64,000 nt of DNA from an uncultured Opitutia bacterium. GTDB lineage: Bacteria; Verrucomicrobiota; Verrucomicrobiia; Opitutales; UBA953. The DNA is taken from contig CAIMFJ010000008.1 of assembly GCA_903840355.1 (NCBI GenBank), positions 186,001 to 250,000 of the forward strand. The letters are read 5' to 3'. Below the pieces are notes generated by a model. It did not search any database, had not been told where the DNA came from, and saw only the letters and a list, made by a program, of their open reading frames with translations. The position numbers and the translations under genes are program-made. Shown piece by piece: positions 1-64,000 of this stretch; within the stretch, counting starts at the first letter, position 1; each line of letters begins with the position of its first letter.

Positions 1-822
1 CGTACCGTGCAGATTGGTATAAACCACTTTGGGCGTGTGGCGGGCAATCACATCAGGGTTCAACACCACGCCTGCTAAACGGGCTAAATAAATATCTTCC
101 GTGGCCGCATCGACGGTCTTCACGCGACTAATATCTTTATCTAAAAATTCGGCCACATCGGCAGGACCTAACTTAGCGACCTCAGCCACGATAGCGGCAT
201 CATCAGGAGGCAACACCTGCCCCCCATCGGCTAAAGAACATTTAAAACCATTATCATGCGAAGGATTATGGCTCGCCGTGATTACCACTCCCGCTTGCGC
301 ACCGAGTTGACGCAGCGTAAAACTCAGTTGGGGCGTCGAGCGTGGGCCAGCGAACAAGTAGGCCTCACCACCCAATTGCGTCCAGGCACCCGTGATGAGT
401 TCAGCGAAGTGACGCGAAAAATGGCGGACGTCATGGGCCACGACCAAGCGAGCTTCCGGGTGTTTGACTGAGACGTGCTTCCAAAGCCCCACAATCGCGC
501 GGAGTACATTGATGTCATTCATCGTAGCCGTCCCAATCGCGGCTCGCACCGGCAAGCCATCTGGACCCAATTCATTGGCGGCCGACACCCGGCCGACCGT
601 CCGACCGCGCATCCCGCCGGTGCCAAAGGCGATACCTTTATAGAAACGATCCTCTAATTCGGCCCAAGCCCCCTTGTTAACCAAGTCTTGCAAGGCCTCT
701 ACCGACTCCGTGGGAAGCGCCCCAGATTGGAGCAAAGAAGCGGAGTTTTTGAGGGCATCAGCAGAAAGTAGCCCCTTTTTCTGGGCAACCTGCAGGGCGG
801 AAAGGACATCAGCGGAACTCAT
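1..822 (-). CDS. Phosphoglucomutase/phosphomannomutase family protein, N-terminal part
   Basis: An alpha-D-phosphohexomutase, which interconverts hexose 1- and 6-phosphates in the cytoplasm. The reading frame stays open to the left window edge, so only about 274 N-terminal residues are visible; the full family protein is usually 550-600 residues. Translation of the reverse strand shows an FGTGGMRG motif near residue 67, typical of the large two-part mutases. The active-site loop TASHNP lies near residue 182, and its serine (about 184) is the one phosphorylated in the family. The start is the ATG at 822, preceded by a G-rich stretch (GAGGGGG) that can serve as ribosome binding site. It is divergent from the TPR gene at 922. 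Glucose versus mannose specificity cannot be read from this part. Confidence 0.9.
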   Translation of the reverse strand, partial: MSSADVLSALQVAQKKGLLSADALKNSASLLQSGALPTESVEALQDLVNKGAWAELEDRFYKGIAFGTGGMRGRTVGRVSAANELGPDGLPVRAAIGTATMNDINVLRAIVGLWKHVSVKHPEARLVVAHDVRHFSRHFAELITGAWTQLGGEAYLFAGPRSTPQLSFTLRQLGAQAGVVITASHNPSHDNGFKCSLADGGQVLPPDDAAIVAEVAKLGPADVAEFLDKDISRVKTVDAATEDIYLARLAGVVLNPDVIARHTPKVVYTNLHGT

Positions 823-921
823 AAGACCCCCTCAGTCTTACCCTCTCTCGGCCCGGCACAAGCCCGGACGTTTGGCAGGGAGAGTTGACACTTTCCCGCC
901 CTTGGTAAGGGTTGACCCCCC

Positions 922-1653
922 ATGCCTGAAGACCGCTCCAAGCAGCCCCCCGCTGGCGACGACCGTAATTTCGTCGTTGTTGATGAAGATTTCGTGAATG
1001 CGGATACCGAAGACCGCCTCTGGCTGTTCTGGGAACGTAACAAGACGGTCATCATCCGCACCTCCGTCGTCATCTGCGTCGCCGTCTTAGGTTCGCTGGC
1101 TTATTATTTCTGGAAAGAATCTGCCCGCGAAGAACTCGGCCGCGAGTACGTGGCTTGTCAGGACGAAGCCGCCCGCCGTGCCTTTGCGGCCCAACACCCT
1201 GGCGAACCCTTAGCGGCGGTCGCTCTCTTAGAAGTAGCGGATGATTTAAAACAAGCCGGCAAATTAGCCGACGCTGCCAAAGCTTACGAAGCTGCCGACA
1301 AGGCCGCGACGCAAGCGGGTGACTTACCAGCGGTGAAAGCCTTGCGCGGTCGGGCTCGTTTATACGCTGCCTTAACTCGCCAAGAACTCGGTGAAGCGGG
1401 TGCCGATAGTGCCCTTGCCGCCGTCGCAGATGATCCTCTCATCCCTGAAACCTTGCGTGGTTACGCCATGCTGACGCTCGCCAACCTAGCCGTTACCAAA
1501 GGCGACACCGCCACGGCCACCAAGTGGCTGAACTCAATGGATAAACGCCTACGTGCGGGTCATATTTGGCAAACCGACAAAAACTGGCTAGTCCGTTCGG
1601 AGCCCTCGTTGCTGAATAATCCCAGCAACTCTCCTGCTCCTAGTAGCAAGTAA
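922..1653 (+). CDS. Membrane-anchored TPR-like protein (YfgM-like)
   Basis: A 243-residue protein with one hydrophobic segment at about residues 45-67 (VIIRTSVVICVAVLGSLAYYF), preceded by an acidic cytoplasmic N-terminus. An alanine-rich helical region of about 170 residues follows and reads as TPR-like helix pairs (for example AAKAYEAADKAA and ARLYAALTRQELGEAG). This layout matches the TPR_21/YfgM type, proteins tethered to the inner membrane with a periplasmic helical domain, which in other bacteria associate with the Sec machinery or chaperones. The family assignment rests on layout only; the function here is an inference. The gene ends one base from the stop of the convergent phosphoesterase gene, with no terminator between them. 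Confidence 0.7.
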   Translation: MPEDRSKQPPAGDDRNFVVVDEDFVNADTEDRLWLFWERNKTVIIRTSVVICVAVLGSLAYYFWKESAREELGREYVACQDEAARRAFAAQHPGEPLAAVALLEVADDLKQAGKLADAAKAYEAADKAATQAGDLPAVKALRGRARLYAALTRQELGEAGADSALAAVADDPLIPETLRGYAMLTLANLAVTKGDTATATKWLNSMDKRLRAGHIWQTDKNWLVRSEPSLLNNPSNSPAPSSK

Positions 1654-1654
1654 A

Positions 1655-4198
1655 CTAGCGAGCCGCTGGTGGCTCGCTCGATGGTGGTGCTTGCGTGAAA
1701 ATTGCGCGGTGAATCGGCGTGGGATAAGGTTCGCCGGGACGAGCTTGGGCCCAAAGAATCCGGTTCAACTCATCCTCAGGGGCAAGGTCGTAATCGGAAA
1801 AATCCATCCGATTCGATTCTTCCGCAAAGACGGAGAATAACGAGTTCTTGGCCTGCAAGTTCACCTTGGGCATTTGCACTTCATACTCCGTCAACACAGG
1901 TTGCTTTTGAAAGGCGTTAAACATGGGTGTCGCGCCTGCATCATACTGCGTCAAAGGCGGCAGGCCTAAAATCAACTCAATCGTGCGAATCATACTCGCT
2001 TGCGTGTAGAGCGTGCTATCAACCACACCACGCTTGCAATACGGACTCATCACCAAACCCACCGTACGATGAGCATCGACGTGATCGGGACCATTTTGGG
2101 TATCATCCTCAATTACAAAAATTGCCATCTGTGGCCAAAACTTACTCCGCGTCGCGGCTGCCAAGATTCGGCCCAAACCCAAATCATTACTTCCCACGCA
2201 AGCTTCAGGCGTGGGTGCACCGGTGGAAGTGCCTTTAGTATGATCCTCGCCCAAGGACATGATGGTGAAGCGGGGCAGGACTCCCGTCTGCTCCGCCTGC
2301 TGTAAGTCTTTAATCCAACTTTGGACTAAATCCATGTCACGTTCATCGCGCTTGACCCACTTACCGCGATTCTCGGAAGGAACCCGCTGCGCACCTTCGC
2401 CGTAATTACGGTAACTCAAACCATGACGTCGGCACAAATCCCACAAGTAACCATTCGCAGGGGTTTCCATTTCATCATTACCGAATAATTTTCCGTGGCG
2501 CGAGTAGGACATAATCCAAGAGCGTTGATTGAAGTCCGACGCCATGGCGGCATCGGTCCAACTATGGCCATCGACACTCACTTCACTATTACAATAAAGG
2601 TTATCAAAAAGCACGTAATCGCGCGCCATCTTGTGATGGTTCGGCGTGACCTTTTCGCCGAACATCACGAGATGCGGATCCCCGTTACCCAGGGGCTTAC
2701 CTTGCGCATCTTTTAGGGCTCCAAACACCTGATCATAAGTGCGATTCTCTTTAATAATATAGAGCACGTACTTAATCGGACAAGGCTCGCCAACTTTCGC
2801 CGGAATCACCGTATCCGCCGGAGCCACCGCTTGGTAAAATTGCGTAGGGTGATAGGGCGAATTACGTCGTACCTGTTGCGTATAAGCCGCCATTTCGGCG
2901 GCGGAGGGTTTAGGAATCAATGATACCGAGCCGTTAAAAATTTTCCCGGCATTATCAAAAGCAATCCCCGTGTGTGACTTCGTCGGCTTCTCGCTCTGAG
3001 CGGGGTAATTCGGGCGAGAGGCGAGTCCCTTACCATTCGCCACTAAGAGCGTTTGGTTATCTGGCGTCACCGCCACCGCCGTCGGGTACCATCCCGTAGG
3101 AATGAAACCATTCACGAGTGAAATCTTTTCGCCACGATCCTGCGCTTCTTCTGTCAGGTCGCCCGAAATATCGACCACCATCACCGCATTATTATCCGCA
3201 TTCACGACAAACAACGTCCGGCTATCGGGTGAAATCGCTAAAGCACAAGGCGTACTCCCTTCGGGAGATTGGGGATAAAGCCCCGTGGCAATCACCTCCC
3301 GAGCGCCTTCCCAAAGGCGCCGCGTCGGACCCGCCGCCTCCCCTGGCGTTTCTAATTTTTTCGTCGTGATGACATGCACCGAGTTATCACCTGAACACGC
3401 CACAAAAAGTCGTCCGTCCGCGGCTAAAGCCATATCATTCGGACGAATACCAACGGTAAGATCACGCACGTGCGTTTGCTTCTTAGTATTAATCACACTC
3501 ACACTGCGACTACCCCAATTGCTGACATAAAGGTGCACCCCATCGCCACCGAGGAGACAACTGTGCGGGTGCTGACCCACTGCGATAACCTTCGTAACCA
3601 GCAACGTTTCAGGATTTAATTGCCAGACTTCGTGATTCGCTTCGTTACAAACGTAAACTGCACCCGTATCTGGGTGAATTGTTAAGCCTGCTAAAAATAC
3701 CGGTGCCGTTGTCGAGGACGGTTTTACTTCTTTCACGAACTTCGCTTCACCGTTGGCATAATCAAAAACGTAAATCACCCCCGTATCCCCGCCACTGACA
3801 TAAAAATGGTCGCCATCGCGCGTGAATACTAAGCCGTTAAAAGCCTCTTTAAGAGGAAGGAACTTGGTCGCACGGTCACCTTTGAGTTTTGTAATAGAAA
3901 CGCCCTGCTGATTATAACCGGCACAAACCGTGAGAACCGCCGCCTTATCGGGAGCGATTACCATCTTCAGCCCCATATCACCGCAAGGCACAGCTTGGCC
4001 GGCAGGAGTCACGCCCCAGCCATTAAATAACAAATGAGCATTAGGCGTTAAATAAGGGCGCTGCCGCACTTGCGGGCTATCCACATCTTCGTCCGCGGCA
4101 CGATGGGTCAGCGACGTCACGGGGTCGGCCCATAAATTCATGAAAGAAAAACTCAGCAAACCGACACTCCAAATGATTTTTTGCAGAAATTTTATCAT
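1655..4198 (-). CDS. Secreted YVTN/YncE beta-propeller fused to phosphoesterase-family (alkaline phosphatase superfamily) domain
   Basis: An 847-residue protein with an N-terminal signal peptide (hydrophobic core SVGLLSFSFMNLWA, cleavage probably near residue 24). Residues of roughly 60-410 carry repeated propeller blades with the YVTN pattern (VYVCNEANHEVW, LYVSNWGSRSVSVI, LFVVNADNNAVMVVD). Residues of about 480-780 match the PF04185 phosphoesterase group, seen in IIKENRTYDQVFG, in NHHKMARDYVLFDNLY and in FVIEDDTQNGPDHVDAHR, where the late Asp/His residues are usual metal ligands. The natural substrate of such fusions is not known. The protein probably acts in the periplasm or outside the cell. 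It stands alone on the minus strand, and the 165 bases upstream separate it from the divergent ABC genes. Confidence 0.85.
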   Translation of the reverse strand: MIKFLQKIIWSVGLLSFSFMNLWADPVTSLTHRAADEDVDSPQVRQRPYLTPNAHLLFNGWGVTPAGQAVPCGDMGLKMVIAPDKAAVLTVCAGYNQQGVSITKLKGDRATKFLPLKEAFNGLVFTRDGDHFYVSGGDTGVIYVFDYANGEAKFVKEVKPSSTTAPVFLAGLTIHPDTGAVYVCNEANHEVWQLNPETLLVTKVIAVGQHPHSCLLGGDGVHLYVSNWGSRSVSVINTKKQTHVRDLTVGIRPNDMALAADGRLFVACSGDNSVHVITTKKLETPGEAAGPTRRLWEGAREVIATGLYPQSPEGSTPCALAISPDSRTLFVVNADNNAVMVVDISGDLTEEAQDRGEKISLVNGFIPTGWYPTAVAVTPDNQTLLVANGKGLASRPNYPAQSEKPTKSHTGIAFDNAGKIFNGSVSLIPKPSAAEMAAYTQQVRRNSPYHPTQFYQAVAPADTVIPAKVGEPCPIKYVLYIIKENRTYDQVFGALKDAQGKPLGNGDPHLVMFGEKVTPNHHKMARDYVLFDNLYCNSEVSVDGHSWTDAAMASDFNQRSWIMSYSRHGKLFGNDEMETPANGYLWDLCRRHGLSYRNYGEGAQRVPSENRGKWVKRDERDMDLVQSWIKDLQQAEQTGVLPRFTIMSLGEDHTKGTSTGAPTPEACVGSNDLGLGRILAAATRSKFWPQMAIFVIEDDTQNGPDHVDAHRTVGLVMSPYCKRGVVDSTLYTQASMIRTIELILGLPPLTQYDAGATPMFNAFQKQPVLTEYEVQMPKVNLQAKNSLFSVFAEESNRMDFSDYDLAPEDELNRILWAQARPGEPYPTPIHRAIFTQAPPSSEPPAAR

Positions 4199-4363
4199 GC
4201 CAAGGTGGTATGGAAATCAGGTTATAGGAGCAAGACGGCACTTTAACACACCGCCTTGGTTTAACCCCAAATCTGCTTGCAAAGCACCCCCTGCCGATGT
4301 GTCTTAAAGCCTCGCGTTTTCTGGAGTGAAAACGCCCTCTCCCTGAAACTATTTTGTCACCGC

Positions 4364-5350
4364 ATGAATGATGTCGCCCCATCGCCCGAGGCCGCCGTGG
4401 TGGCGGAGCGACTGACTAAGCGCTACGGTTCACTCACGGCGATTGAAGACCTGAGTTTCTCGGTGGCTCCAGGCGAAATCGTGGGGTTTTTGGGACCCAA
4501 TGGAGCCGGTAAATCCACCACGATGCGTATCTTATCGGGTACCATGCCCGGGACCTCGGGACGAGCCACGATTTGGGGTAAGTCGGTAGCCCTCGATCCG
4601 GCCGAAGCCAAGCGGCACATGGCGTACATGCCGGAGAACAACCCTTTACCGGAAGACTTGAAAGTCGAAGAGTACCTCACCCTGCGGGCTAAGCTCAAAG
4701 ACGTGGAGTCCAAACACGTGGCCGAGCGCGTGGCCAAAGTCATGGAAGATTGCGACCTAACGCGTCGAGCTACCGGACGACTCATCGGCCAACTTTCCAA
4801 AGGGTTTCGCCAACGCGTGGGAATTGCGGATGCCCTACTAGCCGAACCTAAGGTCGTCATCCTCGACGAACCCACCATCGGACTCGACCCGCATCAAATC
4901 TTAGGCATTCGCGATTTAATCCGTTCATTGCGGGGCAAAATGGCGGTGTTGATTTCGAGCCACATTTTACACGAAGTAGAACAAGTTTGCGACAAGGTCG
5001 TAATCATTAACCGTGGGCGTTTAGTAGCCATGGGACGCACGGCAGATCTCCGCCGAGAACTCGTCCCCGAAACCAGCTTCACCCTCGTCGCCCAAATCGG
5101 ACTCCCTGAACTCGCCGCACTCTTGCACCCGCTTGATCCCGCCGCGACGATGGAATTACAAAGCTCCGAAGGTGCTTGGCAGCGCTTCCGCATTGTCTTG
5201 CCCGCTGCCTCACCCTTGCGCGAGACGTTGGCCCGGACTCTATTATCTGCTAATATTTCTTTAAGAGAAATTGCCGAAGAGAAGATTGGTCTCGAAGATA
5301 TCTTCCTCGCAGCCACCCGCCGGACCCCCCAAGACCTCCGCCGACCCTAA
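4364..5350 (+). CDS. ABC transporter ATP-binding protein, GldA-like
   Basis: The cytoplasmic ATPase of an ABC exporter-type system. The 328-residue protein has a Walker A motif GPNGAGKST near residue 47, a signature region LSKGFRQRVGIA near 145 and a Walker B VVILDEPTIGLDP. The switch histidine follows in SSHILHEVE. About 100 C-terminal residues after the ATPase domain are usual for the GldA/CcmA-type subgroup. The ATG at 4364 was chosen because family similarity begins directly after it; an in-frame start 29 codons upstream adds a Cys/Leu-rich stretch without similarity. It is the first of five closely packed genes, and the permease start follows two bases after its stop. Confidence 0.88.
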   Translation: MNDVAPSPEAAVVAERLTKRYGSLTAIEDLSFSVAPGEIVGFLGPNGAGKSTTMRILSGTMPGTSGRATIWGKSVALDPAEAKRHMAYMPENNPLPEDLKVEEYLTLRAKLKDVESKHVAERVAKVMEDCDLTRRATGRLIGQLSKGFRQRVGIADALLAEPKVVILDEPTIGLDPHQILGIRDLIRSLRGKMAVLISSHILHEVEQVCDKVVIINRGRLVAMGRTADLRRELVPETSFTLVAQIGLPELAALLHPLDPAATMELQSSEGAWQRFRIVLPAASPLRETLARTLLSANISLREIAEEKIGLEDIFLAATRRTPQDLRRP

Positions 5351-5352
5351 TC

Positions 5353-6114
5353 ATGCGTCACTTCCGGACCTTACTCATGCACGAGCTGCGCACCGCGTTG
5401 CTCTCGGGTAATACGTGGGCCGTGGGAGCTTTGTTCTTGGCGTTGATGGGCTGTATTTACTGGTTCGCATTATTGGAATGCAGTCGCTCGCCGCAGAACT
5501 GGACCCCCATTGAAGCAACGTTCAAACTCTTCTGGTTCCCCCTCTTGTGCGTGCTACCCTTGCTGACTATGCGGACGTTTGCCGAAGAACGTCGCTCGGG
5601 GACTCTAGCCGCACTCCTCACCACGCCTGCGAGCACGGCCGCCGTCGTCTGGGCTAAGTTCTTAGCGGTGTGGATTATTTGGGTGCTCTTCTGGATTGGC
5701 TTCGTCGCCTTCCCTTTAATCGTTGATGCCCAGCTGGGACGTGCCGCCGATGCTCGCTTGCACGACCCCGCGATGCTCTGGGGCGGACTTTGCTTCATTA
5801 TCGTAAGCGGACTATTACACGTCTCCATTGGCATTTTGTGTAGTTGCTTGGCTCGTAGCACGGCCCTCGCGGCTTTACTCGCCTTCATCAGTTTGCTCGC
5901 ACTCACCGCCGCCGGGGGCGTGATGGAAACGTTGCCAATTGAAACCTGGGAATGGCTGGGCTGGTTGCGCGAACCCGCTACGCACCTGCGCACGTTTGCC
6001 CACTTACAAGATTTCGCGACGGGCATTCTCGATTCGCGTCCCATCGTTCTTTACCTGACAGGCACCCTCTTGTGCCTCGGTCTCTCTGTCCTCGCCGTGG
6101 AGGGCCAAGAATAA
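5353..6114 (+). CDS. ABC transporter permease, GldF-like
   Basis: A 253-residue integral membrane protein with about six hydrophobic segments, beginning after a short cytoplasmic N-terminus (MRHFRTLLMHELRTALLS). The motif TMRTFAEERRSGTLAALLTTPAS near residues 74-96 is the conserved cytoplasmic loop of ABC-2 type permeases related to GldF and NosY. It is the membrane partner of the ATPase encoded immediately upstream, and the GldG-like gene follows one base after its stop. The transported substrate is unknown. In Bacteroidota, GldA/F/G are needed for gliding, but homologues are common in non-gliding phyla, so no motility role is claimed. Confidence 0.85.
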   Translation: MRHFRTLLMHELRTALLSGNTWAVGALFLALMGCIYWFALLECSRSPQNWTPIEATFKLFWFPLLCVLPLLTMRTFAEERRSGTLAALLTTPASTAAVVWAKFLAVWIIWVLFWIGFVAFPLIVDAQLGRAADARLHDPAMLWGGLCFIIVSGLLHVSIGILCSCLARSTALAALLAFISLLALTAAGGVMETLPIETWEWLGWLREPATHLRTFAHLQDFATGILDSRPIVLYLTGTLLCLGLSVLAVEGQE

Positions 6115-6115
6115 C

Positions 6116-7657
6116 ATGGCTCCTCCCCGTGATGATTTTGGTGCCGTGCGGCCCATCCGACGCCTGAATCGCTTCACACAGGCGGTCTTGGCCATCACCT
6201 TGGCCGTAGTGGTTAATTACCTTAGTCTGACCCAGTTCCGCACACGCATTGATTTAACGCCGGATCACCGTCACTCGCTGGCTCCTGAATCGGCGGAAAC
6301 GGTACGCGTCGCTGGACGCAAAAGCCCCTTGGGCTCTGGCCGCAATGTATCATGGGTGAAAGCGGTGGTTCTTGATAATGATGCCGCGATTAGCGACCCC
6401 ACAACGCGCGAGTCGCACAAAGAATTACGCCAACTCCTTTTAAAATTACTCGATGCCTATGCCGTTGAATCCGGCAAACAAGGCTCGGCATGGTTTGCGA
6501 TTGAAAACGCCGGCGGCGGTCGCAACGCCCCGCTACTCTCAGAAATCGCTTCACAGCACGGTGCCCCAGATTTAAACACCGCCCTCATTTTAACCTGCGG
6601 CAATCGGGCAAAATATATTTCGTATCGCGAACTCGTCAGCGTCACCCCCGATAATCAATTCAACGGTTTCCGTGGGGAAGAAGTCGTGACCTCGGCACTC
6701 ATTGAAATCACCGAAGATAAACCGGCGATTTGTTACGTCACGCATGGCCACGGCGAAATGCTGCCCGACGACACTTCTCCGGCACGCGGCATGTCGCTCC
6801 TTTCGCGCCAACTCCGCAGTCGGAATTTTCAAATCAAGGCTCTCGATCTGACCACCGTCAGTGAAATCCCCCGCGATGCCTCGATGTTACTGATTGCGGG
6901 ACCCGTCACCCCTTTCTCGGCGGCAGAGAATTCGCGCATCAAGAGTTACCTGTACGAACATAATGGCCGGGTTTTGGCCCTACTAGATGTCGGCCGAGAT
7001 CACGGCCTCGAACCCGTTCTAAGCGATTGGGGTATCTTTTGTCCCGACGCCGAACTACAAGAGCCCGACCCCTCCTCGCGCTCAACGGATGGAGATATCG
7101 CCCTGCGTCGCTTCGACGCCAAAGTCCATCCGCTCACCAAGGTACTCCAAGAGCAAAACCTCCCGCTGATTGTCGGCAAAGTCCGCCCAGCTAAGTTTGA
7201 TGAAGGCAGTGCTCCCGATAGCACACTGGGGGTGTGGCAGTTGATTTTCTCCTCTCCAGTGGCTTGGGGTCAGGTCAATCGGACTAAGCATCAAACGCAA
7301 GCCGACCCAGCACACGACCAAGTGGGTCCCGTTTGCTTAGCCGTAGCGGCTGAGCGGGCGACAGGGATTCGTAAGGGCACGGGGAGCAATGGCGGACGCC
7401 TCGTAGTCGTCGGCAGCTCTGAAATTGCGGCGAATGCCCGCTTTAATCGGGGCGGTAACCGAGCCTTTACCAGTCAATGCTGTGCTTGGTTGAGCGACCG
7501 CGATCGTGCCGTGTCCCTGCCGAGTCGGGCCGTTGGTGAATATCAGCTCAATGCCACCTCGCGCGATTTCATCGACTTAGCGATTCGCTTCGCCTGCTTC
7601 CCGTTCATCATCCTTGCAGTCGGGCTTGCGATTTCTGTTTGGCGTCGCAGAAGTTAA
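6116..7657 (+). CDS. GldG-like ABC-system auxiliary membrane protein
   Basis: A 513-residue protein anchored by a hydrophobic segment near residues 22-40 and a second at the extreme C-terminus (about 485-506), so a large domain lies between two membrane spans. The central part contains the family hallmark AICYVTHGHGEM near residue 205, followed by a Rossmann-like stretch (LLIAGPVTPFSAAEN) as in the PF09822 ABC-type uncharacterised transport domain. The N-terminal half has the TRIDLTPDHRHSLAPES motif typical of GldG-type proteins. It is co-directional and nearly overlapping with the permease before it and the DUF4340 gene after it. It is likely the extracytoplasmic component of the complex. 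Confidence 0.82.
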   Translation: MAPPRDDFGAVRPIRRLNRFTQAVLAITLAVVVNYLSLTQFRTRIDLTPDHRHSLAPESAETVRVAGRKSPLGSGRNVSWVKAVVLDNDAAISDPTTRESHKELRQLLLKLLDAYAVESGKQGSAWFAIENAGGGRNAPLLSEIASQHGAPDLNTALILTCGNRAKYISYRELVSVTPDNQFNGFRGEEVVTSALIEITEDKPAICYVTHGHGEMLPDDTSPARGMSLLSRQLRSRNFQIKALDLTTVSEIPRDASMLLIAGPVTPFSAAENSRIKSYLYEHNGRVLALLDVGRDHGLEPVLSDWGIFCPDAELQEPDPSSRSTDGDIALRRFDAKVHPLTKVLQEQNLPLIVGKVRPAKFDEGSAPDSTLGVWQLIFSSPVAWGQVNRTKHQTQADPAHDQVGPVCLAVAAERATGIRKGTGSNGGRLVVVGSSEIAANARFNRGGNRAFTSQCCAWLSDRDRAVSLPSRAVGEYQLNATSRDFIDLAIRFACFPFIILAVGLAISVWRRRS

Positions 7658-7663
7658 GGTCCT

Positions 7664-9508
7664 ATGCGGTTCTCCCGCACCACGATTGCCCTCATCATTG
7701 CGAACCTCCTAGCCTTTGGGTTAGTGTGGAAAGCCACTTACCGCCACGACACCCCACTGGCCACGCAAGACCTGATCTTCGTCGCCCCGCCGACCAAGGT
7801 AGTCATCACCGAGAACGCCAGTCGCCTAGTCCTTGAAAAACACAACGCCTTCTGGCAAGTCACCGAACCTTTCAACTGGGGGGCCAGCATCTGGGCAGTC
7901 CAACGCTTACTCGATGAACTTCGTTTTATCAGTCGCGAACGAGGTTTCTCCGTTGAAGAAGTCAAAGCTACCGGAAGTGGGCTTGAAGCTTATGGTCTGG
8001 CGAACCCCCGCTGGGTTTTAAAAATTACTTACGAAAACGGTACCACCAACGAAGTAAAAATTGGGCAACAAGCCGCAACCCACCAAGTGTTCCTGCTCAC
8101 GGAAGATGGGCAGAAAATCCTGCCGCTATCCGATGCCATGACGGCGGCGTTAGAAGCCAAACCCGAGACCTACCGTCTGGATAAAGTGTTTGAAATTGCC
8201 GAATTTGAAACACGGGCCGTCTCGGTGCGGCAACCTGAAGCCACGAGCGATACCACCACGACTTTAATTTGGGAAACTCGCCCGCGCGTAGGACGCAAAG
8301 CCCAAACCCCTGAATGGCGCTTTGAAACTCCTTACGACGCTATTGCCGATGCGGATAGCACCATCAAAGCCGTCGCCGATTTAAGCAATTTACGTGCCAC
8401 CCGTTTTTTAACCGCCACCGATGAAGTGAGCGGATTGAATCACCCTAAACTCAGTATTGCACTCGAAGGTAACTCGCACCGCCAAGTGCTCTTAATCGGC
8501 AAAGCTACGGCTGAAAACCCTGGTTTAGTTTACGCCAAGCTTGAAGATAATAACGCGGTCTTTCTGTTAGAAGCTAAAGCCCTGACCGAATGGCAGCACC
8601 CGCGTGAATCGTTGGCCGCATCACGTCCCGCCGACTTCGATTCGACGCTCGTCACTGGTTTCACGCTATCGACTGGAGGCCGTTCCATCACGCTCCACCG
8701 CCTCGACTCCTCGGTGGGAGCCACGGCCCGCTGGGAGATTCCCGTCGCCCCTGGTTCGACCGCTATCAAACGCCGCGAAGCTGATAGTGCGATCGTACAA
8801 CGCTTTCTCGAAGCAGTCAGCCAATTGCATGCCATCCGCCGCAAAGGTGCCACGACTGACGGCGCTATTTTACCCGCCGTCTTGCCCATTAAAAATTCCG
8901 AACCCGAAGTGCAGCAGAAGCTTGAATTAGAATTCGGCACGGAACGAATCGTGCTCGGATTTTCTCCGGCCCCAGATCAAACGCCCAGCGCCCGACTCGT
9001 TCATCAACAAGGCACGCCGCTGGCCGCCTTATGTGACGTCAGCCTCTTGCATGCGGAATATCAAAGCGTCGAACCGCAAACGTGGCGCAAGCGTACGATT
9101 GCCGAACTCCCCCAAGGTGCTCGCGTGAGCGGTCTCCGCCTCACGAATCGCACCAGCAATCAAGTGCTCGGCGAAGCGCGTCTCGGCCCCGATGGAAATT
9201 GGGTAGGCAATGGTCGTCTTGAGCCGGCCATGGCACGCCGCCTGGCAAATGCTTTTGCCGAAGTGAAAGCCAGCGAGTTCCCGCTGCGCGACTACGGAGC
9301 GAACGGCTGGAAGTACGAATTGCGCGTCACCGATCAAGCCGCCGCGGGCGCTACCGGAGCGAGTGAAACCGTGCGCACCTACCTTTGCAGTACGCCCCTA
9401 AATCCTCGTTCGGTCCTGCTCCGCGATGAAAACGACGGCGATGATTTTCTTTTAGAAACTAGTTTAGCCGAAATCCTTACCCCCCTCCTCGACGAAACAA
9501 GTCGATGA
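7664..9508 (+). CDS. DUF4340 domain protein
   Basis: A 614-residue protein with an N-terminal membrane anchor (residues 6-22) and a long extracytoplasmic region. It carries DUF4340-type repeats, in which a stretch such as WQVTEPFNWGAS is followed by LLDELRFISRERGF and later by a segment of the type YGLANPRWVLKI. DUF4340 proteins are commonly encoded next to GldG-like proteins, and the position here, six bases after that gene, fits. The biochemical role of the family is unknown. The stop overlaps the start of the AsmA-like gene (ATGA), pointing to translational coupling. Confidence 0.82.
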   Translation: MRFSRTTIALIIANLLAFGLVWKATYRHDTPLATQDLIFVAPPTKVVITENASRLVLEKHNAFWQVTEPFNWGASIWAVQRLLDELRFISRERGFSVEEVKATGSGLEAYGLANPRWVLKITYENGTTNEVKIGQQAATHQVFLLTEDGQKILPLSDAMTAALEAKPETYRLDKVFEIAEFETRAVSVRQPEATSDTTTTLIWETRPRVGRKAQTPEWRFETPYDAIADADSTIKAVADLSNLRATRFLTATDEVSGLNHPKLSIALEGNSHRQVLLIGKATAENPGLVYAKLEDNNAVFLLEAKALTEWQHPRESLAASRPADFDSTLVTGFTLSTGGRSITLHRLDSSVGATARWEIPVAPGSTAIKRREADSAIVQRFLEAVSQLHAIRRKGATTDGAILPAVLPIKNSEPEVQQKLELEFGTERIVLGFSPAPDQTPSARLVHQQGTPLAALCDVSLLHAEYQSVEPQTWRKRTIAELPQGARVSGLRLTNRTSNQVLGEARLGPDGNWVGNGRLEPAMARRLANAFAEVKASEFPLRDYGANGWKYELRVTDQAAAGATGASETVRTYLCSTPLNPRSVLLRDENDGDDFLLETSLAEILTPLLDETSR

Positions 9509-12249
9509 CCGCTGCGTCCACCAGCAAGCCTTGGCAAAAAATTTTATCTGGTCTGTTAGCGACTAGTCTGGGCCTATTATTGCCCGTTCAATTATTACTC
9601 CTATGGCTGGCGGTGATTAATCGCCCCTTGGAGCTACCCTCTTTGGTCACGGATCACCTGACGCAAGCCGCGAGCAAACACGGGCTCAAAATTCAGGCAC
9701 GCCATTTCTGGCTGCTACCCGACCACACTTTAGCGGCCGATGATTTAAGCGTCGAAGTAGAAGGGTTGAGCGGCGAAATTTTTACGGCGGAGCGCTGCGA
9801 GGTCGGTTTAAGTTTCACCGCATTACTCAACGGCACCTTGGAGCCCAATCGGTTGCTTTTGCGCGATGGCAAAATTTGGTGCCCGGCGGCCGTCGCGAAA
9901 AAAGGGGAACGCCATGAGTTAATCAGTGGCATGCGCATTGATTTACGCCGTGAGGGCGCCTGGCTGATGGCACCCGTGCTGCGGGCACACTCCCCCAAAT
10001 TAAACATCATCGTTTCAGGGGAACTACCTTTAGGTCTCTTCTCTGTCAGCGAAACTCATCCCACGCTCCTTGCTCCCAAGACTCCGGAAGTCTCGCTAGC
10101 CCAGCGCACGAGCAACATCTTGCGCAATCTTGAAGAGTTCATCCTTGTGGCCGAGCATTCTGGTGGAGCCTCCGTAAATGCGACGGCCCAAGGCACCTCT
10201 CAAGGCGGTGCCATCTTAAGCACGCAGGTGTTGTTTGGCGATGATTGGCTAGAGGATAGCGGGGCGTTGATTCGCGTGGAACACCTGCATGCCAAAGGAG
10301 ACTTAGAATTAAGTCCGCGCGGCACGCTGGAAAAATGGGACTTAAGAATTCGCGGACGACACCTAGCCTACAAAAACGTGCAAGCGGGCCGTTTTGATTT
10401 ACACCTCCACGGTAAGCAGGCGATGCCTGACGTGGAAGGACAACTCCTGGTCGCCCATGCAGCCGCACTGGGCCTCAAAGATTTTCAGCTTAAAATCACT
10501 CTACCAGCTCGCACTCCAACCATTAATCACTGGCCCCTCGACGTCACCGCGTTCACCGAACAATCCAGCTTACATGCTACGGTCGAACTGACCTCAATCA
10601 CCCAAGTTCCCAAGTTTACCCTCTCCGAAGCCCAATTGGCCACCGTGGAACTGCAGAGCCTCGAAAGCTATCAGGACCTCGTCCGGCAAGCGGGCATCAA
10701 CCTCACAGGGCAACTGCTCGTTCGAGATACTCATTTAAATTTCAATCCCGACTTCTCACTCCAAGAAGCTCGCGGGGAGATTGGCTTTAGTGGTTTAACC
10801 GCTTGGGGCGTCTCCGCTTCCTCCATCGCCCCCGGAGAAGATCTCCCGCTATCAGCCAAATTCAGTTACCGACCCCAACCCCAAACGAACGAGCGGCCCT
10901 TACGGCTCACGGATTTACACTTAGGAACCATCACTGGTGAAGCCTATTGCTCGCTCCAAAAAGGCGGTGATTACACATTGCACCTACGTGGACCGCTCGC
11001 CCCACCCAGCCTCGATACTATCTTAGGGGATTGGTGGGTCGACCTCTGGAAAATGTTTAATTTAAAATCCGCCCCCTTGGCGGTAATCGATGTCGATGGC
11101 CAGTGGGGTCAGCCCAAAAGCACCACCACAGGCTACGTTCAACTCCAACAATTTAATTTCCTAGATACGCCTTTCCGCTCAGTAGGAATTTCCGTCAAAG
11201 CCAACGGACAAGGAACTTACATCGGACTCCATCGATTGGCTGGGGGGAGTGAATTCGAAGATGGTAGTGTGGATGGCTCGGCCGTGTGGGATTGGTCTAA
11301 GCCTGCAGCTGAAGCAGGCCCCGTCGTCCATGTTACTGGAAACTTAAAACCTTGGATTGCGGCCCGCTGTGCGGGGCCTGAGTTAAGCGAGGCTTTGCGC
11401 GGACTCGTACTCCCCAGTTCGCAGACGTTCACGCTAGACGTTTTACCCGGCAAAAAGAATCCAACCATCAAAGCCCAGGTTAACTGCCCGACCGAATTCC
11501 AAGCTTGGGGTATCCCCAGCCAAAACCTCTCCCTCACCATCAACTCGTCCGATACCGTCATGCAGGTCGATGCCACGGCGGCCCTCGCTGGCGGCCAATC
11601 AGAATTGCACCTTCAAGGGGATCCGCTCCAAGCCCCTGACCTCCACTTAAGACTCCAAGGGTGCAACCCCCAGAAAATCCAGTTGATCATGGAGCAAATT
11701 GATAGCGGGAAAAACTCTGAGACGGCGACGACGAACCAAAAGGCCGTCCTCGACTTAGAATTCAAAGGTCGCGTCGACCTCAAGAAGCCCCGGCTGCTCC
11801 GCGGGCGGGGTTCCTACCTGCTCATCGACCCAGAACTGAAGCGCATCCGGACACTCGGGTCAGTCTCCCGACTCTTGGAGGGTATCGGGGTCAATGCCAC
11901 CACCTACGACCTCCAAAAGGCCACGGGGAGCTTTGGCTGCCTGGATGGTCGGGTCTACTTCCCCGACCTGACAATCACGGGTAAACAAGCCAAGATATCC
12001 CTCCAGGGGGAAGTCGACCTCATGGCCTCCCTACTCCACTTCGAAGGGGAATGCTCCCTGCCCAGCGAAGGAGGCTTGGGCATCCTAGACTTCTTCAATA
12101 TCAACCGGACCCTCTTCAATATGACCAAAATCAAGGTCACGGGCCCTCTAAATAAGCCCGAAACCAGCCTCGACACCAAGCTATCTGACATTGGTAAGTA
12201 CAACAAAGGCAAAAACTTAGGTAAAATACCACCCTCCCTCTTGCAATGA
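9505..12249 (+). CDS. AsmA-like protein (large envelope protein of the AsmA/YhdP type)
   Basis: A 914-residue protein with one N-terminal membrane segment (about residues 12-38), followed by a long beta-rich region of alternating hydrophobic residues. The C-terminal part, from about residue 770, matches the AsmA C-terminal style: IRTLGSVSRLLEGIG, then FGCLDGRVYFPDLTITG, then LLHFEGECSL and MTKIKVTGPLNKPE. AsmA-like proteins are thought to form elongated grooves that carry lipids across the periplasm between inner and outer membrane. The start overlaps the DUF4340 stop by four bases, making it the last gene of the Gld-like cluster. No terminator was seen before accB. Confidence 0.75.
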   Translation: MTAASTSKPWQKILSGLLATSLGLLLPVQLLLLWLAVINRPLELPSLVTDHLTQAASKHGLKIQARHFWLLPDHTLAADDLSVEVEGLSGEIFTAERCEVGLSFTALLNGTLEPNRLLLRDGKIWCPAAVAKKGERHELISGMRIDLRREGAWLMAPVLRAHSPKLNIIVSGELPLGLFSVSETHPTLLAPKTPEVSLAQRTSNILRNLEEFILVAEHSGGASVNATAQGTSQGGAILSTQVLFGDDWLEDSGALIRVEHLHAKGDLELSPRGTLEKWDLRIRGRHLAYKNVQAGRFDLHLHGKQAMPDVEGQLLVAHAAALGLKDFQLKITLPARTPTINHWPLDVTAFTEQSSLHATVELTSITQVPKFTLSEAQLATVELQSLESYQDLVRQAGINLTGQLLVRDTHLNFNPDFSLQEARGEIGFSGLTAWGVSASSIAPGEDLPLSAKFSYRPQPQTNERPLRLTDLHLGTITGEAYCSLQKGGDYTLHLRGPLAPPSLDTILGDWWVDLWKMFNLKSAPLAVIDVDGQWGQPKSTTTGYVQLQQFNFLDTPFRSVGISVKANGQGTYIGLHRLAGGSEFEDGSVDGSAVWDWSKPAAEAGPVVHVTGNLKPWIAARCAGPELSEALRGLVLPSSQTFTLDVLPGKKNPTIKAQVNCPTEFQAWGIPSQNLSLTINSSDTVMQVDATAALAGGQSELHLQGDPLQAPDLHLRLQGCNPQKIQLIMEQIDSGKNSETATTNQKAVLDLEFKGRVDLKKPRLLRGRGSYLLIDPELKRIRTLGSVSRLLEGIGVNATTYDLQKATGSFGCLDGRVYFPDLTITGKQAKISLQGEVDLMASLLHFEGECSLPSEGGLGILDFFNINRTLFNMTKIKVTGPLNKPETSLDTKLSDIGKYNKGKNLGKIPPSLLQ

Positions 12250-12315
12250 GGGTTGATTTACCCCCCCATTGCCCTGTATCAGAGAGGTCCTTCACCCCTC
12301 ACGGAGGACAAAACC

Positions 12316-12783
12316 TTGGACCTAAATAAGATCAAACAAGTCGTGGATTTAATGAAGAAATCGGACCTTTCCGAATTCGAAATCCAAGACCAAGAATTTA
12401 AGCTGCGCATTAAGCGGGACGTCCCCGGTAAGGCCGCCCCTGCTACTGCCCCCGTGGCCGCCGCCCCAGTGGCTCAGCCCGTGGCCGCTCCTGCGGCCCC
12501 CGCGGCCCCTGCCCCTGCTACTCCCGCAGCCGCTGACCCCAACGTTAAGGTCATCACCTCCCCAATGGTGGGCACCTTCTACGCGACCCCTTCGCCAGAT
12601 AATCCCCCGTTCGTCACGGTGGGCTCTCCTATCAAGGCCGATTCCGTGGTTTGCATCATCGAAGCCATGAAGGTCATGAATGAAATCCAAGCCGAGATTG
12701 CGGGCTCCGTGGTCGAATGCCTCGTTGCCAATGGCACCTCGGTTGAATTCGGTCAGCCTCTCTTCCGCGTGAAGGTTGGTTGA
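12316..12783 (+). CDS. accB: Biotin carboxyl carrier protein of acetyl-CoA carboxylase
   Basis: A 155-residue protein that carries biotin for the first step of fatty acid synthesis. The N-terminus [21 protein letters not shown] matches the usual start of AccB. A Pro/Ala-rich linker covers residues of about 45-75, and the biotinyl domain follows with the biotin attachment motif EAMKVMNE (the Lys of AMKVM). The start is a TTG at 12316 with a GGAGG ribosome binding site eight bases upstream; an earlier in-frame TTG at 12253 would add 21 residues with no similarity. accC follows 16 bases after the stop. AccA and AccD are not in the window. Confidence 0.93.
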
Positions 12784-12799
12784 GCCCTCTCGTCCGAGC

Positions 12800-14176
12800 A
12801 TGAATAAAATCTTAATCGCCAATCGCGGCGAAATCGCCCTTCGCGTTATCCGCGCCTGTCGGGAATTAGGGATCAAGACGGTTGCCGTCTACTCCCAAGC
12901 CGACGAGCAATCGCTGCACGTACAGTTGGCCGACGAGGCCGTGTGCATTGGCCCAGGTCCTTCCAAGGACTCTTACCTCCGCGAAGATCGTATCATCTCG
13001 GCCGCCGAAATCAGCAACGTCGACGCGATTCACCCCGGCTACGGCTTCTTATCCGAGCGGGCGGGTTTTGCCGAAAAGTGTGCCGCCGCTAATATTAAAT
13101 TTATTGGTCCTCGCCCCGAAGCGATTCGCTTGATGGGCGACAAGGCCGTGGCCCGTCAGACGGCCGCCAAAGCCAAAGTTCCTTGCGTTCCTGGTACCGA
13201 TGGTCCCATCGACAACCAACGTGAAGCTATCAAAGAAGCCCAATTAATCGGCTTCCCTGTCATCATCAAAGCCGTCGCCGGCGGTGGCGGTAAAGGTATG
13301 CGCATCGTGCACAATGCGGCGGCGTTTGCCAAAGAGTTTGAAAGTGCCCGCGCTGAAGCCGAGAAGGCCTTCGGCAATGGTTCGGTTTATATCGAGAAAT
13401 ATATCGAACAGCCGCGCCACATTGAATTCCAGATCTTAGCCGATGAACACGGCAAGGTTCTCCACCTCGGGGAACGCGACTGCTCCGTCCAACGTCGCCA
13501 CCAAAAGCTCATTGAAGAGTCTCCTTCTCCGTTCTTAACGCCTAAGCTGCGCGAAGAAATGGGTAAAGTTGCCGTGCGCTTAGCCGAAAACATCGGCTAC
13601 CAAAACGCAGGCACCTTGGAATTCCTCGTCGATCGCCATGGTAAATACTACTTCATGGAGATGAACACCCGGATCCAAGTGGAACACGGGGTCACGGAAG
13701 AAGTCACGGACATCGACTTGGTCCGTCGCCAAATTCTCATCGCTTGCGGCGAGAAGTTAGAGCTCAACCAAAAGGATATCAAAATCAGTGGCCACGCCAT
13801 TGAGTGCCGTATCAACGCGGAAGATCCTACCCGCAATTTCGCCCCCAGCCCTGGCACGATTGGTCTTTACTATTCGCCCGGCGGTCACGGCGTCCGTGTC
13901 GACTCCCATTGCTACTCGGGCTACGTCATTCCGCCCTTGTATGACTCGATGGTGGCTAAACTGATCTCGGTCGGCGCAACCCGTCAAAAGGCCCTCGACC
14001 GGATGCACCGCGCCCTCAGCGAGTACATTATCCGTGGTATCCACACGACGATTCCAGTCTGCCGTGCCATCATGAAAGACCCGGCCTTCCGTCAAGGCGG
14101 TGCCACGACCAAGTACTTGGAAGACTTCTTTGAGCGTACGCCGAAGGAGCTCTGGTCGGCTGCCCCGTTGACGTAA
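12800..14176 (+). CDS. accC: Biotin carboxylase subunit of acetyl-CoA carboxylase
   Basis: A 458-residue cytoplasmic ATP-grasp enzyme that carboxylates the biotin of AccB using bicarbonate and ATP. It starts with the typical [20 protein letters not shown]. The glycine-rich ATP loop is [14 protein letters not shown] near residue 160, and [14 protein letters not shown] near residue 288 holds the catalytic glutamate/arginine set. RINAEDP lies near 338. The length is normal for AccC. The ATG at 12800 was chosen because an upstream in-frame start overlaps the end of accB and adds only eight unlike residues. prmB follows 17 bases downstream in the same direction. Confidence 0.96.
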
Positions 14177-14193
14177 GCATCCCTGCTTCCTCC

Positions 14194-15144
14194 ATGAGCG
14201 CGCCCTCGCGCCTGAACCCCACCACCACCGCTCGCCTCAAAACGGGCGGTGATTTTTTAACCTTTGCGAACCAACTGTTCCGCCAAGAAAAGGTCGCCCA
14301 CGGGCAAGGGTTCATCAACGCCGAGGAAGAGTCGCTGACGTTATTAAGTTTCGCTACCGGGCTCGCGTGGGAAGATTTGCCGCAGTGTTTCAAAAAACCG
14401 CTCTCGACCAAAGCCCAAGAGACTTTCCTTCGTTTAGTAGAGGCACGTTGCTTTGAACACACTCCTACCGCTTACCTCGTCGGCGAAGCGTGGTTAGGTG
14501 GTCTGCGCTTCTATGTCGATCAACGCGTCATCATCCCCCGCTCTTACTTCGTCGAACTTTTACCCGAAGCCATTCCTCAATGGCTCCCGCCTGCGAACCA
14601 AGTCAAAGGCGTGGCCGACGTATGCACGGGCTCAGGTTGCCTAGCCATCTTACTCGCCAAGCGTTTCCCTAAAGCCCACGTCGACGCCACGGAATTATCA
14701 CCCGAAGCCTTAGAAGTGGCCGAACGTAATGTGCGAGATCATCGTCTAACGGGACGCGTTCACTTGCATCAAACGAATGTGATGGATGCCTTAAAGGGCG
14801 GTCCGAAGTTTGATTTGATTCTCTCAAACCCACCTTACGAGCCTGAGGGAATTTACCGACGACTACCGCGCGAATTTAAAAAGGAGCCCAAGCAATCCCT
14901 CGTCTCGGGACGCGATGGGCTCGACGTCATCCGTCAATTGCTGCCGCAAGCTCGCGACTTACTCTTGCCGCATGGGATTTTAGTCATCGAAGTCGGTGGC
15001 CTACAAAAAGCCATGCACGAAACTTGGCCGCAACTGCCGATGCTCTGGCTCGCCACCACGGATGGTTCCGACTGCGTCTGCCTCATCCACGCGAGCGATT
15101 TAAAAACCGGCCTAAGTTCACCACGCGCGCGGCGCCGGGTTTGA
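14194..15144 (+). CDS. prmB: Ribosomal protein L3 N5-glutamine methyltransferase
   Basis: A 316-residue SAM-dependent methyltransferase of the HemK/PrmB group. The N-terminal helical domain carries TPTAYLVGEAWLGGLRFYVD followed by VIIPRS near residues 105-112. The SAM-binding motif is DVCTGSGCLAILLAKRFP near 147, and the catalytic SNPPYEPEG lies near 210. The N-terminal EAWLGGLRFYVD pattern and the late SLVSGRDGLDVIRQLL favour PrmB (L3 Gln methylation) over PrmC (release-factor methylation). It follows accC closely, but a functional link is not expected. Its last 27 bases overlap the end of the convergent nuclease gene. Confidence 0.87.
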   Translation: MSAPSRLNPTTTARLKTGGDFLTFANQLFRQEKVAHGQGFINAEEESLTLLSFATGLAWEDLPQCFKKPLSTKAQETFLRLVEARCFEHTPTAYLVGEAWLGGLRFYVDQRVIIPRSYFVELLPEAIPQWLPPANQVKGVADVCTGSGCLAILLAKRFPKAHVDATELSPEALEVAERNVRDHRLTGRVHLHQTNVMDALKGGPKFDLILSNPPYEPEGIYRRLPREFKKEPKQSLVSGRDGLDVIRQLLPQARDLLLPHGILVIEVGGLQKAMHETWPQLPMLWLATTDGSDCVCLIHASDLKTGLSSPRARRRV

Positions 15145-16062
15145 TTCCAATAAATCTTGGGTAGCCTTGGGAAGTTTGGGGAAGAAATCTAAGCCCGTTA
15201 GTTTCTCCACTTGGCGAATGCTCACGATGTAATGCCCGAGTTCCGCATCATGCCAAATTTCCTGGTGAGGGACTAAGTAAGCAATCGCACGAAGGCCATG
15301 ATCGGGGTGTTCGTACTCCGAAATAATCATAAAGAACGACTGCGGGACGGGTAGACGGCCTACTTTCTTTGCCGGCGGGTCCGTGAAGACAGGGCCGACT
15401 TGTACCCAGACCACACCGTAACGTTCCACATAGCGATGGGCCACGCGCTGTTCGATATCTTTCCATAGTCCTGCATTCAAAGCGTGCAGTTGCGGCACAA
15501 TATTACTGAGCAAGAAAGTTTCGTGCTGGGCTTCTTCACCGTAGCAAACCGCAATGGCGTAATTAGGCGTCATATGGCCCCGATCATACCCCGAACGCAC
15601 AAACTCCTGGGTCACCACTAAAGCCTTCGTGCGCGTGTCCGTTTTGAACACAGCGGGTCGCTCGTGGTGCGACGCTTGATACGTAAACATCCGATAAGAG
15701 GACCAACGGGGTGCGGGCAGGTTGTTATCGTACCCCACGGAATAAGCACGGTTGCGTAAAATTTGTAATCCGAAGTGATCTTCCGGTTCTCCGTAGGGAG
15801 CCGTCGCATTCGCCTCCGGTTCAGGGGCGAGGATGATGTCGCCTTTGACCACTTGCGTCGCATCCGCGACTTTATCCAACAGGCTAACGACTTTCGCAGG
15901 CGAGGTATGGTCTTCGCGTACCGTATCGATGACATCCAGCACCGGGTGCTCGATGGCCATTTTTTGCGGACGCTCGGAGAAGTAGTAAACCACGCCGACA
16001 AGCCCCACGACGCCCGCAACGAGCAGCATGAGCAGGCCGAGAAACTTTAAAAATCTACGCAT
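15118..16062 (-). CDS. Membrane-anchored DNA/RNA non-specific endonuclease
   Basis: A 314-residue protein of the NUC1/EndA type. An N-terminal hydrophobic segment (about residues 7-28) anchors it or acts as an uncleaved signal, with a spacer to residue 85. The catalytic domain has the SGYDRGHMTPN motif at about 157-167 (catalytic His near 163) and the metal-binding segment NIVPQLHALNAGLWKDIE near 187-204. Such enzymes cut DNA and RNA without sequence preference, usually outside the cytoplasm. The ATG at 16062 was chosen because it gives the short charged start of the membrane anchor and overlaps the DUF2752 stop by eight bases; a longer form from 16152 would add a Cys-rich unlike stretch. It is the last gene of the GYF-Yip1/DUF2752 series. 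Confidence 0.85.
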   Translation of the reverse strand: MRRFLKFLGLLMLLVAGVVGLVGVVYYFSERPQKMAIEHPVLDVIDTVREDHTSPAKVVSLLDKVADATQVVKGDIILAPEPEANATAPYGEPEDHFGLQILRNRAYSVGYDNNLPAPRWSSYRMFTYQASHHERPAVFKTDTRTKALVVTQEFVRSGYDRGHMTPNYAIAVCYGEEAQHETFLLSNIVPQLHALNAGLWKDIEQRVAHRYVERYGVVWVQVGPVFTDPPAKKVGRLPVPQSFFMIISEYEHPDHGLRAIAYLVPHQEIWHDAELGHYIVSIRQVEKLTGLDFFPKLPKATQDLLESNPAPRAW

Positions 16063-16498
16063 GCAAAGGACGAAGGTAGTAGCATTGCCAGAGCCAGTGC
16101 AGCAGCAACAAGCCCCCAAAAATCCAGCGCAATTGAGTTTCGCCAGTTTCATCCATCACCACGCGCCAGCGCAAACCACGATTGCTCACCCAAAAATAGG
16201 TACTGTAAAGCGACCATACTAAACCCAGTAACATCAGCAAGGTGAAGCCCGGGTGGAAGAGGAACGCTTGGGTTACATGTAGCTCGGTCAACTGACGCGC
16301 ACAGCGCGTTCCGCCGCAGCCCAAACAGGGAAAACCTGTGATATGAAAAAACCAACAGTCGGGTAATTTTAAACCCGTCTGAAACCAAACCCACGCTCCC
16401 GTTAGAACCCCTATAAAAGCGAGGGGCCAAACGAGTTCGTGGTTAAACTCTCCCGGAAACGCAGGACGGCGGATAAACCTAATCACCTTAACCAGCAA
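16055..16498 (-). CDS. DUF2752 family membrane protein
   Basis: A 147-residue protein with about three membrane segments. The family hallmark is the cysteine motif FPCLGCGGTRCARQL near residues 57-71, a variant of the usual CPxCGxTR signature. Function is unknown; the paired cysteines suggest metal binding or redox chemistry. It sits between the GYF_2-Yip1 gene upstream (11 bases of overlap) and the nuclease downstream (8 bases of overlap), so the three are probably translated from one message. The 16498 start gives a short basic N-terminus before the first membrane span. Confidence 0.82.
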   Translation of the reverse strand: MLVKVIRFIRRPAFPGEFNHELVWPLAFIGVLTGAWVWFQTGLKLPDCWFFHITGFPCLGCGGTRCARQLTELHVTQAFLFHPGFTLLMLLGLVWSLYSTYFWVSNRGLRWRVVMDETGETQLRWIFGGLLLLHWLWQCYYLRPLHA

Positions 16499-17402
16499 AA
16501 GACTTTGCTACCATCGCAACCAAGACCCACAAGGTACAACCGCAGCAACAGCTGAAGAGTAAGATGATGATGAAACTGGCGAAGAAGGCCCACCAAGCGC
16601 CCACCCCCGCGATGGCTCCCTTAGCACGACAGGAAATAATCATTCCGGGGATGAAAAACAAAAGTGCGCTTCCAAAATAAAGCACCGGGCTACCCGTCAA
16701 TAAAGCGACTGGCACATAAATAACATTAAAAAATAAAGCCGCTCCCACCAAACCCGCCACGACCGCACGTTCGACCGTCACGGAACGACGCAAAATTTTA
16801 TAACCAACCCAATCAAGCACCCCGAAGAAAGCGTGGATGAGCGGACCAAACAACGCGGCCACGACGATGCCGATGATAGCAATGAACTTAGGCTGCTCAC
16901 CCTGCTGCAGGAAATACTTCGCCATCCCATCAAAGAAAGGGGTATGAATCTGCTGCAGTTGTTCTCCTAACTGCTTAAACATGTCACCTTGGGCGATTTG
17001 CGAGTAAGCCATCGCCGGCAAAGTTAGCAGGGTCGTGATATACGCAAAGATCAGGTAATTGCCGAATTCGAAACGACCCACCGCAAAGGTTTCCCGCGGG
17101 GTGAGAATCGCCCCCTTCAACGTCGCAAAATAACTCTTCGGCGACTTTTCTTTTTCCCAAGGCACCGTCACCTCAGCGTTAACGGGAGTTGCCGCGGCAA
17201 CCGTGGAGTTAGCAGCCGCAGCGGGCGAAGGAGGCACCACGCTCCGGAACTCGGGCCAATCCCCTAAGGCTACCCACGTCGCCATCCCATCGCGCCAAGC
17301 GAGATCGCTCAGTAAAAAACGACCCGAAATTAAACCAGCTTGGATTTCTTCAACGGTGAAAATCCCGATTTGGGCCGACTGGCGAGCGACGTGGATTTGC
17401 AT
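16488..17402 (-). CDS. GYF_2 domain protein with Yip1-like membrane domain (paralogue 1)
   Basis: A 304-residue protein. Residues 1-52 form a GYF_2 (DUF4339) domain with the motifs IGIFTVEEIQAGLISGRF and DLAWRDGMATWVAL. A Pro/Ala linker follows. From about residue 88 comes a Yip1-type region that starts with YFATLKGAILTPRETF and has about five membrane spans. GYF domains usually bind proline-rich peptides; Yip1 domains are membrane-embedded and of unknown function in bacteria. It is the third of three tandem paralogues on this strand and overlaps DUF2752 by 11 bases. Function is unknown. Confidence 0.8.
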   Translation of the reverse strand: MQIHVARQSAQIGIFTVEEIQAGLISGRFLLSDLAWRDGMATWVALGDWPEFRSVVPPSPAAAANSTVAAATPVNAEVTVPWEKEKSPKSYFATLKGAILTPRETFAVGRFEFGNYLIFAYITTLLTLPAMAYSQIAQGDMFKQLGEQLQQIHTPFFDGMAKYFLQQGEQPKFIAIIGIVVAALFGPLIHAFFGVLDWVGYKILRRSVTVERAVVAGLVGAALFFNVIYVPVALLTGSPVLYFGSALLFFIPGMIISCRAKGAIAGVGAWWAFFASFIIILLFSCCCGCTLWVLVAMVAKSFAG

Positions 17403-17486
17403 ATAATTAAGTATCTATTTTCTGGCACGATACGGACCCCGTATCAAGCCCCCAAGACAGAGACCCAAGGGCGTTTAGCAAAATTT

Positions 17487-18317
17487 TTACAAACTACCCC
17501 CCAACACCCAAGCCACCACACAGGTCGGAATCAAAATAGCCGCGGGCAGCACCACGAGCGAGAGCAAAACCTTCCACCAGGCCAAGCGGTGTACCTGAGC
17601 GCAGGCCAAGACCATGAATGCCAAGCAAGCTGGCACCCAGAAATAATTGAGACAGGGGACAAAGAACAAGGGTGCCAAGGCTGCCACGACATAACTAGAG
17701 GCCCGTTGGGTGGCGGCGTAACCTCCTGAAGGACGCCAAGGTAGCAAGCAAAGGTGCGCGAACCCCGCGAGGACAAACGGCCCCACTAAGATCATGAAAA
17801 GCATCGCCCCGATGATGACGGCAAAAGGCGTAATCGCGGTTAAGACCGACATGGAAGTTTTCATCACTAGCCCATGAGGCAGCACCTCCTCGGTCACGGA
17901 TTTTAAATAAACTAACCAGCCGAGCAGGGCCATGACGACACTCATCAACACCCAAGCCACCCCCATCGTAAGGTAATAAAAACTCAGGGAGCGCCCCACC
18001 CCCTGAGCCGGCAAATGATTAAAAGTATGACCGGGATTCCCGATCACATCGTAAAAGGTTCTAAAATAATTTCCCCCGCTACGTTGCCGCTCCCACGCCG
18101 GTAAAACTAACGCCGCGGCAGGCACAGGTTGAGCCACTACCGATGCCGTGGTCAGATGCTGAAAGGCTGGCCAATTGATTAACGGCACCCAAGTCGCCAT
18201 GCCTTCAGTCCAAGCCAAATCCGTCAAATGAAAGCGGCCCGTCTGTAGACCGTCGCCGACTTCCGCGACTGAAAAAATTCCTAACTGTGCCGCATTCCGC
18301 GCTACATGGATTGGCAT
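17487..18317 (-). CDS. GYF_2 domain protein with Yip1-like membrane domain (paralogue 2)
   Basis: A 276-residue protein closely like its downstream neighbour in the GYF_2 part (IHVARNAAQLGIFSVAEVGDGLQTGRF, then DLAWTEGMATWVPL). The membrane part is more diverged: NYFRTFYDVIGNPGHTF introduces about five hydrophobic segments. The strongly conserved N-terminus next to a variable membrane domain shows an old tandem duplication. An 84-base gap separates it from paralogue 1; nothing clear is seen in that gap. Cellular role unknown, probably an inner-membrane protein. Confidence 0.8.
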   Translation of the reverse strand: MPIHVARNAAQLGIFSVAEVGDGLQTGRFHLTDLAWTEGMATWVPLINWPAFQHLTTASVVAQPVPAAALVLPAWERQRSGGNYFRTFYDVIGNPGHTFNHLPAQGVGRSLSFYYLTMGVAWVLMSVVMALLGWLVYLKSVTEEVLPHGLVMKTSMSVLTAITPFAVIIGAMLFMILVGPFVLAGFAHLCLLPWRPSGGYAATQRASSYVVAALAPLFFVPCLNYFWVPACLAFMVLACAQVHRLAWWKVLLSLVVLPAAILIPTCVVAWVLGGSL

Positions 18318-18353
18318 AACTGATTAAAAGACTAAACGCTGCGGCAATACGAC

Positions 18354-19196
18354 TTAGAAGTTACTAAAGAATTTAGCCGCTGAATAAAACAGCCAGGCCA
18401 AGGTGCTAATCAAAGTTATCCCCGCGAAAACGAGTACTGCAATTAAGGGTTTCCACTCTGGCTCGGCGTGGGCAAAGGCCAACGCCCGCGTCGCCGCAAT
18501 CACCAGTAAAATAGGCACGAAAAGACTCCCACATGGCAGCAAGGCTACCCAAAGGTAAGCCCCCAGCACATAAGCCAAGGTACGCAGGGTAACTCCCCAT
18601 CCCTTCTGGCCTGCTTGGAGTATTTTTAAAATCACCTGCAGGACACTTGCTCCGACCAATAACCAAAGGCCCAGAACCAAACTACCACCAAAAATTGCCC
18701 GTAATAAATAACTGAGGTTCACCATCGGTCCGCTATCGGCAAAAAGAACGGTCCCAAATTTTTGGGCTAAACTTTGTCGGACCCAATAGATTAAAGGACT
18801 GTATAAACCAAAACCCACGAGAAGACTCAACATCGCACTTAAGCCAAACCAACGTACCGCAGCCCAAGGCGTCACTTCAGGTTTAAATTCCCGGAAAGTT
18901 TTTTGGGGGCGAAAGAGAACCTCTTTAAGTGTCCGAAAATATCGCTTTAAGTAAGAACGCGAGGCACCAGCGTCTTCCCACGCGAGCGGAGCTGGGGGTG
19001 CCATCATCCGCGCGGCCTGAACTGCGTGAGCGAACTCCGGACGACGGCTTAGCTCCTGCCACTGCACTTCCGTTTCGCACCACGACCATGTCGCGGGGTC
19101 CAAGCGACCCGTGGCTAAGCCTGATTCCACTTCAGAATAACTTAAAACTCGCAACGACTGCCCAGTGGCAGCGAGGTGGTAAGGGGCTTGGGACAT
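18354..19196 (-). CDS. GYF_2-like/Yip1-like membrane protein (paralogue 3, most diverged)
   Basis: A 280-residue protein. The N-terminal 60 residues keep the GYF_2 plan in weak form (LRVLSYSEVESGLATGRL, then WSWCETEVQWQEL). The Yip1-type region begins with YLKRYFRTLKEVLFRPQKTF and has about five membrane spans. The ATG at 19196 was chosen because the longer frame from 19244 would run through the tRNA-Arg gene and adds unrelated residues. It is the first of the co-directional minus-strand series that ends with the nuclease; the gap to paralogue 2 is 36 bases. Confidence 0.75.
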   Translation of the reverse strand: MSQAPYHLAATGQSLRVLSYSEVESGLATGRLDPATWSWCETEVQWQELSRRPEFAHAVQAARMMAPPAPLAWEDAGASRSYLKRYFRTLKEVLFRPQKTFREFKPEVTPWAAVRWFGLSAMLSLLVGFGLYSPLIYWVRQSLAQKFGTVLFADSGPMVNLSYLLRAIFGGSLVLGLWLLVGASVLQVILKILQAGQKGWGVTLRTLAYVLGAYLWVALLPCGSLFVPILLVIAATRALAFAHAEPEWKPLIAVLVFAGITLISTLAWLFYSAAKFFSNF

Positions 19197-19210
19197 CAGG
19201 GGAGTAAAGT

Positions 19211-19287
19211 TGGCGAGGGGGGCGGGGATCGAACCCGCGACCAATAGCTTAGAAGGCTACTGCTCTAATCCACTGAGCTACCCCCTC
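19211..19287 (-). tRNA. tRNA-Arg (anticodon TCT)
   Basis: A complete cloverleaf on the minus strand. The acceptor stem GAGGGGG pairs with CCCCCTC, followed by discriminator G and an encoded CCA. The D-arm contains AGCTCAGTGGATTAGAGC. The anticodon stem GTAGC/GCTAT (one mismatch-like wobble) holds loop CTTCTAA, and the T-arm is GCGGGTTCGATCCCCGC. The anticodon TCT reads AGA and AGG. It lies 14 bases upstream of the third GYF_2-Yip1 start and 50 bases downstream of folE2. Confidence 0.97.
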
Positions 19288-19337
19288 GTGGAAGTCACTT
19301 TGAACATCCACTAACGACGGGGCAAGCCGTGAGCGGA

Positions 19338-20297
19338 TTAGCAAATCAAGTCTCTAAAATTAGCGAAATCAGCCACTAAACCGCCAGGACAACCCTTATT
19401 AATGACCGAAACGGCATCATGCGAGTGCAAGGACTCGAGGTGCGAGCAGGCGACGACGAAGTCTTGCACACGACTATCCGCATCAAATTGCTCGAAGAGT
19501 AAGCGGGCCGCGTCTTCGACAAACTTGGAGTAAGCCCCATTCAGTTCGGCAAAAGCTTGTTCGTCTTCGCGCTTCACCATCACTTGGGTTTCCGTCTGCA
19601 AGCCTTTCAAGCAAAGCTCTTGCATGTCTTCGACGAAAAGATTGCGGCCGGGCATGACTTCGGCCACGACGCGAGCCTTGGAGCGTTGCGAGTGCGGAAT
19701 ACCGTACGCTTGGCGATAGTCGCGGGCGTGCTCCGTTAATTCTGCCGAACAAGGGCAGGCCGAAGAGTACACAAAGTCAAAGTGCGTATAACGACGCACA
19801 CGGTTCAAGTCATCAATCGTACCTTCCAGCACCACGCGGTAATACTGCCAGCCTTCGAGGTTGGAACGCAGCGACTTTTGTAACAGGGGATAACGGAATT
19901 CGACCATCAAACGAGCACGACTGCACTCGAGGTCTTTCTTATAGCGAATTAAAATCTCTTCAAGCAGTTCATGAGAAAGGGTGCGATCCTTGAAGTCATA
20001 GAACGTCCGCATCACACGAGACATGTTGATACCTTTACGGTCCGCCGCCAGGGACACCGAACCCGTTACGGTTACTTCTAAAGGCAAAGGCTTACCATCA
20101 CGCGTGACAACTAACATCGGCAAACGGAACCCAGAAATGCCCACATGCTGAATGGGAACGTTGGCCCCTTGAATTTGCGACGCGTCTTTATTTTGCATAT
20201 CAGGCAACGTGGCCCGATAGGCGTCATCGGCACGGAACTGGCGATCGTAGCGGCGGGACAGTCCCGATTTGGCTGACGATGACGAAGTGCGACTCAT
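19338..20297 (-). CDS. folE2: GTP cyclohydrolase I type 2 (FolE2)
   Basis: A 319-residue enzyme that converts GTP to dihydroneopterin triphosphate, the first step of folate (and queuosine) synthesis, as an alternative to FolE. Family signatures are [19 protein letters not shown] near residue 96, the active-site cysteine segment [16 protein letters not shown] near 184, [11 protein letters not shown] and [15 protein letters not shown]. The ATG at 20297 was chosen; an extended frame reaches back into the tRNA-Thr gene. It is flanked on both sides by tRNA genes in the same orientation and may share their transcript. Confidence 0.93.
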
Positions 20298-20363
20298 AAT
20301 AATAGAAACGAAAAAGAAACTCGGCGGAACGCAAACTGACTGGCGATAAATCAAGCCCCCCGC

Positions 20364-20439
20364 TGGAGCCACCTGCCGGACTTGAACCGGCGACATTCTC
20401 ATTACGAATGAGATGCTCTACCAACTGAGCTAAGGTGGC
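20364..20439 (-). tRNA. tRNA-Thr (anticodon CGT)
   Basis: A 76-base minus-strand cloverleaf. The acceptor stem GCCACCT pairs with AGGTGGC, followed by discriminator T and encoded CCA. The D-arm is AGCTCAGTTGGTAGAGC, the anticodon stem TCTCA/TGAGA with loop TTCGTAA, and the T-arm GCCGGTTCAAGTCCGGC. Anticodon CGT reads ACG. folE2 starts 66 bases downstream on the same strand. Confidence 0.97.
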
Positions 20440-20548
20440 GACACAGGGGAATCGTGAAAATGCCGACCAAAATTATAAAATCAAGCCTAGGGTATGGTGC
20501 AAATGCCCTCGCCACCCCTCAAAACTTAGCCAAATTGTGCCAATAACT

Positions 20549-21655
20549 ATGCGCGCGGCCCTCATTGCTCGTCAATTTGATGTCCAAGGGCGTCTTGTCA
20601 CCGTCGAGCCTTACGGCTCCGGCAACGTGAATGACACCTACCTAGCCATCTTCCGCACCACCTTTTCGGAGCAACGATTCATCGTCCAACGAATCCGTAA
20701 ATCGGTCTTCCCGAATCCAGAAGCCATCATGCACAACATGCGCGTGCTCACCGATCACTGTCACGCCAAGTTGGAAGCCGAAGCCGATCGGGCGGACCGC
20801 ATTTGGCAACTTCCCAAAATCATCCAAACGAAATCAGGCGATGATTGGGTGACGGATGCCGATGGTGATTTGTGGCGGGCTATTTCGCACCTTGCCAGTG
20901 CCCACGCATTTGAACGCGTGCAAAACCCCGAACACGCCCACGAGGTCGGCTTTGTACTAGGACATTTTCATCGCATGGTGAGCGATCTACCCCCGGAGCG
21001 TTTAGGCTATGCCCTCCCCGGCTTTCACGTCACCCCCGAGTACCTCGCCAAACTAGACCAAGCGGCCAATACTCCGCTGGGACAAGAGCGTCTCAACGCC
21101 TCACTGGAGGCTAAGCGTGCGTGGCGTTTTATCCAAGAAAGACGGGGTCATTGTGCGGTTTTACGGAGTGCCCTAGAACGAGGTGAATTGAAACTCCGCA
21201 CCACACACGGCGATCCCAAAGTCGGCAATATCATGATTGATACTGCCACCGGACGAGGGACCGCAATTGTCGATCTCGACACGGTGCAACCTGGGTTGGT
21301 GCATGACGACATCGGCGACGCCACGCGCTCGGCGTGTAACCCCGCAGGTGAAGATGCGCCCGATTTAGCTTCGGTAATTTTTGACTTAGACCTCTTCACC
21401 ACCATTTACCGCGGCTACCTATCTCACGCGAAAGACTTTTTAAGTGCCGCGGATCACCGCCACCTCTACGCCTGCATTCACCTCATCCCACTGGAACTCG
21501 GACTGCGTTTCTTTGCCGACTATTTAGCGGGTGATGTTTATTTCAAAGTGCGTTACCCCGGGCACAACCTCCGCCGGGCACTCGTCCAATTCAAACTCGC
21601 CGAGAGCATTGAAACCCGAGAAGGGGCCATCCGCAAAGTCTTGGGCGAATCCTAA
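20549..21655 (+). CDS. NahK-like sugar kinase / phosphotransferase (APH fold)
   Basis: A 368-residue kinase of the aminoglycoside phosphotransferase fold. The N-lobe shows YGSGNVNDTYLAIF and RFIVQRIRKSVFPNPEAIM, which resemble N-acetylhexosamine 1-kinases (NahK). The catalytic loop is TTHGDPKVGNIMID near residue 214, with the metal-binding VDLDTVQPG near 237. The likely role is phosphorylation of an (amino)sugar in the cytoplasm; the substrate is an inference. The ATG at 20549 was chosen because the frame upstream runs towards the tRNA-Thr gene without similarity. The next gene starts directly after its stop codon. Confidence 0.72.
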   Translation: MRAALIARQFDVQGRLVTVEPYGSGNVNDTYLAIFRTTFSEQRFIVQRIRKSVFPNPEAIMHNMRVLTDHCHAKLEAEADRADRIWQLPKIIQTKSGDDWVTDADGDLWRAISHLASAHAFERVQNPEHAHEVGFVLGHFHRMVSDLPPERLGYALPGFHVTPEYLAKLDQAANTPLGQERLNASLEAKRAWRFIQERRGHCAVLRSALERGELKLRTTHGDPKVGNIMIDTATGRGTAIVDLDTVQPGLVHDDIGDATRSACNPAGEDAPDLASVIFDLDLFTTIYRGYLSHAKDFLSAADHRHLYACIHLIPLELGLRFFADYLAGDVYFKVRYPGHNLRRALVQFKLAESIETREGAIRKVLGES

Positions 21656-22474
21656 ATGACCGTCCCCCCACCTCCCAGCAGCTCCTGGACCCTCTGGATT
21701 GCGGGACTAATTCTGGTCCTTCTCATGTTTCGGGGGGCATGGCGCGGCTATCAACGCGGCCCCCTTCGTCAACTGGCGGGCCCGATTGCCCTCAGCCTCG
21801 GACTCTTGGCTGGATGGCTAGCCGGACCTGAAGTGGGACACAGTCTATTCCATAAAACCAGTTACCCTTGGTTGCTACGCGGGCTCACGGGGATTGTTAT
21901 CCTAACCTGTACCGTAGGCCTTTTAGTTTATGGCATTGCCTGGTGGTTAGGCCGTCGACCGAAGGGGTTGGATGAAGCCGAGAATCCCTTGATGGGATCC
22001 CTGATTGGGTGTTGGACTGGGGCACTTTATTTTAGCATTTTATTACTCATCCTCGCCTCCGTCTCCTCCCTCTTCGAACTTATTGAAGGGCCACTTGCCG
22101 AGCAAAAGAGTTGGACTGTGCAAACCTGTCACGAGCTCTCTAATACGCCTGTGACAAGTTGGCTCAAAGACTGGTCTCCCATCCCAGACAAGCAACGGAA
22201 GTTATTTACACAGTTGCGCCTGGTGATGGCTGATCCTCAGGCCTTGAAACGGGTCATGGAAACGACTGAAGTTCGCGCCCTAGCGAGCCACCCCTCTTTA
22301 TACCAAGCATGGGGAGATAAGAAAGTTCGTGAACTACTGAATAACAAGGACTTAAGTGGATTCTTTTCCCACCCAAAAGTCCGTGCAGTCTTAGCCGATG
22401 AAGCATTACAAAAGGAAGCCGACGCCATTGACTTGGCAGCAGTGATCGACCGCGCCCTAGTAATTCACAAATAA
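21656..22474 (+). CDS. CvpA-like membrane protein
   Basis: A 272-residue protein whose first 150 residues hold four hydrophobic segments with the CvpA layout: a first span, the charged FRGAWRGYQRGPLRQLAGP, then spans separated by short loops, with AENPLMGSLIGCWTGALYF near the last. The C-terminal 120 residues are soluble and helical. CvpA-type proteins are inner-membrane proteins linked to envelope homeostasis in other bacteria, with no defined reaction. The ATG follows the stop of the kinase gene with no gap, suggesting coupling. Confidence 0.72.
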   Translation: MTVPPPPSSSWTLWIAGLILVLLMFRGAWRGYQRGPLRQLAGPIALSLGLLAGWLAGPEVGHSLFHKTSYPWLLRGLTGIVILTCTVGLLVYGIAWWLGRRPKGLDEAENPLMGSLIGCWTGALYFSILLLILASVSSLFELIEGPLAEQKSWTVQTCHELSNTPVTSWLKDWSPIPDKQRKLFTQLRLVMADPQALKRVMETTEVRALASHPSLYQAWGDKKVRELLNNKDLSGFFSHPKVRAVLADEALQKEADAIDLAAVIDRALVIHK

Positions 22475-22542
22475 TTCACAGGGGGCTTTTTTTGTGGCTA
22501 TGGCCTGTTTTCTGCATAAAACAAAACTTCCCTCAGATTTCT

Positions 22543-23394
22543 ATGAAGCCCCTGACCATCCTCCTCACCTCGCTGGCCCTTGGTGCCTTTGCCCAAGACG
22601 CTAAGCCTGCTACCCCTGCAGCGACCACCCCTGTCGTTGCCCCGACGCCTGCCGGCGATCAAAAGAGCTACGCTCAAGTATGGTCGGCTAACAACGCCGC
22701 TGAGTTCGCTGCCTTTCAACGCAACGTTCAAGCGATCAGCCAAGAACTCGAATCCCTCAAACTGAGCAAGCAATTGCTCGAACTCGCCCTCACCACCCCT
22801 GAGCGCGAAGCCCGTAGCCACGAAATCGCGGCCAAGGCTGCCAAACTCCAAGGCGACGACGACGCGCTCGCCAAGGCCTACAACTTCCGCATTCAACGCC
22901 AATACATCGTGGTACCCACGAAATTGCACGTCCTCCTCCCCATCTCGAACGAAGAGTTCACCAAATTGTCGGCCGACAAATCGACCAAGCCCGACTCCTT
23001 AGTCGTGGAAGGCGAAAAGAAATATTCCGTCAAAGACACCATTTCGGGTGCCGTTGAAGTGGAAACCTACCAAATGCAAGTGAAGCGCGTCATCGAATCG
23101 AAGCGCGCCCTCCAACAACTCATCGACCTCCAACCTCGCCTCACCAAGGACGAAGACAAGAAGAAGGTCGAAGCTGCTGTGAAGTCGGCCCAAGAAGAAG
23201 TCAACAAGTCGCTCGAAGAGTACAAGACGGCTCGTGGCTATGAATTCCCTGCTGAATTCAGCATCCAAACCGCTGGTGCCAACCTCCTCCTCCAAATCTC
23301 GGAAGAAGAAAAGAAAGCCTTTGATAAGGCTGCGGCCGAGAAGAAGGAAGAAAAGAAGGACGCCCCGAGCACTCCAGCTCCTGAAAAGAAGTAA
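22543..23394 (+). CDS. Secreted protein of unknown function, tandem paralogue A
   Basis: A 283-residue protein with a signal peptide (KPLTILLTSLALGAFAQ, cleavage probably after AFA near residue 17). A Thr/Pro/Ala linker follows, then a helical body rich in Glu, Lys and Gln and a Lys/Glu-rich C-terminal tail. No family is recognised. Its body lines up with the next gene: LAKAYNFRIQRQYIVVP followed by LHVLLPISNEEFTKL matches FAKVYGFKVDNVAMRP followed by IQLLSPVNDEQIAEF, and both continue with a long coiled-coil-like helix. The ATG at 22543 begins the signal peptide; an upstream in-frame start adds 17 residues that would mask it. Confidence 0.75.
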   Translation: MKPLTILLTSLALGAFAQDAKPATPAATTPVVAPTPAGDQKSYAQVWSANNAAEFAAFQRNVQAISQELESLKLSKQLLELALTTPEREARSHEIAAKAAKLQGDDDALAKAYNFRIQRQYIVVPTKLHVLLPISNEEFTKLSADKSTKPDSLVVEGEKKYSVKDTISGAVEVETYQMQVKRVIESKRALQQLIDLQPRLTKDEDKKKVEAAVKSAQEEVNKSLEEYKTARGYEFPAEFSIQTAGANLLLQISEEEKKAFDKAAAEKKEEKKDAPSTPAPEKK

Positions 23395-23428
23395 TTTCTT
23401 ACCCCACCCCTAAACTCATACTAAATAT

Positions 23429-24250
23429 ATGACCACCGAATCCAAAGCCACCACCGCTCCTGAGGTCGACGAAAACCTCCTGCAGCATGAAAATATGGTC
23501 TTCTTCAAGTACGTCACGATCTCGCACCCCGAGACCTTGGCGCGCTTCACCAACGACCTGGAAATCATGAAGCAACAGGCCAAGCGCATCTTGGAACTCA
23601 ATCAGCGCATTCAATCCACCCTCACTTCCGGTGAGAAGGATGCCCTCTCCAAAGTTCGCGACACCGAATTAGCTTCCTTCAACGAGAAGGACGAGCTCTT
23701 CGCCAAAGTCTACGGCTTCAAAGTCGATAACGTCGCGATGCGCCCTCACTTCGTCCAAAACACCGAGATCCAATTGCTCTCGCCTGTTAATGACGAACAA
23801 ATCGCCGAGTTCCGCAAGAACCCCAACTTCAAAGAAACCGACATCTTGGCTCGCGGTAACCAAAAGATGCTCAGCCTCTGCAAGATGACGGGTGACCATA
23901 TCCCTCTCTTTGAACGCAACGCCCAAATCGTCGCAGCTCAACAGCAAGCCCTCATCCAACTCCGCGCCGCTGATCAACAAGCAACCGATGCTGATGCCAA
24001 GAAGCGCATCGCTGACGAAATCGCCAAGATCACCGAAATCCTCACCAAGAACGCCGAAGAGCTCAACAAGACCTACGGTATCTTCACCAACAACATCGTC
24101 TTTGATGTCTTGGTAGCCAAGTTCTGGGTGGCCCTCACTCAAGAAGAGTTGAAGGCCTACTTCGAACGCAAGCAGGCTGACAAAGCGGCGTCCGCCCCTG
24201 CTGCCGCGATCGAAGCCCCTAAGGCTGACAAGAAGAACGATAAGAAGTAA
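23429..24250 (+). CDS. Protein of unknown function without signal peptide, tandem paralogue B
   Basis: A 273-residue Glu/Lys/Gln-rich, mostly helical protein whose order of elements is the same as in the preceding gene but which lacks a hydrophobic N-terminus. It starts MTTESKATTAPEVDENLLQ. A helical pair (LEIMKQQAKRILELNQRIQ) comes first, then the shared FAKVYGFKVDN and LLSPVNDEQIAEF segments, a second long helix and a Lys-rich tail ending KKNDKK. A cytoplasmic place is expected, in contrast to paralogue A. No clear Shine-Dalgarno sequence lies before the ATG. A strong intrinsic terminator follows 23 bases after the stop. Function unknown. Confidence 0.75.
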   Translation: MTTESKATTAPEVDENLLQHENMVFFKYVTISHPETLARFTNDLEIMKQQAKRILELNQRIQSTLTSGEKDALSKVRDTELASFNEKDELFAKVYGFKVDNVAMRPHFVQNTEIQLLSPVNDEQIAEFRKNPNFKETDILARGNQKMLSLCKMTGDHIPLFERNAQIVAAQQQALIQLRAADQQATDADAKKRIADEIAKITEILTKNAEELNKTYGIFTNNIVFDVLVAKFWVALTQEELKAYFERKQADKAASAPAAAIEAPKADKKNDKK

Positions 24251-24273
24251 TTCTTGCCGTCCCTCTGGAACAA

Positions 24274-24300
24274 GGCCCGCCGTTTTGGCGGGCCTTTTTT
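24274..24300 (+). terminator. Intrinsic terminator after the paralogue pair
   Basis: A perfect 8-bp stem GGCCCGCC/GGCGGGCC with a 5-base loop, followed by six T on the plus strand. It closes the kinase-CvpA-paralogue run; it lies ten bases from the end of the convergent exonuclease gene. Confidence 0.92.
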
Positions 24301-24309
24301 ATGTCCGTT

Positions 24310-25254
24310 CTAAAAGAGCTCCCCTTGCTCCGTAGTCGGAGGTTTCTGAGGTGGAGGTGCCGGTGCAACTTCCTCCACTGGTGAGGCAGCTTTACCCAGG
24401 TAACGTCGCAACGTCGAATGCATCGCCATCGTAGTGAGAAACTCGGCCACGGCCGCAGGTTGCTCCTGCGGTGCTTCGCCCCACGTGAATTCATAATCAG
24501 TTCGGAAGGTAACCAACTGCAGATTAGTTCTAATCCGGTCTGCTTCGGCTTTCACCTGCTCGCGAAAGCGTTCAGGCTGCAACGTGTCGGCCGCCGTTAA
24601 CACGCCTTCAAGGCTACCATACTCGGTCAACCACTTCACCGCCGTCTTAGGGCCGACGCCTTTTAATCCTGGAATATTATCGGAGGTGTCGCCGACCAAA
24701 GCCAGATAAGCAGGAATCAGAGCGGGCGGTACGCCAAACTTTTCGGTCACGCCTTGGGCATCCAAACGGCGCCATCCCATGGCGGGATTAGCCGTTGGTG
24801 GCGGTGCCAATTGTATCACGGGTCCACCGACACACTGCCCGAAGTCTTTATCGGCACTGACAATAATACACTCATGTCCGACTTGACCTAAGCGCTGCAC
24901 CGCCGTGGCAATCAAATCATCAGCCTCGACGCCGCGCTGTTCCACGACTTGAAATCCTAACAACGCCGTGAGTTTTTTAATCTCCGGCAATTGGAGCACG
25001 ATATCTTCCGGCGTATCCTCGCGCTGCGCTTTATACTCGGGTAAAACGGCAAGGTGACGCGCCGAGCCACCGAGATCGAAAAAGACGACACCGCGGTCGG
25101 GCTTTTCGCTTTCCCGCAAATCGAGTAAAGTCTTCATCCACGCATGCAAGGCCCCGGTAGGAAACTGATCAGTGGGTCGGCGCAGGTTGGAACGCTCCAT
25201 CGCAAAGTGACTACGGAACACGAGGTTGAAACCATCGATGAGTAGCCAGCGCAT
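24310..25254 (-). CDS. 5'-3' exonuclease (FEN/PolA N-terminal-like) with C-terminal clamp-like motif
   Basis: A 314-residue stand-alone flap-type nuclease related to the 5' nuclease domain of DNA polymerase I. Metal-binding residues are visible in LIDGFNLVFRSHF (residues 5-17), VEADDLIATAV near 119, SADKDFGQ near 145 and LVGDTSDNIPGLKGVGPKTA near 196-215, which includes the helix-hairpin-helix that grips DNA. It likely removes primers or flaps. A Pro-rich tail from about residue 293 ends in QGELF, resembling the bacterial beta-clamp binding pentapeptide. Hairpins flank the gene on both sides. Whether a full-length PolA exists elsewhere cannot be seen. Confidence 0.88.
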   Translation of the reverse strand: MRWLLIDGFNLVFRSHFAMERSNLRRPTDQFPTGALHAWMKTLLDLRESEKPDRGVVFFDLGGSARHLAVLPEYKAQREDTPEDIVLQLPEIKKLTALLGFQVVEQRGVEADDLIATAVQRLGQVGHECIIVSADKDFGQCVGGPVIQLAPPPTANPAMGWRRLDAQGVTEKFGVPPALIPAYLALVGDTSDNIPGLKGVGPKTAVKWLTEYGSLEGVLTAADTLQPERFREQVKAEADRIRTNLQLVTFRTDYEFTWGEAPQEQPAAVAEFLTTMAMHSTLRRYLGKAASPVEEVAPAPPPQKPPTTEQGELF

Positions 25255-25291
25255 GGCACATAGTTTCAGAGGACTCGTTCCGGTCTTCCAG

Positions 25292-25321
25292 AAAAAAGCA
25301 GGCCCGCCAAAAGGCGGGCCT
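25292..25321 (-). terminator. Intrinsic terminator after the pilus-like operon
   Basis: Read on the minus strand, AGGCCCGCC, a four-base loop and GGCGGGCCT are followed by GC and six T. It lies 22 bases after the stop of the secretin gene and 38 bases before the start of the exonuclease gene. The stem core is the same 8 bp as in the terminator at 24274. Confidence 0.88.
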
Positions 25322-25343
25322 GAATAAACAACTGAAACTTTTA

Positions 25344-28300
25344 TTACTTAGCCTCAGGTGCCGGAGCGTCAGCCTTAGGAGCCGTCGCTGCAGGAGTCGT
25401 CGCTGCAGGAGTCGTCGCGGCTTCAATCGGTTCGCGATACACTGCACCACCTGGAGAGATGAGGACAGGGTTCGAGAAGGTAGAACCAGCGCGCATACCA
25501 GGATGGCTGCTGCGGAGGGTTGCACCACCTGGCGAGACGAGGTTAGCGGTGACGAAGACCATGAGGTTCTTCTTGTCCGTCGACTTACCGTTAGAACGGA
25601 AGGCCGAGCCGAGGAGAGGAATGTCACCTAAGATGGGCACCTTGTCTTGAACCGTTTGCACTTGTTCGCGGGTTAAACCACCGATGACAACCGTGGCGCC
25701 ATCGAAGACCGTGACGTCCGTGGAGACTTCGCGGATGTTGAAGATCGGTTGGAAGAAGCCCGAAGGAATCGTAACGGTAGTCGTACCCGAGATAGCCACC
25801 GAGGTACCACCGTATTCCACGAAGCCCTCAAACTCTACCACCTTGGGCTTGAGGTTTAAGGCGATTGAGTCGTCCGCCGCAACCGTTGGCGTCACTTCGA
25901 GAGTCACCCCGACTTCTTGCACCGTGAAGTCTTGAGGCGTACCAGCCGTGATCGTTACCCCACCACCGGTTGTACCACCCGCCACACCAGCGGCAGCAGC
26001 CTGACCGACGTTGGATTGGGTATCACCGTAGGACTGTGGGTAACGGAGGAGTTGAGCAATCTTGATGATCGCGGTCTTACCATCGAGCACCGTTAAGCTA
26101 GGTGCCGACATCAAGTCCGTACCATTGTTCTGCTCTAAGGCCTTCAGGAAGATTGAGAGGTCATAACCACCAATCGTACCAATCTTACCATTGTAAGTGC
26201 CGGTGGCACCCATCCAGCCGTTCGAACCACCGAAGTTAGGTTCGTTCGTGCCGTAGTTCTGCGAACCGATGGCAGGAGGCTGATTAGGAATCGAGAGGTT
26301 TTGATTCGTGGTTACTTGCGTTACAGCACCCGTAGTAGCATTCGTCGAAGTCGTCGTTAACTGACGGCTGATTTGGCCATTTTGGGCAACGGAAGAAGTA
26401 CCAAAGGTTTCGCTCATCGAGCGGAGGCCCGTTTGGGCGCGGACCGTGGTGACAGGCTGACCGTTAGCACCGACCGAAGTCGTCGAGAGCATCCAGTTCG
26501 AGGTGAACTCGTTCAAGGATTGTTCCGATACTTCGATAAACTTGGCTTCGATGTGGACCTGCTTGATGTCGGAATAGCGACGCAAGATGTTGCGCACGCG
26601 ATCCAGATTCTTGCGGGTCTGCGTCACGATTAAGTTCGTGCCGTCATAAGCCAAGGATGCACCTTGAGTTTCGAAGCTAACGCCCGAGCGGGTGAAGAAG
26701 TTCTTAATACCAGACTCTTCAGGACGCTCCGTACCACCCGCCGCCGCACCGCTAGCAGCGGCACCACCGAAGGGATTAGCACCACCAGCAGGGGCGGCAC
26801 CACCAGCAGGGGCGTTGCCGCCAGCGCTGATACCGGTCATCTTAATCACGGCGGAAGTTGAGAGCGGGAAGAACTCGGTTTCCAAATCGTTCGAACCCGA
26901 GTCAGGACGGATTTCGACGATACCTTGGTTGATGTTAAAGGTGAAGTTGGCCTGCTTGGTGATGATTTCCAGGGCCTTCTCCAACGAAACCGTGCGGAGG
27001 GTCATGTTCACCGCAGGATTCTTGCGATCAGGGTCAATGACGACCATGTTCACGCCCTTGCCATCTTTATCGTACGATTGCGAAACGATGACCAATTGGT
27101 CGATGGCACGATTGAATGGTAAGTCGCGAATGTTGATTTCGGGAATCGTGATCGAGCGCATCTTTTCCACGACTGGATCAGCAGCAGTGACGCCACCAAC
27201 GACGGTCGTTTCACGATTAAAGACTTCAGGAAGCTTCCACGATTCATCGAGGAGTTCCAGCAACTTGCCCTTGGTCACACCGCGATTCCAAGCACCCGAG
27301 TTATCGGACAAGATCTGGCGGATGCGAACTTGGTAAGCTTTCGCTTCAGCATTGTTCGGCTGATATTGGAGAATTTCGCGGTAAGCTTCGAGCGCACCTT
27401 GGTAGTCGCCGTAGAGGTAACGGGCCCGCCCTTTAACCAAGAGTTCTTGAACCTTATCATCCTTGGCCTTCAAGCCAGGGGAAATTTCTTCGACGCTACG
27501 GTAAGCAGGATCGGACTTATAGCGCAGGTATTCGGCGTGCAATTTCTTGGCGCTAGGATCATCGACGCCCATCAACTTTTCGTAATCGCGCACAAACGAC
27601 TCGGCTTTGTTCATTTCGCGAGCATCAATCGCCAAGAAGGCACGACGGGAAATGATTTGAGCGCGCACTTGCTTGATGCGTTCGACCGAAGACTTGGCCG
27701 AAATATTCGTAGGCAGGACTTTGGAGGCCTTGTCGAGGTAGCCATCGGCTTCTTCGAGGTCAGGACCGGTGCCACGTCGCGTGGCACTTTCGGCTTTATC
27801 AATCAGGTCGCCAGCTTCCTTTAACTTCGTAGCATTGGCTTTAGCCAAACGGACCACTTCTTCGCGAGCTTGGTCGTCAACGGGTTGGTCACCGGCTTCG
27901 CGACGCAAGTTAATTTCTTGCTTCGCCAAGGCGATAGAGTCGCGCGACTTTTGGGCGGCGGTGTTGTTAGGGAGAGCACCAGAGGCGCTGTCGAGGATTT
28001 CGAGAGCGCGCTTGTAGTTGCCCTTGTCGGCTTCAGCTTGAGCAACGCCAATCGCTTGATCGACTTCGGCGTAGAGGCTAGCGTGCTCGTTAGCGACTTG
28101 ATCGAGCAACGAAGCAGGCTTGGCAGGGGCTGCTGGGGTGACGACAGGAGCAGGAACTGGGGCGTTAGCCTTAGCTTGAGCAGCTTCAGCCGCGGCAATG
28201 GCTGCCTGGACGGAGGCTAAGCCTTCGCTGGCACCTTCGTCCTTAGAATCGATTTCTAAAATTTTGGAAAACTTCTCGCGTGCACCTTGCAAATTACCCT

Positions 28301-28442
28301 CCTCACGAGCTTTCAAAGCTTCGCCCATGAGTTTGGTTTTTTGCGCGATGGGATCACCGTCTTGAGCGACGAGTGAGCCTGCTGCTACTAAGACAGCGAG
28401 AAAACTGGCCCACGCGAGCCGTGTACGTTTTTGTTTCTTCAT
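25344..28442 (-). CDS. pilQ: PilQ-like outer-membrane secretin (Amuc_1098 type)
   Basis: A 1032-residue secretin, longer than most PilQ. The signal peptide covers about residues 1-26. Residues of about 30-380 are TPR-like (AREKFSKILEID, ALEAYREILQYQPNNAEA). Periplasmic N-domains follow (IPEINIRDLPFNRAIDQL and the N1-type TRKNLDRVRNILRRYSDIKQVHIEAKFIEV), with a Gly/Ala-rich insert near 540-570. The secretin core lies in the last third (VGVTLEVTPTVA, LNLKPKVVEFEG, VVIGGLTREQ, VPILGDIPLLGSAFRS). The tail has repeated AATTP units. It would form a gated ring in the outer membrane. It is the last gene of the five-gene cluster, matching Akkermansia gene order. Confidence 0.93.
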   Translation of the reverse strand: MKKQKRTRLAWASFLAVLVAAGSLVAQDGDPIAQKTKLMGEALKAREEGNLQGAREKFSKILEIDSKDEGASEGLASVQAAIAAAEAAQAKANAPVPAPVVTPAAPAKPASLLDQVANEHASLYAEVDQAIGVAQAEADKGNYKRALEILDSASGALPNNTAAQKSRDSIALAKQEINLRREAGDQPVDDQAREEVVRLAKANATKLKEAGDLIDKAESATRRGTGPDLEEADGYLDKASKVLPTNISAKSSVERIKQVRAQIISRRAFLAIDAREMNKAESFVRDYEKLMGVDDPSAKKLHAEYLRYKSDPAYRSVEEISPGLKAKDDKVQELLVKGRARYLYGDYQGALEAYREILQYQPNNAEAKAYQVRIRQILSDNSGAWNRGVTKGKLLELLDESWKLPEVFNRETTVVGGVTAADPVVEKMRSITIPEINIRDLPFNRAIDQLVIVSQSYDKDGKGVNMVVIDPDRKNPAVNMTLRTVSLEKALEIITKQANFTFNINQGIVEIRPDSGSNDLETEFFPLSTSAVIKMTGISAGGNAPAGGAAPAGGANPFGGAAASGAAAGGTERPEESGIKNFFTRSGVSFETQGASLAYDGTNLIVTQTRKNLDRVRNILRRYSDIKQVHIEAKFIEVSEQSLNEFTSNWMLSTTSVGANGQPVTTVRAQTGLRSMSETFGTSSVAQNGQISRQLTTTSTNATTGAVTQVTTNQNLSIPNQPPAIGSQNYGTNEPNFGGSNGWMGATGTYNGKIGTIGGYDLSIFLKALEQNNGTDLMSAPSLTVLDGKTAIIKIAQLLRYPQSYGDTQSNVGQAAAAGVAGGTTGGGVTITAGTPQDFTVQEVGVTLEVTPTVAADDSIALNLKPKVVEFEGFVEYGGTSVAISGTTTVTIPSGFFQPIFNIREVSTDVTVFDGATVVIGGLTREQVQTVQDKVPILGDIPLLGSAFRSNGKSTDKKNLMVFVTANLVSPGGATLRSSHPGMRAGSTFSNPVLISPGGAVYREPIEAATTPAATTPAATAPKADAPAPEAK
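25384..25418. repeat. 15-bp tandem repeat in the 3' end of the secretin gene
   Basis: Two exact copies of a 15-base unit beginning GTCGCTGCAGG (25384-25398 and 25399-25413) plus a five-base partial third copy. On the coding strand it gives AATTP pentapeptides. The period is a multiple of three, so copy-number change would alter length but not frame. Confidence 0.9.
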
Positions 28443-28460
28443 ACAATAAAGGGGTATTAA

Positions 28461-29405
28461 CTATTTGGTGGGGGTTGCAGGGGTGGAAGGGGTATTTGAC
28501 TTGGTAGCAGGGGGTGCCGCTGGAGCCGGAGGAGCAATCGTCAAAACCTCTGTAATGGTCTTTTTAGGCTTCTTGGGTTCGAGCGTAAAAGTCTTATCTA
28601 ACGTCACCGACTTAGCGTCTAAGTCAATGTGTTTGATAACGTAATGAGCCTCCTTATAGGTGAACTTATCACCAGGGCCATGAAAGGTCCATGTCTTGCC
28701 GGGGTCGGAGGTCGAAACGAGCTCAATATTCGTACGATCCGTAAACTCTAATACCTTAACATCATCAATTTCAACGAGTTGCCCCAAAACCTTATCATCT
28801 AGGGTCAAAACGTTACGGGTGATGGTAAAGCCGTCTTTGTCCTTAGATTTAACCTGTTTGTAGGACACAGGAATGATGTTCAATTGGGGGCTAAGGGGCT
28901 TCTTCAACTTACAGCGGTCAAAGTACTCCTTAGTCTCCGTGTTTTCCAAGAAGAACTCACGGTCTTCATCCTTGCCCGAACGGCCAGGCAGGAAGGACTT
29001 CAAGACGTAGGGATAGGTGGGGTGACCAATCTTAGTAAGCGCAACGCCAAAGGGAGGCAGCGGAATCACTTTCTTTAAACGCGGAACGTAATCCTTCAGG
29101 ACGGGATCCCACACGATATCAATCGTGGTGAAGAGGTCATAATTCCAACCGTCTTCATTTTCTTCAGGGCTCAACCAGTCTTTCACCAAATCGTCCAAGT
29201 CAGCTCGCTTCGAAGCAGGGTAAGCGACCCCTTTAGGTGCCGACACCAACTCGGGAATGGCTTTCGCACGAAATTCTTCTTCCGGAACCAGAGGCTTCAC
29301 CAAGCTAGGAGCACCCCCTTCAATCAGTAACCACCAAGCGGCACAGCCTACCAAAAGTAGGAGCGAGCCTAGTACAATCAGGAGTAAATCTTTACGGGCG
29401 TTCAT
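28461..29405 (-). CDS. Amuc_1099-type pilus-like system protein (PilP position)
   Basis: A 314-residue protein with one N-terminal hydrophobic segment (LLLIVLGSLLLLVGCAAWWLL), an extracytoplasmic body and a Pro/Ala/Thr-rich end. The LVGC within the hydrophobic stretch resembles a lipobox, but hydrophobicity continues after the cysteine, so a membrane anchor is as likely as a lipoprotein. A repeated beta-type pattern is visible late in the protein (TWTFHGPGDKFTYKEAHYVIKHID). It lies between the Amuc_1100-type and secretin genes with 11- and 18-base gaps, the place held by PilP in pilMNOPQ operons. Its role as inner-membrane link to the secretin is inferred. Confidence 0.8.
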   Translation of the reverse strand: MNARKDLLLIVLGSLLLLVGCAAWWLLIEGGAPSLVKPLVPEEEFRAKAIPELVSAPKGVAYPASKRADLDDLVKDWLSPEENEDGWNYDLFTTIDIVWDPVLKDYVPRLKKVIPLPPFGVALTKIGHPTYPYVLKSFLPGRSGKDEDREFFLENTETKEYFDRCKLKKPLSPQLNIIPVSYKQVKSKDKDGFTITRNVLTLDDKVLGQLVEIDDVKVLEFTDRTNIELVSTSDPGKTWTFHGPGDKFTYKEAHYVIKHIDLDAKSVTLDKTFTLEPKKPKKTITEVLTIAPPAPAAPPATKSNTPSTPATPTK

Positions 29406-29416
29406 TGTCCGGGGAA

Positions 29417-30502
29417 TTATTTCTTGGGTTCTCCTTCCGCGGTAGCGGATTTCTCTTCTGGAATCGTCAGGTAATCAAATTGGATGACAAACTCTGCAGG
29501 CTTCTCTTTGACGACGACCACACGGTCTTCTTTAGGGGCAGCACCAGGTTTGGCACCTGCGGCAGGAGCACCACCTAGGAAGAAATCAGGGACAGCGGCC
29601 GTCGCACCTGCCGCAGGCGCAGCCGTGGTAGTTGGAGCAGCTGTCGCTAAAAGTTTTTCTTCCTCTGGCTTAGCAAGCCCAACCTCGATGGAGGTAATCG
29701 CAAAGGGATGCCCCGAACTGCGCAGCTTGTTGATAAACGTACGCAAGGTCGACGTCGTGCCCACGAAACGAATGCGGAAGGACAACGCATCAAGTAGGCC
29801 GGGGCGGCGGAAAGAGCGCGAGGGCGTAAACTCGTCGTTTTCATTCTTCGAGCCATCGGCATCAGGCACATAACTACCAGCATTAGGCTTACCTTCGGGA
29901 ATTAAAACGTAGGTTTCAATCGGCTCACGATCAATGGACTGCAAGAGCAAGGGAGCACCTGCAGGGCGTGACTCCAAGAGTTGCTTAAAGAGGTAATCAA
30001 TGATGATGCGCTGTAAATCAACGCGAGGTAAGTCGCGCTTAGGCGAAGTACCCGCGTTGCGAATGTAGCGACGGAACCCAAACTCGCACTGATCATTAGG
30101 CGGCGTCTTCACGTCGCGATCGGCACAGAGCTTCTTCCATTCGTCGACGTTTTGTTTGATTAAAGAATTTAACTTTGAAGCCGAGGTACTGTTATCTGGC
30201 TTCAACGGTGCTTCGGGGCTGCCTGCAATAACTTCGCGGAGCGACTTCAATTGGTCCGTCAATTCGGTGAGGTCTTTCTCCGCTAAATCAACGTTCGCAG
30301 GCGTTAAAGAAATTTGATCCTTAAGGCTGCCTAAATTATCGCCCGCTAACAAAACGTTCACCTCGCGCTGGTGGCGCTCTAGCTCGACTAGGGTCTGCTT
30401 CTTACGCAACCAAGCCGTGACGCTCAACGCACAGCCGGCTACAAAGATAATCGCAATCAGCCCCAGCGTGATTAAAAAAGTACGGTTCTTAGACTTATCC
30501 AT
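29417..30502 (-). CDS. Amuc_1100-type pilus-like protein (PilO position)
   Basis: A 361-residue bitopic protein. Residues 1-8 are cytoplasmic, the membrane segment covers about 9-31, then a coiled coil (about 35-100) and an alpha/beta domain follow, with Ala/Pro-rich stretches near 290-335. The layout is that of PilO and of Akkermansia Amuc_1100, a protein reported to signal through TLR2 in mammals; that host activity cannot be inferred here. The final segment (VIQFDYLTIPEE) resembles the last strand in that family. The gene starts three bases after the stop of the PilM-like gene. Confidence 0.82.
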   Translation of the reverse strand: MDKSKNRTFLITLGLIAIIFVAGCALSVTAWLRKKQTLVELERHQREVNVLLAGDNLGSLKDQISLTPANVDLAEKDLTELTDQLKSLREVIAGSPEAPLKPDNSTSASKLNSLIKQNVDEWKKLCADRDVKTPPNDQCEFGFRRYIRNAGTSPKRDLPRVDLQRIIIDYLFKQLLESRPAGAPLLLQSIDREPIETYVLIPEGKPNAGSYVPDADGSKNENDEFTPSRSFRRPGLLDALSFRIRFVGTTSTLRTFINKLRSSGHPFAITSIEVGLAKPEEEKLLATAAPTTTAAPAAGATAAVPDFFLGGAPAAGAKPGAAPKEDRVVVVKEKPAEFVIQFDYLTIPEEKSATAEGEPKK

Positions 30503-30505
30503 GAC

Positions 30506-32200
30506 TTAGAGAGATTTATCCTTACGGATCACGAGGGTGAGAGTAAGGCGAGGAACGTTGGCCATCGCGTAATCTGGTTTGATTTCGCCGTCCGGAATTT
30601 CCTGAACGAAAGCCGAACCCTTCAACGCTGCGAGCAACTCTTGCTCACGCACATTCATTTCCTTCGCTTGGAACGGGCGCCCAGGCGCAACGCTCGGCAA
30701 GAGCAAGCGCACGGTGAGAACCACCTTCGTCACCGTAACCGGAGGAGCCGGGGGCTCACCCTCAGCGACGGGAGCAGCAGCGACTTGTTCATGGTGTACG
30801 TGTAGTTCTTCTACCCACGTATTCTTACAGTTAGAAAGGCGCTTCTGCAAATCGGCCATGAAGGCAGGCCAATTAGAGCGATTTAAGACCACGGATTCTA
30901 ATTGGACATTCGTAGCGAGAATGTCGGTAGACTTCTTACGGAAGTCTTTAATCTTACTGAGGTGGGCCGTCAGGTCCTTGGAACGGTGCTGCAACTTCGC
31001 AGCTTGGTCGCGATTGTAATCACCGGCTTCGCTAAAGGCGAACCACACAGGCCAAGGAGCTAAAGCAGCCAGTAAGGCGGCCGTGATGAGCTTCGGCTTG
31101 CGGGCATCAAAAGCAATCTGAGCCGCAATGTCGCGCGGGATTAAATTAACCCCGGAAGCATTGGGTAAAACCAGCCGTGCGGCCTCACCCACCACTTCCG
31201 AAAGTTGGCAACGAGCGGCATGCAACTGATCAGGATTAACCCCCGAACCCAGCGTCAAGACCGACGAAGGATCAAAAGGTTCAACCGGCAAACGCAACGT
31301 TTCGCACAGTTGCTCGGACAAGCCAGGCACCAACGAAGCCCGACCGGTTAAAAGAATGCGCGTGGGCTGACGTCCATTGGCACCCCGGCGAATGTTAATC
31401 AAACGACGGTTGATGTCTTGGGCGAGGCGGCGGATGAACGACTGCGCATTCGCTTGTAAAAGGGCGACTTGAGGGTCGGCTTCCGCTAAGTGCACGACGC
31501 CAGAATAGTAACCGACTTTAACGGCTTCAGCCGTAGCAAAAGGTTGACCGGTATTATCCGAGACGCCTTGCGTGAGTAAATTGCCACCCAAGTTAGCGGA
31601 TTGAATATTCGAACCCGATGGACCGACAAAACTCAACGTGGTCGAGCGTGCGCCCACGTTCACGATTAAGACTTCTTCGGTCGCCGAACCGCCGGCCAAC
31701 AAGAAAGCTTGGCTGTCTAGCAAAGGCGCAGCTTGCACCGAGTACGGACGCAGCCCCGTGCCCGAGACTAAATTCGCAATGCGACTCGCCACTTCCGTGC
31801 GCAACGCAAAGAGCAGGACTTCCGCTTCGACGCCGTCCGAGGCCATCACTTGGCTGTCCCAAATGACTTCGTTCAGAGGGTAAGGAATCGCATTCTGGGC
31901 TTCAAAGGCGACGATTTGAGCCTGACGCTCACGCTCGACTTGGGGCACCTTAAGCGACTTCTGCAAGAGCAAGAAGCTCGGGGCGATGACGGAAACTTGG
32001 CCCTTGATATTGTGGGCCTGCACTAACTCACCCAACGCCGTAATGGCGGCATTCAACCACTCGTCATCACCCGTCAAACCTGGGGGCAAATCGACGATAT
32101 AAAAATTTTCTAAAATAATGTTACCCGTCTCCGCATTGCATTCGGAAACCGAAACATGCGAAGCACCAAGGTTAACAATGATTGCCTTTTTTTGGCTCAT
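30506..32200 (-). CDS. pilM: PilM-like actin-fold protein fused to a PilN-like region (Amuc_1101 type)
   Basis: A 564-residue protein. Residues 1-345 form a PilM/FtsA-like ATPase fold: IIVNLGASHVSVSE as first phosphate loop, IVAFEAQNAIPYPLNEVIW near 96-114, VLIVNVGARSTTLSF as second loop and RILLTGRASLVPGL near 281. PilM alone is about 350 residues. After it comes VNLIPRD at 351-357, which looks like the N-terminal PilN peptide that binds PilM, then a membrane span at about 371-391, a coiled coil and a PilN-like domain to the end. So cytoplasmic PilM and inner-membrane PilN appear joined in one chain. The cluster has no separate pilN. Confidence 0.88.
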   Translation of the reverse strand: MSQKKAIIVNLGASHVSVSECNAETGNIILENFYIVDLPPGLTGDDEWLNAAITALGELVQAHNIKGQVSVIAPSFLLLQKSLKVPQVERERQAQIVAFEAQNAIPYPLNEVIWDSQVMASDGVEAEVLLFALRTEVASRIANLVSGTGLRPYSVQAAPLLDSQAFLLAGGSATEEVLIVNVGARSTTLSFVGPSGSNIQSANLGGNLLTQGVSDNTGQPFATAEAVKVGYYSGVVHLAEADPQVALLQANAQSFIRRLAQDINRRLINIRRGANGRQPTRILLTGRASLVPGLSEQLCETLRLPVEPFDPSSVLTLGSGVNPDQLHAARCQLSEVVGEAARLVLPNASGVNLIPRDIAAQIAFDARKPKLITAALLAALAPWPVWFAFSEAGDYNRDQAAKLQHRSKDLTAHLSKIKDFRKKSTDILATNVQLESVVLNRSNWPAFMADLQKRLSNCKNTWVEELHVHHEQVAAAPVAEGEPPAPPVTVTKVVLTVRLLLPSVAPGRPFQAKEMNVREQELLAALKGSAFVQEIPDGEIKPDYAMANVPRLTLTLVIRKDKSL

Positions 32201-32220
32201 ACTTGCAGGGTCAGCAAAGG

Positions 32221-32904
32221 TTAGCGGGCAGGTACATCCTCGCGGATGAACTCAGGGGAAGAAGGTACCACCGGTTGGTCAAAGTAGAGCACGAGGTATT
32301 GGGGACGAAGAATGCCAGGGCTATTCACGACGCCACGGTCCGCCGCATCCTTAGCGGGATCAAACTTAGCTTTCGTGTTTAAGTCTTTATGCACCGAACG
32401 AACCGCCTCGGGCAGGAGGTTGCCCTTCGCATCAAAGAGAGGCTCTTCGTTGCCGGCGACTTCGACTTGCACGTAGTAATAATCAGGCTCTTTGCGGAGC
32501 TGATCGCGCTTCACAATATCGCCAGGGAGGTAGAACAAAACGGAGCGAGGTTGGTTCGCTTCCAGAGTCAGCACCGTGACCGCCGAACGGTAGTAATTCC
32601 AATCTTCAGGCTTCTTACTTTCCGTCTTATAAATTTGGGTAACCGTCACCTTAACTTTATCGACCCACTTCTTGCTCGAGGCCTTAGGATCAGGGTTATT
32701 GTTGGCCATCAACTCAACTTGCATCCGGTTCCAAGGGTAGGTCTGACCGCCCAATTTAACCTGAGCAAACTTCACATCGCGGACCAAAATGACGCCCTTA
32801 CCCGCCGCACCGCCTTCGCCACCTTTGGCGCTTTGAGCGTAAGCAAACGAAACAGTCAAAACGACTGCCCAGAGACTAGCAAAGAGGGCTCGAATGTGGG
32901 GCAT
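32221..32904 (-). CDS. Amuc_1102-type pilus-like protein
   Basis: A 227-residue secreted protein with a signal peptide (ALFASLWAVVLTVSFAYAQ, cleavage near residue 23), then a beta-rich body (VKFAQVKLGGQTYPWNRMQVEL, KVKVTVTQIYKTE, AVTVLTLEANQPRSVLFYLPGD) that fits an immunoglobulin-like fold, as described for the Akkermansia relative. The ATG at 32904 was chosen since it starts the signal peptide; a longer frame adds 22 unlike residues. It is the first gene of the five-gene cluster, and the promoter should lie in the 126 bases shared with the divergent zinc ABC genes, where no confident promoter was found. Confidence 0.8.
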   Translation of the reverse strand: MPHIRALFASLWAVVLTVSFAYAQSAKGGEGGAAGKGVILVRDVKFAQVKLGGQTYPWNRMQVELMANNNPDPKASSKKWVDKVKVTVTQIYKTESKKPEDWNYYRSAVTVLTLEANQPRSVLFYLPGDIVKRDQLRKEPDYYYVQVEVAGNEEPLFDAKGNLLPEAVRSVHKDLNTKAKFDPAKDAADRGVVNSPGILRPQYLVLYFDQPVVPSSPEFIREDVPAR

Positions 32905-33030
32905 GGGAGATATTGGCGTAATGACCGATTTGACTCTGGCAAATGCAAAAGGCGGGAACCACGGGAACAATTTTTAAATGCAAAAAACTTGCGTTAATTA
33001 TAGGGTGCCACCAATGGTTGGTTTTAGCCC

Positions 33031-33894
33031 ATGCGAGGGTTGCTGCTCATCCTACTGCTGTTCACAGCAAACACCCTCCTGCTGGCGGAAGGTAGGGTCG
33101 ACATTGTCAGTAGTTTTAGCCTACCGGACGACTGGGTCCGAGCGCTGATTTCCCCCAAAATCACCCATCGCCCCTTAATCGGCCCTAAAAGCGAATTTCA
33201 CGGATACCCCCTAACCGCTCAAGACGCCCGGGATCTGCAAGAGGCTAAATTGATTGTAGGTTGCTCCAAAGCGATGGAACCTCAACTCTATGAATGGGTT
33301 ACAAAGAATCATCGCGAAGCCGATACCTTGTGGCTAGAAGAAACCGCAGGAATCCCAGCCCTCCCCTACTCGCACGCCTGGACCAACCCGACTTGGGTTC
33401 GCCTCATGATCCAAAACTTAAATCAGGCGCTGGCGCTCAAATTCCCTGAATTAAATACTCAAGTTACTGTTAATAAACTACTTAAGGAAATAGATGATAC
33501 AGATAATCAGCTTAAAACTTGGTTCGACTCCCTCCCGCCAGCCCGCCGCGTCCTCATCACCCAGCACCCTAACCTGCAACCATTCGCCGACCAATATGGG
33601 CTAAGGGTAGTCGATACGATTTTGAACAGCCCTTCCGCAGAAGCAGCCGACCCCTCTGCCCAAAAATACCGTCAACTGCTTCATGAGATCAAGGCCTTGA
33701 ACATCAAAGTCATCGTGGTCGATGAAGGGCAAAACACCAGCATCGCCCAAAACCTGTGCCGCGATGCCCACTTAACCCCTCCACTGTCCCTTTCCTTCGA
33801 ATACCTTCAGCCCGAAGGACAACCAGGGTCCAGTTGGTCAGAGATGATGCTCCACAACGGCCGCCTGCTTAAGGAGGCCTTACTAACGCCTTAA
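33031..33894 (+). CDS. Zinc/manganese ABC transporter substrate-binding protein (ZnuA-like)
   Basis: A 287-residue periplasmic metal-binding protein with a signal peptide (GLLLILLLFTANTLLLA). Likely metal ligands sit at the usual family places: His in SEFHGYPLTAQDARDL (about 57), His in YSHAWTNPTWVR (about 115), His in ITQHPNLQPFADQYG and an acid in VVVDEGQNTSIAQ. The His-rich loop of many zinc-specific ZnuA proteins is absent, so manganese or another metal is possible. The ATPase and permease genes follow without a break, giving a full importer. Confidence 0.85.
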   Translation: MRGLLLILLLFTANTLLLAEGRVDIVSSFSLPDDWVRALISPKITHRPLIGPKSEFHGYPLTAQDARDLQEAKLIVGCSKAMEPQLYEWVTKNHREADTLWLEETAGIPALPYSHAWTNPTWVRLMIQNLNQALALKFPELNTQVTVNKLLKEIDDTDNQLKTWFDSLPPARRVLITQHPNLQPFADQYGLRVVDTILNSPSAEAADPSAQKYRQLLHEIKALNIKVIVVDEGQNTSIAQNLCRDAHLTPPLSLSFEYLQPEGQPGSSWSEMMLHNGRLLKEALLTP

Positions 33895-33904
33895 CTAAAG
33901 TCGC

Positions 33905-34630
33905 ATGCTCCAGCACCTACTACCTACTTGGACCTACGCCGCCGTTGAAAAAATTCCGGCCGATGGTCCCGTGGTGCTGGCAGATAACTTAAGTGCCGCA
34001 GCGACCCCACAAGGTCCTTGCATCCTGCATCAACTGAACTTCTCCATCCAGCGTCACCAACACACGGCACTGGTAGGACCCAATGGCTCCGGTAAATCCA
34101 CCCTGCTACGCTTACTCGCGGGTCTCATCACCCCTCAAACGGGCTCTTTGCAAGTTCTGGGTACTACCCCGCGACGCGGACGACCCGCCATCGCTTACCT
34201 CGCCCAGAACCTTCAACTGACACCCAATTTTCCGCTCTGCGTGCGCGATTTGGTGGCGATGGGGACTTACAGCCGACTGGGTTGGTTAAAACCCAAACAA
34301 GCTAAAGAAGATCGCGTTGAACAGGCCCTCGCAACCTTAGCCCTGCAATCCATCGCCCAACGCGACGTGCATCAAATCTCAGGAGGGCAACTGCAACGTG
34401 CCCTGCTCGCCCGAGCCCTGGCCCAACAAGCCACCTTGCTACTACTCGATGAACCTTTTGTCGGATTAGACCGCGGCAGTCGGGCCATCATCGAAGAGTT
34501 TCTTTTTCAATCAACTCCAGCCTTCACGGTCGTGATGGCTACGCACGATTCCGCAGACCTGCATCGTTGCCACCAAACCATCGCTTTGCGCGACGGTGAG
34601 ATTCAATCTGGAGGCGGCTACCATGTTTGA
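33905..34630 (+). CDS. Zinc/manganese ABC transporter ATP-binding protein (ZnuC-like)
   Basis: A 241-residue cytoplasmic ATPase. Walker A is VGPNGSGKSTLLRLLAG near residue 57, the signature ISGGQLQRALLARAL near 158, and Walker B TLLLLDEPFVGLDRGSR near 178, with the switch histidine in VVMATHDSADLHR. An unusual 30-residue N-terminal stretch precedes the first strand; a later start is possible but no better one is evident. The stop overlaps the permease gene by eight bases. Confidence 0.88.
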   Translation: MLQHLLPTWTYAAVEKIPADGPVVLADNLSAAATPQGPCILHQLNFSIQRHQHTALVGPNGSGKSTLLRLLAGLITPQTGSLQVLGTTPRRGRPAIAYLAQNLQLTPNFPLCVRDLVAMGTYSRLGWLKPKQAKEDRVEQALATLALQSIAQRDVHQISGGQLQRALLARALAQQATLLLLDEPFVGLDRGSRAIIEEFLFQSTPAFTVVMATHDSADLHRCHQTIALRDGEIQSGGGYHV

Positions 34631-35438
34631 GTTCTTAACTGCTCCGTGGAGCGAAAGTTTTTTTCTGCGAGCCCTTGTCGCCGTCATTCTAACCAGCATC
34701 ACGTGCGCGTGCCTCGGTGCTTACGTCGTCCTGCGTCGCATGGCCTTCGTCAGCACCGCCCTCACGCACTCTATTTTGCCTGGCGTAGTACTCGCCTCGC
34801 TACTCGGACTATCGCCCTATTTAGGAGCCATGGCCGCCGCGTTACTCACGGCGTTAGGGGCCGCTTGGTTGGCCGCTCGTCCCGAAACCAGCGAAGATAG
34901 TGCCATCGGGATTATGCTCTCCGTGATGTTCGCCGCGGGGATTGCGCTCATGCAAGTCGCCCACGCCTGGCGCGATTTTTCGGGACTGCTGTTTGGTAGC
35001 GTGGTCGGCGTAGGGCCCGCCGACTTACAAGTGATTGCCGTCACGACAAGCGTGGTGCTGGTTTGCTTAATCGCTCTACACAAAGAACTCGAGCTAGCTT
35101 CCTGCGACGAAGCCTACGCCGACCTCATTGGGACCCGCCCAGGTTTATTGCGCACCGTATTACTCGTGCTCATCGCCCTGGCAGCCGTGGCGTGCGTTCG
35201 CTTAGTCGGTGCCCTTTTAACCACGGCCCTGTTTGTCATCCCCGCCGCCATGGGGCTCTACCTCGGACGAAATCTTAAAGAGGTCATGCTCTGGAGTATC
35301 GGTGGCGCCTTGCTCGGAGGAATCAGCGGTCTCTACCTTTCATATTATATTCAAAATTTACCTACCGGCGCGAGCATCGTGCTGTGCACCGCGATTCCCT
35401 ATTTGGCAGCCCGTATCTGGAGCCGACGAAAGCGTTAA
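34623..35438 (+). CDS. Zinc/manganese ABC transporter permease (ZnuB-like)
   Basis: A 271-residue permease of the ABC-3 family with about eight membrane segments. The conserved early part reads ITCACLGAYVVLRRMAFVSTALTHSILPG, and the family's later motif occurs as ACVRLVGALLTTALFVIPAAMGLYLG. The ATG at 34623 inside the ATPase gene end was chosen, as the longer frame repeats ATPase-gene sequence. Its last four bases overlap the end of the convergent gene at 35435; no terminator was found. Confidence 0.9.
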   Translation: MFEFLTAPWSESFFLRALVAVILTSITCACLGAYVVLRRMAFVSTALTHSILPGVVLASLLGLSPYLGAMAAALLTALGAAWLAARPETSEDSAIGIMLSVMFAAGIALMQVAHAWRDFSGLLFGSVVGVGPADLQVIAVTTSVVLVCLIALHKELELASCDEAYADLIGTRPGLLRTVLLVLIALAAVACVRLVGALLTTALFVIPAAMGLYLGRNLKEVMLWSIGGALLGGISGLYLSYYIQNLPTGASIVLCTAIPYLAARIWSRRKR

Positions 35439-35872
35439 AAACGCGGGGGACGTAAGGCCGCCGGACGACCTAAAACTTCGCGCGTCACGATTGAACGACG
35501 CAACGCGTCTCGCCCCACAAACCAAGGGTGAACTTGTTTAGTTTTAGCGGGAGGTAAGACAGTCAAAGGCTTAAGCGGCTCCCCGGTAACAGGCGGCGAG
35601 GTGACAGGCAAAGGAGGTGAAATATTTTTCGGCGGAAGGACGGAAGGCTTCGCTACTTTTTTCATGACCTTCATCGCTGGGCGACGCGGCAAGACAGGAG
35701 GTGCGGTCAAAGAGTTCTTCTGCTCCAACGCTTTGCCTTGGGCGATTTTCTCTTGGAGCGCGAAAAACAGGCGAGCGACGGCAATGCCGCCGCCGATCAA
35801 AATAAAGCCCACTTCGACCATCTGCGTCGCACCTAAAGTACCCGGGTGCAAAATGACCTCTAAACTACTCAT
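35435..35872 (-). CDS. Small single-span membrane protein in the FloA operon, unknown function
   Basis: A 145-residue protein with one hydrophobic segment near residues 18-38 (MVEVGFILIGGGIAVARLFFAL), followed by a Lys/Pro-rich, probably disordered region and a basic end (RRSIVTREVLGRPAALRPPRF). No family is recognised. It starts eight bases after the FloA-like gene and is probably co-transcribed. In Bacillus the order nfeD-floA-small gene also occurs (yqeZ-yqfA-yqfB), but no similarity to YqfB is claimed. Confidence 0.65.
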   Translation of the reverse strand: MSSLEVILHPGTLGATQMVEVGFILIGGGIAVARLFFALQEKIAQGKALEQKNSLTAPPVLPRRPAMKVMKKVAKPSVLPPKNISPPLPVTSPPVTGEPLKPLTVLPPAKTKQVHPWFVGRDALRRSIVTREVLGRPAALRPPRF

Positions 35873-35880
35873 GAAATGAT

Positions 35881-36927
35881 TTAAGGCTTCGTCGTGGGCG
35901 TAGGACCTTCACCCGCAATACCCTTACGCATTTCGGTATCCGCCTTGAGATTTTCTAAGCGCTGATAATCCAAGTAACCCATGCGACCGGTGCGCAACGC
36001 TTCGGCTAAAGCTTGCGGCACTTGGGCTTCGGCTTCGACCACGCGCGAACGCATCTCTTCCACCCGCGCTCGCATTTCTTGCTCCAAAGCCACGGCGGCC
36101 GCCCGACGGATTTCGGCCTGAGCTTGTGCCATGTTCTTGTTCGCTTGAGCTTGTGCCTCTTGCAACATCGCACCGACATTCTCACCGACATCGACGTCGG
36201 CGATATCAATCGAGATAATTTCGTACGCCGTCCCCGCATCCAATCCCCGCTCTAAAACGGTCTTCGAGATACGATCGGGGTTTTCTAAAACTTGTTTGTA
36301 AGATTCGGACGAACCAATCGTGGTTACAATCCCTTCCCCCACGCGGGCAATGATGGTGTCTTCTTGCGCCCCACCCACGAAACGCTCGAGGTGCGTGCGC
36401 ACGGTCACGCGGGCTTTCACTTTTACCTGAATCCCATCCTTCGCCACGGCATCAATCGTGGTGCGACCGCTGGTAGGATTCGGGCAATCAATCACCTTCG
36501 GACTCACGGAATTTAAGACTGCTTCTAGGACAGATTTATTCGTGCCACGCGTCGCAATGTCGATCGCACAGGCGCGATTCCAATCTAACACTAAACCAGC
36601 TTTCTGGGCCGCAATTAAAGCCTGCACGGTTTGCACGATATTACCCCCGGCCAAATAGTGAGCGTCTAATTTATCGGTTTCGATGGGGATGCCAGCTTTC
36701 GTGGCCGCAATCTTGGCATCGACAATCATCCCGTAAGGAACGCCGCGGAAGCGCATGCCAATTAAATCAAACACCCCCACATGCGCGCCGGCTAAACGAG
36801 CGCGCACCCACACGGCTAAAAACGAAAGGAGGAATAAAACGAGAATCAGTAAAGCCGTGGCGGCAATGACAGCGACAATCGGCCAAGTGACCGAAGATTC
36901 CTGGGCGAAGAAGATCAAGTTAAGCAT
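35881..36927 (-). CDS. floA: Flotillin-like protein FloA (SPFH family)
   Basis: A 348-residue membrane-associated scaffold protein. The hydrophobic hairpin covers about residues 15-45. The family marks are [42 protein letters not shown] and [17 protein letters not shown]. An SPFH domain with [26 protein letters not shown] follows, then an Ala/Glu-rich coiled coil (about 245-315). FloA organises functional membrane microdomains. Length and sequence fit closely. The NfeD-type gene lies 18 bases upstream, its usual partner. Confidence 0.93.
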
Positions 36928-36945
36928 AGATTTGGGGATTAAAGA

Positions 36946-37428
36946 TTAACGAACCACGCGCACGGTAACGCGTCCGGCCGCGGCTTCAGTGATGACGACT
37001 TGGGCCCCGCGATCGACATAGCCATCGAGGGAGAAAGCTTCGAGAATGGCGCCCTCTAATTCGATTTTTCCAGAAGGTGCGAGCACGGTCTTAGCCTGAG
37101 CAGTCTTGCCAATAAAATGCGACAACTCGACGACCGCGGCACCGACGTTCTGCGTTTGATTAGTCATCGCTTGGCCCACCTTAGTGGACATCACAAAACG
37201 GCGGAAGGCCCAGAATTCTAAGCCTAACCCGACGCAGAAAACGACGCAGAACAGAACGCATTTCGCACTGCCATAGGCTGCAGAAAAATAAATCCCGGCA
37301 AAAGAAATCAAGGCCCCAGCAAAGCCTACCACCACCGTGGGGAGGAAAAATTCTGCCCCAATCAAAACCAGCCCGCCAAGCAATAAGGCCCAAGCTGCTG
37401 TGAGAGAAACCGCAGGTGTATCAGACAT
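36946..37428 (-). CDS. NfeD family membrane protein
   Basis: A 160-residue protein with three or four membrane segments in the first 85 residues (LLLGGLVLIGAEFFLPTVVVGFAG is the first long one). A C-terminal OB-fold domain follows, with GKTAQAKTVLAPSGKIELEG and LDGYVDRGAQVVI, the classic NfeD end. It is the short NfeD form, without the ClpP-like protease domain. NfeD proteins work with flotillins in membrane organisation, and the FloA gene is directly downstream. Confidence 0.9.
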   Translation of the reverse strand: MSDTPAVSLTAAWALLLGGLVLIGAEFFLPTVVVGFAGALISFAGIYFSAAYGSAKCVLFCVVFCVGLGLEFWAFRRFVMSTKVGQAMTNQTQNVGAAVVELSHFIGKTAQAKTVLAPSGKIELEGAILEAFSLDGYVDRGAQVVITEAAAGRVTVRVVR

Positions 37429-37561
37429 ATAGACATCTTGAAGAAATCCTCTCGCCGGAGCGACTTAAATCCAACCCCCCGCCTTATAAATTAACCCCTG
37501 ACTTATCATCCCACCCTGAAGGCTCGCTTGCACCTGACTCGTTTCTAACTACACCTTGGAC

Positions 37562-38086
37562 ATGCCCAAAAAACCTCGCCAACCTGCGCGCACCCACGTC
37601 AAAGCATCGCACGAAGTCATTGCCGATGCCCTGCTTAAAGCCGGAGGCTCGGGTCCCGAAAGCACCCAACAACAAGCTCACCGGGCCGTGGCCAAAAAAA
37701 TCGGTATCTCGACTTCGATGCTCTACAAATGGCGCCAACCTCCCAGTGCCGGGAGTGGCAGTCCGAACCCCCTCGATCGCACCGTCAGTTTAATCGAGGC
37801 CACCCAAGACCCGCGCATCGCCGAGTGGGTCGCCCAAAAAGCAGGAGGCAGTTTTAGCCCCGAAGAGTCTACCAATAGCACTACCGCGCTCGATAAAGCT
37901 GCCAACACTCTCACCAAAGAGTTTGCCCTTTTCATCGCCGAAGTCGCCAGCGCCGCCGAGGACCATCACATTAGCACGGACGAGACGCAAAGCATTCGGA
38001 GCAAATGGAATGGTCTGCGACAAAAAACCGAAGTGTTTGTTAAAGCCTGCGAAAAAGGTCAGTACATGTCGTCGCCGGGAAACTGA
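37562..38086 (+). CDS. Helix-turn-helix protein resembling phage CII-type regulators
   Basis: A 174-residue protein. Residues 40-60 give a helix-turn-helix (AVAKKIGISTSMLYKWRQPP). The next part, PLDRTVSLIEATQDPRIAEWVAQKAGG, resembles the region of CII-type phage regulators. The C-terminal 80 residues are helical (LTKEFALFIAEVASAAEDHHIS). It probably binds DNA; the target is unknown. There are no phage genes around it. The ATG at 37562 is preferred over a TTG two codons before. Peptide deformylase follows 33 bases downstream. Confidence 0.65.
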   Translation: MPKKPRQPARTHVKASHEVIADALLKAGGSGPESTQQQAHRAVAKKIGISTSMLYKWRQPPSAGSGSPNPLDRTVSLIEATQDPRIAEWVAQKAGGSFSPEESTNSTTALDKAANTLTKEFALFIAEVASAAEDHHISTDETQSIRSKWNGLRQKTEVFVKACEKGQYMSSPGN

Positions 38087-38119
38087 AATTACGCTTTCCC
38101 TCTACTCTGCACTGATTAA

Positions 38120-38716
38120 ATGAGTGCTATGTCGCCTTTCACCATTCGCCAATATGGAGACCCGGTATTACGCCAGGTCGGCGAGCCTGTGAAAGAATTC
38201 GGCAACACCCTACGCATGCTGGGTGAGGCGATGCTGGTGACCATGCACCAAGCGAAAGGGATTGGTCTGGCCGCACCGCAAATTGGCCTCTCGCTCCAAT
38301 TGTTCGTGGCACATGTCAACGACGACGAGAACCAACCCATCCTCGATGGCAAAGTCGTGCACACGGCAGATATCATGCCCCTTTTATTCGCCAACGCCTC
38401 GGTCAAAATCATCGCGGGTGAAGCCGAAATTTACACCGAAGGTTGCTTATCCTTCCCAGGCATCACCGGCGAAGTCAAACGCGTGGAAGCCGCTATCGTC
38501 GACTACCGAGACGCCGATGGTGCCCCACATACTTTAGAATGTCGAGGCCTGCTCGCCCGTTGCGTGCAACACGAGTACGACCACTGCCAAGGCGTGCTCT
38601 TTATCGACCGGATGCTGCGCGAAGATCAATTAGCCACGGCTTCGAAAGTTAAGAAGCTGAAGAAAGCGACGGCGGCGGCACTCAAGGCCGCACAAAAGAA
38701 GCCTCCGGTTTCTTAA
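38120..38716 (+). CDS. def: Peptide deformylase
   Basis: A 198-residue cytoplasmic metalloenzyme that removes the formyl group from new proteins. All three family motifs are present: GIGLAAPQIG near residue 47, EGCLSFPG with the metal-binding Cys near 109, and QHEYDHCQG with the two metal-binding His (about 151 and 155) and catalytic Glu between them. An Ala/Lys-rich tail ends the protein. The start could also be the ATG three codons later. The tRNA formyltransferase gene that often adjoins def is not in the window. Confidence 0.96.
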   Translation: MSAMSPFTIRQYGDPVLRQVGEPVKEFGNTLRMLGEAMLVTMHQAKGIGLAAPQIGLSLQLFVAHVNDDENQPILDGKVVHTADIMPLLFANASVKIIAGEAEIYTEGCLSFPGITGEVKRVEAAIVDYRDADGAPHTLECRGLLARCVQHEYDHCQGVLFIDRMLREDQLATASKVKKLKKATAAALKAAQKKPPVS

Positions 38717-38731
38717 ATCAGTTTCAGCAAC

Positions 38732-39952
38732 TTACTTCCCCGCAGGCTTGGCGGCTTCCTCTAATTTAAAGAGGAGTTGGCCGACTTCCGTAGGGCTTTG
38801 GCCGACAACCGTTCCCGTGACGCGGTAACCGCGGGCTAAGCCTGTTGCGGTGTTGTCGCGGGCGACAGTCCAATTCCCACGAGCTCCATCCTTGAGCGGA
38901 GCATCGCCACCTACCACCATCGTCAGAGGTGCACTCGCTCCAACACCTAAGGTGCTGATTTTTACTGCTACATAACGGAGCAATACATTCGCCAGAGCGG
39001 GCGTGTCTTGGTCGAACGCTAAGAGCCAATCACCCGAACTCGCCAAACGGGGAATGTAGCTGTGCTCGTCCTTCAACGAAAAAGATCCTAAGTAAGTTTT
39101 CGCTAACTTCTCCTGAGCCGATGTCGTGGTGAGATAAATTTCTTCGCCGACCACGCGCATGTTATAAGCGTCAGCCAAACTCACCATCATCACGGCGGCA
39201 CTGCCATCTGCCATTAATGGGTAAACTTCGACCCACACATAACCCACTTGGTGTACCGAGGTTGGTGCGGTTAAACCTTTGGCGAGAGCAGGTACACCGT
39301 CCGACGTCGCCGGAGCCTTGTAGCTATAACCACCAGCTGGAGCCGCGGCTAACAACTTATCGTCCAACTTCGTCCACAACTGACGTAAAGCGTCCGTTAA
39401 CTCAGAGGTACGATTAATCGTCCCATCGGGCATCAAAGTCGCTGCACCCACAAGGTGAAGTTTTTGGTAACCTAAATCGCGAGCCTGTTTCTGTAAGCGC
39501 ACGGCCGACAAAGATAAGACTTCGTTCCAAGTTTTTTGAGGTAAATCCACGCCGAGATTCACCGTCTTCGTAAGTTCCATTTGGCGAGCCGCCGCTACAT
39601 TGCGCAAACGGGTCACCGAAGGTTGAGCCCGGGCAATTTGCGTATTACCTTCGGCAATGATTTTTTCGCCACGGGCCTTCACGGCCTCGGGGGTTTCCGT
39701 AAAAGCTCCCTTAGCTGCACGCGTTGTCGCCGCCGAGGCCACAATCGCCGTGCCCGTTTGCACGCGATTACGACCGGCCTCAATCGCGCGCATGGCATTG
39801 CCCCATTCTGCCAACTCTGCCGAACGGAGGTACTTAGGGACTTCAGTATCAGGGATTAAAACCGTCTGCTGCACACTCCCCGGGGCTCCATTGGCGGCAG
39901 GCGGTGGGACCTGGGCAAAAAGGGAGAGAGCACTGGCGAGGAGAATGAACAT
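38732..39952 (-). CDS. Secreted protein of unknown function
   Basis: A 406-residue protein with a signal peptide (FILLASALSLFAQ, about 14 residues). The first third is helical and charged (AIEAGRNRVQTGTAIVAS, IIAEGNTQIARAQPSV), followed by a mixed region with VGYVWVEVYPLMADGSAAVMMVSL and, late, LLRYVAVKISTLGV. No known family is recognised. It begins six bases after the stop of the HPr gene on the same strand, so the two may be co-transcribed, although a link with HPr is not obvious. Its end lies 15 bases from the end of the convergent def gene. Confidence 0.7.
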   Translation of the reverse strand: MFILLASALSLFAQVPPPAANGAPGSVQQTVLIPDTEVPKYLRSAELAEWGNAMRAIEAGRNRVQTGTAIVASAATTRAAKGAFTETPEAVKARGEKIIAEGNTQIARAQPSVTRLRNVAAARQMELTKTVNLGVDLPQKTWNEVLSLSAVRLQKQARDLGYQKLHLVGAATLMPDGTINRTSELTDALRQLWTKLDDKLLAAAPAGGYSYKAPATSDGVPALAKGLTAPTSVHQVGYVWVEVYPLMADGSAAVMMVSLADAYNMRVVGEEIYLTTTSAQEKLAKTYLGSFSLKDEHSYIPRLASSGDWLLAFDQDTPALANVLLRYVAVKISTLGVGASAPLTMVVGGDAPLKDGARGNWTVARDNTATGLARGYRVTGTVVGQSPTEVGQLLFKLEEAAKPAGK

Positions 39953-39958
39953 AGGGTA

Positions 39959-40246
39959 TTAGGCTTCGTCGAACTTACGGTCAAAGAGGGTGGCCAACTC
40001 GTTTAAAAGCTGCTCCGCATCCTTACCTTTAACCGAAAACCGGAGCTTCGAGCCCTGGCCAGCAGCCAACATCATCAGGCCCATAATGCTCTTCCCGTTC
40101 ACCGATTCATCGTCTTTTTGGACGATAATCTCGACATCAGGGTAGCGATTGGCCAATCGGACGATTTGGGCGGCCGGACGGGTATGAATACCCATACGAT
40201 TTTGGACAATAAGTTCTCGGGCGATCGCCTCGTGGGTTTCTTCCAT
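39959..40246 (-). CDS. ptsH: Phosphocarrier protein HPr
   Basis: A 95-residue HPr. The His phosphorylation site is in NRMGIHTRPAAQIVRLA (His near 21), and the regulatory serine segment is SVNGKSIMGLMMLAAGQGS (Ser near 53), the site used by HPr kinase where present. The protein is slightly longer at both ends than usual. No enzyme I, HPr kinase or PTS permease gene is in the window; in bacteria without sugar PTS permeases HPr serves regulation. It is divergent from the pyruvate dehydrogenase operon, with 140 bases between. Confidence 0.93.
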   Translation of the reverse strand: MEETHEAIARELIVQNRMGIHTRPAAQIVRLANRYPDVEIIVQKDDESVNGKSIMGLMMLAAGQGSKLRFSVKGKDAEQLLNELATLFDRKFDEA

Positions 40247-40290
40247 GGATAGGTAGGGGGCCTATAATCTAAATAGGTGTACCTCAAGGG

Positions 40291-40347
40291 GACTTGGGCG
40301 GGCAAGTCGGGTCAAGGTTATTTGCATTTTTGGCAGTTCGCTTGACC
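40291..40347. promoter_or_regulatory. Inverted repeats between HPr and pdhA genes
   Basis: The divergent intergenic region holds GACTTG-6-CAAGTC (40291-40308) and GGTCAAG-24-CTTGACC (40310-40347). CAAG/CTTG cores recur five times in about 60 bases, counting one at 40284. Such symmetry suggests protein binding or RNA hairpins controlling one or both operons. No regulator is identified, and function is an inference. Confidence 0.4.
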
Positions 40348-40386
40348 TTCCGCCCCAGACCCCTCCAATCGTAGGCATACACCACC

Positions 40387-41493
40387 GTGGCTACGCCTGC
40401 TGTCCTCACCCACCCTGAATCCCTGAAGCGCCCTGCTGGGCCTTCGGAATACGCCAAGCACCCCATCAACGCGGCCTTGTCGAAAGAAGATAAGATCGAG
40501 CTCTATCGTAAAATGGCTCGTATCCGTCACTTCGAGCAACGTTGCATTCGGGTGTATCAACAAGGTAAAATCGGGGGTTTTCTACACCTTTACGTCGGCC
40601 AAGAGGCCGTCGCCGCTGGCACGATTTCGTTGCTCGGCAAACACGACCACCTCATCACAGGCTACCGCGACCACGGTCACGGCTTGATGGTGGGGATGGG
40701 GATGAATGAGTGTATGGCTGAGTTAACCGGTAAGGCCACGGGTTGCTCCCAAGGTAAGGGTGGCTCGATGCACTACTTCGCCCCTGATAAGAATTACTGG
40801 GGTGGTCACGGGATTGTCGGGGGCCAAGCCCCCCTGGGCACGGGCCTCGCCTACGCTGTTAAGTACTTGGGCCACAAGGGTTCATGCTTAGCATATATGG
40901 GTGACGGCGCAGTCAACCAAGGGGCTGTCCATGAGGCCTATAACTTAGCTGCCCTCTGGGACCTGCCGATTATCTTCGTAATTGAAAACAACGGCTACTC
41001 GATGGGCACCTCCCAAGAGCGCTCCTCCGCCCACCCTGGCTGCTTAGCCAAGCGCGCCGAGGGCTACGGGATGGCTTGGGATGTGGTCAACGGCCACGAT
41101 GTCTACGAAGTCCGGGCCAAAACGTCCGCCGCCCTCAAACGAGCCCATGAGGAATCCAAGCCCACGGTCCTCGAAATCTTCACCTACCGCTACTACGGCC
41201 ACTCAATGGCTGACCCCGATAAGACCTACCGCGATAAGGAAGAGATCAAGGAATACCGCGAACAAAAGGACCCTGTTCTGCTCTTCGAAAAAGAATTGCT
41301 CGCCGAAAAAGTCCTCACTCCCGAGCTCTCCCAAGCGATCAACGAGGCCGCCATGGCCGAAGCCGACCAAGCCGCTGCCTTCGCCGATGCTTCCCCCGAC
41401 CCCACGGTCGCCGATATTACTAAAAATATCTACTGGGAAGAAGACCACCGCGGTCCTCAAACCACCAGTCGCGGCACCATCATCTTCGAATAA
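40387..41493 (+). CDS. pdhA: Pyruvate dehydrogenase E1 component, alpha subunit
   Basis: A 368-residue thiamine-diphosphate enzyme subunit. Together with the beta subunit it decarboxylates pyruvate and passes the acetyl group to E2. The signatures are GYRDHGHGLMVGM, GKGGSMHYF, the cofactor-binding AYMGDGAVNQGAVHEAYNLA ending in VIENNGYSMGT, and YRYYGHSMADPDKTYR. The start is a GTG at 40387, since a stop lies five codons upstream in frame; a later ATG would remove conserved sequence. No clear ribosome binding site is seen. The beta subunit starts nine bases after the stop. Confidence 0.93.
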   Translation: MATPAVLTHPESLKRPAGPSEYAKHPINAALSKEDKIELYRKMARIRHFEQRCIRVYQQGKIGGFLHLYVGQEAVAAGTISLLGKHDHLITGYRDHGHGLMVGMGMNECMAELTGKATGCSQGKGGSMHYFAPDKNYWGGHGIVGGQAPLGTGLAYAVKYLGHKGSCLAYMGDGAVNQGAVHEAYNLAALWDLPIIFVIENNGYSMGTSQERSSAHPGCLAKRAEGYGMAWDVVNGHDVYEVRAKTSAALKRAHEESKPTVLEIFTYRYYGHSMADPDKTYRDKEEIKEYREQKDPVLLFEKELLAEKVLTPELSQAINEAAMAEADQAAAFADASPDPTVADITKNIYWEEDHRGPQTTSRGTIIFE

Positions 41494-41502
41494 TCTCTTT
41501 CC

Positions 41503-42480
41503 ATGCCCGTTATTACTTACCGTGAGGCCCTCCGCGCTGCGATGCGCGAAGAACTCCAACGTGACGAGAAAGTCGTGCTCATGGGCGAAGAAGTCGCCCA
41601 ATTCAACGGCGCTTATAAAGTCACCGAGGGTCTTCTAAAAGAATTTGGTCCCAAGCGCGTCGTCGATACCCCCATCTCCGAAGCGGGCTTCATCGGTCTA
41701 GGGATTGGTGCCTCCATGCTCGGCATTCGCCCCGTGATGGAACTGATGTTCTGGTCCTTCTCCTACGTGGCGTTCGACCAAATCGTCAACAACGCCGGCA
41801 ATATCCGCTACATGTCGGGTGGCTTAATCAATTGCCCCATCGTCATCCGCGGCCCAGCCAACGGGGGCACGAACGTGGGTGCAACTCACTCCCACACGCC
41901 CGAAGCCATCTTAGCTTCCCACCCCGGCATCAAAGTGGTTTGCCCCGCCACGCCTTATGACGCCAAGGGTTTAATGAAAGCGGCCATCCGCGATAACGAC
42001 CCGGTCTACGTGATGGAGAATACGATTCTTTATAATGATAAGGGCGAAGTGCCCGATGAAGATTACATCGTGCCTCTAGGTGTGGCTGACGTGAAACGTA
42101 CGGGCGAAGATTTAACCATCGTCGCTCACGGTCGCGCCGTCATCACCTCGCTGAAGGCTGCCGAAATTTTAGAAAAGGAACACGGCGTGAGCGTCGAAGT
42201 GGTCGACCTCCGCTCAATCCGTCCTCTCGACGAAGCCACGGTCCTGCAATCCGTGCGCAAAACGCACCGCGTCTTGCTGGTCGAAGAAAATAAGCCCTTC
42301 TGCGGCGTCGACGCCCAAGTGGCCTACTTGATTCAATCCAAGGCCTTCGATGAACTCGACGCGCCCATCCACCGCGTGTCGTCCATCGACGCTCCCCAGA
42401 TTTATTGCAAGCGCCTCGAAGATCAACAACTGCCCAACGCGCAACGCGTCGTGGCTGAAGCCCTCAAGGTCCTCGCTTAA
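41503..42480 (+). CDS. pdhB: Pyruvate dehydrogenase E1 component, beta subunit
   Basis: A 325-residue partner of PdhA. It begins with VITYREALRAAMREELQRDEKVVLMGEEVAQFNGAYK-type sequence, where the catalytic glutamate lies in LMGEEVA. NNAGNIRYMSGG and IRGPANGGTNVGATHSH follow, and the transketolase C-terminal domain has VVDLRSIRPLDEATVLQSVRKTHR. Length and spacing are normal. It lies between pdhA and the E2 gene with gaps of nine bases on each side. Confidence 0.95.
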   Translation: MPVITYREALRAAMREELQRDEKVVLMGEEVAQFNGAYKVTEGLLKEFGPKRVVDTPISEAGFIGLGIGASMLGIRPVMELMFWSFSYVAFDQIVNNAGNIRYMSGGLINCPIVIRGPANGGTNVGATHSHTPEAILASHPGIKVVCPATPYDAKGLMKAAIRDNDPVYVMENTILYNDKGEVPDEDYIVPLGVADVKRTGEDLTIVAHGRAVITSLKAAEILEKEHGVSVEVVDLRSIRPLDEATVLQSVRKTHRVLLVEENKPFCGVDAQVAYLIQSKAFDELDAPIHRVSSIDAPQIYCKRLEDQQLPNAQRVVAEALKVLA

Positions 42481-42489
42481 TTTTCTCCA

Positions 42490-43791
42490 ATGGCTGAAAT
42501 CATTGATATGCCCAAGCTGTCCGACACGATGTCGGTCGGCACCTTGATCAAATGGAATGTTAAAGAAGGTCAAACAGTAGCCTTTGGCGACATCCTAGGC
42601 GAAGTGGAAACCGATAAGGCGACGATGGAACTCTCCTGCACCGTCCCTGGCACAATCCTCAAAATCTACGCACCCGGCGGCTCCCAGTTGCCCGTAGGTG
42701 CCCCGATTTGCGCCATTGGTAAGAGTGGCGAAGTCGCTCCCAATCCCGCCGCTCCCACCCCAAAAGCCGCGGCGACCTCGACGCCTCCCATCGCTGAATC
42801 CACCGGTGTAGCCTGCGTCCCTCCTGCTCCTGCTGCAACTTCCTCAGGCACCTCCGCACCTCGCACCTCCAACGACGAACGCGTCAAAGCTTCGCCCTAT
42901 GCGAAACGCATGGCCGAGAAAGCCGCTCTCAATATCGCCGCCCTCAATGGCACTGGCCCTGGCGGCCGTATCCTCGGACGCGATGTCAACGCTGCCGCCC
43001 AAGCTCCCGCTGCTGCTCCCGTAGCCACCGCCCCTGCCGGCCCCTTGAACGTCACCGTTCCTGCCCCCGCCGATGGCAAAGGGATTCAACCCGACGCTGA
43101 TATTCCAGTCGGTGGCATGCGCCAAACCATCGCCCGCCGCCTCTTGGAATCCAAGGTCACGGTGCCTCACTTCTATTTAGAAGTCGAAGTGGACGCCGCA
43201 CCACTCTTGGCCATCCGCGAATCTATCAATAAGCGCCTCGCCGAAACGGGTGGTCCCGACGCTGTGAAGCTTTCGGTGAACGACTTCATCCTAAAGGGTT
43301 CCGCCGAAGCCCTCCGCCGCGTCCCCGCCGTCAACGCCTCCTGGGCAGGCACCAGCATCCGTGCTCACGGTGCAGTCCACCTCTCCTTCGGCGTAGCCCT
43401 CGAAGATGGCTTGGTCACGCCCGTCATCCACGACGCCCAAGCAAAGTCTCTTAAAGAAATCGCCGTCGAAGCCAAAGGTCTCATTTCCAAAGCTCGTGCC
43501 AAAAAACTCACGCCGAATGAAATGTCGGGGTCGACGTTTACGGTCACGAATTTAGGGATGTATGGCGTGACGGGCTTCTACGGCATCATCAACGTGCCCA
43601 ACGCTGCCATCCTGTCCGTCGGGGCGACGATTAAGAAGCCCGTGGTCGATGCCAGCGACCGCATCGTCATCGGTCAACGCATGGTCATTGGCCTCTCCGG
43701 CGATCACCGCGTAGTCGACGGCGCCACGGCCGCTCAGTTCCTCCAAGCCCTGAAACTGGTCTTGGAAGATCCGACCTTGATGCTGATCTAA
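42490..43791 (+). CDS. pdhC: Dihydrolipoamide acetyltransferase, E2 of pyruvate dehydrogenase
   Basis: A 433-residue E2. One lipoyl domain is present (GDILGEVETDKATMEL, lipoylated Lys near residue 43). A Pro/Ala/Thr linker leads to the peripheral-subunit-binding domain (VKASPYAKRMAEKAALNIAALNGTGPGGRILGRDV, about 136-170), a second Ala/Pro linker and the catalytic domain. The catalytic motif GDHRVVDGATAAQFL lies near 403, and NLGMYGVTGFYGIINVP is also typical. The E3 (lipoamide dehydrogenase) gene is not in the window. A strong terminator follows. Confidence 0.95.
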   Translation: MAEIIDMPKLSDTMSVGTLIKWNVKEGQTVAFGDILGEVETDKATMELSCTVPGTILKIYAPGGSQLPVGAPICAIGKSGEVAPNPAAPTPKAAATSTPPIAESTGVACVPPAPAATSSGTSAPRTSNDERVKASPYAKRMAEKAALNIAALNGTGPGGRILGRDVNAAAQAPAAAPVATAPAGPLNVTVPAPADGKGIQPDADIPVGGMRQTIARRLLESKVTVPHFYLEVEVDAAPLLAIRESINKRLAETGGPDAVKLSVNDFILKGSAEALRRVPAVNASWAGTSIRAHGAVHLSFGVALEDGLVTPVIHDAQAKSLKEIAVEAKGLISKARAKKLTPNEMSGSTFTVTNLGMYGVTGFYGIINVPNAAILSVGATIKKPVVDASDRIVIGQRMVIGLSGDHRVVDGATAAQFLQALKLVLEDPTLMLI

Positions 43792-43809
43792 ACTACGGAC
43801 TTTAAAATA

Positions 43810-43845
43810 AAAAGGGCCGGAGGTTTTAACGCCTCCGGCCCTTTT
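43810..43845 (+). terminator. Intrinsic terminator (bidirectional) between pdhC and ThuA genes
   Basis: A 14-bp stem AAAAGGGCCGGAGG/CCTCCGGCCCTTTT with an eight-base loop. A and T runs on the two sides allow it to stop both the pdh operon and the convergent ThuA operon. Confidence 0.92.
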
Positions 43846-43864
43846 GTTTAAGAGCTTTAGTAAC

Positions 43865-44827
43865 TTACTTGGCCTTGGGCTTACCCTTGGGATCCAAGTT
43901 GGCCTCTAGTTGCTCAGGCGTGAACTTGGTCACAATACCCTTCTCAGGCACTGGAGCCTTCGCGGTCCACACAATCGCATTCAAGACCAACATGCGTTGG
44001 TTGTCGTTCGCCCAGCCTTTGTGAAAGTGACCGCCACAAAAACCGAAACCACGACCGCCATCTTTACGCTCCACGGCCCAAGCCACGACTTGCGGCGTCT
44101 TGTCTTCGAGCACGGCCTTGCTGACGTCAGGATTACCTTCGTGAGGCCCATTGCCGCGCTTCATCGTTTCAGGCGGTGCGATAGCCGAAAGAATCGGCGT
44201 CACGCCCTGCATGCCATCGCGAAAACGCATATGGAAATACCACTCGTCCGAAGTCGCAAAGGGCTGCACGCCACGGCTGATTGGGTGATCAGGCAACGAC
44301 TTGAAGTCGGCGAGCCAATGAGGATTCACCGAGTAGAACTGCTCGAAGTAACCACCGAGCCAGTCCTTGAATTCCGCCGCACCTTTACCCGTCGACGAAC
44401 GACCAGGAGGAGGCGTATTCACCGGCTTGCCGTCGGCATCTACCCAACCAGCCTTGGTGTAAGCCGGCTCCACGGCGTAGTGTAAGCACACAAAACCGCA
44501 ACCGCCGGCCATCTTCTTCGAGAGTTGCTCGAGGTGAGGCAAAGCAGGGTGTCCGTTGCCACCATCAGAATAAATCACGATGGTGTCAGCCTTGGCCACG
44601 CGCTCGTCTGAAGGCCATTGGCCATTCAACGAGACATCAACGTTCACGAGGCTCGACGCGCTTTGCACCAAACCGGCAGCCAATAATTGGACGCCAGCAT
44701 TGTGCTCGTGCTCGCCTGGACCGTGACTCGGGCGACCCGCAATGAAGAGTACGTTCTTCTTTTCTTCAGCCCCCAAGAAACTGGCGGCAGCTAAAAAGAG
44801 TAAGCCTTGCAGCGCTAATTTTTTCAT
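43865..44827 (-). CDS. Secreted ThuA-like protein
   Basis: A 320-residue protein with a signal peptide (KKLALQGLLFLAAASFLGA). The body is a ThuA-type (trehalose-utilisation) class I glutamine amidotransferase-like fold: VLFIAGRPSHGPGEHEHNAG at the start of the fold, IVIYSDGGNGH, GFVCLHYAVEP, and late GRGFGFCGGHFHKGWANDNQR. Secreted ThuA-domain proteins are abundant in planctomycetes and verrucomicrobia and are placed in oxidised-glycoside metabolism; the reaction here is unknown. It ends a minus-strand series with the DUF1080 and isomerase genes, separated by only three bases from the former. Confidence 0.88.
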   Translation of the reverse strand: MKKLALQGLLFLAAASFLGAEEKKNVLFIAGRPSHGPGEHEHNAGVQLLAAGLVQSASSLVNVDVSLNGQWPSDERVAKADTIVIYSDGGNGHPALPHLEQLSKKMAGGCGFVCLHYAVEPAYTKAGWVDADGKPVNTPPPGRSSTGKGAAEFKDWLGGYFEQFYSVNPHWLADFKSLPDHPISRGVQPFATSDEWYFHMRFRDGMQGVTPILSAIAPPETMKRGNGPHEGNPDVSKAVLEDKTPQVVAWAVERKDGGRGFGFCGGHFHKGWANDNQRMLVLNAIVWTAKAPVPEKGIVTKFTPEQLEANLDPKGKPKAK

Positions 44828-44830
44828 AAA

Positions 44831-45550
44831 TTACTTCGCTTCCTTGCTGTTGTCCTTGAGCACGATGTCCTTGAACTCGATCTTCATCGGCGCACCCGCG
44901 TGCAGTTGTAAAGCTAAGCAACCCTTCTTCGCCCCGATCGCAGTTTCATCCACCACGTCGATAGTTTGCATGCCATTGATGAAGTGCTGGAGGTGATTGC
45001 CCTGAGCGACGACCCGGTATTCATTCCAATCCGCGGCTTTAATGTGCGTTTGCATTTCGGGCGATTTTCCTAATTCACCCACGACTTCAATCTTGGGCTT
45101 GGTAGGGCTGGCACCTTCATGGATTACGACTTTTTCGCCACGCTTGGCTAAGATACCACGACCACGCTCTTCATAGAGGATACCCGAGTAGGTCTTACCG
45201 CACTCGAGGTCGGCTTGATAACCCGAGACAACAAACCCCTTGGGGTCGATCACTTTACTGCGATATTGCACGCCGGAGTTACCGAAACCATCGGACTTAC
45301 CATCTTTATCGGTCACGCGATACTTGAACGTGAGCTCAAAATCGGAGACTTCACCTTTCCACACGAGGAAAGTGTTTCCCTTGGCAGGATGTTCTTTCGT
45401 GGTTTGACCAACAATGGTACCATCTTGAACCGACCAATAATCAAGGCCCTCCCAATTCGAGAGGTCCTTGCCGTTAAAGAGGTTCTGTTCTGCAGCGAAG
45501 GCCGAAGCGGCCAAAGCCAACAAAGCGAGGAGGGAGGCGGTGTGTTTCAT
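44831..45550 (-). CDS. Secreted DUF1080 (3-keto-disaccharide hydrolase-like) protein
   Basis: A 239-residue protein with a signal peptide (TASLLALLALAASAFA). The DUF1080 lectin-like jelly-roll fold is seen in LFNGKDLSNWEGLDYWSVQDGTIVGQT, FELTFKYRVTDKDGKSDGFGNSGVQYRS and DWNEYRVVAQGNHLQHFINGMQTIDVVDE. Members are reported to cleave 3-keto-glycosides, but most are untested. It is placed between the ThuA and sugar isomerase genes, so a shared glycoside pathway is likely. Confidence 0.88.
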   Translation of the reverse strand: MKHTASLLALLALAASAFAAEQNLFNGKDLSNWEGLDYWSVQDGTIVGQTTKEHPAKGNTFLVWKGEVSDFELTFKYRVTDKDGKSDGFGNSGVQYRSKVIDPKGFVVSGYQADLECGKTYSGILYEERGRGILAKRGEKVVIHEGASPTKPKIEVVGELGKSPEMQTHIKAADWNEYRVVAQGNHLQHFINGMQTIDVVDETAIGAKKGCLALQLHAGAPMKIEFKDIVLKDNSKEAK

Positions 45551-45556
45551 AGGAGA

Positions 45557-46414
45557 TTATTTCTTGGTGCCGAACAGGCGGTGCAAGTTCTTCAAGCCTT
45601 TGACGGGGATGTCGTCGCGATTTGGCTCCATCTTGCGCCAGATAGCGGCAGCGCGAGCAATGACCTTAACGTCCGTCGTGAAGGACTCGATGACTACGTC
45701 TTGGTTGTAACCAATCTTCTTCAAAGCAGCCACAATGGGCTTCCAATCTAAAGAGTCGCCACCGGGGACGCCCCGGTCGGTACCACAAGCGTGGAAGTGA
45801 CCGAGATGCTTACCGGCCTTGAGAATCGCCGCCGCTTGATTCTTCTCCTCGATATTCATGTGGAAGGTATCGAGGTGCAATTTAACGGCAGGCGAATTAA
45901 CCGCTTTGACGAGGCGCAACCCTTGATCACAGGTATTCAAGAAGTCGGTTTCAAAACGATTGAGTGGCTCGATGCACAACTGCACGCCACGCTTTTCCGC
46001 ATGCTTGGCTAAAACTTTAAGGTTCTTCACCACTAATTTGAAATGCTGGGCCTTGGTCTTGTCGTCATGCGAACCAATCAAACCGACCACGGAATAGAGC
46101 GGGCCAATGATGCGAGGGCAACCCATCGCCGCGGCTTGGTCAACTAAAGCGGAGAGGTACTTCATCGCATTCTTTTGGTCGGCAGCGCTCCCACGGAAGT
46201 CGCGCCCTGGACCCATGGCGGCACAGATAGAACCAATCGCGATACCCGCCTTGGCGGCAGCGGCCTTGAGCACCGCCGGGTCAACGTGCGAAGGGTCTTC
46301 AATCGCAACTTCCACCGTGTCGAAACCCCAGCGTTTAAGTTTCTTAAACATGGAGACGCTTTCGTTGGTGAAAGGCGAAGCGTAGAGGAACGTATTTAAT
46401 CCGAAGCGTGGCAT
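45557..46414 (-). CDS. Sugar phosphate isomerase/epimerase family protein (TIM barrel)
   Basis: A 285-residue TIM-barrel protein of the AP endonuclease 2 superfamily, probably a ketose 3-epimerase. Supporting segments are RFGLNTFLYASPFTNES, WGFDTVEVAIEDP, KRGVQLCIEPLNRFETDFLNT with a metal-binding Glu, VKLHLDTFHMNIEE with metal-binding Asp/His and GHFHACGTDRGVPGGDSLDW. These resemble D-psicose/D-tagatose 3-epimerases. The ATG at 46414 was chosen; an upstream frame adds 42 unrelated residues. No signal peptide is seen, so it is cytoplasmic, unlike its two downstream neighbours. Confidence 0.83.
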   Translation of the reverse strand: MPRFGLNTFLYASPFTNESVSMFKKLKRWGFDTVEVAIEDPSHVDPAVLKAAAAKAGIAIGSICAAMGPGRDFRGSAADQKNAMKYLSALVDQAAAMGCPRIIGPLYSVVGLIGSHDDKTKAQHFKLVVKNLKVLAKHAEKRGVQLCIEPLNRFETDFLNTCDQGLRLVKAVNSPAVKLHLDTFHMNIEEKNQAAAILKAGKHLGHFHACGTDRGVPGGDSLDWKPIVAALKKIGYNQDVVIESFTTDVKVIARAAAIWRKMEPNRDDIPVKGLKNLHRLFGTKK

Positions 46415-46494
46415 AGGTAGGAGGGGTTGATTGGGGAAGAAACTTTTGGCGCGGGGAGCGATGGGGTCAAGGCTGGGCGTGTAATCGAGCGAAA

Positions 46495-47781
46495 TTAAGG
46501 GACGAGCTCGCCTAAAATTAACAGCCCTCCAGGATAGCAATGCAACGGGGCAAAGCGCTCAGGCTTATCGATGGTCTGCTTCCGTTGGGCTAAGATGGCC
46601 GCTTTATCAAAAGTGTCCGGCAAGAGCTCGATTTTAACCTGGTGGACCTCGTTGCTTAAATCGGTCCCGATGACAAAGGTGCTCAGGCGGTCATAATTAC
46701 AATAAGAGTCAAACCGGGTCACGACCTTAACGGGTTGGTGATCCAAGGTGACGGCAACCTTACCGCCCGTGGGGCCAACGACGTCATAGACCGCACAGTG
46801 AGTGCCCTTAAATTTGAACTCCAAGCTCTGCCCAGGTACGGTCAACTTGACCATTGCGGGCAAACGGTTCGCCCATTTGGACGCAAATGGGTCATGTGCC
46901 ATGTCCGCCAACTCCACGCCCGCCGAACGCTGCACTTGGCTAATGGCGATGAGCTTCGCCTGCTCGCTATTATTCGCCCGAAGGGCTTCGCCTACGAAGT
47001 GAGGAGTGGCCGACTTCGAGGCCGCTTGAATCGCCGGCCAAGAACGCTGAATGGCTTCTAAATACATCTGGTGGCCCGTCTCGGGGTGCGGGTGAACGCT
47101 ATCAGGCGCAAAGACAATCTTATCACCTACCTCAGCCTTTTGCTCCGGAGTCTTGGGTAGCGGCGAACGCCAGAGGATTTTGCCTTCATGTGCTAAACGA
47201 GCCACCTCGAGACCAAAGTGAATCGTCGGAATTTGATAATGATCAGCCACCTTCTCCATCGCACTGGCTGAACGCTGGAATTTACCTTCGGCCAAGGTGG
47301 GAGCCACGCCTTCGACGAGCGTGTACACAAAACAGATATCGCACTGAGGGTAGGCCTTCCAGGTCTGGCGCACAATGCCTTCCATATTGCGGATAATCGT
47401 TTCAGGAGCCGCGCCCCCATCATTCACCGCAAACTCCACAAACATTAAATCTGGCTGCTTGGCCAAGACATCCTGTTGTAAACGAAACACGCCTAAATCT
47501 GAACCCGTCCCGCCAATCGCGGCATTGATTTCGACAAACTTGGCCTGCGGGTAAAGTTTTTGCAAATACGCCAACGACTTCACGCGCCAACCGGGTTGAG
47601 CCGTGATCGAGCCTCCTAAGTAGCCAACTTTCACTACCGCCCCAGGGGTATTGGCTTTCGCTAAAAATTGTGCCAAACCCGCCCGCGGGTGACATTCCTT
47701 GGCTTCCACCAAAGGAAAATCTGGCTCGGCGGCCTGCAAGGCTCCGACCAAAAAGCAAAACCAACCAACAAGGTAACGCAT
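46495..47781 (-). CDS. Secreted SGNH/GDSL-type hydrolase
   Basis: A 428-residue protein with a signal peptide (YLVGWFCFLVGALQAA). The SGNH nucleophile block is present as VKVGYLGGSITAQPG, with GGSIT in place of GDSIT. IGGTGSDLGVFRL and FVEFAVNDGG form the next blocks, and SVHPHPETGHQMYLEAI carries the catalytic Asp/His region. The C-terminal 130 residues are beta-rich (LEFKFKGTHCAVYDVVGPTGGKVAVTLD), probably a sugar-binding or accessory domain. It is likely an esterase for acylated polysaccharides. The ATG at 47781 begins the signal peptide. The isomerase starts 80 bases downstream. Confidence 0.82.
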   Translation of the reverse strand: MRYLVGWFCFLVGALQAAEPDFPLVEAKECHPRAGLAQFLAKANTPGAVVKVGYLGGSITAQPGWRVKSLAYLQKLYPQAKFVEINAAIGGTGSDLGVFRLQQDVLAKQPDLMFVEFAVNDGGAAPETIIRNMEGIVRQTWKAYPQCDICFVYTLVEGVAPTLAEGKFQRSASAMEKVADHYQIPTIHFGLEVARLAHEGKILWRSPLPKTPEQKAEVGDKIVFAPDSVHPHPETGHQMYLEAIQRSWPAIQAASKSATPHFVGEALRANNSEQAKLIAISQVQRSAGVELADMAHDPFASKWANRLPAMVKLTVPGQSLEFKFKGTHCAVYDVVGPTGGKVAVTLDHQPVKVVTRFDSYCNYDRLSTFVIGTDLSNEVHQVKIELLPDTFDKAAILAQRKQTIDKPERFAPLHCYPGGLLILGELVP

Positions 47782-47889
47782 AGGGATATTGAAGTAGAGC
47801 CGAAGAAGTCGCCTGAGGTTCCCCGTAATCTCAAGAAATAAAGTAGAAGTTGGCTTTCCCTGCACAGCCTTTGTGCCTAAAAAACGGCC

Positions 47890-48930
47890 ATGGATAATGT
47901 CACCCACGCGGCCCTAGGACTTTCCGCGGGTTTAGTCGTCGCCCGCCGCGGTGGCTCACTCTCAGCCGCAGCACTGGCAAGTTTACTCGCGTCGGAAGCT
48001 CCCGACCTCGACGTGTTCGTGCGCCAATCCGATGATGTGCTGGCTTCCTTCCGCTGGCATCGCCACTTCGCCCATAGTTTCGCCTTCGTGCCCATCTGGG
48101 GCTTCCTCGCCGCTTGGCTCACGTCTAAACTCTATCAGTGGCGAAGTCATGCAACCATCCCGTGGACCGAACTTTTCATCCCGGGCATGGTCGGCACGCT
48201 CACCCACCTACTCTGTGACAACTGCACGAGTTATGGCACCATCCTGCTCTGGCCCTTCAACACCACGCGCTACGCATGGGACTGCCTGCCCATCATCGAC
48301 CTGTTTGCGACGTTGCCGCTTTTAACGTTAACGTTCCTAGCCCTGCGCGGCGAAAAATCGCGCAAGCTGGCGGCCATCGGATTGAGTTGGTTCATCCTCT
48401 ACGCAAGCTTCGGGGTGTTCCAAAATTTCCGCGCCGAAAATCACCTGCGGGCTTGGCTGACTGCTCAAAAAATTTCTCCGGGGCGCCTCACGGTCAAACC
48501 AACGATTTCTAATCTCTGGCTGTGGCGGGCAACTTGGGAACACGAGGGTCGTTGGCACGTGGCCGTCTTACACCTGAAACCTTGGGGCGAAACTAAACTC
48601 CTGTTAGGCGAAACGTGTGCCGTTTGGAGCCCAACGACCCCGGGCAATCCGCCGGCTGGCTCTGCTGGAGCCAAAACCTTGGAAGACTTTTCCGCCTTCA
48701 CCCGGGGTTGGAATAGTTACCGCCCTGCCCCCGAAGGTCTTATTATTGGCGATATTCGGTACGCTTTGGTTCCCACCAGTGCGCAACCCGTCTGGGCCTT
48801 ACAATGTGATCCTACTGGCCAAGCGACCCAAACCCGCCTCGTCATGAATCGCGAAATTTACTCCGCGGACTTAGCCAAATTTTGGTTGCTGCTGAACGGT
48901 CAGGACTCTGGCTTTATCACACTACCATGA
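47890..48930 (+). CDS. YdjM/DUF457-type membrane-bound metal-dependent hydrolase family protein
   Basis: A 346-residue membrane protein with about five hydrophobic segments. It begins with MDNVTHAALGLSAGL, has SEAPDLDVF and then FRWHRHFAHSFAF, the histidine/aspartate motifs typical of YdjM (DUF457) proteins; the family is named for hydrolase similarity but is poorly tested. The C-terminal 130 residues are soluble. It is divergent from the SGNH hydrolase gene (about 108 bases) and its stop overlaps the start of the GH16 gene (ATGA). Confidence 0.82.
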   Translation: MDNVTHAALGLSAGLVVARRGGSLSAAALASLLASEAPDLDVFVRQSDDVLASFRWHRHFAHSFAFVPIWGFLAAWLTSKLYQWRSHATIPWTELFIPGMVGTLTHLLCDNCTSYGTILLWPFNTTRYAWDCLPIIDLFATLPLLTLTFLALRGEKSRKLAAIGLSWFILYASFGVFQNFRAENHLRAWLTAQKISPGRLTVKPTISNLWLWRATWEHEGRWHVAVLHLKPWGETKLLLGETCAVWSPTTPGNPPAGSAGAKTLEDFSAFTRGWNSYRPAPEGLIIGDIRYALVPTSAQPVWALQCDPTGQATQTRLVMNREIYSADLAKFWLLLNGQDSGFITLP

Positions 48931-49694
48931 AAACCCTCGGGCTACTCTGTTGCTTGGCCTCCGTCTTAGGAGCCGGCGAAACTCAATATCAACTAACCCT
49001 CGAAGATAATTTTGATGGCACGAATCTAGATCCTAAAATCTGGAATATCGAAACGGGCAAACGCCGCGACTCGATGAATTCACCCCTCGCCGTCGACGTC
49101 AAAGATGGCGTGCTCACCCTCACCACCTGGACCGATGAAAAGGGTGTGACTTACTGCGGCTTCGTGACGAGTCGTAAAAAATTCCATGTGACCGCAGGTA
49201 AGACCGAAGCCCGCTGCCGCTTCTCCGTTCAACCAGGCACCCAAATCGCTTTCTGGGCTCAGTCACCGACTTATGGTAAATCCGGCAAAGCAGAAGGCGC
49301 CGCTGAAGATGGCGTCGAAATCGATATCCTAGAAACAACCGGTCTGAAAAAAGGGGGCTATCAATTCGCCTTACACTGGGGTCCCTATAACACACCCGAA
49401 AAGCGTACGACGTCCCAACAGTTCCCCAAACCCGTCGGCCAAGACTGGCACGTCTACGGTGCCGAATGGAGCGAGAAGGGCTATCACTTCACCTTCGATG
49501 GCAATGTAGTCGCCACCAACACGACTTGCCCAGCTTCTAAGGCTCCGGAGTTTTTATTATTCACCAGCGAATCTTCCGTAAAAAGCTGGAGTGGCGAACG
49601 TCCGAAAGAGGGCTATGGCAGCAAAGAGAAATGCCAGAATAAATTCTCAATCGACTGGGTCAAAGCCTGGGAACGCGTCCCAACTGGTAAATAA
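48927..49694 (+). CDS. Secreted glycoside hydrolase family 16 protein
   Basis: A 255-residue protein with a short signal peptide (TLGLLCCLASVLGAG). The GH16 beta-sandwich is seen in LEDNFDGTNLDPKIWNIETG, GKTEARCRF and HVYGAEWSEKGYHFTFDGN. The catalytic motif is GVEIDILET with nucleophile and acid/base glutamates near 131 and 136. GH16 enzymes cut beta-1,3 or beta-1,4 glucans and galactans such as laminarin or agar; specificity is not readable. The start codon overlaps the stop of the upstream gene, so translation is probably coupled. Confidence 0.87.
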   Translation: MKTLGLLCCLASVLGAGETQYQLTLEDNFDGTNLDPKIWNIETGKRRDSMNSPLAVDVKDGVLTLTTWTDEKGVTYCGFVTSRKKFHVTAGKTEARCRFSVQPGTQIAFWAQSPTYGKSGKAEGAAEDGVEIDILETTGLKKGGYQFALHWGPYNTPEKRTTSQQFPKPVGQDWHVYGAEWSEKGYHFTFDGNVVATNTTCPASKAPEFLLFTSESSVKSWSGERPKEGYGSKEKCQNKFSIDWVKAWERVPTGK

Positions 49695-50375
49695 TCAGCG
49701 CAGTTCGAAACGGTAAAGGGCTTCAGCCTCCGACGGCACCGTTGTTCCCGCATGTTGAGCGGGCTTGAACTTCGACGCCCGTGCCGCCGCTAAAGCAGCT
49801 TCGTCCAAGAGGCGACTGCCCGAAGTCTGCGCGACGGTCGCTTGCAACATCTGACCTTGAGCCGAAATTTGTAAGTGCACCACGACCTGCCCTTCCATGC
49901 CCGCTTTGCGCGCCCGCTCCGGATACGTGGGTTCAATGCGCTCTAAAAAAACCACCGGTTGAAAAACCTCTGGGGCCGCCACGGCTGGCAGCGCTTTCGT
50001 GACGGGAGCTACGCTGGCCACTACCATATCGGTCGCAACGGGCGATGTCGCCACGGCACTACCCACGGCCAATTCTAAAACAGGTGACTCTTTCCAAAAC
50101 GCTCGCGGGGAGACATTCAGACGACCCGCCCCGACGCCTTCGCCTTGGCGTACCTCGCCAGGCCAAGCGATCGGATCCTGCACCAACTGTACCATCAGTA
50201 ATCCCCCTGGAGCATGCGCGGCCTCCTGACTCGCCCCACCCGATAAAGCCAAAGCACCCAGCGCCGCCAAGTGAGCACAGCCCACGGCAGTCCAAATCAT
50301 CAGATGACGACGCTCAGCCAACACCCTCGTAGGGTCAACCGAGCCTTCCCAAGCGTCAAGTGCGGGTCGTGTCAT
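49695..50375 (-). CDS. TonB-like energy transducer
   Basis: A 226-residue protein with a cytoplasmic start, one membrane span near residues 27-45 (IWTAVGCAHLAALGALALSG), a periplasmic spacer and a C-terminal TonB domain. The domain reads PTYPERARKAGMEGQVVVHLQI, then ATVAQTSGSRLLDEAALAAARASKFKPA. TonB transmits proton-motive force to outer-membrane receptors. ExbB/ExbD are not adjacent. The ATG at 50375 overlaps the stop of the sixA gene (ATGA). The usual Pro-rich spacer is weak here, with few prolines. Confidence 0.85.
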   Translation of the reverse strand: MTRPALDAWEGSVDPTRVLAERRHLMIWTAVGCAHLAALGALALSGGASQEAAHAPGGLLMVQLVQDPIAWPGEVRQGEGVGAGRLNVSPRAFWKESPVLELAVGSAVATSPVATDMVVASVAPVTKALPAVAAPEVFQPVVFLERIEPTYPERARKAGMEGQVVVHLQISAQGQMLQATVAQTSGSRLLDEAALAAARASKFKPAQHAGTTVPSEAEALYRFELR

Positions 50376-50854
50376 TTCGCAAAATCTGGCACGACAAACC
50401 ACGTCAACCGCCACGTGCCATATGGGCGTCGTGCTTGGGGCAAAGCTACCCGCTCCAACGCCATCAACCCACCCTTACGAAACTTCACCGCCTCAGGAGG
50501 CAGGTCTAATAGCAAACCAACTAAGCCTGCTAAATGCGGGTTATGGCCCACCAGCAAACGCGACGTCCGCGATCGCCCCAGCAAGCGGGCCGTTTTCTTG
50601 GGGTCATCTTCGGGCTTCAACCCCGTTAAAACTTTCAGGGGTAATTTTGATTTTGCTCCCGCACGCAATCCCTCTGCGGTCTGCACCGCACGCACCAAGG
50701 GACTGTGTTCCACGACGCGGACGACCGCCAGCGGTACCCGCCCCACGCCGCGAGCGAGGGCTTTCACCTGACGGTGGCCACGCGGTGTTAATGCCCGTCC
50801 TTCATCCGGTTCGCCGGGATGAGCTTCCGCATGCCTCAACAAAAAAACCTTCAT
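50372..50854 (-). CDS. sixA: SixA-like histidine phosphatase
   Basis: A 160-residue phosphohistidine phosphatase of the histidine phosphatase superfamily. The catalytic RHG-type motif is VFLLRHAEAHPGEPDEGRAL at the start (catalytic His near 8), and the second catalytic His lies in LLVGHNPHLAGLVGLLLDLPP near 99. The short size and the VGHNPHL pattern are typical of SixA, which removes phosphate from His-phosphotransfer or PTS proteins. The stop overlaps the TonB-like start by four bases. Confidence 0.88.
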   Translation of the reverse strand: MKVFLLRHAEAHPGEPDEGRALTPRGHRQVKALARGVGRVPLAVVRVVEHSPLVRAVQTAEGLRAGAKSKLPLKVLTGLKPEDDPKKTARLLGRSRTSRLLVGHNPHLAGLVGLLLDLPPEAVKFRKGGLMALERVALPQARRPYGTWRLTWFVVPDFAK

Positions 50855-50930
50855 CGGCCCCTAAGTTAACTTCGTAAAAAAATTTGTAAATCAGTCTTGC
50901 GCCGTCTGGCGGAGCGACAACGAATCCTGC

Positions 50931-51914
50931 GTGCGTTGGCTCCTCACCATCCTCAGTCTCAGCCTTTTAACCGTCAGCAGTCACGCCGCCCTTCAAAGCA
51001 AATACTCCGACGCTGGTCTCACGGTCGATGGCTTCATTTGCGTCGATGCCGCCACGGGCGCCGTCTTATCCCAACACACCCCCGACAACCCTGGGCACCC
51101 TGCCAGTGTGACCAAGTTGATGACCATGCTCTTGGTGATGGAAGACCTGCAAGCGAAGCGGGCGACCTTGAAGCAAAGCGTGAAAATCACCCGCCAAGCC
51201 ACCGGCGTAGGCGGCAACCAAGTCTGGCTGGCCGCTGGAGAGACCTTCACCCTCGAGGAGTTATTATACGCCCTGATGCTACCCTCAGCCAATGATGCCG
51301 CCGTCGCCATCGCCATCGATCGGGCCGGCAACGTTCCAGCCTTTGTCCAAAAGATGAACCAACGGGCCGCCGAATTGGGTATGACCCGCACCCACTACGT
51401 CACGCCCAATGGTCTTACCACGGGGGCGGGACCTCACGATACTACCACGGCCAGCGACCTCGCCAAACTTTGCGTGGCCCTCTGCAAAATCCCTGAGACC
51501 CTACGTTTCACGGGAACCCAGAAATACGCCTTCCACCACCCGCAAAAGACACTCGACCTCGAAAACCATAACCACCTGCTAAAGGATTTCCCCGGGTGCG
51601 ACGGTTTGAAAACGGGTTGGACCATCGCTGGCAAAGCTTCCATTGCCACCACCGCTCACGACGATCAGCGGCGCGTCATCGCGGTAGTTCTCGGCTGCGA
51701 TAGCCCCTTAGGTGCCAAACCCGCCCAACGCTTGCGCGATCAACTGGCGGGAGAATTGATGACGGAAGGTCTGACCAAACTGGCCGCCCTCGAACTGAAA
51801 AAAGCCCAACAGGTAACCCCAGCAAATGCCACCCCCACCAAAACGGTGTCTCCTCCTAAAACGACCAAGGAAAAGGGCTTTGGGGACTGGCTGGTGGATT
51901 TATTTAGTTTCTAA
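50931..51914 (+). CDS. dacA: D-alanyl-D-alanine carboxypeptidase (PBP5/6 type)
   Basis: A 327-residue secreted serine peptidase (signal peptide LLTILSLSLLTVSSHA) that trims pentapeptides of peptidoglycan. The SxxK motif is ASVTKLM near residue 60, SxN is LPSANDAAV near 120, and KTG is DGLKTGWT near 225. The start is a GTG at 50931, which begins the signal peptide. The C-terminal part after residue 300 is Lys/Thr/Pro-rich and ends WLVDLFSF; an amphipathic anchor as in PBP5 is possible. recA follows about 100 bases downstream. Confidence 0.91.
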   Translation: MRWLLTILSLSLLTVSSHAALQSKYSDAGLTVDGFICVDAATGAVLSQHTPDNPGHPASVTKLMTMLLVMEDLQAKRATLKQSVKITRQATGVGGNQVWLAAGETFTLEELLYALMLPSANDAAVAIAIDRAGNVPAFVQKMNQRAAELGMTRTHYVTPNGLTTGAGPHDTTTASDLAKLCVALCKIPETLRFTGTQKYAFHHPQKTLDLENHNHLLKDFPGCDGLKTGWTIAGKASIATTAHDDQRRVIAVVLGCDSPLGAKPAQRLRDQLAGELMTEGLTKLAALELKKAQQVTPANATPTKTVSPPKTTKEKGFGDWLVDLFSF

Positions 51915-51946
51915 CTCTCTGCCAGACAACAGGTAAAATAAGATAG

Positions 51947-51960
51947 TGAACATTTGTTCA
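51947..51960 (+). promoter_or_regulatory. SOS-box-like palindrome upstream of recA
   Basis: The sequence TGAACA-TT-TGTTCA lies 60 bases before the recA start: six-base arms with a two-base centre. It contains GAAC-N4-GTTC, the layout of LexA boxes known in Gram-positive bacteria. Place and symmetry suggest LexA control of recA, though no lexA gene is in view. Confidence 0.65.
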
Positions 51961-52020
51961 TTTTACTTGCAAGGAACCGATTTTTGACCACGTTCATGGT
52001 CCTTCACTCTCCTCACGCCC

Positions 52021-53109
52021 ATGACTGCCAAACCCGAAACTACCGCTAAAGAAAAAGCTGCCGCTCAAGTTCAAGCCGCCGAGCGCAAGACGCTCGATCT
52101 GGCACTCTCCGCCATCAACAAACAATACGGCGACGGCACCTTGATGCGCATGGGTGACGCGACGAAGATGACGGTCTCCACCGTCTCCACCGGATCCGTC
52201 GCCATCGACCTCGCCCTCGGCGTCGGCGGCCTGCCTCGCGGTCGTATCGTCGAAATCTTCGGCCCAGAGTCTTCGGGTAAAACGACCCTCTGTCTCTCCA
52301 TCATCGCTGAAATCCAACGCCAAGGTGGCAACGCCGTCTTCGTCGACGTCGAACACGCCTTAGACCCTCGCTACTCTAAAGTAGTCGGCGTTGACCTAGA
52401 TAACCTCTTAGTCTCCCAACCTGAATCGGGCGAAGACGCCCTTAACATCGCCGAGACGTTAATCCGCTCGGGCGCCGTCGATGTCATCGTCATCGACTCC
52501 GTCGCAGCCTTAGTTTCCAAGCAAGAATTGGATGGCCAAATGGGCGACTCGACCGTGGGCGTCCAAGCTCGCATGATGAGCCAAGCGATGCGCCGCCTCA
52601 CGGCCGCCATCAGCCGCACCAACTGTATCGTGATCTTCACCAACCAAATCCGCGAAAAGATTGGCGTGATGTTCGGCAACCCTGAAACGACCCCCGGTGG
52701 TCGTGCTCTGAAATTCTTCTCGTCCGTCCGTATCGATATCCGCCGTATCGGCCAAATCAAAGAGCCCACCGGCAAAGTCATCGGTAATCGCACCAAGATT
52801 AAAGTGGTGAAGAACAAGGTCGCCCCTCCCTTCACGGAATGCGAATTCGATATCATGTACAATGAGGGTATCTCCCGCACGGGCTCTGTGCTCGACCTCG
52901 GTATCGAACACAAGATCCTCGAGAAGAAGGGTGCTTGGATCGCCTACAACGGCCAACTCATCGGCCAAGGTCGCGAAGCGGCTAAAGATTATTTAATCAA
53001 GAATCCTAAGGTGCTCGACGAACTCCAAAAGACGATCCTCGAGAAAGTCCAAGTGGTCGGCGGCATGACCTTAGCCGCCGGTGCCGGCGAAAACGTCAGC
53101 GCCGAATAA
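52021..53109 (+). CDS. recA: Recombinase RecA
   Basis: A 362-residue recombinase that pairs homologous DNA and activates the SOS response. Walker A is [11 protein letters not shown] near residue 80. Other conserved stretches are [70 protein letters not shown] and the C-terminal domain with [16 protein letters not shown]. The N-terminus before residue 25 is Lys/Ala-rich. The length is normal. An SOS-like operator sits upstream and a strong terminator follows. Confidence 0.98.
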
Positions 53110-53134
53110 GCCTTCGTTGTTGGCTGTCATAGCC

Positions 53135-53166
53135 CAGGCCGCACGAACGTGCGGCCTGTTTTATTT
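53135..53166 (+). terminator. Intrinsic terminator after recA
   Basis: A stem of ten or more base pairs, CAGGCCGCAC/GTGCGGCCTG with a GAAC loop, then TTTTATTT. Its T-rich end overlaps the stop of the convergent SGNH hydrolase gene. Confidence 0.9.
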
Positions 53167-54456
53167 CACGAGTTCCAAACGGAGCGTGCTTTCGGCAGGA
53201 GCCATCGTGGCCTTTAAATTAGCCACTAAACGCGCATGCTCGACCTCGGAGTTCTTGACCACATTCTCCATGTCAGCCTTGGCTTCTTTGCTGTGGAAGA
53301 GCGACTTAATCTGCTTGGTTTCATAGGCCTGCTTCTCGCCCACGGCATTCCAAATCTTATCAAAGGCCGGCTTCAAAGGTCCTTGCGGAAACTCTGCCGC
53401 TAAATTGACCCCGGCGGCGAGTTGCTCCGTCGTAAAGACTTTGCTGACTTCACCCCAAGTGACTTTCACCGAGGCTCCCTGCGTGCCCGCAACTTTGAGG
53501 GTGAGGCGATTAAAGCGGGTATTAAAGTCGGCTAAGGCCACGCCGGCTGCGATGGTGCTGTCTTTTGAAAGCTCCCCCGCGTCATAAGCAAAAGGTAGTC
53601 GCTGACTTTCAACGCGATAGGTGCCCGCGGCTCCGGCCTTGATTTTCTGTCCATTTTGCGCCGTGGCCGTACCACTCGCTAAATCGACGGTGAGCGTGCC
53701 CAAATCTCCATCTAAGCCCAGGGCTTTTAAGTAGGCCGAGGCCATCATCACATGTCCTGCCCAACCGGGGTGCACGCCGTCGCCACCTTCTAATTTAAAG
53801 CCTTCACCATACTTAGCCCGTGCAGCCCGACCCTGCAGCAACATCGGCCAATACACATCGGCAAAACCCACCTTCTCCTGCTCCGCAATTTCGATGTCGA
53901 TATTGCGTAACTGCAATAACGCTAAATTCAGAGTCTCCCAAGTTCCCCGGGCCGACTTCACCCAGGGCGGCACAGAATGAATCGTCCCCGAAGATCCTAA
54001 CACCACCCGAGCCCCAGCTGCCTTGAAGGCTTCCACGACTTGCGTTTGATTTTTACGATACTCGGCACCAATGGTCTCCGTGAAAGGGACATAATGAAAA
54101 TCATTCATCCCATAACAGGTGCTCGCCACCGTGGGTTGAAAACGGAGGACGTCATTTTTCATCCGGCCAAAAAAGCCCCCTGCCGTCTCCCCACTCCAAC
54201 CATACTGACGGCATTCGATTTCTAAATCGGGTCGCGCGGCCATGAGGTAAGCCTCGAGAATACGACTGTACATTTTTTGCTCCGTGATGGAGTCGCCGCA
54301 AATGGCGTAGCGATCGCCTTTCTTTAAAAGCAAGCCCTGTGGCTCCGGAGCTAAATAGCCCACGTATTCAGCGGGAACACTCTCCGGGCGAGGTTGGGTT
54401 TCGCGGGCATTGAGGCATACCGCAGCAGTAAGGAGCAAAAGGGTAAGACGAAGCAT
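53161..54456 (-). CDS. Secreted SGNH/GDSL hydrolase (second copy)
   Basis: A 431-residue protein with a signal peptide (RLTLLLLTAAVCLNA). The nucleophile block is YAICGDSITEQKMYS (Ser near 56), followed by YGWSGETAGGFFGRM, STCYGMNDFHY (the catalytic Asn block) and GGDGVHPGWAGHVMM with the catalytic Asp/His. The C-terminal 180 residues are an extra region of mixed strand and helix (LTVDLASGTATAQNGQKIKAG). It is probably a carbohydrate esterase or lipase-like enzyme in the periplasm. It is not closely alike to the other SGNH hydrolase at 46495 outside the catalytic blocks. Confidence 0.85.
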   Translation of the reverse strand: MLRLTLLLLTAAVCLNARETQPRPESVPAEYVGYLAPEPQGLLLKKGDRYAICGDSITEQKMYSRILEAYLMAARPDLEIECRQYGWSGETAGGFFGRMKNDVLRFQPTVASTCYGMNDFHYVPFTETIGAEYRKNQTQVVEAFKAAGARVVLGSSGTIHSVPPWVKSARGTWETLNLALLQLRNIDIEIAEQEKVGFADVYWPMLLQGRAARAKYGEGFKLEGGDGVHPGWAGHVMMASAYLKALGLDGDLGTLTVDLASGTATAQNGQKIKAGAAGTYRVESQRLPFAYDAGELSKDSTIAAGVALADFNTRFNRLTLKVAGTQGASVKVTWGEVSKVFTTEQLAAGVNLAAEFPQGPLKPAFDKIWNAVGEKQAYETKQIKSLFHSKEAKADMENVVKNSEVEHARLVANLKATMAPAESTLRLELVK

Positions 54457-54509
54457 GCCTAAGAACTAGAAGGGTTTAGGGAGAAATCGACCTAGATTTT
54501 AGCCGTCAC

Positions 54510-54538
54510 TTGCCTTTTGGGGATTTAGTCCCTATCTT
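54510..54538 (+). promoter_or_regulatory. Promoter of the 6S RNA candidate
   Basis: A -35 box TTGCCT (54510-54515) and a -10 box TATCTT (54533-54538) are separated by exactly 17 bases, each with four of six consensus bases. The expected start is near 54545, which meets the first base of the RNA closing stem. Confidence 0.6.
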
Positions 54539-54543
54539 TAACT

Positions 54544-54702
54544 TCCCCTGCGGTGTTCGACACCCGTGGCAGCATCCGTCTCCTACAAGCATTATTAAAG
54601 GGAGGTGCGACCCGACCGGCCTCGTCCGAGCCGTGGCAACGTACCGCCCACCTTAACACCAGGAAAACTGGAGCTCCAATCGGAATCGGCACAGGCGGGG
54701 GA
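54544..54702 (+). ncRNA. ssrS: Probable 6S RNA
   Basis: A non-coding RNA candidate, about 160-185 bases, that would bind RNA polymerase holoenzyme by imitating an open promoter. The ends pair as TCCCCTGC (54544-54551) with GCGGGGGA (54695-54702). Directly after the 5' stem comes GGTGTTCG, a common 6S feature, and the tip of the long hairpin has CCTCGTCCGAGCC (54620-54632), like the CTCGG-CCGAG tip of known 6S RNAs. A promoter with the right spacing lies immediately upstream. The region between two minus-strand genes has no credible protein. A covariance search was not possible. Confidence 0.68.
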
Positions 54703-54713
54703 CCCTTTACCCA

Positions 54714-54732
54714 CACTCAGTAAACCTGAGTG
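54714..54732. other. Hairpin after the 6S RNA candidate
   Basis: A perfect seven-base stem CACTCAG/CTGAGTG with loop TAAAC. There is no T run after it on either strand, so it may be a processing or stabilising hairpin rather than an intrinsic terminator. Confidence 0.45.
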
Positions 54733-54740
54733 CTGGGCAG

Positions 54741-56054
54741 TTAGGTCAATGGCAAGGGACCCTTAGCACAGAGCGTGGGATTACCAAAGGTCTTCAGCGG
54801 GTTCCCCATGCCATGCGCAAAAGCCATGAGTAAACGATTATGGGGTTCTTTGGTAAACTTCAGCGCCCGCCCCGTCTTAAAGCCTAAGCCGCCACCCAAC
54901 AACATCCAGGGGATGTCCTCGAGGGTATGGCTATTGCCTTTGCCCAACTCATTCGTCCACACGAGCGTGGTGTGATCCAGCATGCTGCCTTGGCCATTAG
55001 GCTCAGGGGTTTCACTGAGTCGTTTCGCCAAGTAAGCAACTTGCTCCGCAAACCATTGATTAATCTTCACCAATTTCTCCACGGAGGTGGTATTCAAATC
55101 AGGGTCGTGCGAAATGGAGTGGTGACCTTCTTCAATGCCCAACCACTTCATGCGCGCGCCGCCCACCGAATTGGTAAATTGGAACGTGGCCACGCGACTC
55201 AAATCATTCTGGAACGCACTCATGAGCAACTCGGTCTGCCAATGGGTAACGGCGGGAATACTATCATTCTCCATTAAAATGCCCGCCGGTAAAGCTGCGG
55301 GGGCTTGAATCGAAAGCTGGTCTTTCTGGTCCTGTAAATTGCGCTCTAATTCCCGCAACGCCGTGGTGTGCTGGTCGAGCAAACCACGGTCTGCTGCGTC
55401 GACGTTCTGGGAGACTTTCGTGATATCTCCGCGCAAATCATCCAAGACCGAAGTGAGATTCTCACTTTCTTTCATCTGTCCGTAGAGTTTATCAAACAAC
55501 TCATAAGGGCTCGAAATCGGTGCCACGGGCTGATTGGGCCCGGCGTAACTCCAACGGGTCCAAGGGTCGGCACGATTGCCTACGGCCACCCCGATTTCCA
55601 AAGACCCAAAACGAGTCTTGGTCTGAGGCTGGCTCTGCAAGAAGCGGCGTAATTCTTGATCGATGGAAGGACCGCTTGCCCAACCAGCTGGCTGCCCGCC
55701 CCCGCCCATGATATTGCCGGGAAAGAGTTCAATGCCCGTGAGCAAGCAACTCATGCCCCGCATGTGCGAATCTCCATCGCCCCGAATCATATTATTCACG
55801 CCCTTGAGCGTGAGCATACGATTTTGATAAGGCACCAAGGGCGCTAAGACGCGCTTGAGCTTAAACTTACTGCCTTCTTCATCAGGCCAAAATTCCGAGG
55901 GCACGGTACCGTTCGGCGAAAAGATAAAGACGATGCGCTGCTTTGCCGGCGGCTTGGTTTCCGCGGCCGATAACTTAAGGCCGCCCAGCAAGGGCAACAT
56001 AGCCGCGGAAAGTCCCAGGCGGCGCAGAAATTCTCGTCGATGTTGTAGTGTCAT
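54741..56054 (-). CDS. DUF1552 domain protein, Tat-exported
   Basis: A 437-residue protein with a twin-arginine-like leader (HRREFLRRLGLSAAMLPLLGGL). The DUF1552 pattern is present: QRIVFIFSPNGTVPSEFWPDE, DGDSHMRGMSCLLTG, WASGPSIDQELRRFL and, late, VWTNELGKGNSHTLEDIPWMLLGG. The function of the family is unknown; it is found with DUF1592 proteins in planctomycetes, verrucomicrobia and myxobacteria. The cytochrome-type DUF1592 gene lies four bases upstream on the same strand, so the two form an operon. A folded, possibly metal-loaded export is suggested by the Tat leader. Confidence 0.88.
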   Translation of the reverse strand: MTLQHRREFLRRLGLSAAMLPLLGGLKLSAAETKPPAKQRIVFIFSPNGTVPSEFWPDEEGSKFKLKRVLAPLVPYQNRMLTLKGVNNMIRGDGDSHMRGMSCLLTGIELFPGNIMGGGGQPAGWASGPSIDQELRRFLQSQPQTKTRFGSLEIGVAVGNRADPWTRWSYAGPNQPVAPISSPYELFDKLYGQMKESENLTSVLDDLRGDITKVSQNVDAADRGLLDQHTTALRELERNLQDQKDQLSIQAPAALPAGILMENDSIPAVTHWQTELLMSAFQNDLSRVATFQFTNSVGGARMKWLGIEEGHHSISHDPDLNTTSVEKLVKINQWFAEQVAYLAKRLSETPEPNGQGSMLDHTTLVWTNELGKGNSHTLEDIPWMLLGGGLGFKTGRALKFTKEPHNRLLMAFAHGMGNPLKTFGNPTLCAKGPLPLT

Positions 56055-56058
56055 AAAA

Positions 56059-58380
56059 TTAGCGAGTGGCGGGGGTGGATGGTTTCGCGGGTGTTAAAGC
56101 TGCCGTGACGGCGACTTCCACGGCGAGATTTCGAATATGGAAATGATCTTTCCGGAATTGCTCGGTTAATTGATTCAGGGTTTCCGGCGCATAAGCAGCG
56201 GGGGGCTGCTTAACCATCGCTTGGAATAAGTTGCGCACAAAACCCGCTTGGCCGGCTTGGCTTTCCGCCGCATGCATCGCCACATCACGGGCACCAGCCA
56301 ACTTCAACACGGTACCATCCGCGGCCGTGTATTCGGCCACATCATTCACGGGCTTATTATTATCCATCGCCCGCACGCGCCCCACCGCATCAAAGCGTTC
56401 AAAGCTAAAGCCGAGCGGGTTAATCGTGACGTGACAGGCCATACACGCTGGCTTGGCCGTGAGTTCCGATACTTTCTCCCGCATGGTAAACGAGGGGTCA
56501 AATTTGTCGTCCATGAACGCAATCGCCATGGGCGGCGGTTTCAACATACGGCCTAAAATATTCCGCGTGACGAAAACACCGCGGTGAATCGGCGAGGTGG
56601 ACTTGGTGTACGAAAAGGACGCCAAGACATAGGGGTGGGTTAAAACACCCGCCCGCATGTCGGCATCCATCTGCACGGGACGATAGCCCTGCCCTTCCGG
56701 GAGTTTTTGGCCGTAAAAAGCGGCCAAGCGATCGTTCATCAGAATGTTCTTATTTAATAATAAGTCGCGGTAGTCGGACGTCTCCGACCACACCACGCGT
56801 TCGGTAAACAAATCCAATGAGGTGCGTAAGTCCATGACCACGCCTTGATCGAAACCAGGATAGGTAATGGGATCCTTCGCAATTTCCGCTCCTTCTTCGA
56901 CGTGTAACCAGTGATGCAAGAAATCGCGGAGCTTCGACTTGGCCCGAGGATCCTTTAACATACGTTGGGCCTGCACACGCACTTGTTCCACAGTTTTCAA
57001 CTTGCCCTGGGCGGCAGCCTGCAAGAGCGGCTCATCTGGTAAAGAGTCCCAAAGCGATAACGCCAGGCGACTCGCCACCGCATAGTCATCTTGCGGCCCC
57101 GTGCCGGGGTATAAGAAGTAAGGTGAAGAGAGCGTGCGGATGAGGGCGCGCTTCACGGAAACTTCGGGAGGCAAGTCTTCCTTAAATAAACTCGCGATAC
57201 TTTGCTTCTGTTCTTCCGAGAGCGGACGACGAAAAGCGAGCTGTGCCAAACGCTGCGAGAAGGCTTTTAATTTGGCAGCTTTATCGGGAGCCGTGGGACT
57301 CGTGCCTGCATACTCATAAAGACGCGGGCCCAGCAAAGCCGCGGCTTGTAAAGCCCCTTTGGCGACCGCTTCGGTCCACTCGCGCGAAACGGTGATGCCA
57401 CGCTCATACCCCATGCTGGCATCATCGGGAGGCAACGCGACCGAGAGAACCTCTACCGGCGAGGCATATTGCGGCGAAAGGTTTTCAGCAGGAATCACGG
57501 TCCAAGCTCCACCTGGTGGACGCCACTCGAGCTTCACCGCGGCGGTCTTATCTTTGAACTTAAAAAATTCGATTTTTAGCGGATAGGTACGACCGCCTAA
57601 AAGGAAGACTTGAGCCTCACCGGTGCGCACCATCGCTGAACTGACCCATAAATCGATGCAGGCATTCTTCTCACTACCGTTCGAGGGAGGATTCACATAC
57701 AGACGCACACCGTTCGGACTCGTGATACGGAAATCGTAATCACCGGTATCAGGCACGAGCAACGAACCGCTCCAATTAATTTTAAACTGTTCGGCATTCT
57801 TACCTTGGGGCAAAGGACCTGCTCCAAAATCAAAATTAACTACCGAGTCCACATGCTCCATTAACTTAGCTTCACCCTTATCCTTACCCAAGGATTCACG
57901 ATACACGCCCAACAACCCTCCCGAGGTGGTAGCCCAATTGCTCTTGTGTAAGGCACCTAAAAGATCCGTAACCGATTCGCGATACTGCCGTACCGTTAAG
58001 TGAGCTAAGTCCAAACGAGGCGGGTGATTACGCGCCCGAGCTTCGGGAGAATAAAAGGCTTGGTGAATGTAAAGCGACACGGCCTCGCACTCCGCCATCG
58101 AAAGCGACTCGGGGTTATCCTCGGGCATCTCCCGAGCCACGTAGCGCGTAAGCGAATGCGGACTCTTCTCCCCTAACAACGGCTCATCGGCCTTCCCCGC
58201 CACGCCTTGTCCTTGAGGACCATGGCAACGCAGGCATTCCTCGCGATAAACGACTTCGCCGGTACGCGGAGCCGCGAGGTTTTTGCGGTAATAACGGTAA
58301 CCTTGACGATAGCCGACGGCCAAGAGAGCTAACCCCAAAACAGAGGCTAATAAAATTTTTGCAAACCGAGCAAGGGGCAT
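56059..58380 (-). CDS. DUF1592/DUF1588/DUF1585 protein with cytochrome c and PA14 domains
   Basis: A 773-residue exported protein with an N-terminal anchor (FAKILLASVLGLALLAVGY). A cytochrome c haem motif ECLRCHGPQGQG lies near 50, with a later Met region (REMPEDNPESLSM). A DUF1587-type stretch (LTVRQYRESVTDLLG) follows. The insert near 200-310 is PA14-like (GDYDFRITSPNGVRLYVN). Then come DUF1595/DUF1592 (VKRALIRTLSSPYFLYPG), DUF1588 (RGVFVTRNILGRMLKPPPMA, with CMACHVTINPLGFSFERFDAVGR) and DUF1585 at the end. The family is uncharacterised but is thought to act in periplasmic oxidation. It precedes the DUF1552 gene by four bases. Confidence 0.88.
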   Translation of the reverse strand: MPLARFAKILLASVLGLALLAVGYRQGYRYYRKNLAAPRTGEVVYREECLRCHGPQGQGVAGKADEPLLGEKSPHSLTRYVAREMPEDNPESLSMAECEAVSLYIHQAFYSPEARARNHPPRLDLAHLTVRQYRESVTDLLGALHKSNWATTSGGLLGVYRESLGKDKGEAKLMEHVDSVVNFDFGAGPLPQGKNAEQFKINWSGSLLVPDTGDYDFRITSPNGVRLYVNPPSNGSEKNACIDLWVSSAMVRTGEAQVFLLGGRTYPLKIEFFKFKDKTAAVKLEWRPPGGAWTVIPAENLSPQYASPVEVLSVALPPDDASMGYERGITVSREWTEAVAKGALQAAALLGPRLYEYAGTSPTAPDKAAKLKAFSQRLAQLAFRRPLSEEQKQSIASLFKEDLPPEVSVKRALIRTLSSPYFLYPGTGPQDDYAVASRLALSLWDSLPDEPLLQAAAQGKLKTVEQVRVQAQRMLKDPRAKSKLRDFLHHWLHVEEGAEIAKDPITYPGFDQGVVMDLRTSLDLFTERVVWSETSDYRDLLLNKNILMNDRLAAFYGQKLPEGQGYRPVQMDADMRAGVLTHPYVLASFSYTKSTSPIHRGVFVTRNILGRMLKPPPMAIAFMDDKFDPSFTMREKVSELTAKPACMACHVTINPLGFSFERFDAVGRVRAMDNNKPVNDVAEYTAADGTVLKLAGARDVAMHAAESQAGQAGFVRNLFQAMVKQPPAAYAPETLNQLTEQFRKDHFHIRNLAVEVAVTAALTPAKPSTPATR

Positions 58381-58459
58381 AACATCCTTTGGACATAAAG
58401 CCCTGAACTTTAGTTCCCAAAATCCGCCCTGTGATTCAGGTTTTTTGCTTAATTTTAGC

Positions 58460-59140
58460 CTAAATCAAACCGTTCTCCCCAAAACTAAACCAACCCTTAC
58501 TCAGGGGGTCGCATTCGGGCCGACCGATGATGACATGATCGACCAAATTAATTCCCAGTAAGTTGCCGGCTTCCATCAACTGCCTAGTAACTTTTCGGTC
58601 CGCCTCACTCGGCATCGGGTCGCCACTAGGATGGTTGTGAACCGCGATGACCCCGCAAGCTGCATGGCGGAGGGGATTCCGAAAAACTTCCCGGGCATGC
58701 ATCATCGCACTCGTCGCGGTCCCAGAACTAATTTCCTGCAGGGCCAACAAACGATGCCTCCGGTTCAACGACAGCACCCAACACTTCTCCACTGCTAAGC
58801 CGGTAGCCAAGGGCTCTAGCCGCTGCCAAACCTTCTCAGGCGAATCAATTTTCGCCTCGGCCATGAATGCCTGTTCCCGCAAGCGCCGGGCAAACTCCAC
58901 GGTGGCCATTAACTCCATCGCCTTCGCTGGACCCAAACCATGCACTTGTTGAAAGTCGTGCACCTCCCACCCGCTCAAAGCCCGCAAGCCTCCCGCCATT
59001 TTTAACAGCTCGTTTGCGACCACCTGCACCGGAGCCCCCTTCGTCCCCGAACCAATCAGGAGTTCCATGAGCTCCAAATCCGACAATACCCTTGGGCCTA
59101 ATCGAGTTAAGCGTTCCCGCGGACGGTCATGACTTTGCAT
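58460..59140 (-). CDS. radC: RadC family JAB-domain protein
   Basis: A 226-residue protein. The N-terminal helix-hairpin-helix part has RLGPRVLSDLELMELLIGSG and HGLGPAKAMELMATVEFARR. The JAB/MPN metalloprotease-like domain carries VHNHPSGDPMPSEAD with the metal ligands His 168, His 170 and Asp 181, so all ligands are kept. Despite the name, a repair role is not established for RadC proteins, and the substrate is unknown. The gene stands between the carbonic anhydrase and DUF1592 genes, all on the minus strand. Confidence 0.93.
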   Translation of the reverse strand: MQSHDRPRERLTRLGPRVLSDLELMELLIGSGTKGAPVQVVANELLKMAGGLRALSGWEVHDFQQVHGLGPAKAMELMATVEFARRLREQAFMAEAKIDSPEKVWQRLEPLATGLAVEKCWVLSLNRRHRLLALQEISSGTATSAMMHAREVFRNPLRHAACGVIAVHNHPSGDPMPSEADRKVTRQLMEAGNLLGINLVDHVIIGRPECDPLSKGWFSFGENGLI

Positions 59141-59156
59141 GAAGTCATATGATTTT

Positions 59157-59182
59157 CTAGGCCGGCCTAGTGCAAACGCACT
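59157..59182. promoter_or_regulatory. Adjacent palindromes between carbonic anhydrase and radC genes
   Basis: A perfect 14-base palindrome CTAGGCCGGCCTAG (59157-59170) overlaps a 5-bp hairpin AGTGC-AAAC-GCACT (59169-59182). No T run follows on the minus strand, so this looks more like an operator or attenuating hairpin ahead of radC than a terminator. Function is not known. Confidence 0.4.
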
Positions 59183-59197
59183 TAAAACTTAGATAAA

Positions 59198-59848
59198 CTA
59201 CTTAGCGGCGCGGTAACGAGCAATGGCTTTACCATAAGCAGGCGTGATCTCCTCCTGCGCCCGAATATTCATGCCCAAGTCCTTCAAGAGCCCATCGCGT
59301 AAACCATAAATCCAACCGTGAATCGCCAAGGGCTGCTTCCGCGTCCACGCGTCTTGCACCACGGTCGTGTGACACACATTCAAGGCCTGCTCGATGACAT
59401 TAATCTCACACAGGGTGTCCAATTTCATGGGCTTTAACACGGATTCGACGGCTAAAGCGTGCTTGAGGTGGACATCGCTGACGTGACGCAACCAGTTATC
59501 AACTAAACCCACCTTGCGATGCTCCATCGAGGCTTGCACGCCCCCACAACCATAGTGACCGCAGACAATGACGTGCTCCACTTTCAAGACGTCGATGGCG
59601 TACTGCAAGACCGAGAGACAGTTTAAATCGCTGTGGACAACGAGGTTGGCGACGTTGCGGTGCACGAACAACTCGCCAGGCAATAAGCCAACAATCTCGT
59701 TCGCGGGAACCCGACTATCCGAACATCCAATCCATAAATACCGCGGAGATTGTTGCTTCGAAAGTGTGACGAAAAAATCTGGACTTTCTTTATGAACAGC
59801 TTCCGACCAGGCTTTGTTTTGGGCGAAAAGGTTTTCGAGATTATCCAT
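59198..59848 (-). CDS. can: Beta-class carbonic anhydrase
   Basis: A 216-residue enzyme that interconverts CO2 and bicarbonate. Zinc ligands and active site are clear: YLWIGCSDSRVPANEI (Cys 42, Asp 44), LFVHRNVANLV and VIVCGHYGCGGVQA (His 98, Cys 101). The sequence resembles the Can/CynT group (EHVIVCGHYGCGG, NWLRHVSDVHLKH, LAIHGWIYGLRDG). The ATG at 59848 was chosen because the family begins there; an upstream frame adds 20 unlike residues. Bicarbonate for acetyl-CoA carboxylase is a plausible use. Confidence 0.95.
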   Translation of the reverse strand: MDNLENLFAQNKAWSEAVHKESPDFFVTLSKQQSPRYLWIGCSDSRVPANEIVGLLPGELFVHRNVANLVVHSDLNCLSVLQYAIDVLKVEHVIVCGHYGCGGVQASMEHRKVGLVDNWLRHVSDVHLKHALAVESVLKPMKLDTLCEINVIEQALNVCHTTVVQDAWTRKQPLAIHGWIYGLRDGLLKDLGMNIRAQEEITPAYGKAIARYRAAK

Positions 59849-59996
59849 TGCTCTGGCAGACTTCGCAGGAGGGGGGCTTTCGCAACTCAAATAAAAAGCC
59901 CCGACCACACCCCGGCTTTACTCCGGCAACTTGCGTCGTTCTGCCAGCCACTCGACGAAGGCTTGCACCACCACCGCAAAAAAACTTAATCCCCTT

Positions 59997-60365
59997 ATGC
60001 CTTCGATCCCCCTGCGCTCCCTCGAAGCCACCCTTGGTTTAATCCTTATTTCGAATATTTTTATGACGTTTGCGTGGTATAGCCACCTCCGGACGCTCAA
60101 TGATCAGTCTTGGTGGGTGGCCGCCTTAGTGAGCTGGAGTATCGCTCTCGCTGAATACCTACTACTCATCCCCGCCATCCGCTTAGGGAGCGCTCAAGGC
60201 ATCACGACCGCCCAATTAAAGATTATTCAAGAAGTCGTCTCCTTGGTCGTTTTCGTCCCTTTTATGATGCTTTTCCTGGGGGAAAAGTGGCGTTGGGACT
60301 ACCTTTGGGCCTTTTTCTGCATTTTAGGGGCGGTTTTCTTCGTTTTCCGTTCGAACCGCTCTTGA
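59997..60365 (+). CDS. DUF486 family small membrane protein
   Basis: A 122-residue protein with four membrane segments. The family features are ISNIFMTFAWYSHLR, the central SWSIALAEYLLLIPAIRLG and the end part KIIQEVVSLVVFVPFMMLFLGEKWRWDYLWAF. DUF486 proteins resemble half of a drug/metabolite transporter, but function is unknown. The ATG at 59997 begins the conserved part. The preceding 148 bases, divergent from the carbonic anhydrase gene, contain an AAAGCC/GGCTTT inverted repeat of unclear meaning and no other gene. Confidence 0.85.
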   Translation: MPSIPLRSLEATLGLILISNIFMTFAWYSHLRTLNDQSWWVAALVSWSIALAEYLLLIPAIRLGSAQGITTAQLKIIQEVVSLVVFVPFMMLFLGEKWRWDYLWAFFCILGAVFFVFRSNRS

Positions 60366-60381
60366 AACTCTGGCCGAGGTA

Positions 60382-60391
60382 CGGTGTTATA
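60382..60391 (+). promoter_or_regulatory. Shared decamer ahead of the first small secreted protein
   Basis: CGGTGTTATA occurs here, ending five bases before the start codon of the gene at 60397, and again at 61037 before the next gene. TGTTATA has the form of an extended -10 box; if so, the transcript would be almost leaderless. No good -35 box is present. Confidence 0.35.
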
Positions 60392-60396
60392 ACTGT

Positions 60397-60933
60397 ATGA
60401 AGAAGACCCTTACCCTAGCCATGCTCGCCGCTGCCGTGGCTTTTGGTGCCAACAAAAACTCGAACCAAAATTCGAGCCAAAGCAAAAACACTGCTAACCA
60501 AAACCAGCAGCCCGCAGCCGCAAACGCGAATGGTACGACTTCTGCCGACGGCACGACGTCCACTCCTTCCACGAACAAGAAAAAGTCCGCGGACGATAGT
60601 GCCAACGCTGGCTCCGATCCCGCCTCGCTCGTCGCTGGCTCCGTCGATGCCGCCACGCAAATCGCCAACCAAGCCGCTAAAGCAGCCATGGATGAAGCAG
60701 CCAAACTCGCCGCCATCGGCAGTGGTAGTTCCGGCGCAGCCCCCCTCCTCGATAAGAAAACCGTCGACGCTGGCGTAGCCGGTGCGACCGCGGTGACCAA
60801 AGAATTAACGAAGGCCCAAAAGGCCAAGAAGACGGCCGATGATTCGGCGAGCACCGATGACAATGCCGCCCCGGCTCCCGCTAAGCCCGCCAAAAAGTCC
60901 AAAGCCGCCCCGGCTGCCGACGCTAATCAGTAG
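60397..60933 (+). CDS. Small secreted low-complexity protein, unknown function
   Basis: A 178-residue protein with a signal peptide (KKTLTLAMLAAAVAFGA, cleavage near residue 18). An Asn/Gln/Ser/Thr-rich stretch (residues 19-60) follows, then a charged central part and an Ala-rich helical region (DAATQIANQAAKAAMDEAAKLAAIG). The C-terminus is Pro/Ala/Lys-rich. The composition suggests a disordered, perhaps cell-wall or periplasmic protein. No family is recognised. A terminator follows 25 bases after the stop, so it is probably a single-gene unit. Confidence 0.65.
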   Translation: MKKTLTLAMLAAAVAFGANKNSNQNSSQSKNTANQNQQPAAANANGTTSADGTTSTPSTNKKKSADDSANAGSDPASLVAGSVDAATQIANQAAKAAMDEAAKLAAIGSGSSGAAPLLDKKTVDAGVAGATAVTKELTKAQKAKKTADDSASTDDNAAPAPAKPAKKSKAAPAADANQ

Positions 60934-60957
60934 TCAAACCGGCTCACATTTCCCTCA

Positions 60958-60981
60958 GGCCCTGACTTCAGGGCCTTTTTT
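60958..60981 (+). terminator. Intrinsic terminator after the small secreted protein gene
   Basis: A seven-base stem GGCCCTG/CAGGGCC with loop ACTT, followed by six T on the plus strand. Confidence 0.93.
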
Positions 60982-61036
60982 GTGCCTATCCCCTCACCCT
61001 GACTCCGCATTTTAATTTACAACTTTGGGAAAAAGG

Positions 61037-61046
61037 CGGTGTTATA
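61037..61046 (+). promoter_or_regulatory. Shared decamer ahead of the second small secreted protein
   Basis: A second exact copy of CGGTGTTATA, ending 13 bases before the start codon at 61060. A TTTACA resembling a -35 box lies at 61016-61021, with a spacing of 21 bases to TATATC, longer than usual. Confidence 0.35.
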
Positions 61047-61059
61047 TCCCTGAACCCTT

Positions 61060-61347
61060 ATGAAAAACCTCCTAGCCCTCCTCCTGGTTATTGGCTTAGC
61101 CCATGCGGCTGACACCGCTCCTGCGGCCCCTGCCACCGACCCTAACGCTCCTGCTGCCCCTGCCGCTCCAAGCAAAGACGACCCCAGCAAGTCGACCCCT
61201 GCTCCCGAGACTGAAAAGAAAAAGGGCAAGAAGAAGAAAAAGAAGAAAGACGATGCTGATCCTACCCCTGCTCCCGCAGCTCCAGCTCAAACTCCTACGC
61301 CCGCCCCTGCTGCCCCAGCCACCCCTGGTGCTCCTACGGCCCCGTAA
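61060..61347 (+). CDS. Small secreted Pro/Ala/Lys-rich protein, unknown function
   Basis: A 95-residue protein: signal peptide (KNLLALLLVIGLAHA, cleavage after AHA), an Ala/Pro-rich stretch, a lysine block (KKKGKKKKKKKDD) near residues 53-65 and a second Ala/Pro-rich stretch. It has no globular core. Together with the preceding gene it makes a pair of small, low-complexity exported proteins, each with its own terminator. The lysine block could bind an anionic polymer; this is speculation. That it is translated is supported by the signal peptide and the terminator right after it. Confidence 0.6.
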   Translation: MKNLLALLLVIGLAHAADTAPAAPATDPNAPAAPAAPSKDDPSKSTPAPETEKKKGKKKKKKKDDADPTPAPAAPAQTPTPAPAAPATPGAPTAP

Positions 61348-61370
61348 TCACGAGTTAAGTTTTTAAACTA

Positions 61371-61408
61371 AAAACCCCAAGTGTGCTTCACACTTGGGGT
61401 TTTCTTTT
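61371..61408 (+). terminator. Bidirectional intrinsic terminator
   Basis: A 15-base stem AAAACCCCAAGTGTG/CACACTTGGGGTTTT with loop CTT, followed by CTTTT on the plus strand and an A/T-rich flank on the other side. It can end both the small secreted protein gene and the convergent ftsK gene. Confidence 0.92.
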
Positions 61409-61423
61409 GGAGGTCAGTCTCGA

Positions 61424-64000
61424 CTACCGCAAAATCTCGCGCGGGGTCGAACCATTCTCTGGCCCAACATAACCACGCTCATGCAGGGTATCCATAATCC
61501 GGGCCGCCCGATTATAACCTAACTTCAACTTGCGCTGTAGCAGCGAAACCGAGGCGCGTTGGTTGGTCTTAATAATCTCCCAACTGCGCTCTACGAGGGC
61601 GTCTTCATCGTTCTCATCGATATCGCCATCTTCACCTTCCTCGCCCGACGTGGAAGCATTGTCGACGGCATCCACAAAGTCTTGGGCGATTTCCGGACCA
61701 CCGTTCTTCTCAAACAAGAAATCTACGATCTTCGAGATTTCACCTTCGCCGATATAGGCACCTTGGACGCGGCTTAAATTGGCCGAACCAGGAGGGACAA
61801 AGAGCATATCACCGCGACCGACTAAAGCCTCCGCACCGCCGCGATCCAGAATGGTGCGTGAGTCGATTTGCGAAGTGACCTTAAACGCAATCCGCGTGGG
61901 AATGTTCGCCTTAATCAAACCAGTAATGACATCCGTCGAAGGGCGCTGGGTAGCCAACACTAAGTGAATCCCCGCCGCCCGAGCCAACTGCGCTAAGCGC
62001 GTCACCGAGACTTCAATGTCTTTAGCCGCAACCATCATAAGGTCGGCCATTTCATCGATGATACAAACTAAGTAAGGGAGCTTTTCGGTAGGAACTTTAA
62101 TCCCATCATCCACGACCGCTTCGGCGGCCGCCTGGGCAGCTTGCTGCTCTTCTGGCGTCAACGGCAACTCTTCTTGTTTCGGCTTGGCCGACTGGTTGGC
62201 GAGCTTTTCGTTAAAGCCGGTGATATTCCGCACCCCACACTTGGCGAAAATCTTATAGCGTTCATTCATCTTCCCAATCAACGCCTTCAAGACCGCGGGG
62301 ACACGCTTGGCGTCCGTCTCAATCGGCAACATTAAGTGCGGCAACTTATTGTAAACCTGCAACTCGACCATCTTCGGGTCGACCATGATGAATTGTACAT
62401 CAGCCGGCGTCCGGCGGTATAAAAGCGATGCGATAAAAGCATTCAAACAGACCGACTTCCCTTGACCCGTCGAACCGGCAATCAAGCAGTGAGGCATCTT
62501 GGCCAAGTCCTGAATCACGGGGCGATTAGTCACACTGTCGACACCCATGATGACCGGGATTTCCATCTTCTCCGACGACTCCACCCAAGCTTTCGACTCA
62601 ATGATTTCGCGCAGGAGCACGTCCTTGCGTTCGCGATTGGGAATCTCAATACCCACCGTGCCGCGACCAGGAACCGGTGCTAAAATGCGCACCGATTCGG
62701 CCGAGAGGTTCATGGCGATGTTGTTCGATAAGCCCGCAATCTTCTCCACTCGAATCCCTGGGGCAGGCTTGATTTCATAACGGGTAATGGATGGACCCTG
62801 CTGAATCCCTACATCGACCCCCGCAGCCGCATCCACGGGCACGACTTCGACCTTAAATTGCTTCAGGGTTTCGATCAATTCGGCTGCCCGTTTCCGGAAA
62901 TCTTCGGGGGTGCTATCGGAACTTGTTTTAACTTCCGCTAAATAATTGATGGGCGGAAAAACATAATCGCCCCGGCGCTTCAATTGCTGCGAGACCGTCG
63001 CCCGCTCAATAGCCTCAGGCTTTACGATGACGACTTTCTTGGTGTCACCCTCCGCCTTCGCGGCCGACTTCTTCTCCGCGACTGGAGCCACGGGTTTTTC
63101 TTTCACGGGCTCAACTACTTCCGACTCGACCACTGACTTGGTCTGAGGGGTGATTTGCACGTTCTTGGGATCCACCGTCGCCACCACCGGCACCGGAATG
63201 ACTTCGGGCTTAGGCTCTTCTTTTTTAACCTCCGGCTTCGGCAAAGGTGCTACTGGGATAATAATCTCTTCCTGCACCGCTTGCTGCTTCTTCTTCAATT
63301 CCAAAGCCGCCGCCGCCCGGCGACGTTGTTCTTCCACCTGACGAGCTTGCTGCTCTTTGCGCTCCGCCCGCCAGGCGCCAAAGCTGTCTCGCAACTCCGC
63401 AATCCACGCACTCAACGTGGCTTTAGGATCATCGGCTAAGGCCCCGAGTAAACAGAAGCCATACGGGAAAACTAAAATCCAGGGACCGTAATCACCCAAC
63501 ACGGGACGGCAGATGTTATTAAAAATAAAACCACCTAAAATCCCGCCGGGGCCGCGCGGATCAAAGGCGCCCGCATGCACGACATCCTCGGCCACTCCCA
63601 TCCCCAGCCAGAGAGATAAAATCGGTGCACCAAAGAAAACGCAGGCCGACATGAGTGCAACCTTCGTAGGCCAGAGGGTGTGCGCCCGGTGATTCAAAGC
63701 GAACCAAGCGGCGGCTAAAATAAACCCGGGGATTAAAAATGCGGCGTAACCAAAAAGACTAAAGAAACTCACCGCTAAACTTCCCCCCAACGCCCCACAG
63801 GGATTATTCTCCAACTTCATCCCCGTCTGGGCTGGGAGGTTGAACTTGGTCTCAATGGACTGGCGGAACCAAAAGTCGTCACTCGAAGTGTGCGCCGCCA
63901 TAGCGACCACAAAAAACGCTCCAATGAGCGCGAGTACTAAAGCTAAAATGGGGCGGCTTTCACTCGCGGGGCGAGCCAAAGTGGCCGAGCGTTTACGTGC
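61424..64000 (-). CDS. ftsK: DNA translocase FtsK/SpoIIIE
   Basis: A large membrane-anchored motor that moves DNA to clear the division site. At least 851 residues are visible from an in-frame TTG at 63979. The frame stays open to the window edge (ARKRSATLARP before it), so the true start probably lies just outside. Four membrane spans (to about residue 185) are followed by a Lys/Glu/Pro/Val-rich linker. The motor domain has Walker A IAGSTGQGKSVCLN near residue 500 and LVCIIDEMADLMM near 645. The C-terminal winged-helix gamma domain (VSLLQRKLKLGYNRAARIMDTLHERGYVG) recognises the orienting DNA motif. Confidence 0.95.
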   Translation of the reverse strand, partial: ARKRSATLARPASESRPILALVLALIGAFFVVAMAAHTSSDDFWFRQSIETKFNLPAQTGMKLENNPCGALGGSLAVSFFSLFGYAAFLIPGFILAAAWFALNHRAHTLWPTKVALMSACVFFGAPILSLWLGMGVAEDVVHAGAFDPRGPGGILGGFIFNNICRPVLGDYGPWILVFPYGFCLLGALADDPKATLSAWIAELRDSFGAWRAERKEQQARQVEEQRRRAAAALELKKKQQAVQEEIIIPVAPLPKPEVKKEEPKPEVIPVPVVATVDPKNVQITPQTKSVVESEVVEPVKEKPVAPVAEKKSAAKAEGDTKKVVIVKPEAIERATVSQQLKRRGDYVFPPINYLAEVKTSSDSTPEDFRKRAAELIETLKQFKVEVVPVDAAAGVDVGIQQGPSITRYEIKPAPGIRVEKIAGLSNNIAMNLSAESVRILAPVPGRGTVGIEIPNRERKDVLLREIIESKAWVESSEKMEIPVIMGVDSVTNRPVIQDLAKMPHCLIAGSTGQGKSVCLNAFIASLLYRRTPADVQFIMVDPKMVELQVYNKLPHLMLPIETDAKRVPAVLKALIGKMNERYKIFAKCGVRNITGFNEKLANQSAKPKQEELPLTPEEQQAAQAAAEAVVDDGIKVPTEKLPYLVCIIDEMADLMMVAAKDIEVSVTRLAQLARAAGIHLVLATQRPSTDVITGLIKANIPTRIAFKVTSQIDSRTILDRGGAEALVGRGDMLFVPPGSANLSRVQGAYIGEGEISKIVDFLFEKNGGPEIAQDFVDAVDNASTSGEEGEDGDIDENDEDALVERSWEIIKTNQRASVSLLQRKLKLGYNRAARIMDTLHERGYVGPENGSTPREILR

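Follow-up and report, generated by a model that had tools for sequence, protein, structure and literature searches.

Type IVa pilus genes follow the order M-N-O-P-Q, which recurs in the locus described here, and in type II secretion systems (T2SS) GspL is a fused cytoplasmic and periplasmic subunit. A close counterpart among described systems is the Amuc_1098-1102 cluster of Akkermansia muciniphila, in which Amuc_1098 is called 'PilQ' and Amuc_1099-1102 are named MUL2, with synteny conserved in Akkermansiaceae (PMC13174399). Amuc_1100 has been called an outer membrane pili-like protein (PMC5332112); elsewhere it is labelled PilO (PMC11573778). In A. muciniphila, immunogold labelling placed the Amuc_1098 protein in the outer membrane (PMC4960237), and genes for type IV pilus assembly are reported to have been present in the ancestor of Akkermansia (PMC10540074). 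The gene set itself is already known from Akkermansia, and what we add is a divergent Opitutae form together with the synteny link; no title among the literature matches listed concerns the cluster in Opitutae, which does not establish its absence from print.

Gene order and correspondence to the Akkermansia cluster

The window, the whole 64 kb stretch of DNA that was analysed, comes from a relative of the gut bacterium Akkermansia and contains five minus-strand genes between 32904 and 25344, here called X, MN, O, P and Q in transcription order. Their gaps of 20, 3, 11 and 18 bases in the ORF list bear out the co-directional arrangement, with gaps of 3-20 bases, described in an earlier sequence-only reading. 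X lies in an ORF at 32221-32970; all 28 aligned X proteins share a Met, residue 23 in this ORF, and we therefore place the gene at 32221..32904, the boundary given in that reading, which leaves an Amuc_1102 (MUL2A)-like protein of 227 aa. It is followed by MN (30506..32200), an Amuc_1101-like PilM-PilN fusion, by O (29417..30502), which is PilO-like and Amuc_1100-like, by P (28461..29405), which occupies the Amuc_1099 place, and by Q (25344..28442), a PilQ/Amuc_1098-like secretin with an N-terminal TPR region. Directly 3' of Q, on the same strand, stands a terminator-like stem with a T tract (25299..25322), whose 10 pairs, 9 of them GC, give it the most G-C pairs among the 17 terminator-like sites of the region (11.9 +/- 4.1 in shuffles). 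X-MN-O-P-Q is probably one transcription unit.

The NCBIfam models for Amuc_1098 (NF042912) and Amuc_1101 (NF045709) matched Q (2.8e-105, 353.1 bits, curated cut-off 750) and MN (4.4e-78, 263.6 bits, curated cut-off 650), and the Amuc_1100 model matched O (1.3e-10, 41.2 bits, curated cut-off 180); the proteins at the Amuc_1099 and Amuc_1102 places had no match in this family search. Since all scores stay below the curated cut-offs, the window proteins are not filed in the Amuc_1098-1102 equivalog families. The likely link of X and P to Amuc_1102 and Amuc_1099 comes from their place and from profile comparison with Akkermansia-type proteins, in which X reached Prob 76.8 (E 2.1e-5, Amuc_1102-type alignment) and P a weak Prob 34 (E 4.3e-4). 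Two bridging homologues of X matched both the window-type profile (L113, 4e-29; L112, 2e-25) and NF042424 (E 0.0017, under cut-off, and 0.012, respectively); X of L110, L118 and L119 did not match NF042424.

The related loci number 46, of which 44 are Opitutae-type and 2 belong to Lentisphaeria; 'Opitutae-type' is our own label, as the titles of the records vary and three give other organisms. The order, whose persistence among relatives the earlier reading had counted on, was found on one strand (X-M-O-P-Q) in 44/44 Opitutae-type loci for the genes that the contigs reach, with all five genes seen in 35 and some missing at a contig end in the other 9. One Lentisphaeria locus gave matches to M and Q only and the other to M only, and in L054 and L060 the tblastn places of X and M are close together. 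A long P-Q gap in L034 is perhaps an artefact of ORF picking, which also yielded no P frame in L103, no O frame in L111 and no assignment for the intervening genes of L116 and L120. An A. muciniphila-like copy, locus L102 in genome G111, exceeds the cut-off of all five NCBIfam models, and its X matches PDB 7dsz (Amuc_1102) at 6.3e-145.

The proposed correspondence to Amuc_1102, 1101, 1100, 1099 and 1098, in that order, holds up, weakly for 1099, and by order and homology the locus is a MUL2-type cluster (1102-1101-1100-1099-(1098)) in which P is the weakly linked member. Like the A. muciniphila cluster it has five genes with the same order and domain content, whereas none of its proteins reaches a curated cut-off, its P lacks the D-x-D-x-DG stretch of the Akkermansia-type P, and its downstream neighbour is a 5'-3' exonuclease in place of the coaE-rho of the Akkermansia-type cluster. 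The naming after PilMNOPQ survives in part: PilM, a fused N, a PilO-like O and a secretin are recognizable, but the four Pil names of the earlier reading had to cover five genes. X, which comes first, has no match in any Pil family, and a single gene encodes M fused to N.

Predicted properties of the five proteins

The PilM domain of MN covers approximately residues 3-340 (PF11104, 8e-19, over cut-off; TIGR01175, 4.3e-24, 85.2 bits, under the cut-off of 133; PDB PilM 3jc8, 3.1e-16 in a profile search) and is followed by NLIP at 352-355, a membrane helix from about residue 371 and a periplasmic tail. In 61 aligned MN rows, 43 of which are the window and its close relatives, the NLxP motif after the PilM domain has Leu in 61, Pro in 60 and Asn in 51, and we take the letters N-L-x-P to be the N-terminal motif of PilN; Pfam gave no PF05137 match to MN. 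PMC5805733 describes a conserved N-terminal motif of PilN that is bound by PilM. With E<=1 as the limit, profile searches with MN gave matches to families of PilM and FtsA and to none of GspL. MN combines, in one chain, a PilM domain with a PilN-type N-terminal peptide and a single predicted membrane helix.

The AlphaFold2 model of O has an N-terminal membrane helix, long helices and an alpha-beta core. Foldseek ranked ten Amuc_1100 chains first (E 3.2e-8 to 4.1e-6), followed by PilO 3jc8 (9.4e-3) and PilO 2rjz (1.6e-2, prob 1.00), and VIA gave Z 15.6-16.8 for Amuc_1100, then 7.7 for PilO 2rjz (rmsd 4.6, 122 aligned), 7.3 for 3jc8 (rmsd 19.1) and 6.2 for 5uvr, with the top non-Pil row at 6.3. 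The profile comparison with the Akkermansia-type O reached Prob 99.3. The predicted fold is clearly that of Amuc_1100, and the PilO margin is modest; the structural comparison with PilO that had been suggested for this protein thus returned Amuc_1100 and then PilO. A PilO-like Amuc_1100 would, by its layout, be an inner-membrane-anchored periplasmic part and not a surface fibre, and this much-studied protein and its neighbours would be placed within the ordinary type IV pilus framework.

In the predicted model of P, a membrane helix at 3-28 is joined through a low-confidence linker to a C-terminal beta-rich region. The rows listed by Foldseek and VIA included neither PilP nor GspC, and PilP was not matched in Pfam or PDB profile searches; place and layout only lead us to infer a PilP-like protein. 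PilP is a lipoprotein according to PMC5805733. The window's Cys21 stands alone (1/37 aligned rows), and P as a lipoprotein was dropped: as Cys21 is not conserved, P is not a lipoprotein, unlike PilP.

X has an N-terminal export signal, as judged by eye, and no Pfam family at E<=1; as none of the ten N_methyl (PF07963) matches of the genome lies on the window's contig, X was rejected as a pilin. Sequence profiles of X, O and P searched against the PDB found no Pil or Amuc entry. For Q, Pfam gave PF00263 secretin (8.2e-36), TPR_2 (4.4e-7) and, under cut-off, STN (7.6e-4), and GspD (1.3e-42, 146.1 bits) scored above PilQ (5.9e-34, 117.8 bits), both under cut-off. A PilM domain, a PilN-type motif, a PilO-like fold and a secretin are thus common to the window and to the type IVa PilMNOPQ systems of Pseudomonas, Myxococcus and Thermus, from which the window differs in its fused M-N, the TPRs on its secretin, the extra first gene X, and a P that is longer, membrane-anchored and lacks a detected PilP domain.

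Pilus motors elsewhere in the genome and across the phylum

The sequence-only reading saw no pilin, prepilin peptidase or assembly ATPase nearby, and indeed none of the genome's T2SSE, N_methyl or A24_N matches falls in the 64 kb window. Its further view that the alignment subcomplex and secretin may stand alone did not survive the genome search that it had itself suggested. Outside the window lie the genes pilB-pilT-pilB-pilC and another pilT, one match for a prepilin peptidase, and ten N_methyl matches that mark prepilin-like genes, four of them within a T2SS region. This T2SS, separate and outside the window, has its own secretin, which with Q makes up the genome's only two. PilT (451.9 bits) and PilT2 (349.9 bits) both exceed the cut-off of 319.1; the two PilB-type ATPases score 612.4/605.9 and 601.6/611.3 bits as PilB/GspE, all under cut-off, and PilC is best matched as GspF (419.7 bits, cut-off 424). 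We assign PilB and PilC to the type IV pilus because PilT lies between the PilB genes, so that their naming rests partly on adjacency to PilT.

Across 240 Verrucomicrobiota genomes (MN at E<=1e-20, PilT over cut-off, counted by hand), both MN and PilT were found in 213, neither in 7, MN only in 4 and PilT only in 16. MN mostly goes with PilT across the phylum (Fisher p 7.6e-6, uncorrected for kinship and confounded by shared descent). Of the four genomes with MN only, three (G113, G203 and G200) keep MN, Q and the PilB1- and PilB2-like ATPases without PilT; PilC was also found in the stretches taken from G203 and G200, and in G113 the MN match is on a different contig from Q. G105 has kept motors and has no MN match; a 'secretin with stops' in this genome was rejected as gene Q, being a T2SS gspD beside GspK/L/M-like genes. 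Three genomes of the window's taxonomic order without MN (G088, G010 and G140) have a compact M-N-O-P-Q-like set, with PilT in the same genome, which follows the window's plan but has M and N split and a P-place protein of 165-183 aa. In G088 the secretin of this set comes closest to PilQ (265.4 bits against a cut-off of 284.35) and its first gene is PilM-like (9e-9), with no significant Pil match at the N, O and P places; in G140 no gene was picked at the N place. Such natural variants, in which PilT is gone but MN, Q and PilB remain, or a compact set is present but MN is not, offer a way to test what each component does.

Probable assignment to a type IV pilus and its alternatives

We consider it very probable that X-MN-O-P-Q encodes two parts of the genome's dispersed type IV pilus, an alignment complex that spans the envelope and the outer-membrane pore. 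The genes, their order, the PilM domain, the NLxP motif, the PilO-like fold, the secretin and the motors are present in sequence or model, and the contacts, P as PilP, the role of X and the pilus cargo are proposed from them. The PilM-like actin fold of MN would lie in the cytoplasm, in one chain with a PilN-like membrane and periplasmic part, and MN would couple to the PilB/PilC motor and pair with O in membrane and periplasm; P would bridge MN/O to Q, a gated pore whose TPR region perhaps stands in place of a pilotin, and X would be a conserved exported accessory. PilB1, PilB2, PilC, PilT, PilD and pilins would be supplied from other loci. The predicted output is surface filaments, perhaps for attachment, polysaccharide or DNA capture, and Opitutae would gain a defined pilus locus for testing attachment and uptake of polysaccharide or DNA.

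The plan of the window also parallels GspL-GspM-GspC-GspD, and a second T2SS platform, with MN as GspL-like, O as GspM-like and P as GspC-like, would account for the fused layout of MN, for a P that has a membrane helix and is no lipoprotein, and for the higher GspD than PilQ score of Q. We nevertheless find it improbable, as MN is PilM and not GspL by profile over its whole domain, among fold families O matches Amuc_1100 and PilO first, MN co-occurs with PilT, and a separate T2SS sits in the window's own genome. Less likely still, and largely refuted, is a stand-alone envelope channel no longer serving a pilus: the motor- and prepilin-free window and the PilT-less genomes would suit it, but motors, platform, peptidase and prepilin-like genes lie elsewhere in the genome, and the PilT-less genomes retain both PilB-like ATPases.

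A special case of the pilus assignment, in which the main task of the apparatus is glycan attachment or import, as the MUL2 idea has it, with the pilus motor drawing polysaccharide towards the cell and twitching secondary, is a serious minority possibility. The conserved MUL2 synteny of Akkermansiaceae and the uptake of fucoidan reported for marine members of that family (PMC13174399) speak for it, as do the three genomes that keep MN and Q without PilT; against it, the operon has no carbohydrate gene, and the genome has ComEC, so that DNA uptake fits as well as glycan uptake. Returning to the dispersed pilus, we more speculatively, and with some doubt, envisage a distinct lineage of type IV pili in Verrucomicrobiota, marked by the PilM-PilN fusion, TPR-secretin, X, two co-conserved PilB with PilC and dispensable PilT retraction, which could capture glycan rather than twitch and whose genes were perhaps once one locus, X-MN-O-P-Q-exonuclease-coaE-rho-pilB-pilT-pilB-pilC, later split.

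A role in competence was rejected for the exonuclease: the genome has no other 5_3_exonuc_N match, which makes a housekeeping role likelier, and the terminator-like stem separates it from Q. Neither coaE nor rho was found in 5/10 downstream regions examined. The pair follows Q in G111, G066, G101, G175 and G056, and in G013 with other genes between, and precedes pilB1 in G203, G200 and G105. Five families have coaE-rho beside the MUL2-type cluster; within the taxonomic order of the window the pair adjoins the pilB operon.

The cluster and its order in relatives

The five co-directional genes, with gaps of 3-20 bases, proposed in the sequence-only reading are borne out: X, MN, O, P and Q (32904-25344) lie on the minus strand, separated by 20, 3, 11 and 18 bases. 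X presumably starts at a Met (32904) that is kept across aligned X proteins and, because a strong terminator-like stem (25322-25299, minus strand) lies directly 3′ of Q, X-MN-O-P-Q probably form one unit. The suggested correspondence to Amuc_1102-1098 holds for MN (Amuc_1101-like, 4.4e-78), O (Amuc_1100-like, 1.3e-10) and Q (Amuc_1098-like, 2.8e-105), all NCBIfam matches below the curated cut-offs, and for X by place and profile; for P it is weak. P and X have no NCBIfam match, and their mapping is based on place and profile comparison: X against Amuc_1102 gives Prob 76.8 and E 2.1e-5, with two weak bridging homologues, and P against Amuc_1099 only Prob 34 and E 4.3e-4.

Absence of the order from related genomes had been named as counter-evidence; the order is kept. 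Scanning genome contigs for MN gave 46 loci: two from Lentisphaeria, matching M and Q or M alone, and 44 that we label Opitutae-type (L019-L062). The genes found follow X-M-O-P-Q in 44/44 of the latter, with all five in 35 and nine cut by contig ends. In 20 regions of other genomes (L102-L121; L102 being an A. muciniphila-like copy), MN, an O-sized gene, a P-sized gene and Q are consecutive in 15, and an X-sized gene, read by eye, precedes MN in 15. The gene-picking script missed an O- or P-sized gene in L103 and L111, the genes between MN and Q were not assigned in L116 and L120, and a single 552-aa gene sits between MN and Q in L117. Adjacent paired Amuc_1098-type secretin frames were seen in L105 and L106 and in genomes G014, G025, G009 and G055, and extra copies elsewhere in the A. 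muciniphila-like G111 (one) and in G066 (two more).

The window cluster represents the known Akkermansia-type pilus cluster in a divergent Opitutae form. Earlier work on Akkermansia calls this cluster pili-like and locates Amuc_1098 to the outer membrane (PMC5332112, PMC4960237). Amuc_1099-1102 have been named MUL2 in a study that reports their synteny for Akkermansiaceae and frequently for other Verrucomicrobiales, more seldom for Chthoniobacterales, but does not find it in Methylacidiphilales; the study names coaE and rho among the neighbours and argues that the role is attachment and glycan uptake (PMC13174399).

Domain make-up of the cluster proteins

The N-terminal motif of PilN proteins has the letters INLLP. 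In MN, a full PilM domain is followed by a motif, NLIP in the window, and then by a membrane helix; its Leu, Pro and Asn are conserved in 61, 60 and 51 of 61 aligned rows, of which the window and close relatives make up 43. Since PilM binds the conserved N-terminal motif of PilN, according to PMC5805733, the MN sequence reads as a PilM-PilN fusion.

Structure predictions of the two middle proteins had been proposed as a check. The O model (pLDDT 73.8, pTM 0.63) has ten Amuc_1100 chains as its best Foldseek matches, followed by PilO of Myxococcus (E 9.4e-3) and Pseudomonas (E 1.6e-2). In VIA, the Z scores are 16.8 for Amuc_1100 and 7.7 for PilO 2rjz, next to 6.3 for the top non-Pil row and 6.2 for another PilO row. 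The direct PilO margin is modest; the place and layout of O agree with PilO. Amuc_1100 is already labelled PilO in PMC11573778. The P model (pLDDT 74.9, pTM 0.47) combines a membrane helix with a beta-rich C-terminal part and has a linker of low confidence; PilP was not among the structural matches that Foldseek and VIA listed, and P may be PilP-like by its place and layout. Q combines a secretin domain with TPRs and matches STN weakly, and the N_methyl search of the genome found no class III prepilin signal in X.

In P proteins of other families (L108, L109, L111, L115), the segment that joins the membrane helix to the beta-rich part contains zinc-ribbon-like Cys pairs, seen by eye, and D-x-D-x-DG stretches; among these proteins, TSP3_bac exceeds its cut-off in L111 only.

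Pilus and secretion genes elsewhere in the genome

The sequence-only reading had seen the alignment subcomplex and secretin alone. In this 99.3% complete genome, the search for pilB, pilT, pilC, pilD and pilins located counterparts outside the window, namely motors, PilC, a prepilin peptidase and N_methyl matches, and the isolation is therefore one of dispersal, not absence. Of five strong T2SSE matches (a sixth is weak), four are pilus-type motors: on contig C4, one PilT lies between two PilB-type ATPases, with PilC next (pilB-pilT-pilB-pilC; L066:7816-13596), and a second PilT, PilT2, lies on contig C5. The genome totals two secretins, one prepilin peptidase match, ten N_methyl matches and one ComEC. 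Both PilT proteins exceed the PilT cut-off; the PilB-type ATPases reach some 600 bits against PilB and against GspE alike, under both cut-offs, and the best family of PilC is GspF, so that their pilus naming rests partly on the PilT lying between. The fifth strong match belongs to a T2SS on C4, as its ATPase; the D, E and F genes of that system best match GspD, GspE and GspF (all under cut-off), and its remaining parts were named by gene order and N_methyl matches.

Very probably, the window cluster supplies the alignment complex and the secretin for a type IV pilus that is complete but dispersed. Assembly genes for type IV pili have been reported for the Akkermansia ancestor (PMC10540074). 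The same two PilB paralogues occur in G111 (L136) without a PilT between them.

Distribution across the phylum and neighbouring genes

The survey took in 240 Verrucomicrobiota genomes, each at least 90% complete. The Amuc_1101 model found matches in 232 of them at E<=1e-3 and, by hand count, in 217 at E<=1e-20 (ordinary PilM could pass even this stricter threshold); among 14 control genomes it gave matches in 8, all of them below the cut-off. In 229 of the 240, PilT exceeded its cut-off. MN (E<=1e-20) and PilT occur together in 213 genomes, MN only in four, PilT only in 16 and neither in seven (Fisher p 7.6e-6, a value that ignores kinship). ATPases like PilB1 and PilB2 are encoded in three of the MN-only genomes, G113, G203 and G200, which also keep both MN and Q (on different contigs in G113); PilC was seen in the stretches taken from G203 and G200, and G203 has no X-sized gene 5′ of MN. 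The fourth, G136, may lack PilT through an assembly gap, because its genus mates G107 and G194 have it.

In three PilT-only genomes (G088, G010, G140) there is a compact M-N-O-P-Q-like set in which M and N are separate genes. The family scan covered G088: its secretin scores best against PilQ, at 265.4 bits and below the cut-off, its first gene resembles PilM (9e-9), and no significant Pil match came from the N, O or P place. The layout of G010 agrees with this, as does that of G140 except at the N place, where no gene was picked. G080 has an MshL-like secretin alongside PilB and PilT; G131, G121 and G050 combine strong matches to an Amuc_1098-type secretin with an MN match below the E<=1e-20 threshold; G105 (1.7 Mb) has motors and no MN match. 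Secretin scores are the sole data for G003, G081, G086, G196 and G133, and G029, G032 and G130 were left out. In G105 we also saw a gspD with internal stops adjoining gspK-, gspL- and gspM-like frames (L134, G105:C6:68000-78000).

A stand-alone 5′-3′ exonuclease (24310-25254, minus strand) lies 3′ of Q, as in 31 of the 44 Opitutae-type loci; in the other 13 the contigs stop within or before Q. As it is the genome's only 5_3_exonuc_N match, DNA polymerase I presumably lacks an exonuclease of its own. In G111, G066 and G101, coaE-rho lies 3′ of Q; in G013 other genes intervene; in G175 one 702-aa frame just after Q (L140:927-3035) matches both CoaE and Rho, possibly a fusion or a run-on start; and G056, with Q-exonuclease-orf-coaE-rho, unites the Opitutae and Akkermansia arrangements. 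Five of ten fetched regions downstream of Q (G062, G083, G046, G014, G009) contain neither coaE nor rho, and the arrangement is therefore not universal. CoaE and a Rho protein are encoded 5′ of pilB1 in G203, G200 and G105. At this position G113 has coaE and a Rho-sized frame, and the window's genome has coaE alone. Since coaE-rho adjoins Q in some genomes and pilB1 in others, there is a hint that the cluster and the pilB operon may once have been one pilus locus. In a limited set of papers we found no mention of a PilM-PilN fusion, of the compact alternative set, of genomes that keep MN, Q and PilB but have no PilT, or of the tie of coaE-rho to both loci.

Upstream of X, divergent metal ABC transporter-like genes, identified by eye, occupy 33031-35438 (plus strand), the first of them being present in 40 of the 44 Opitutae-type loci. 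Beyond, on the minus strand, the 35881-37428 stretch encodes a FloA flotillin (35881-36927; PF12127, 7.9e-140), and the adjoining 160-aa frame is NfeD-like by eye.
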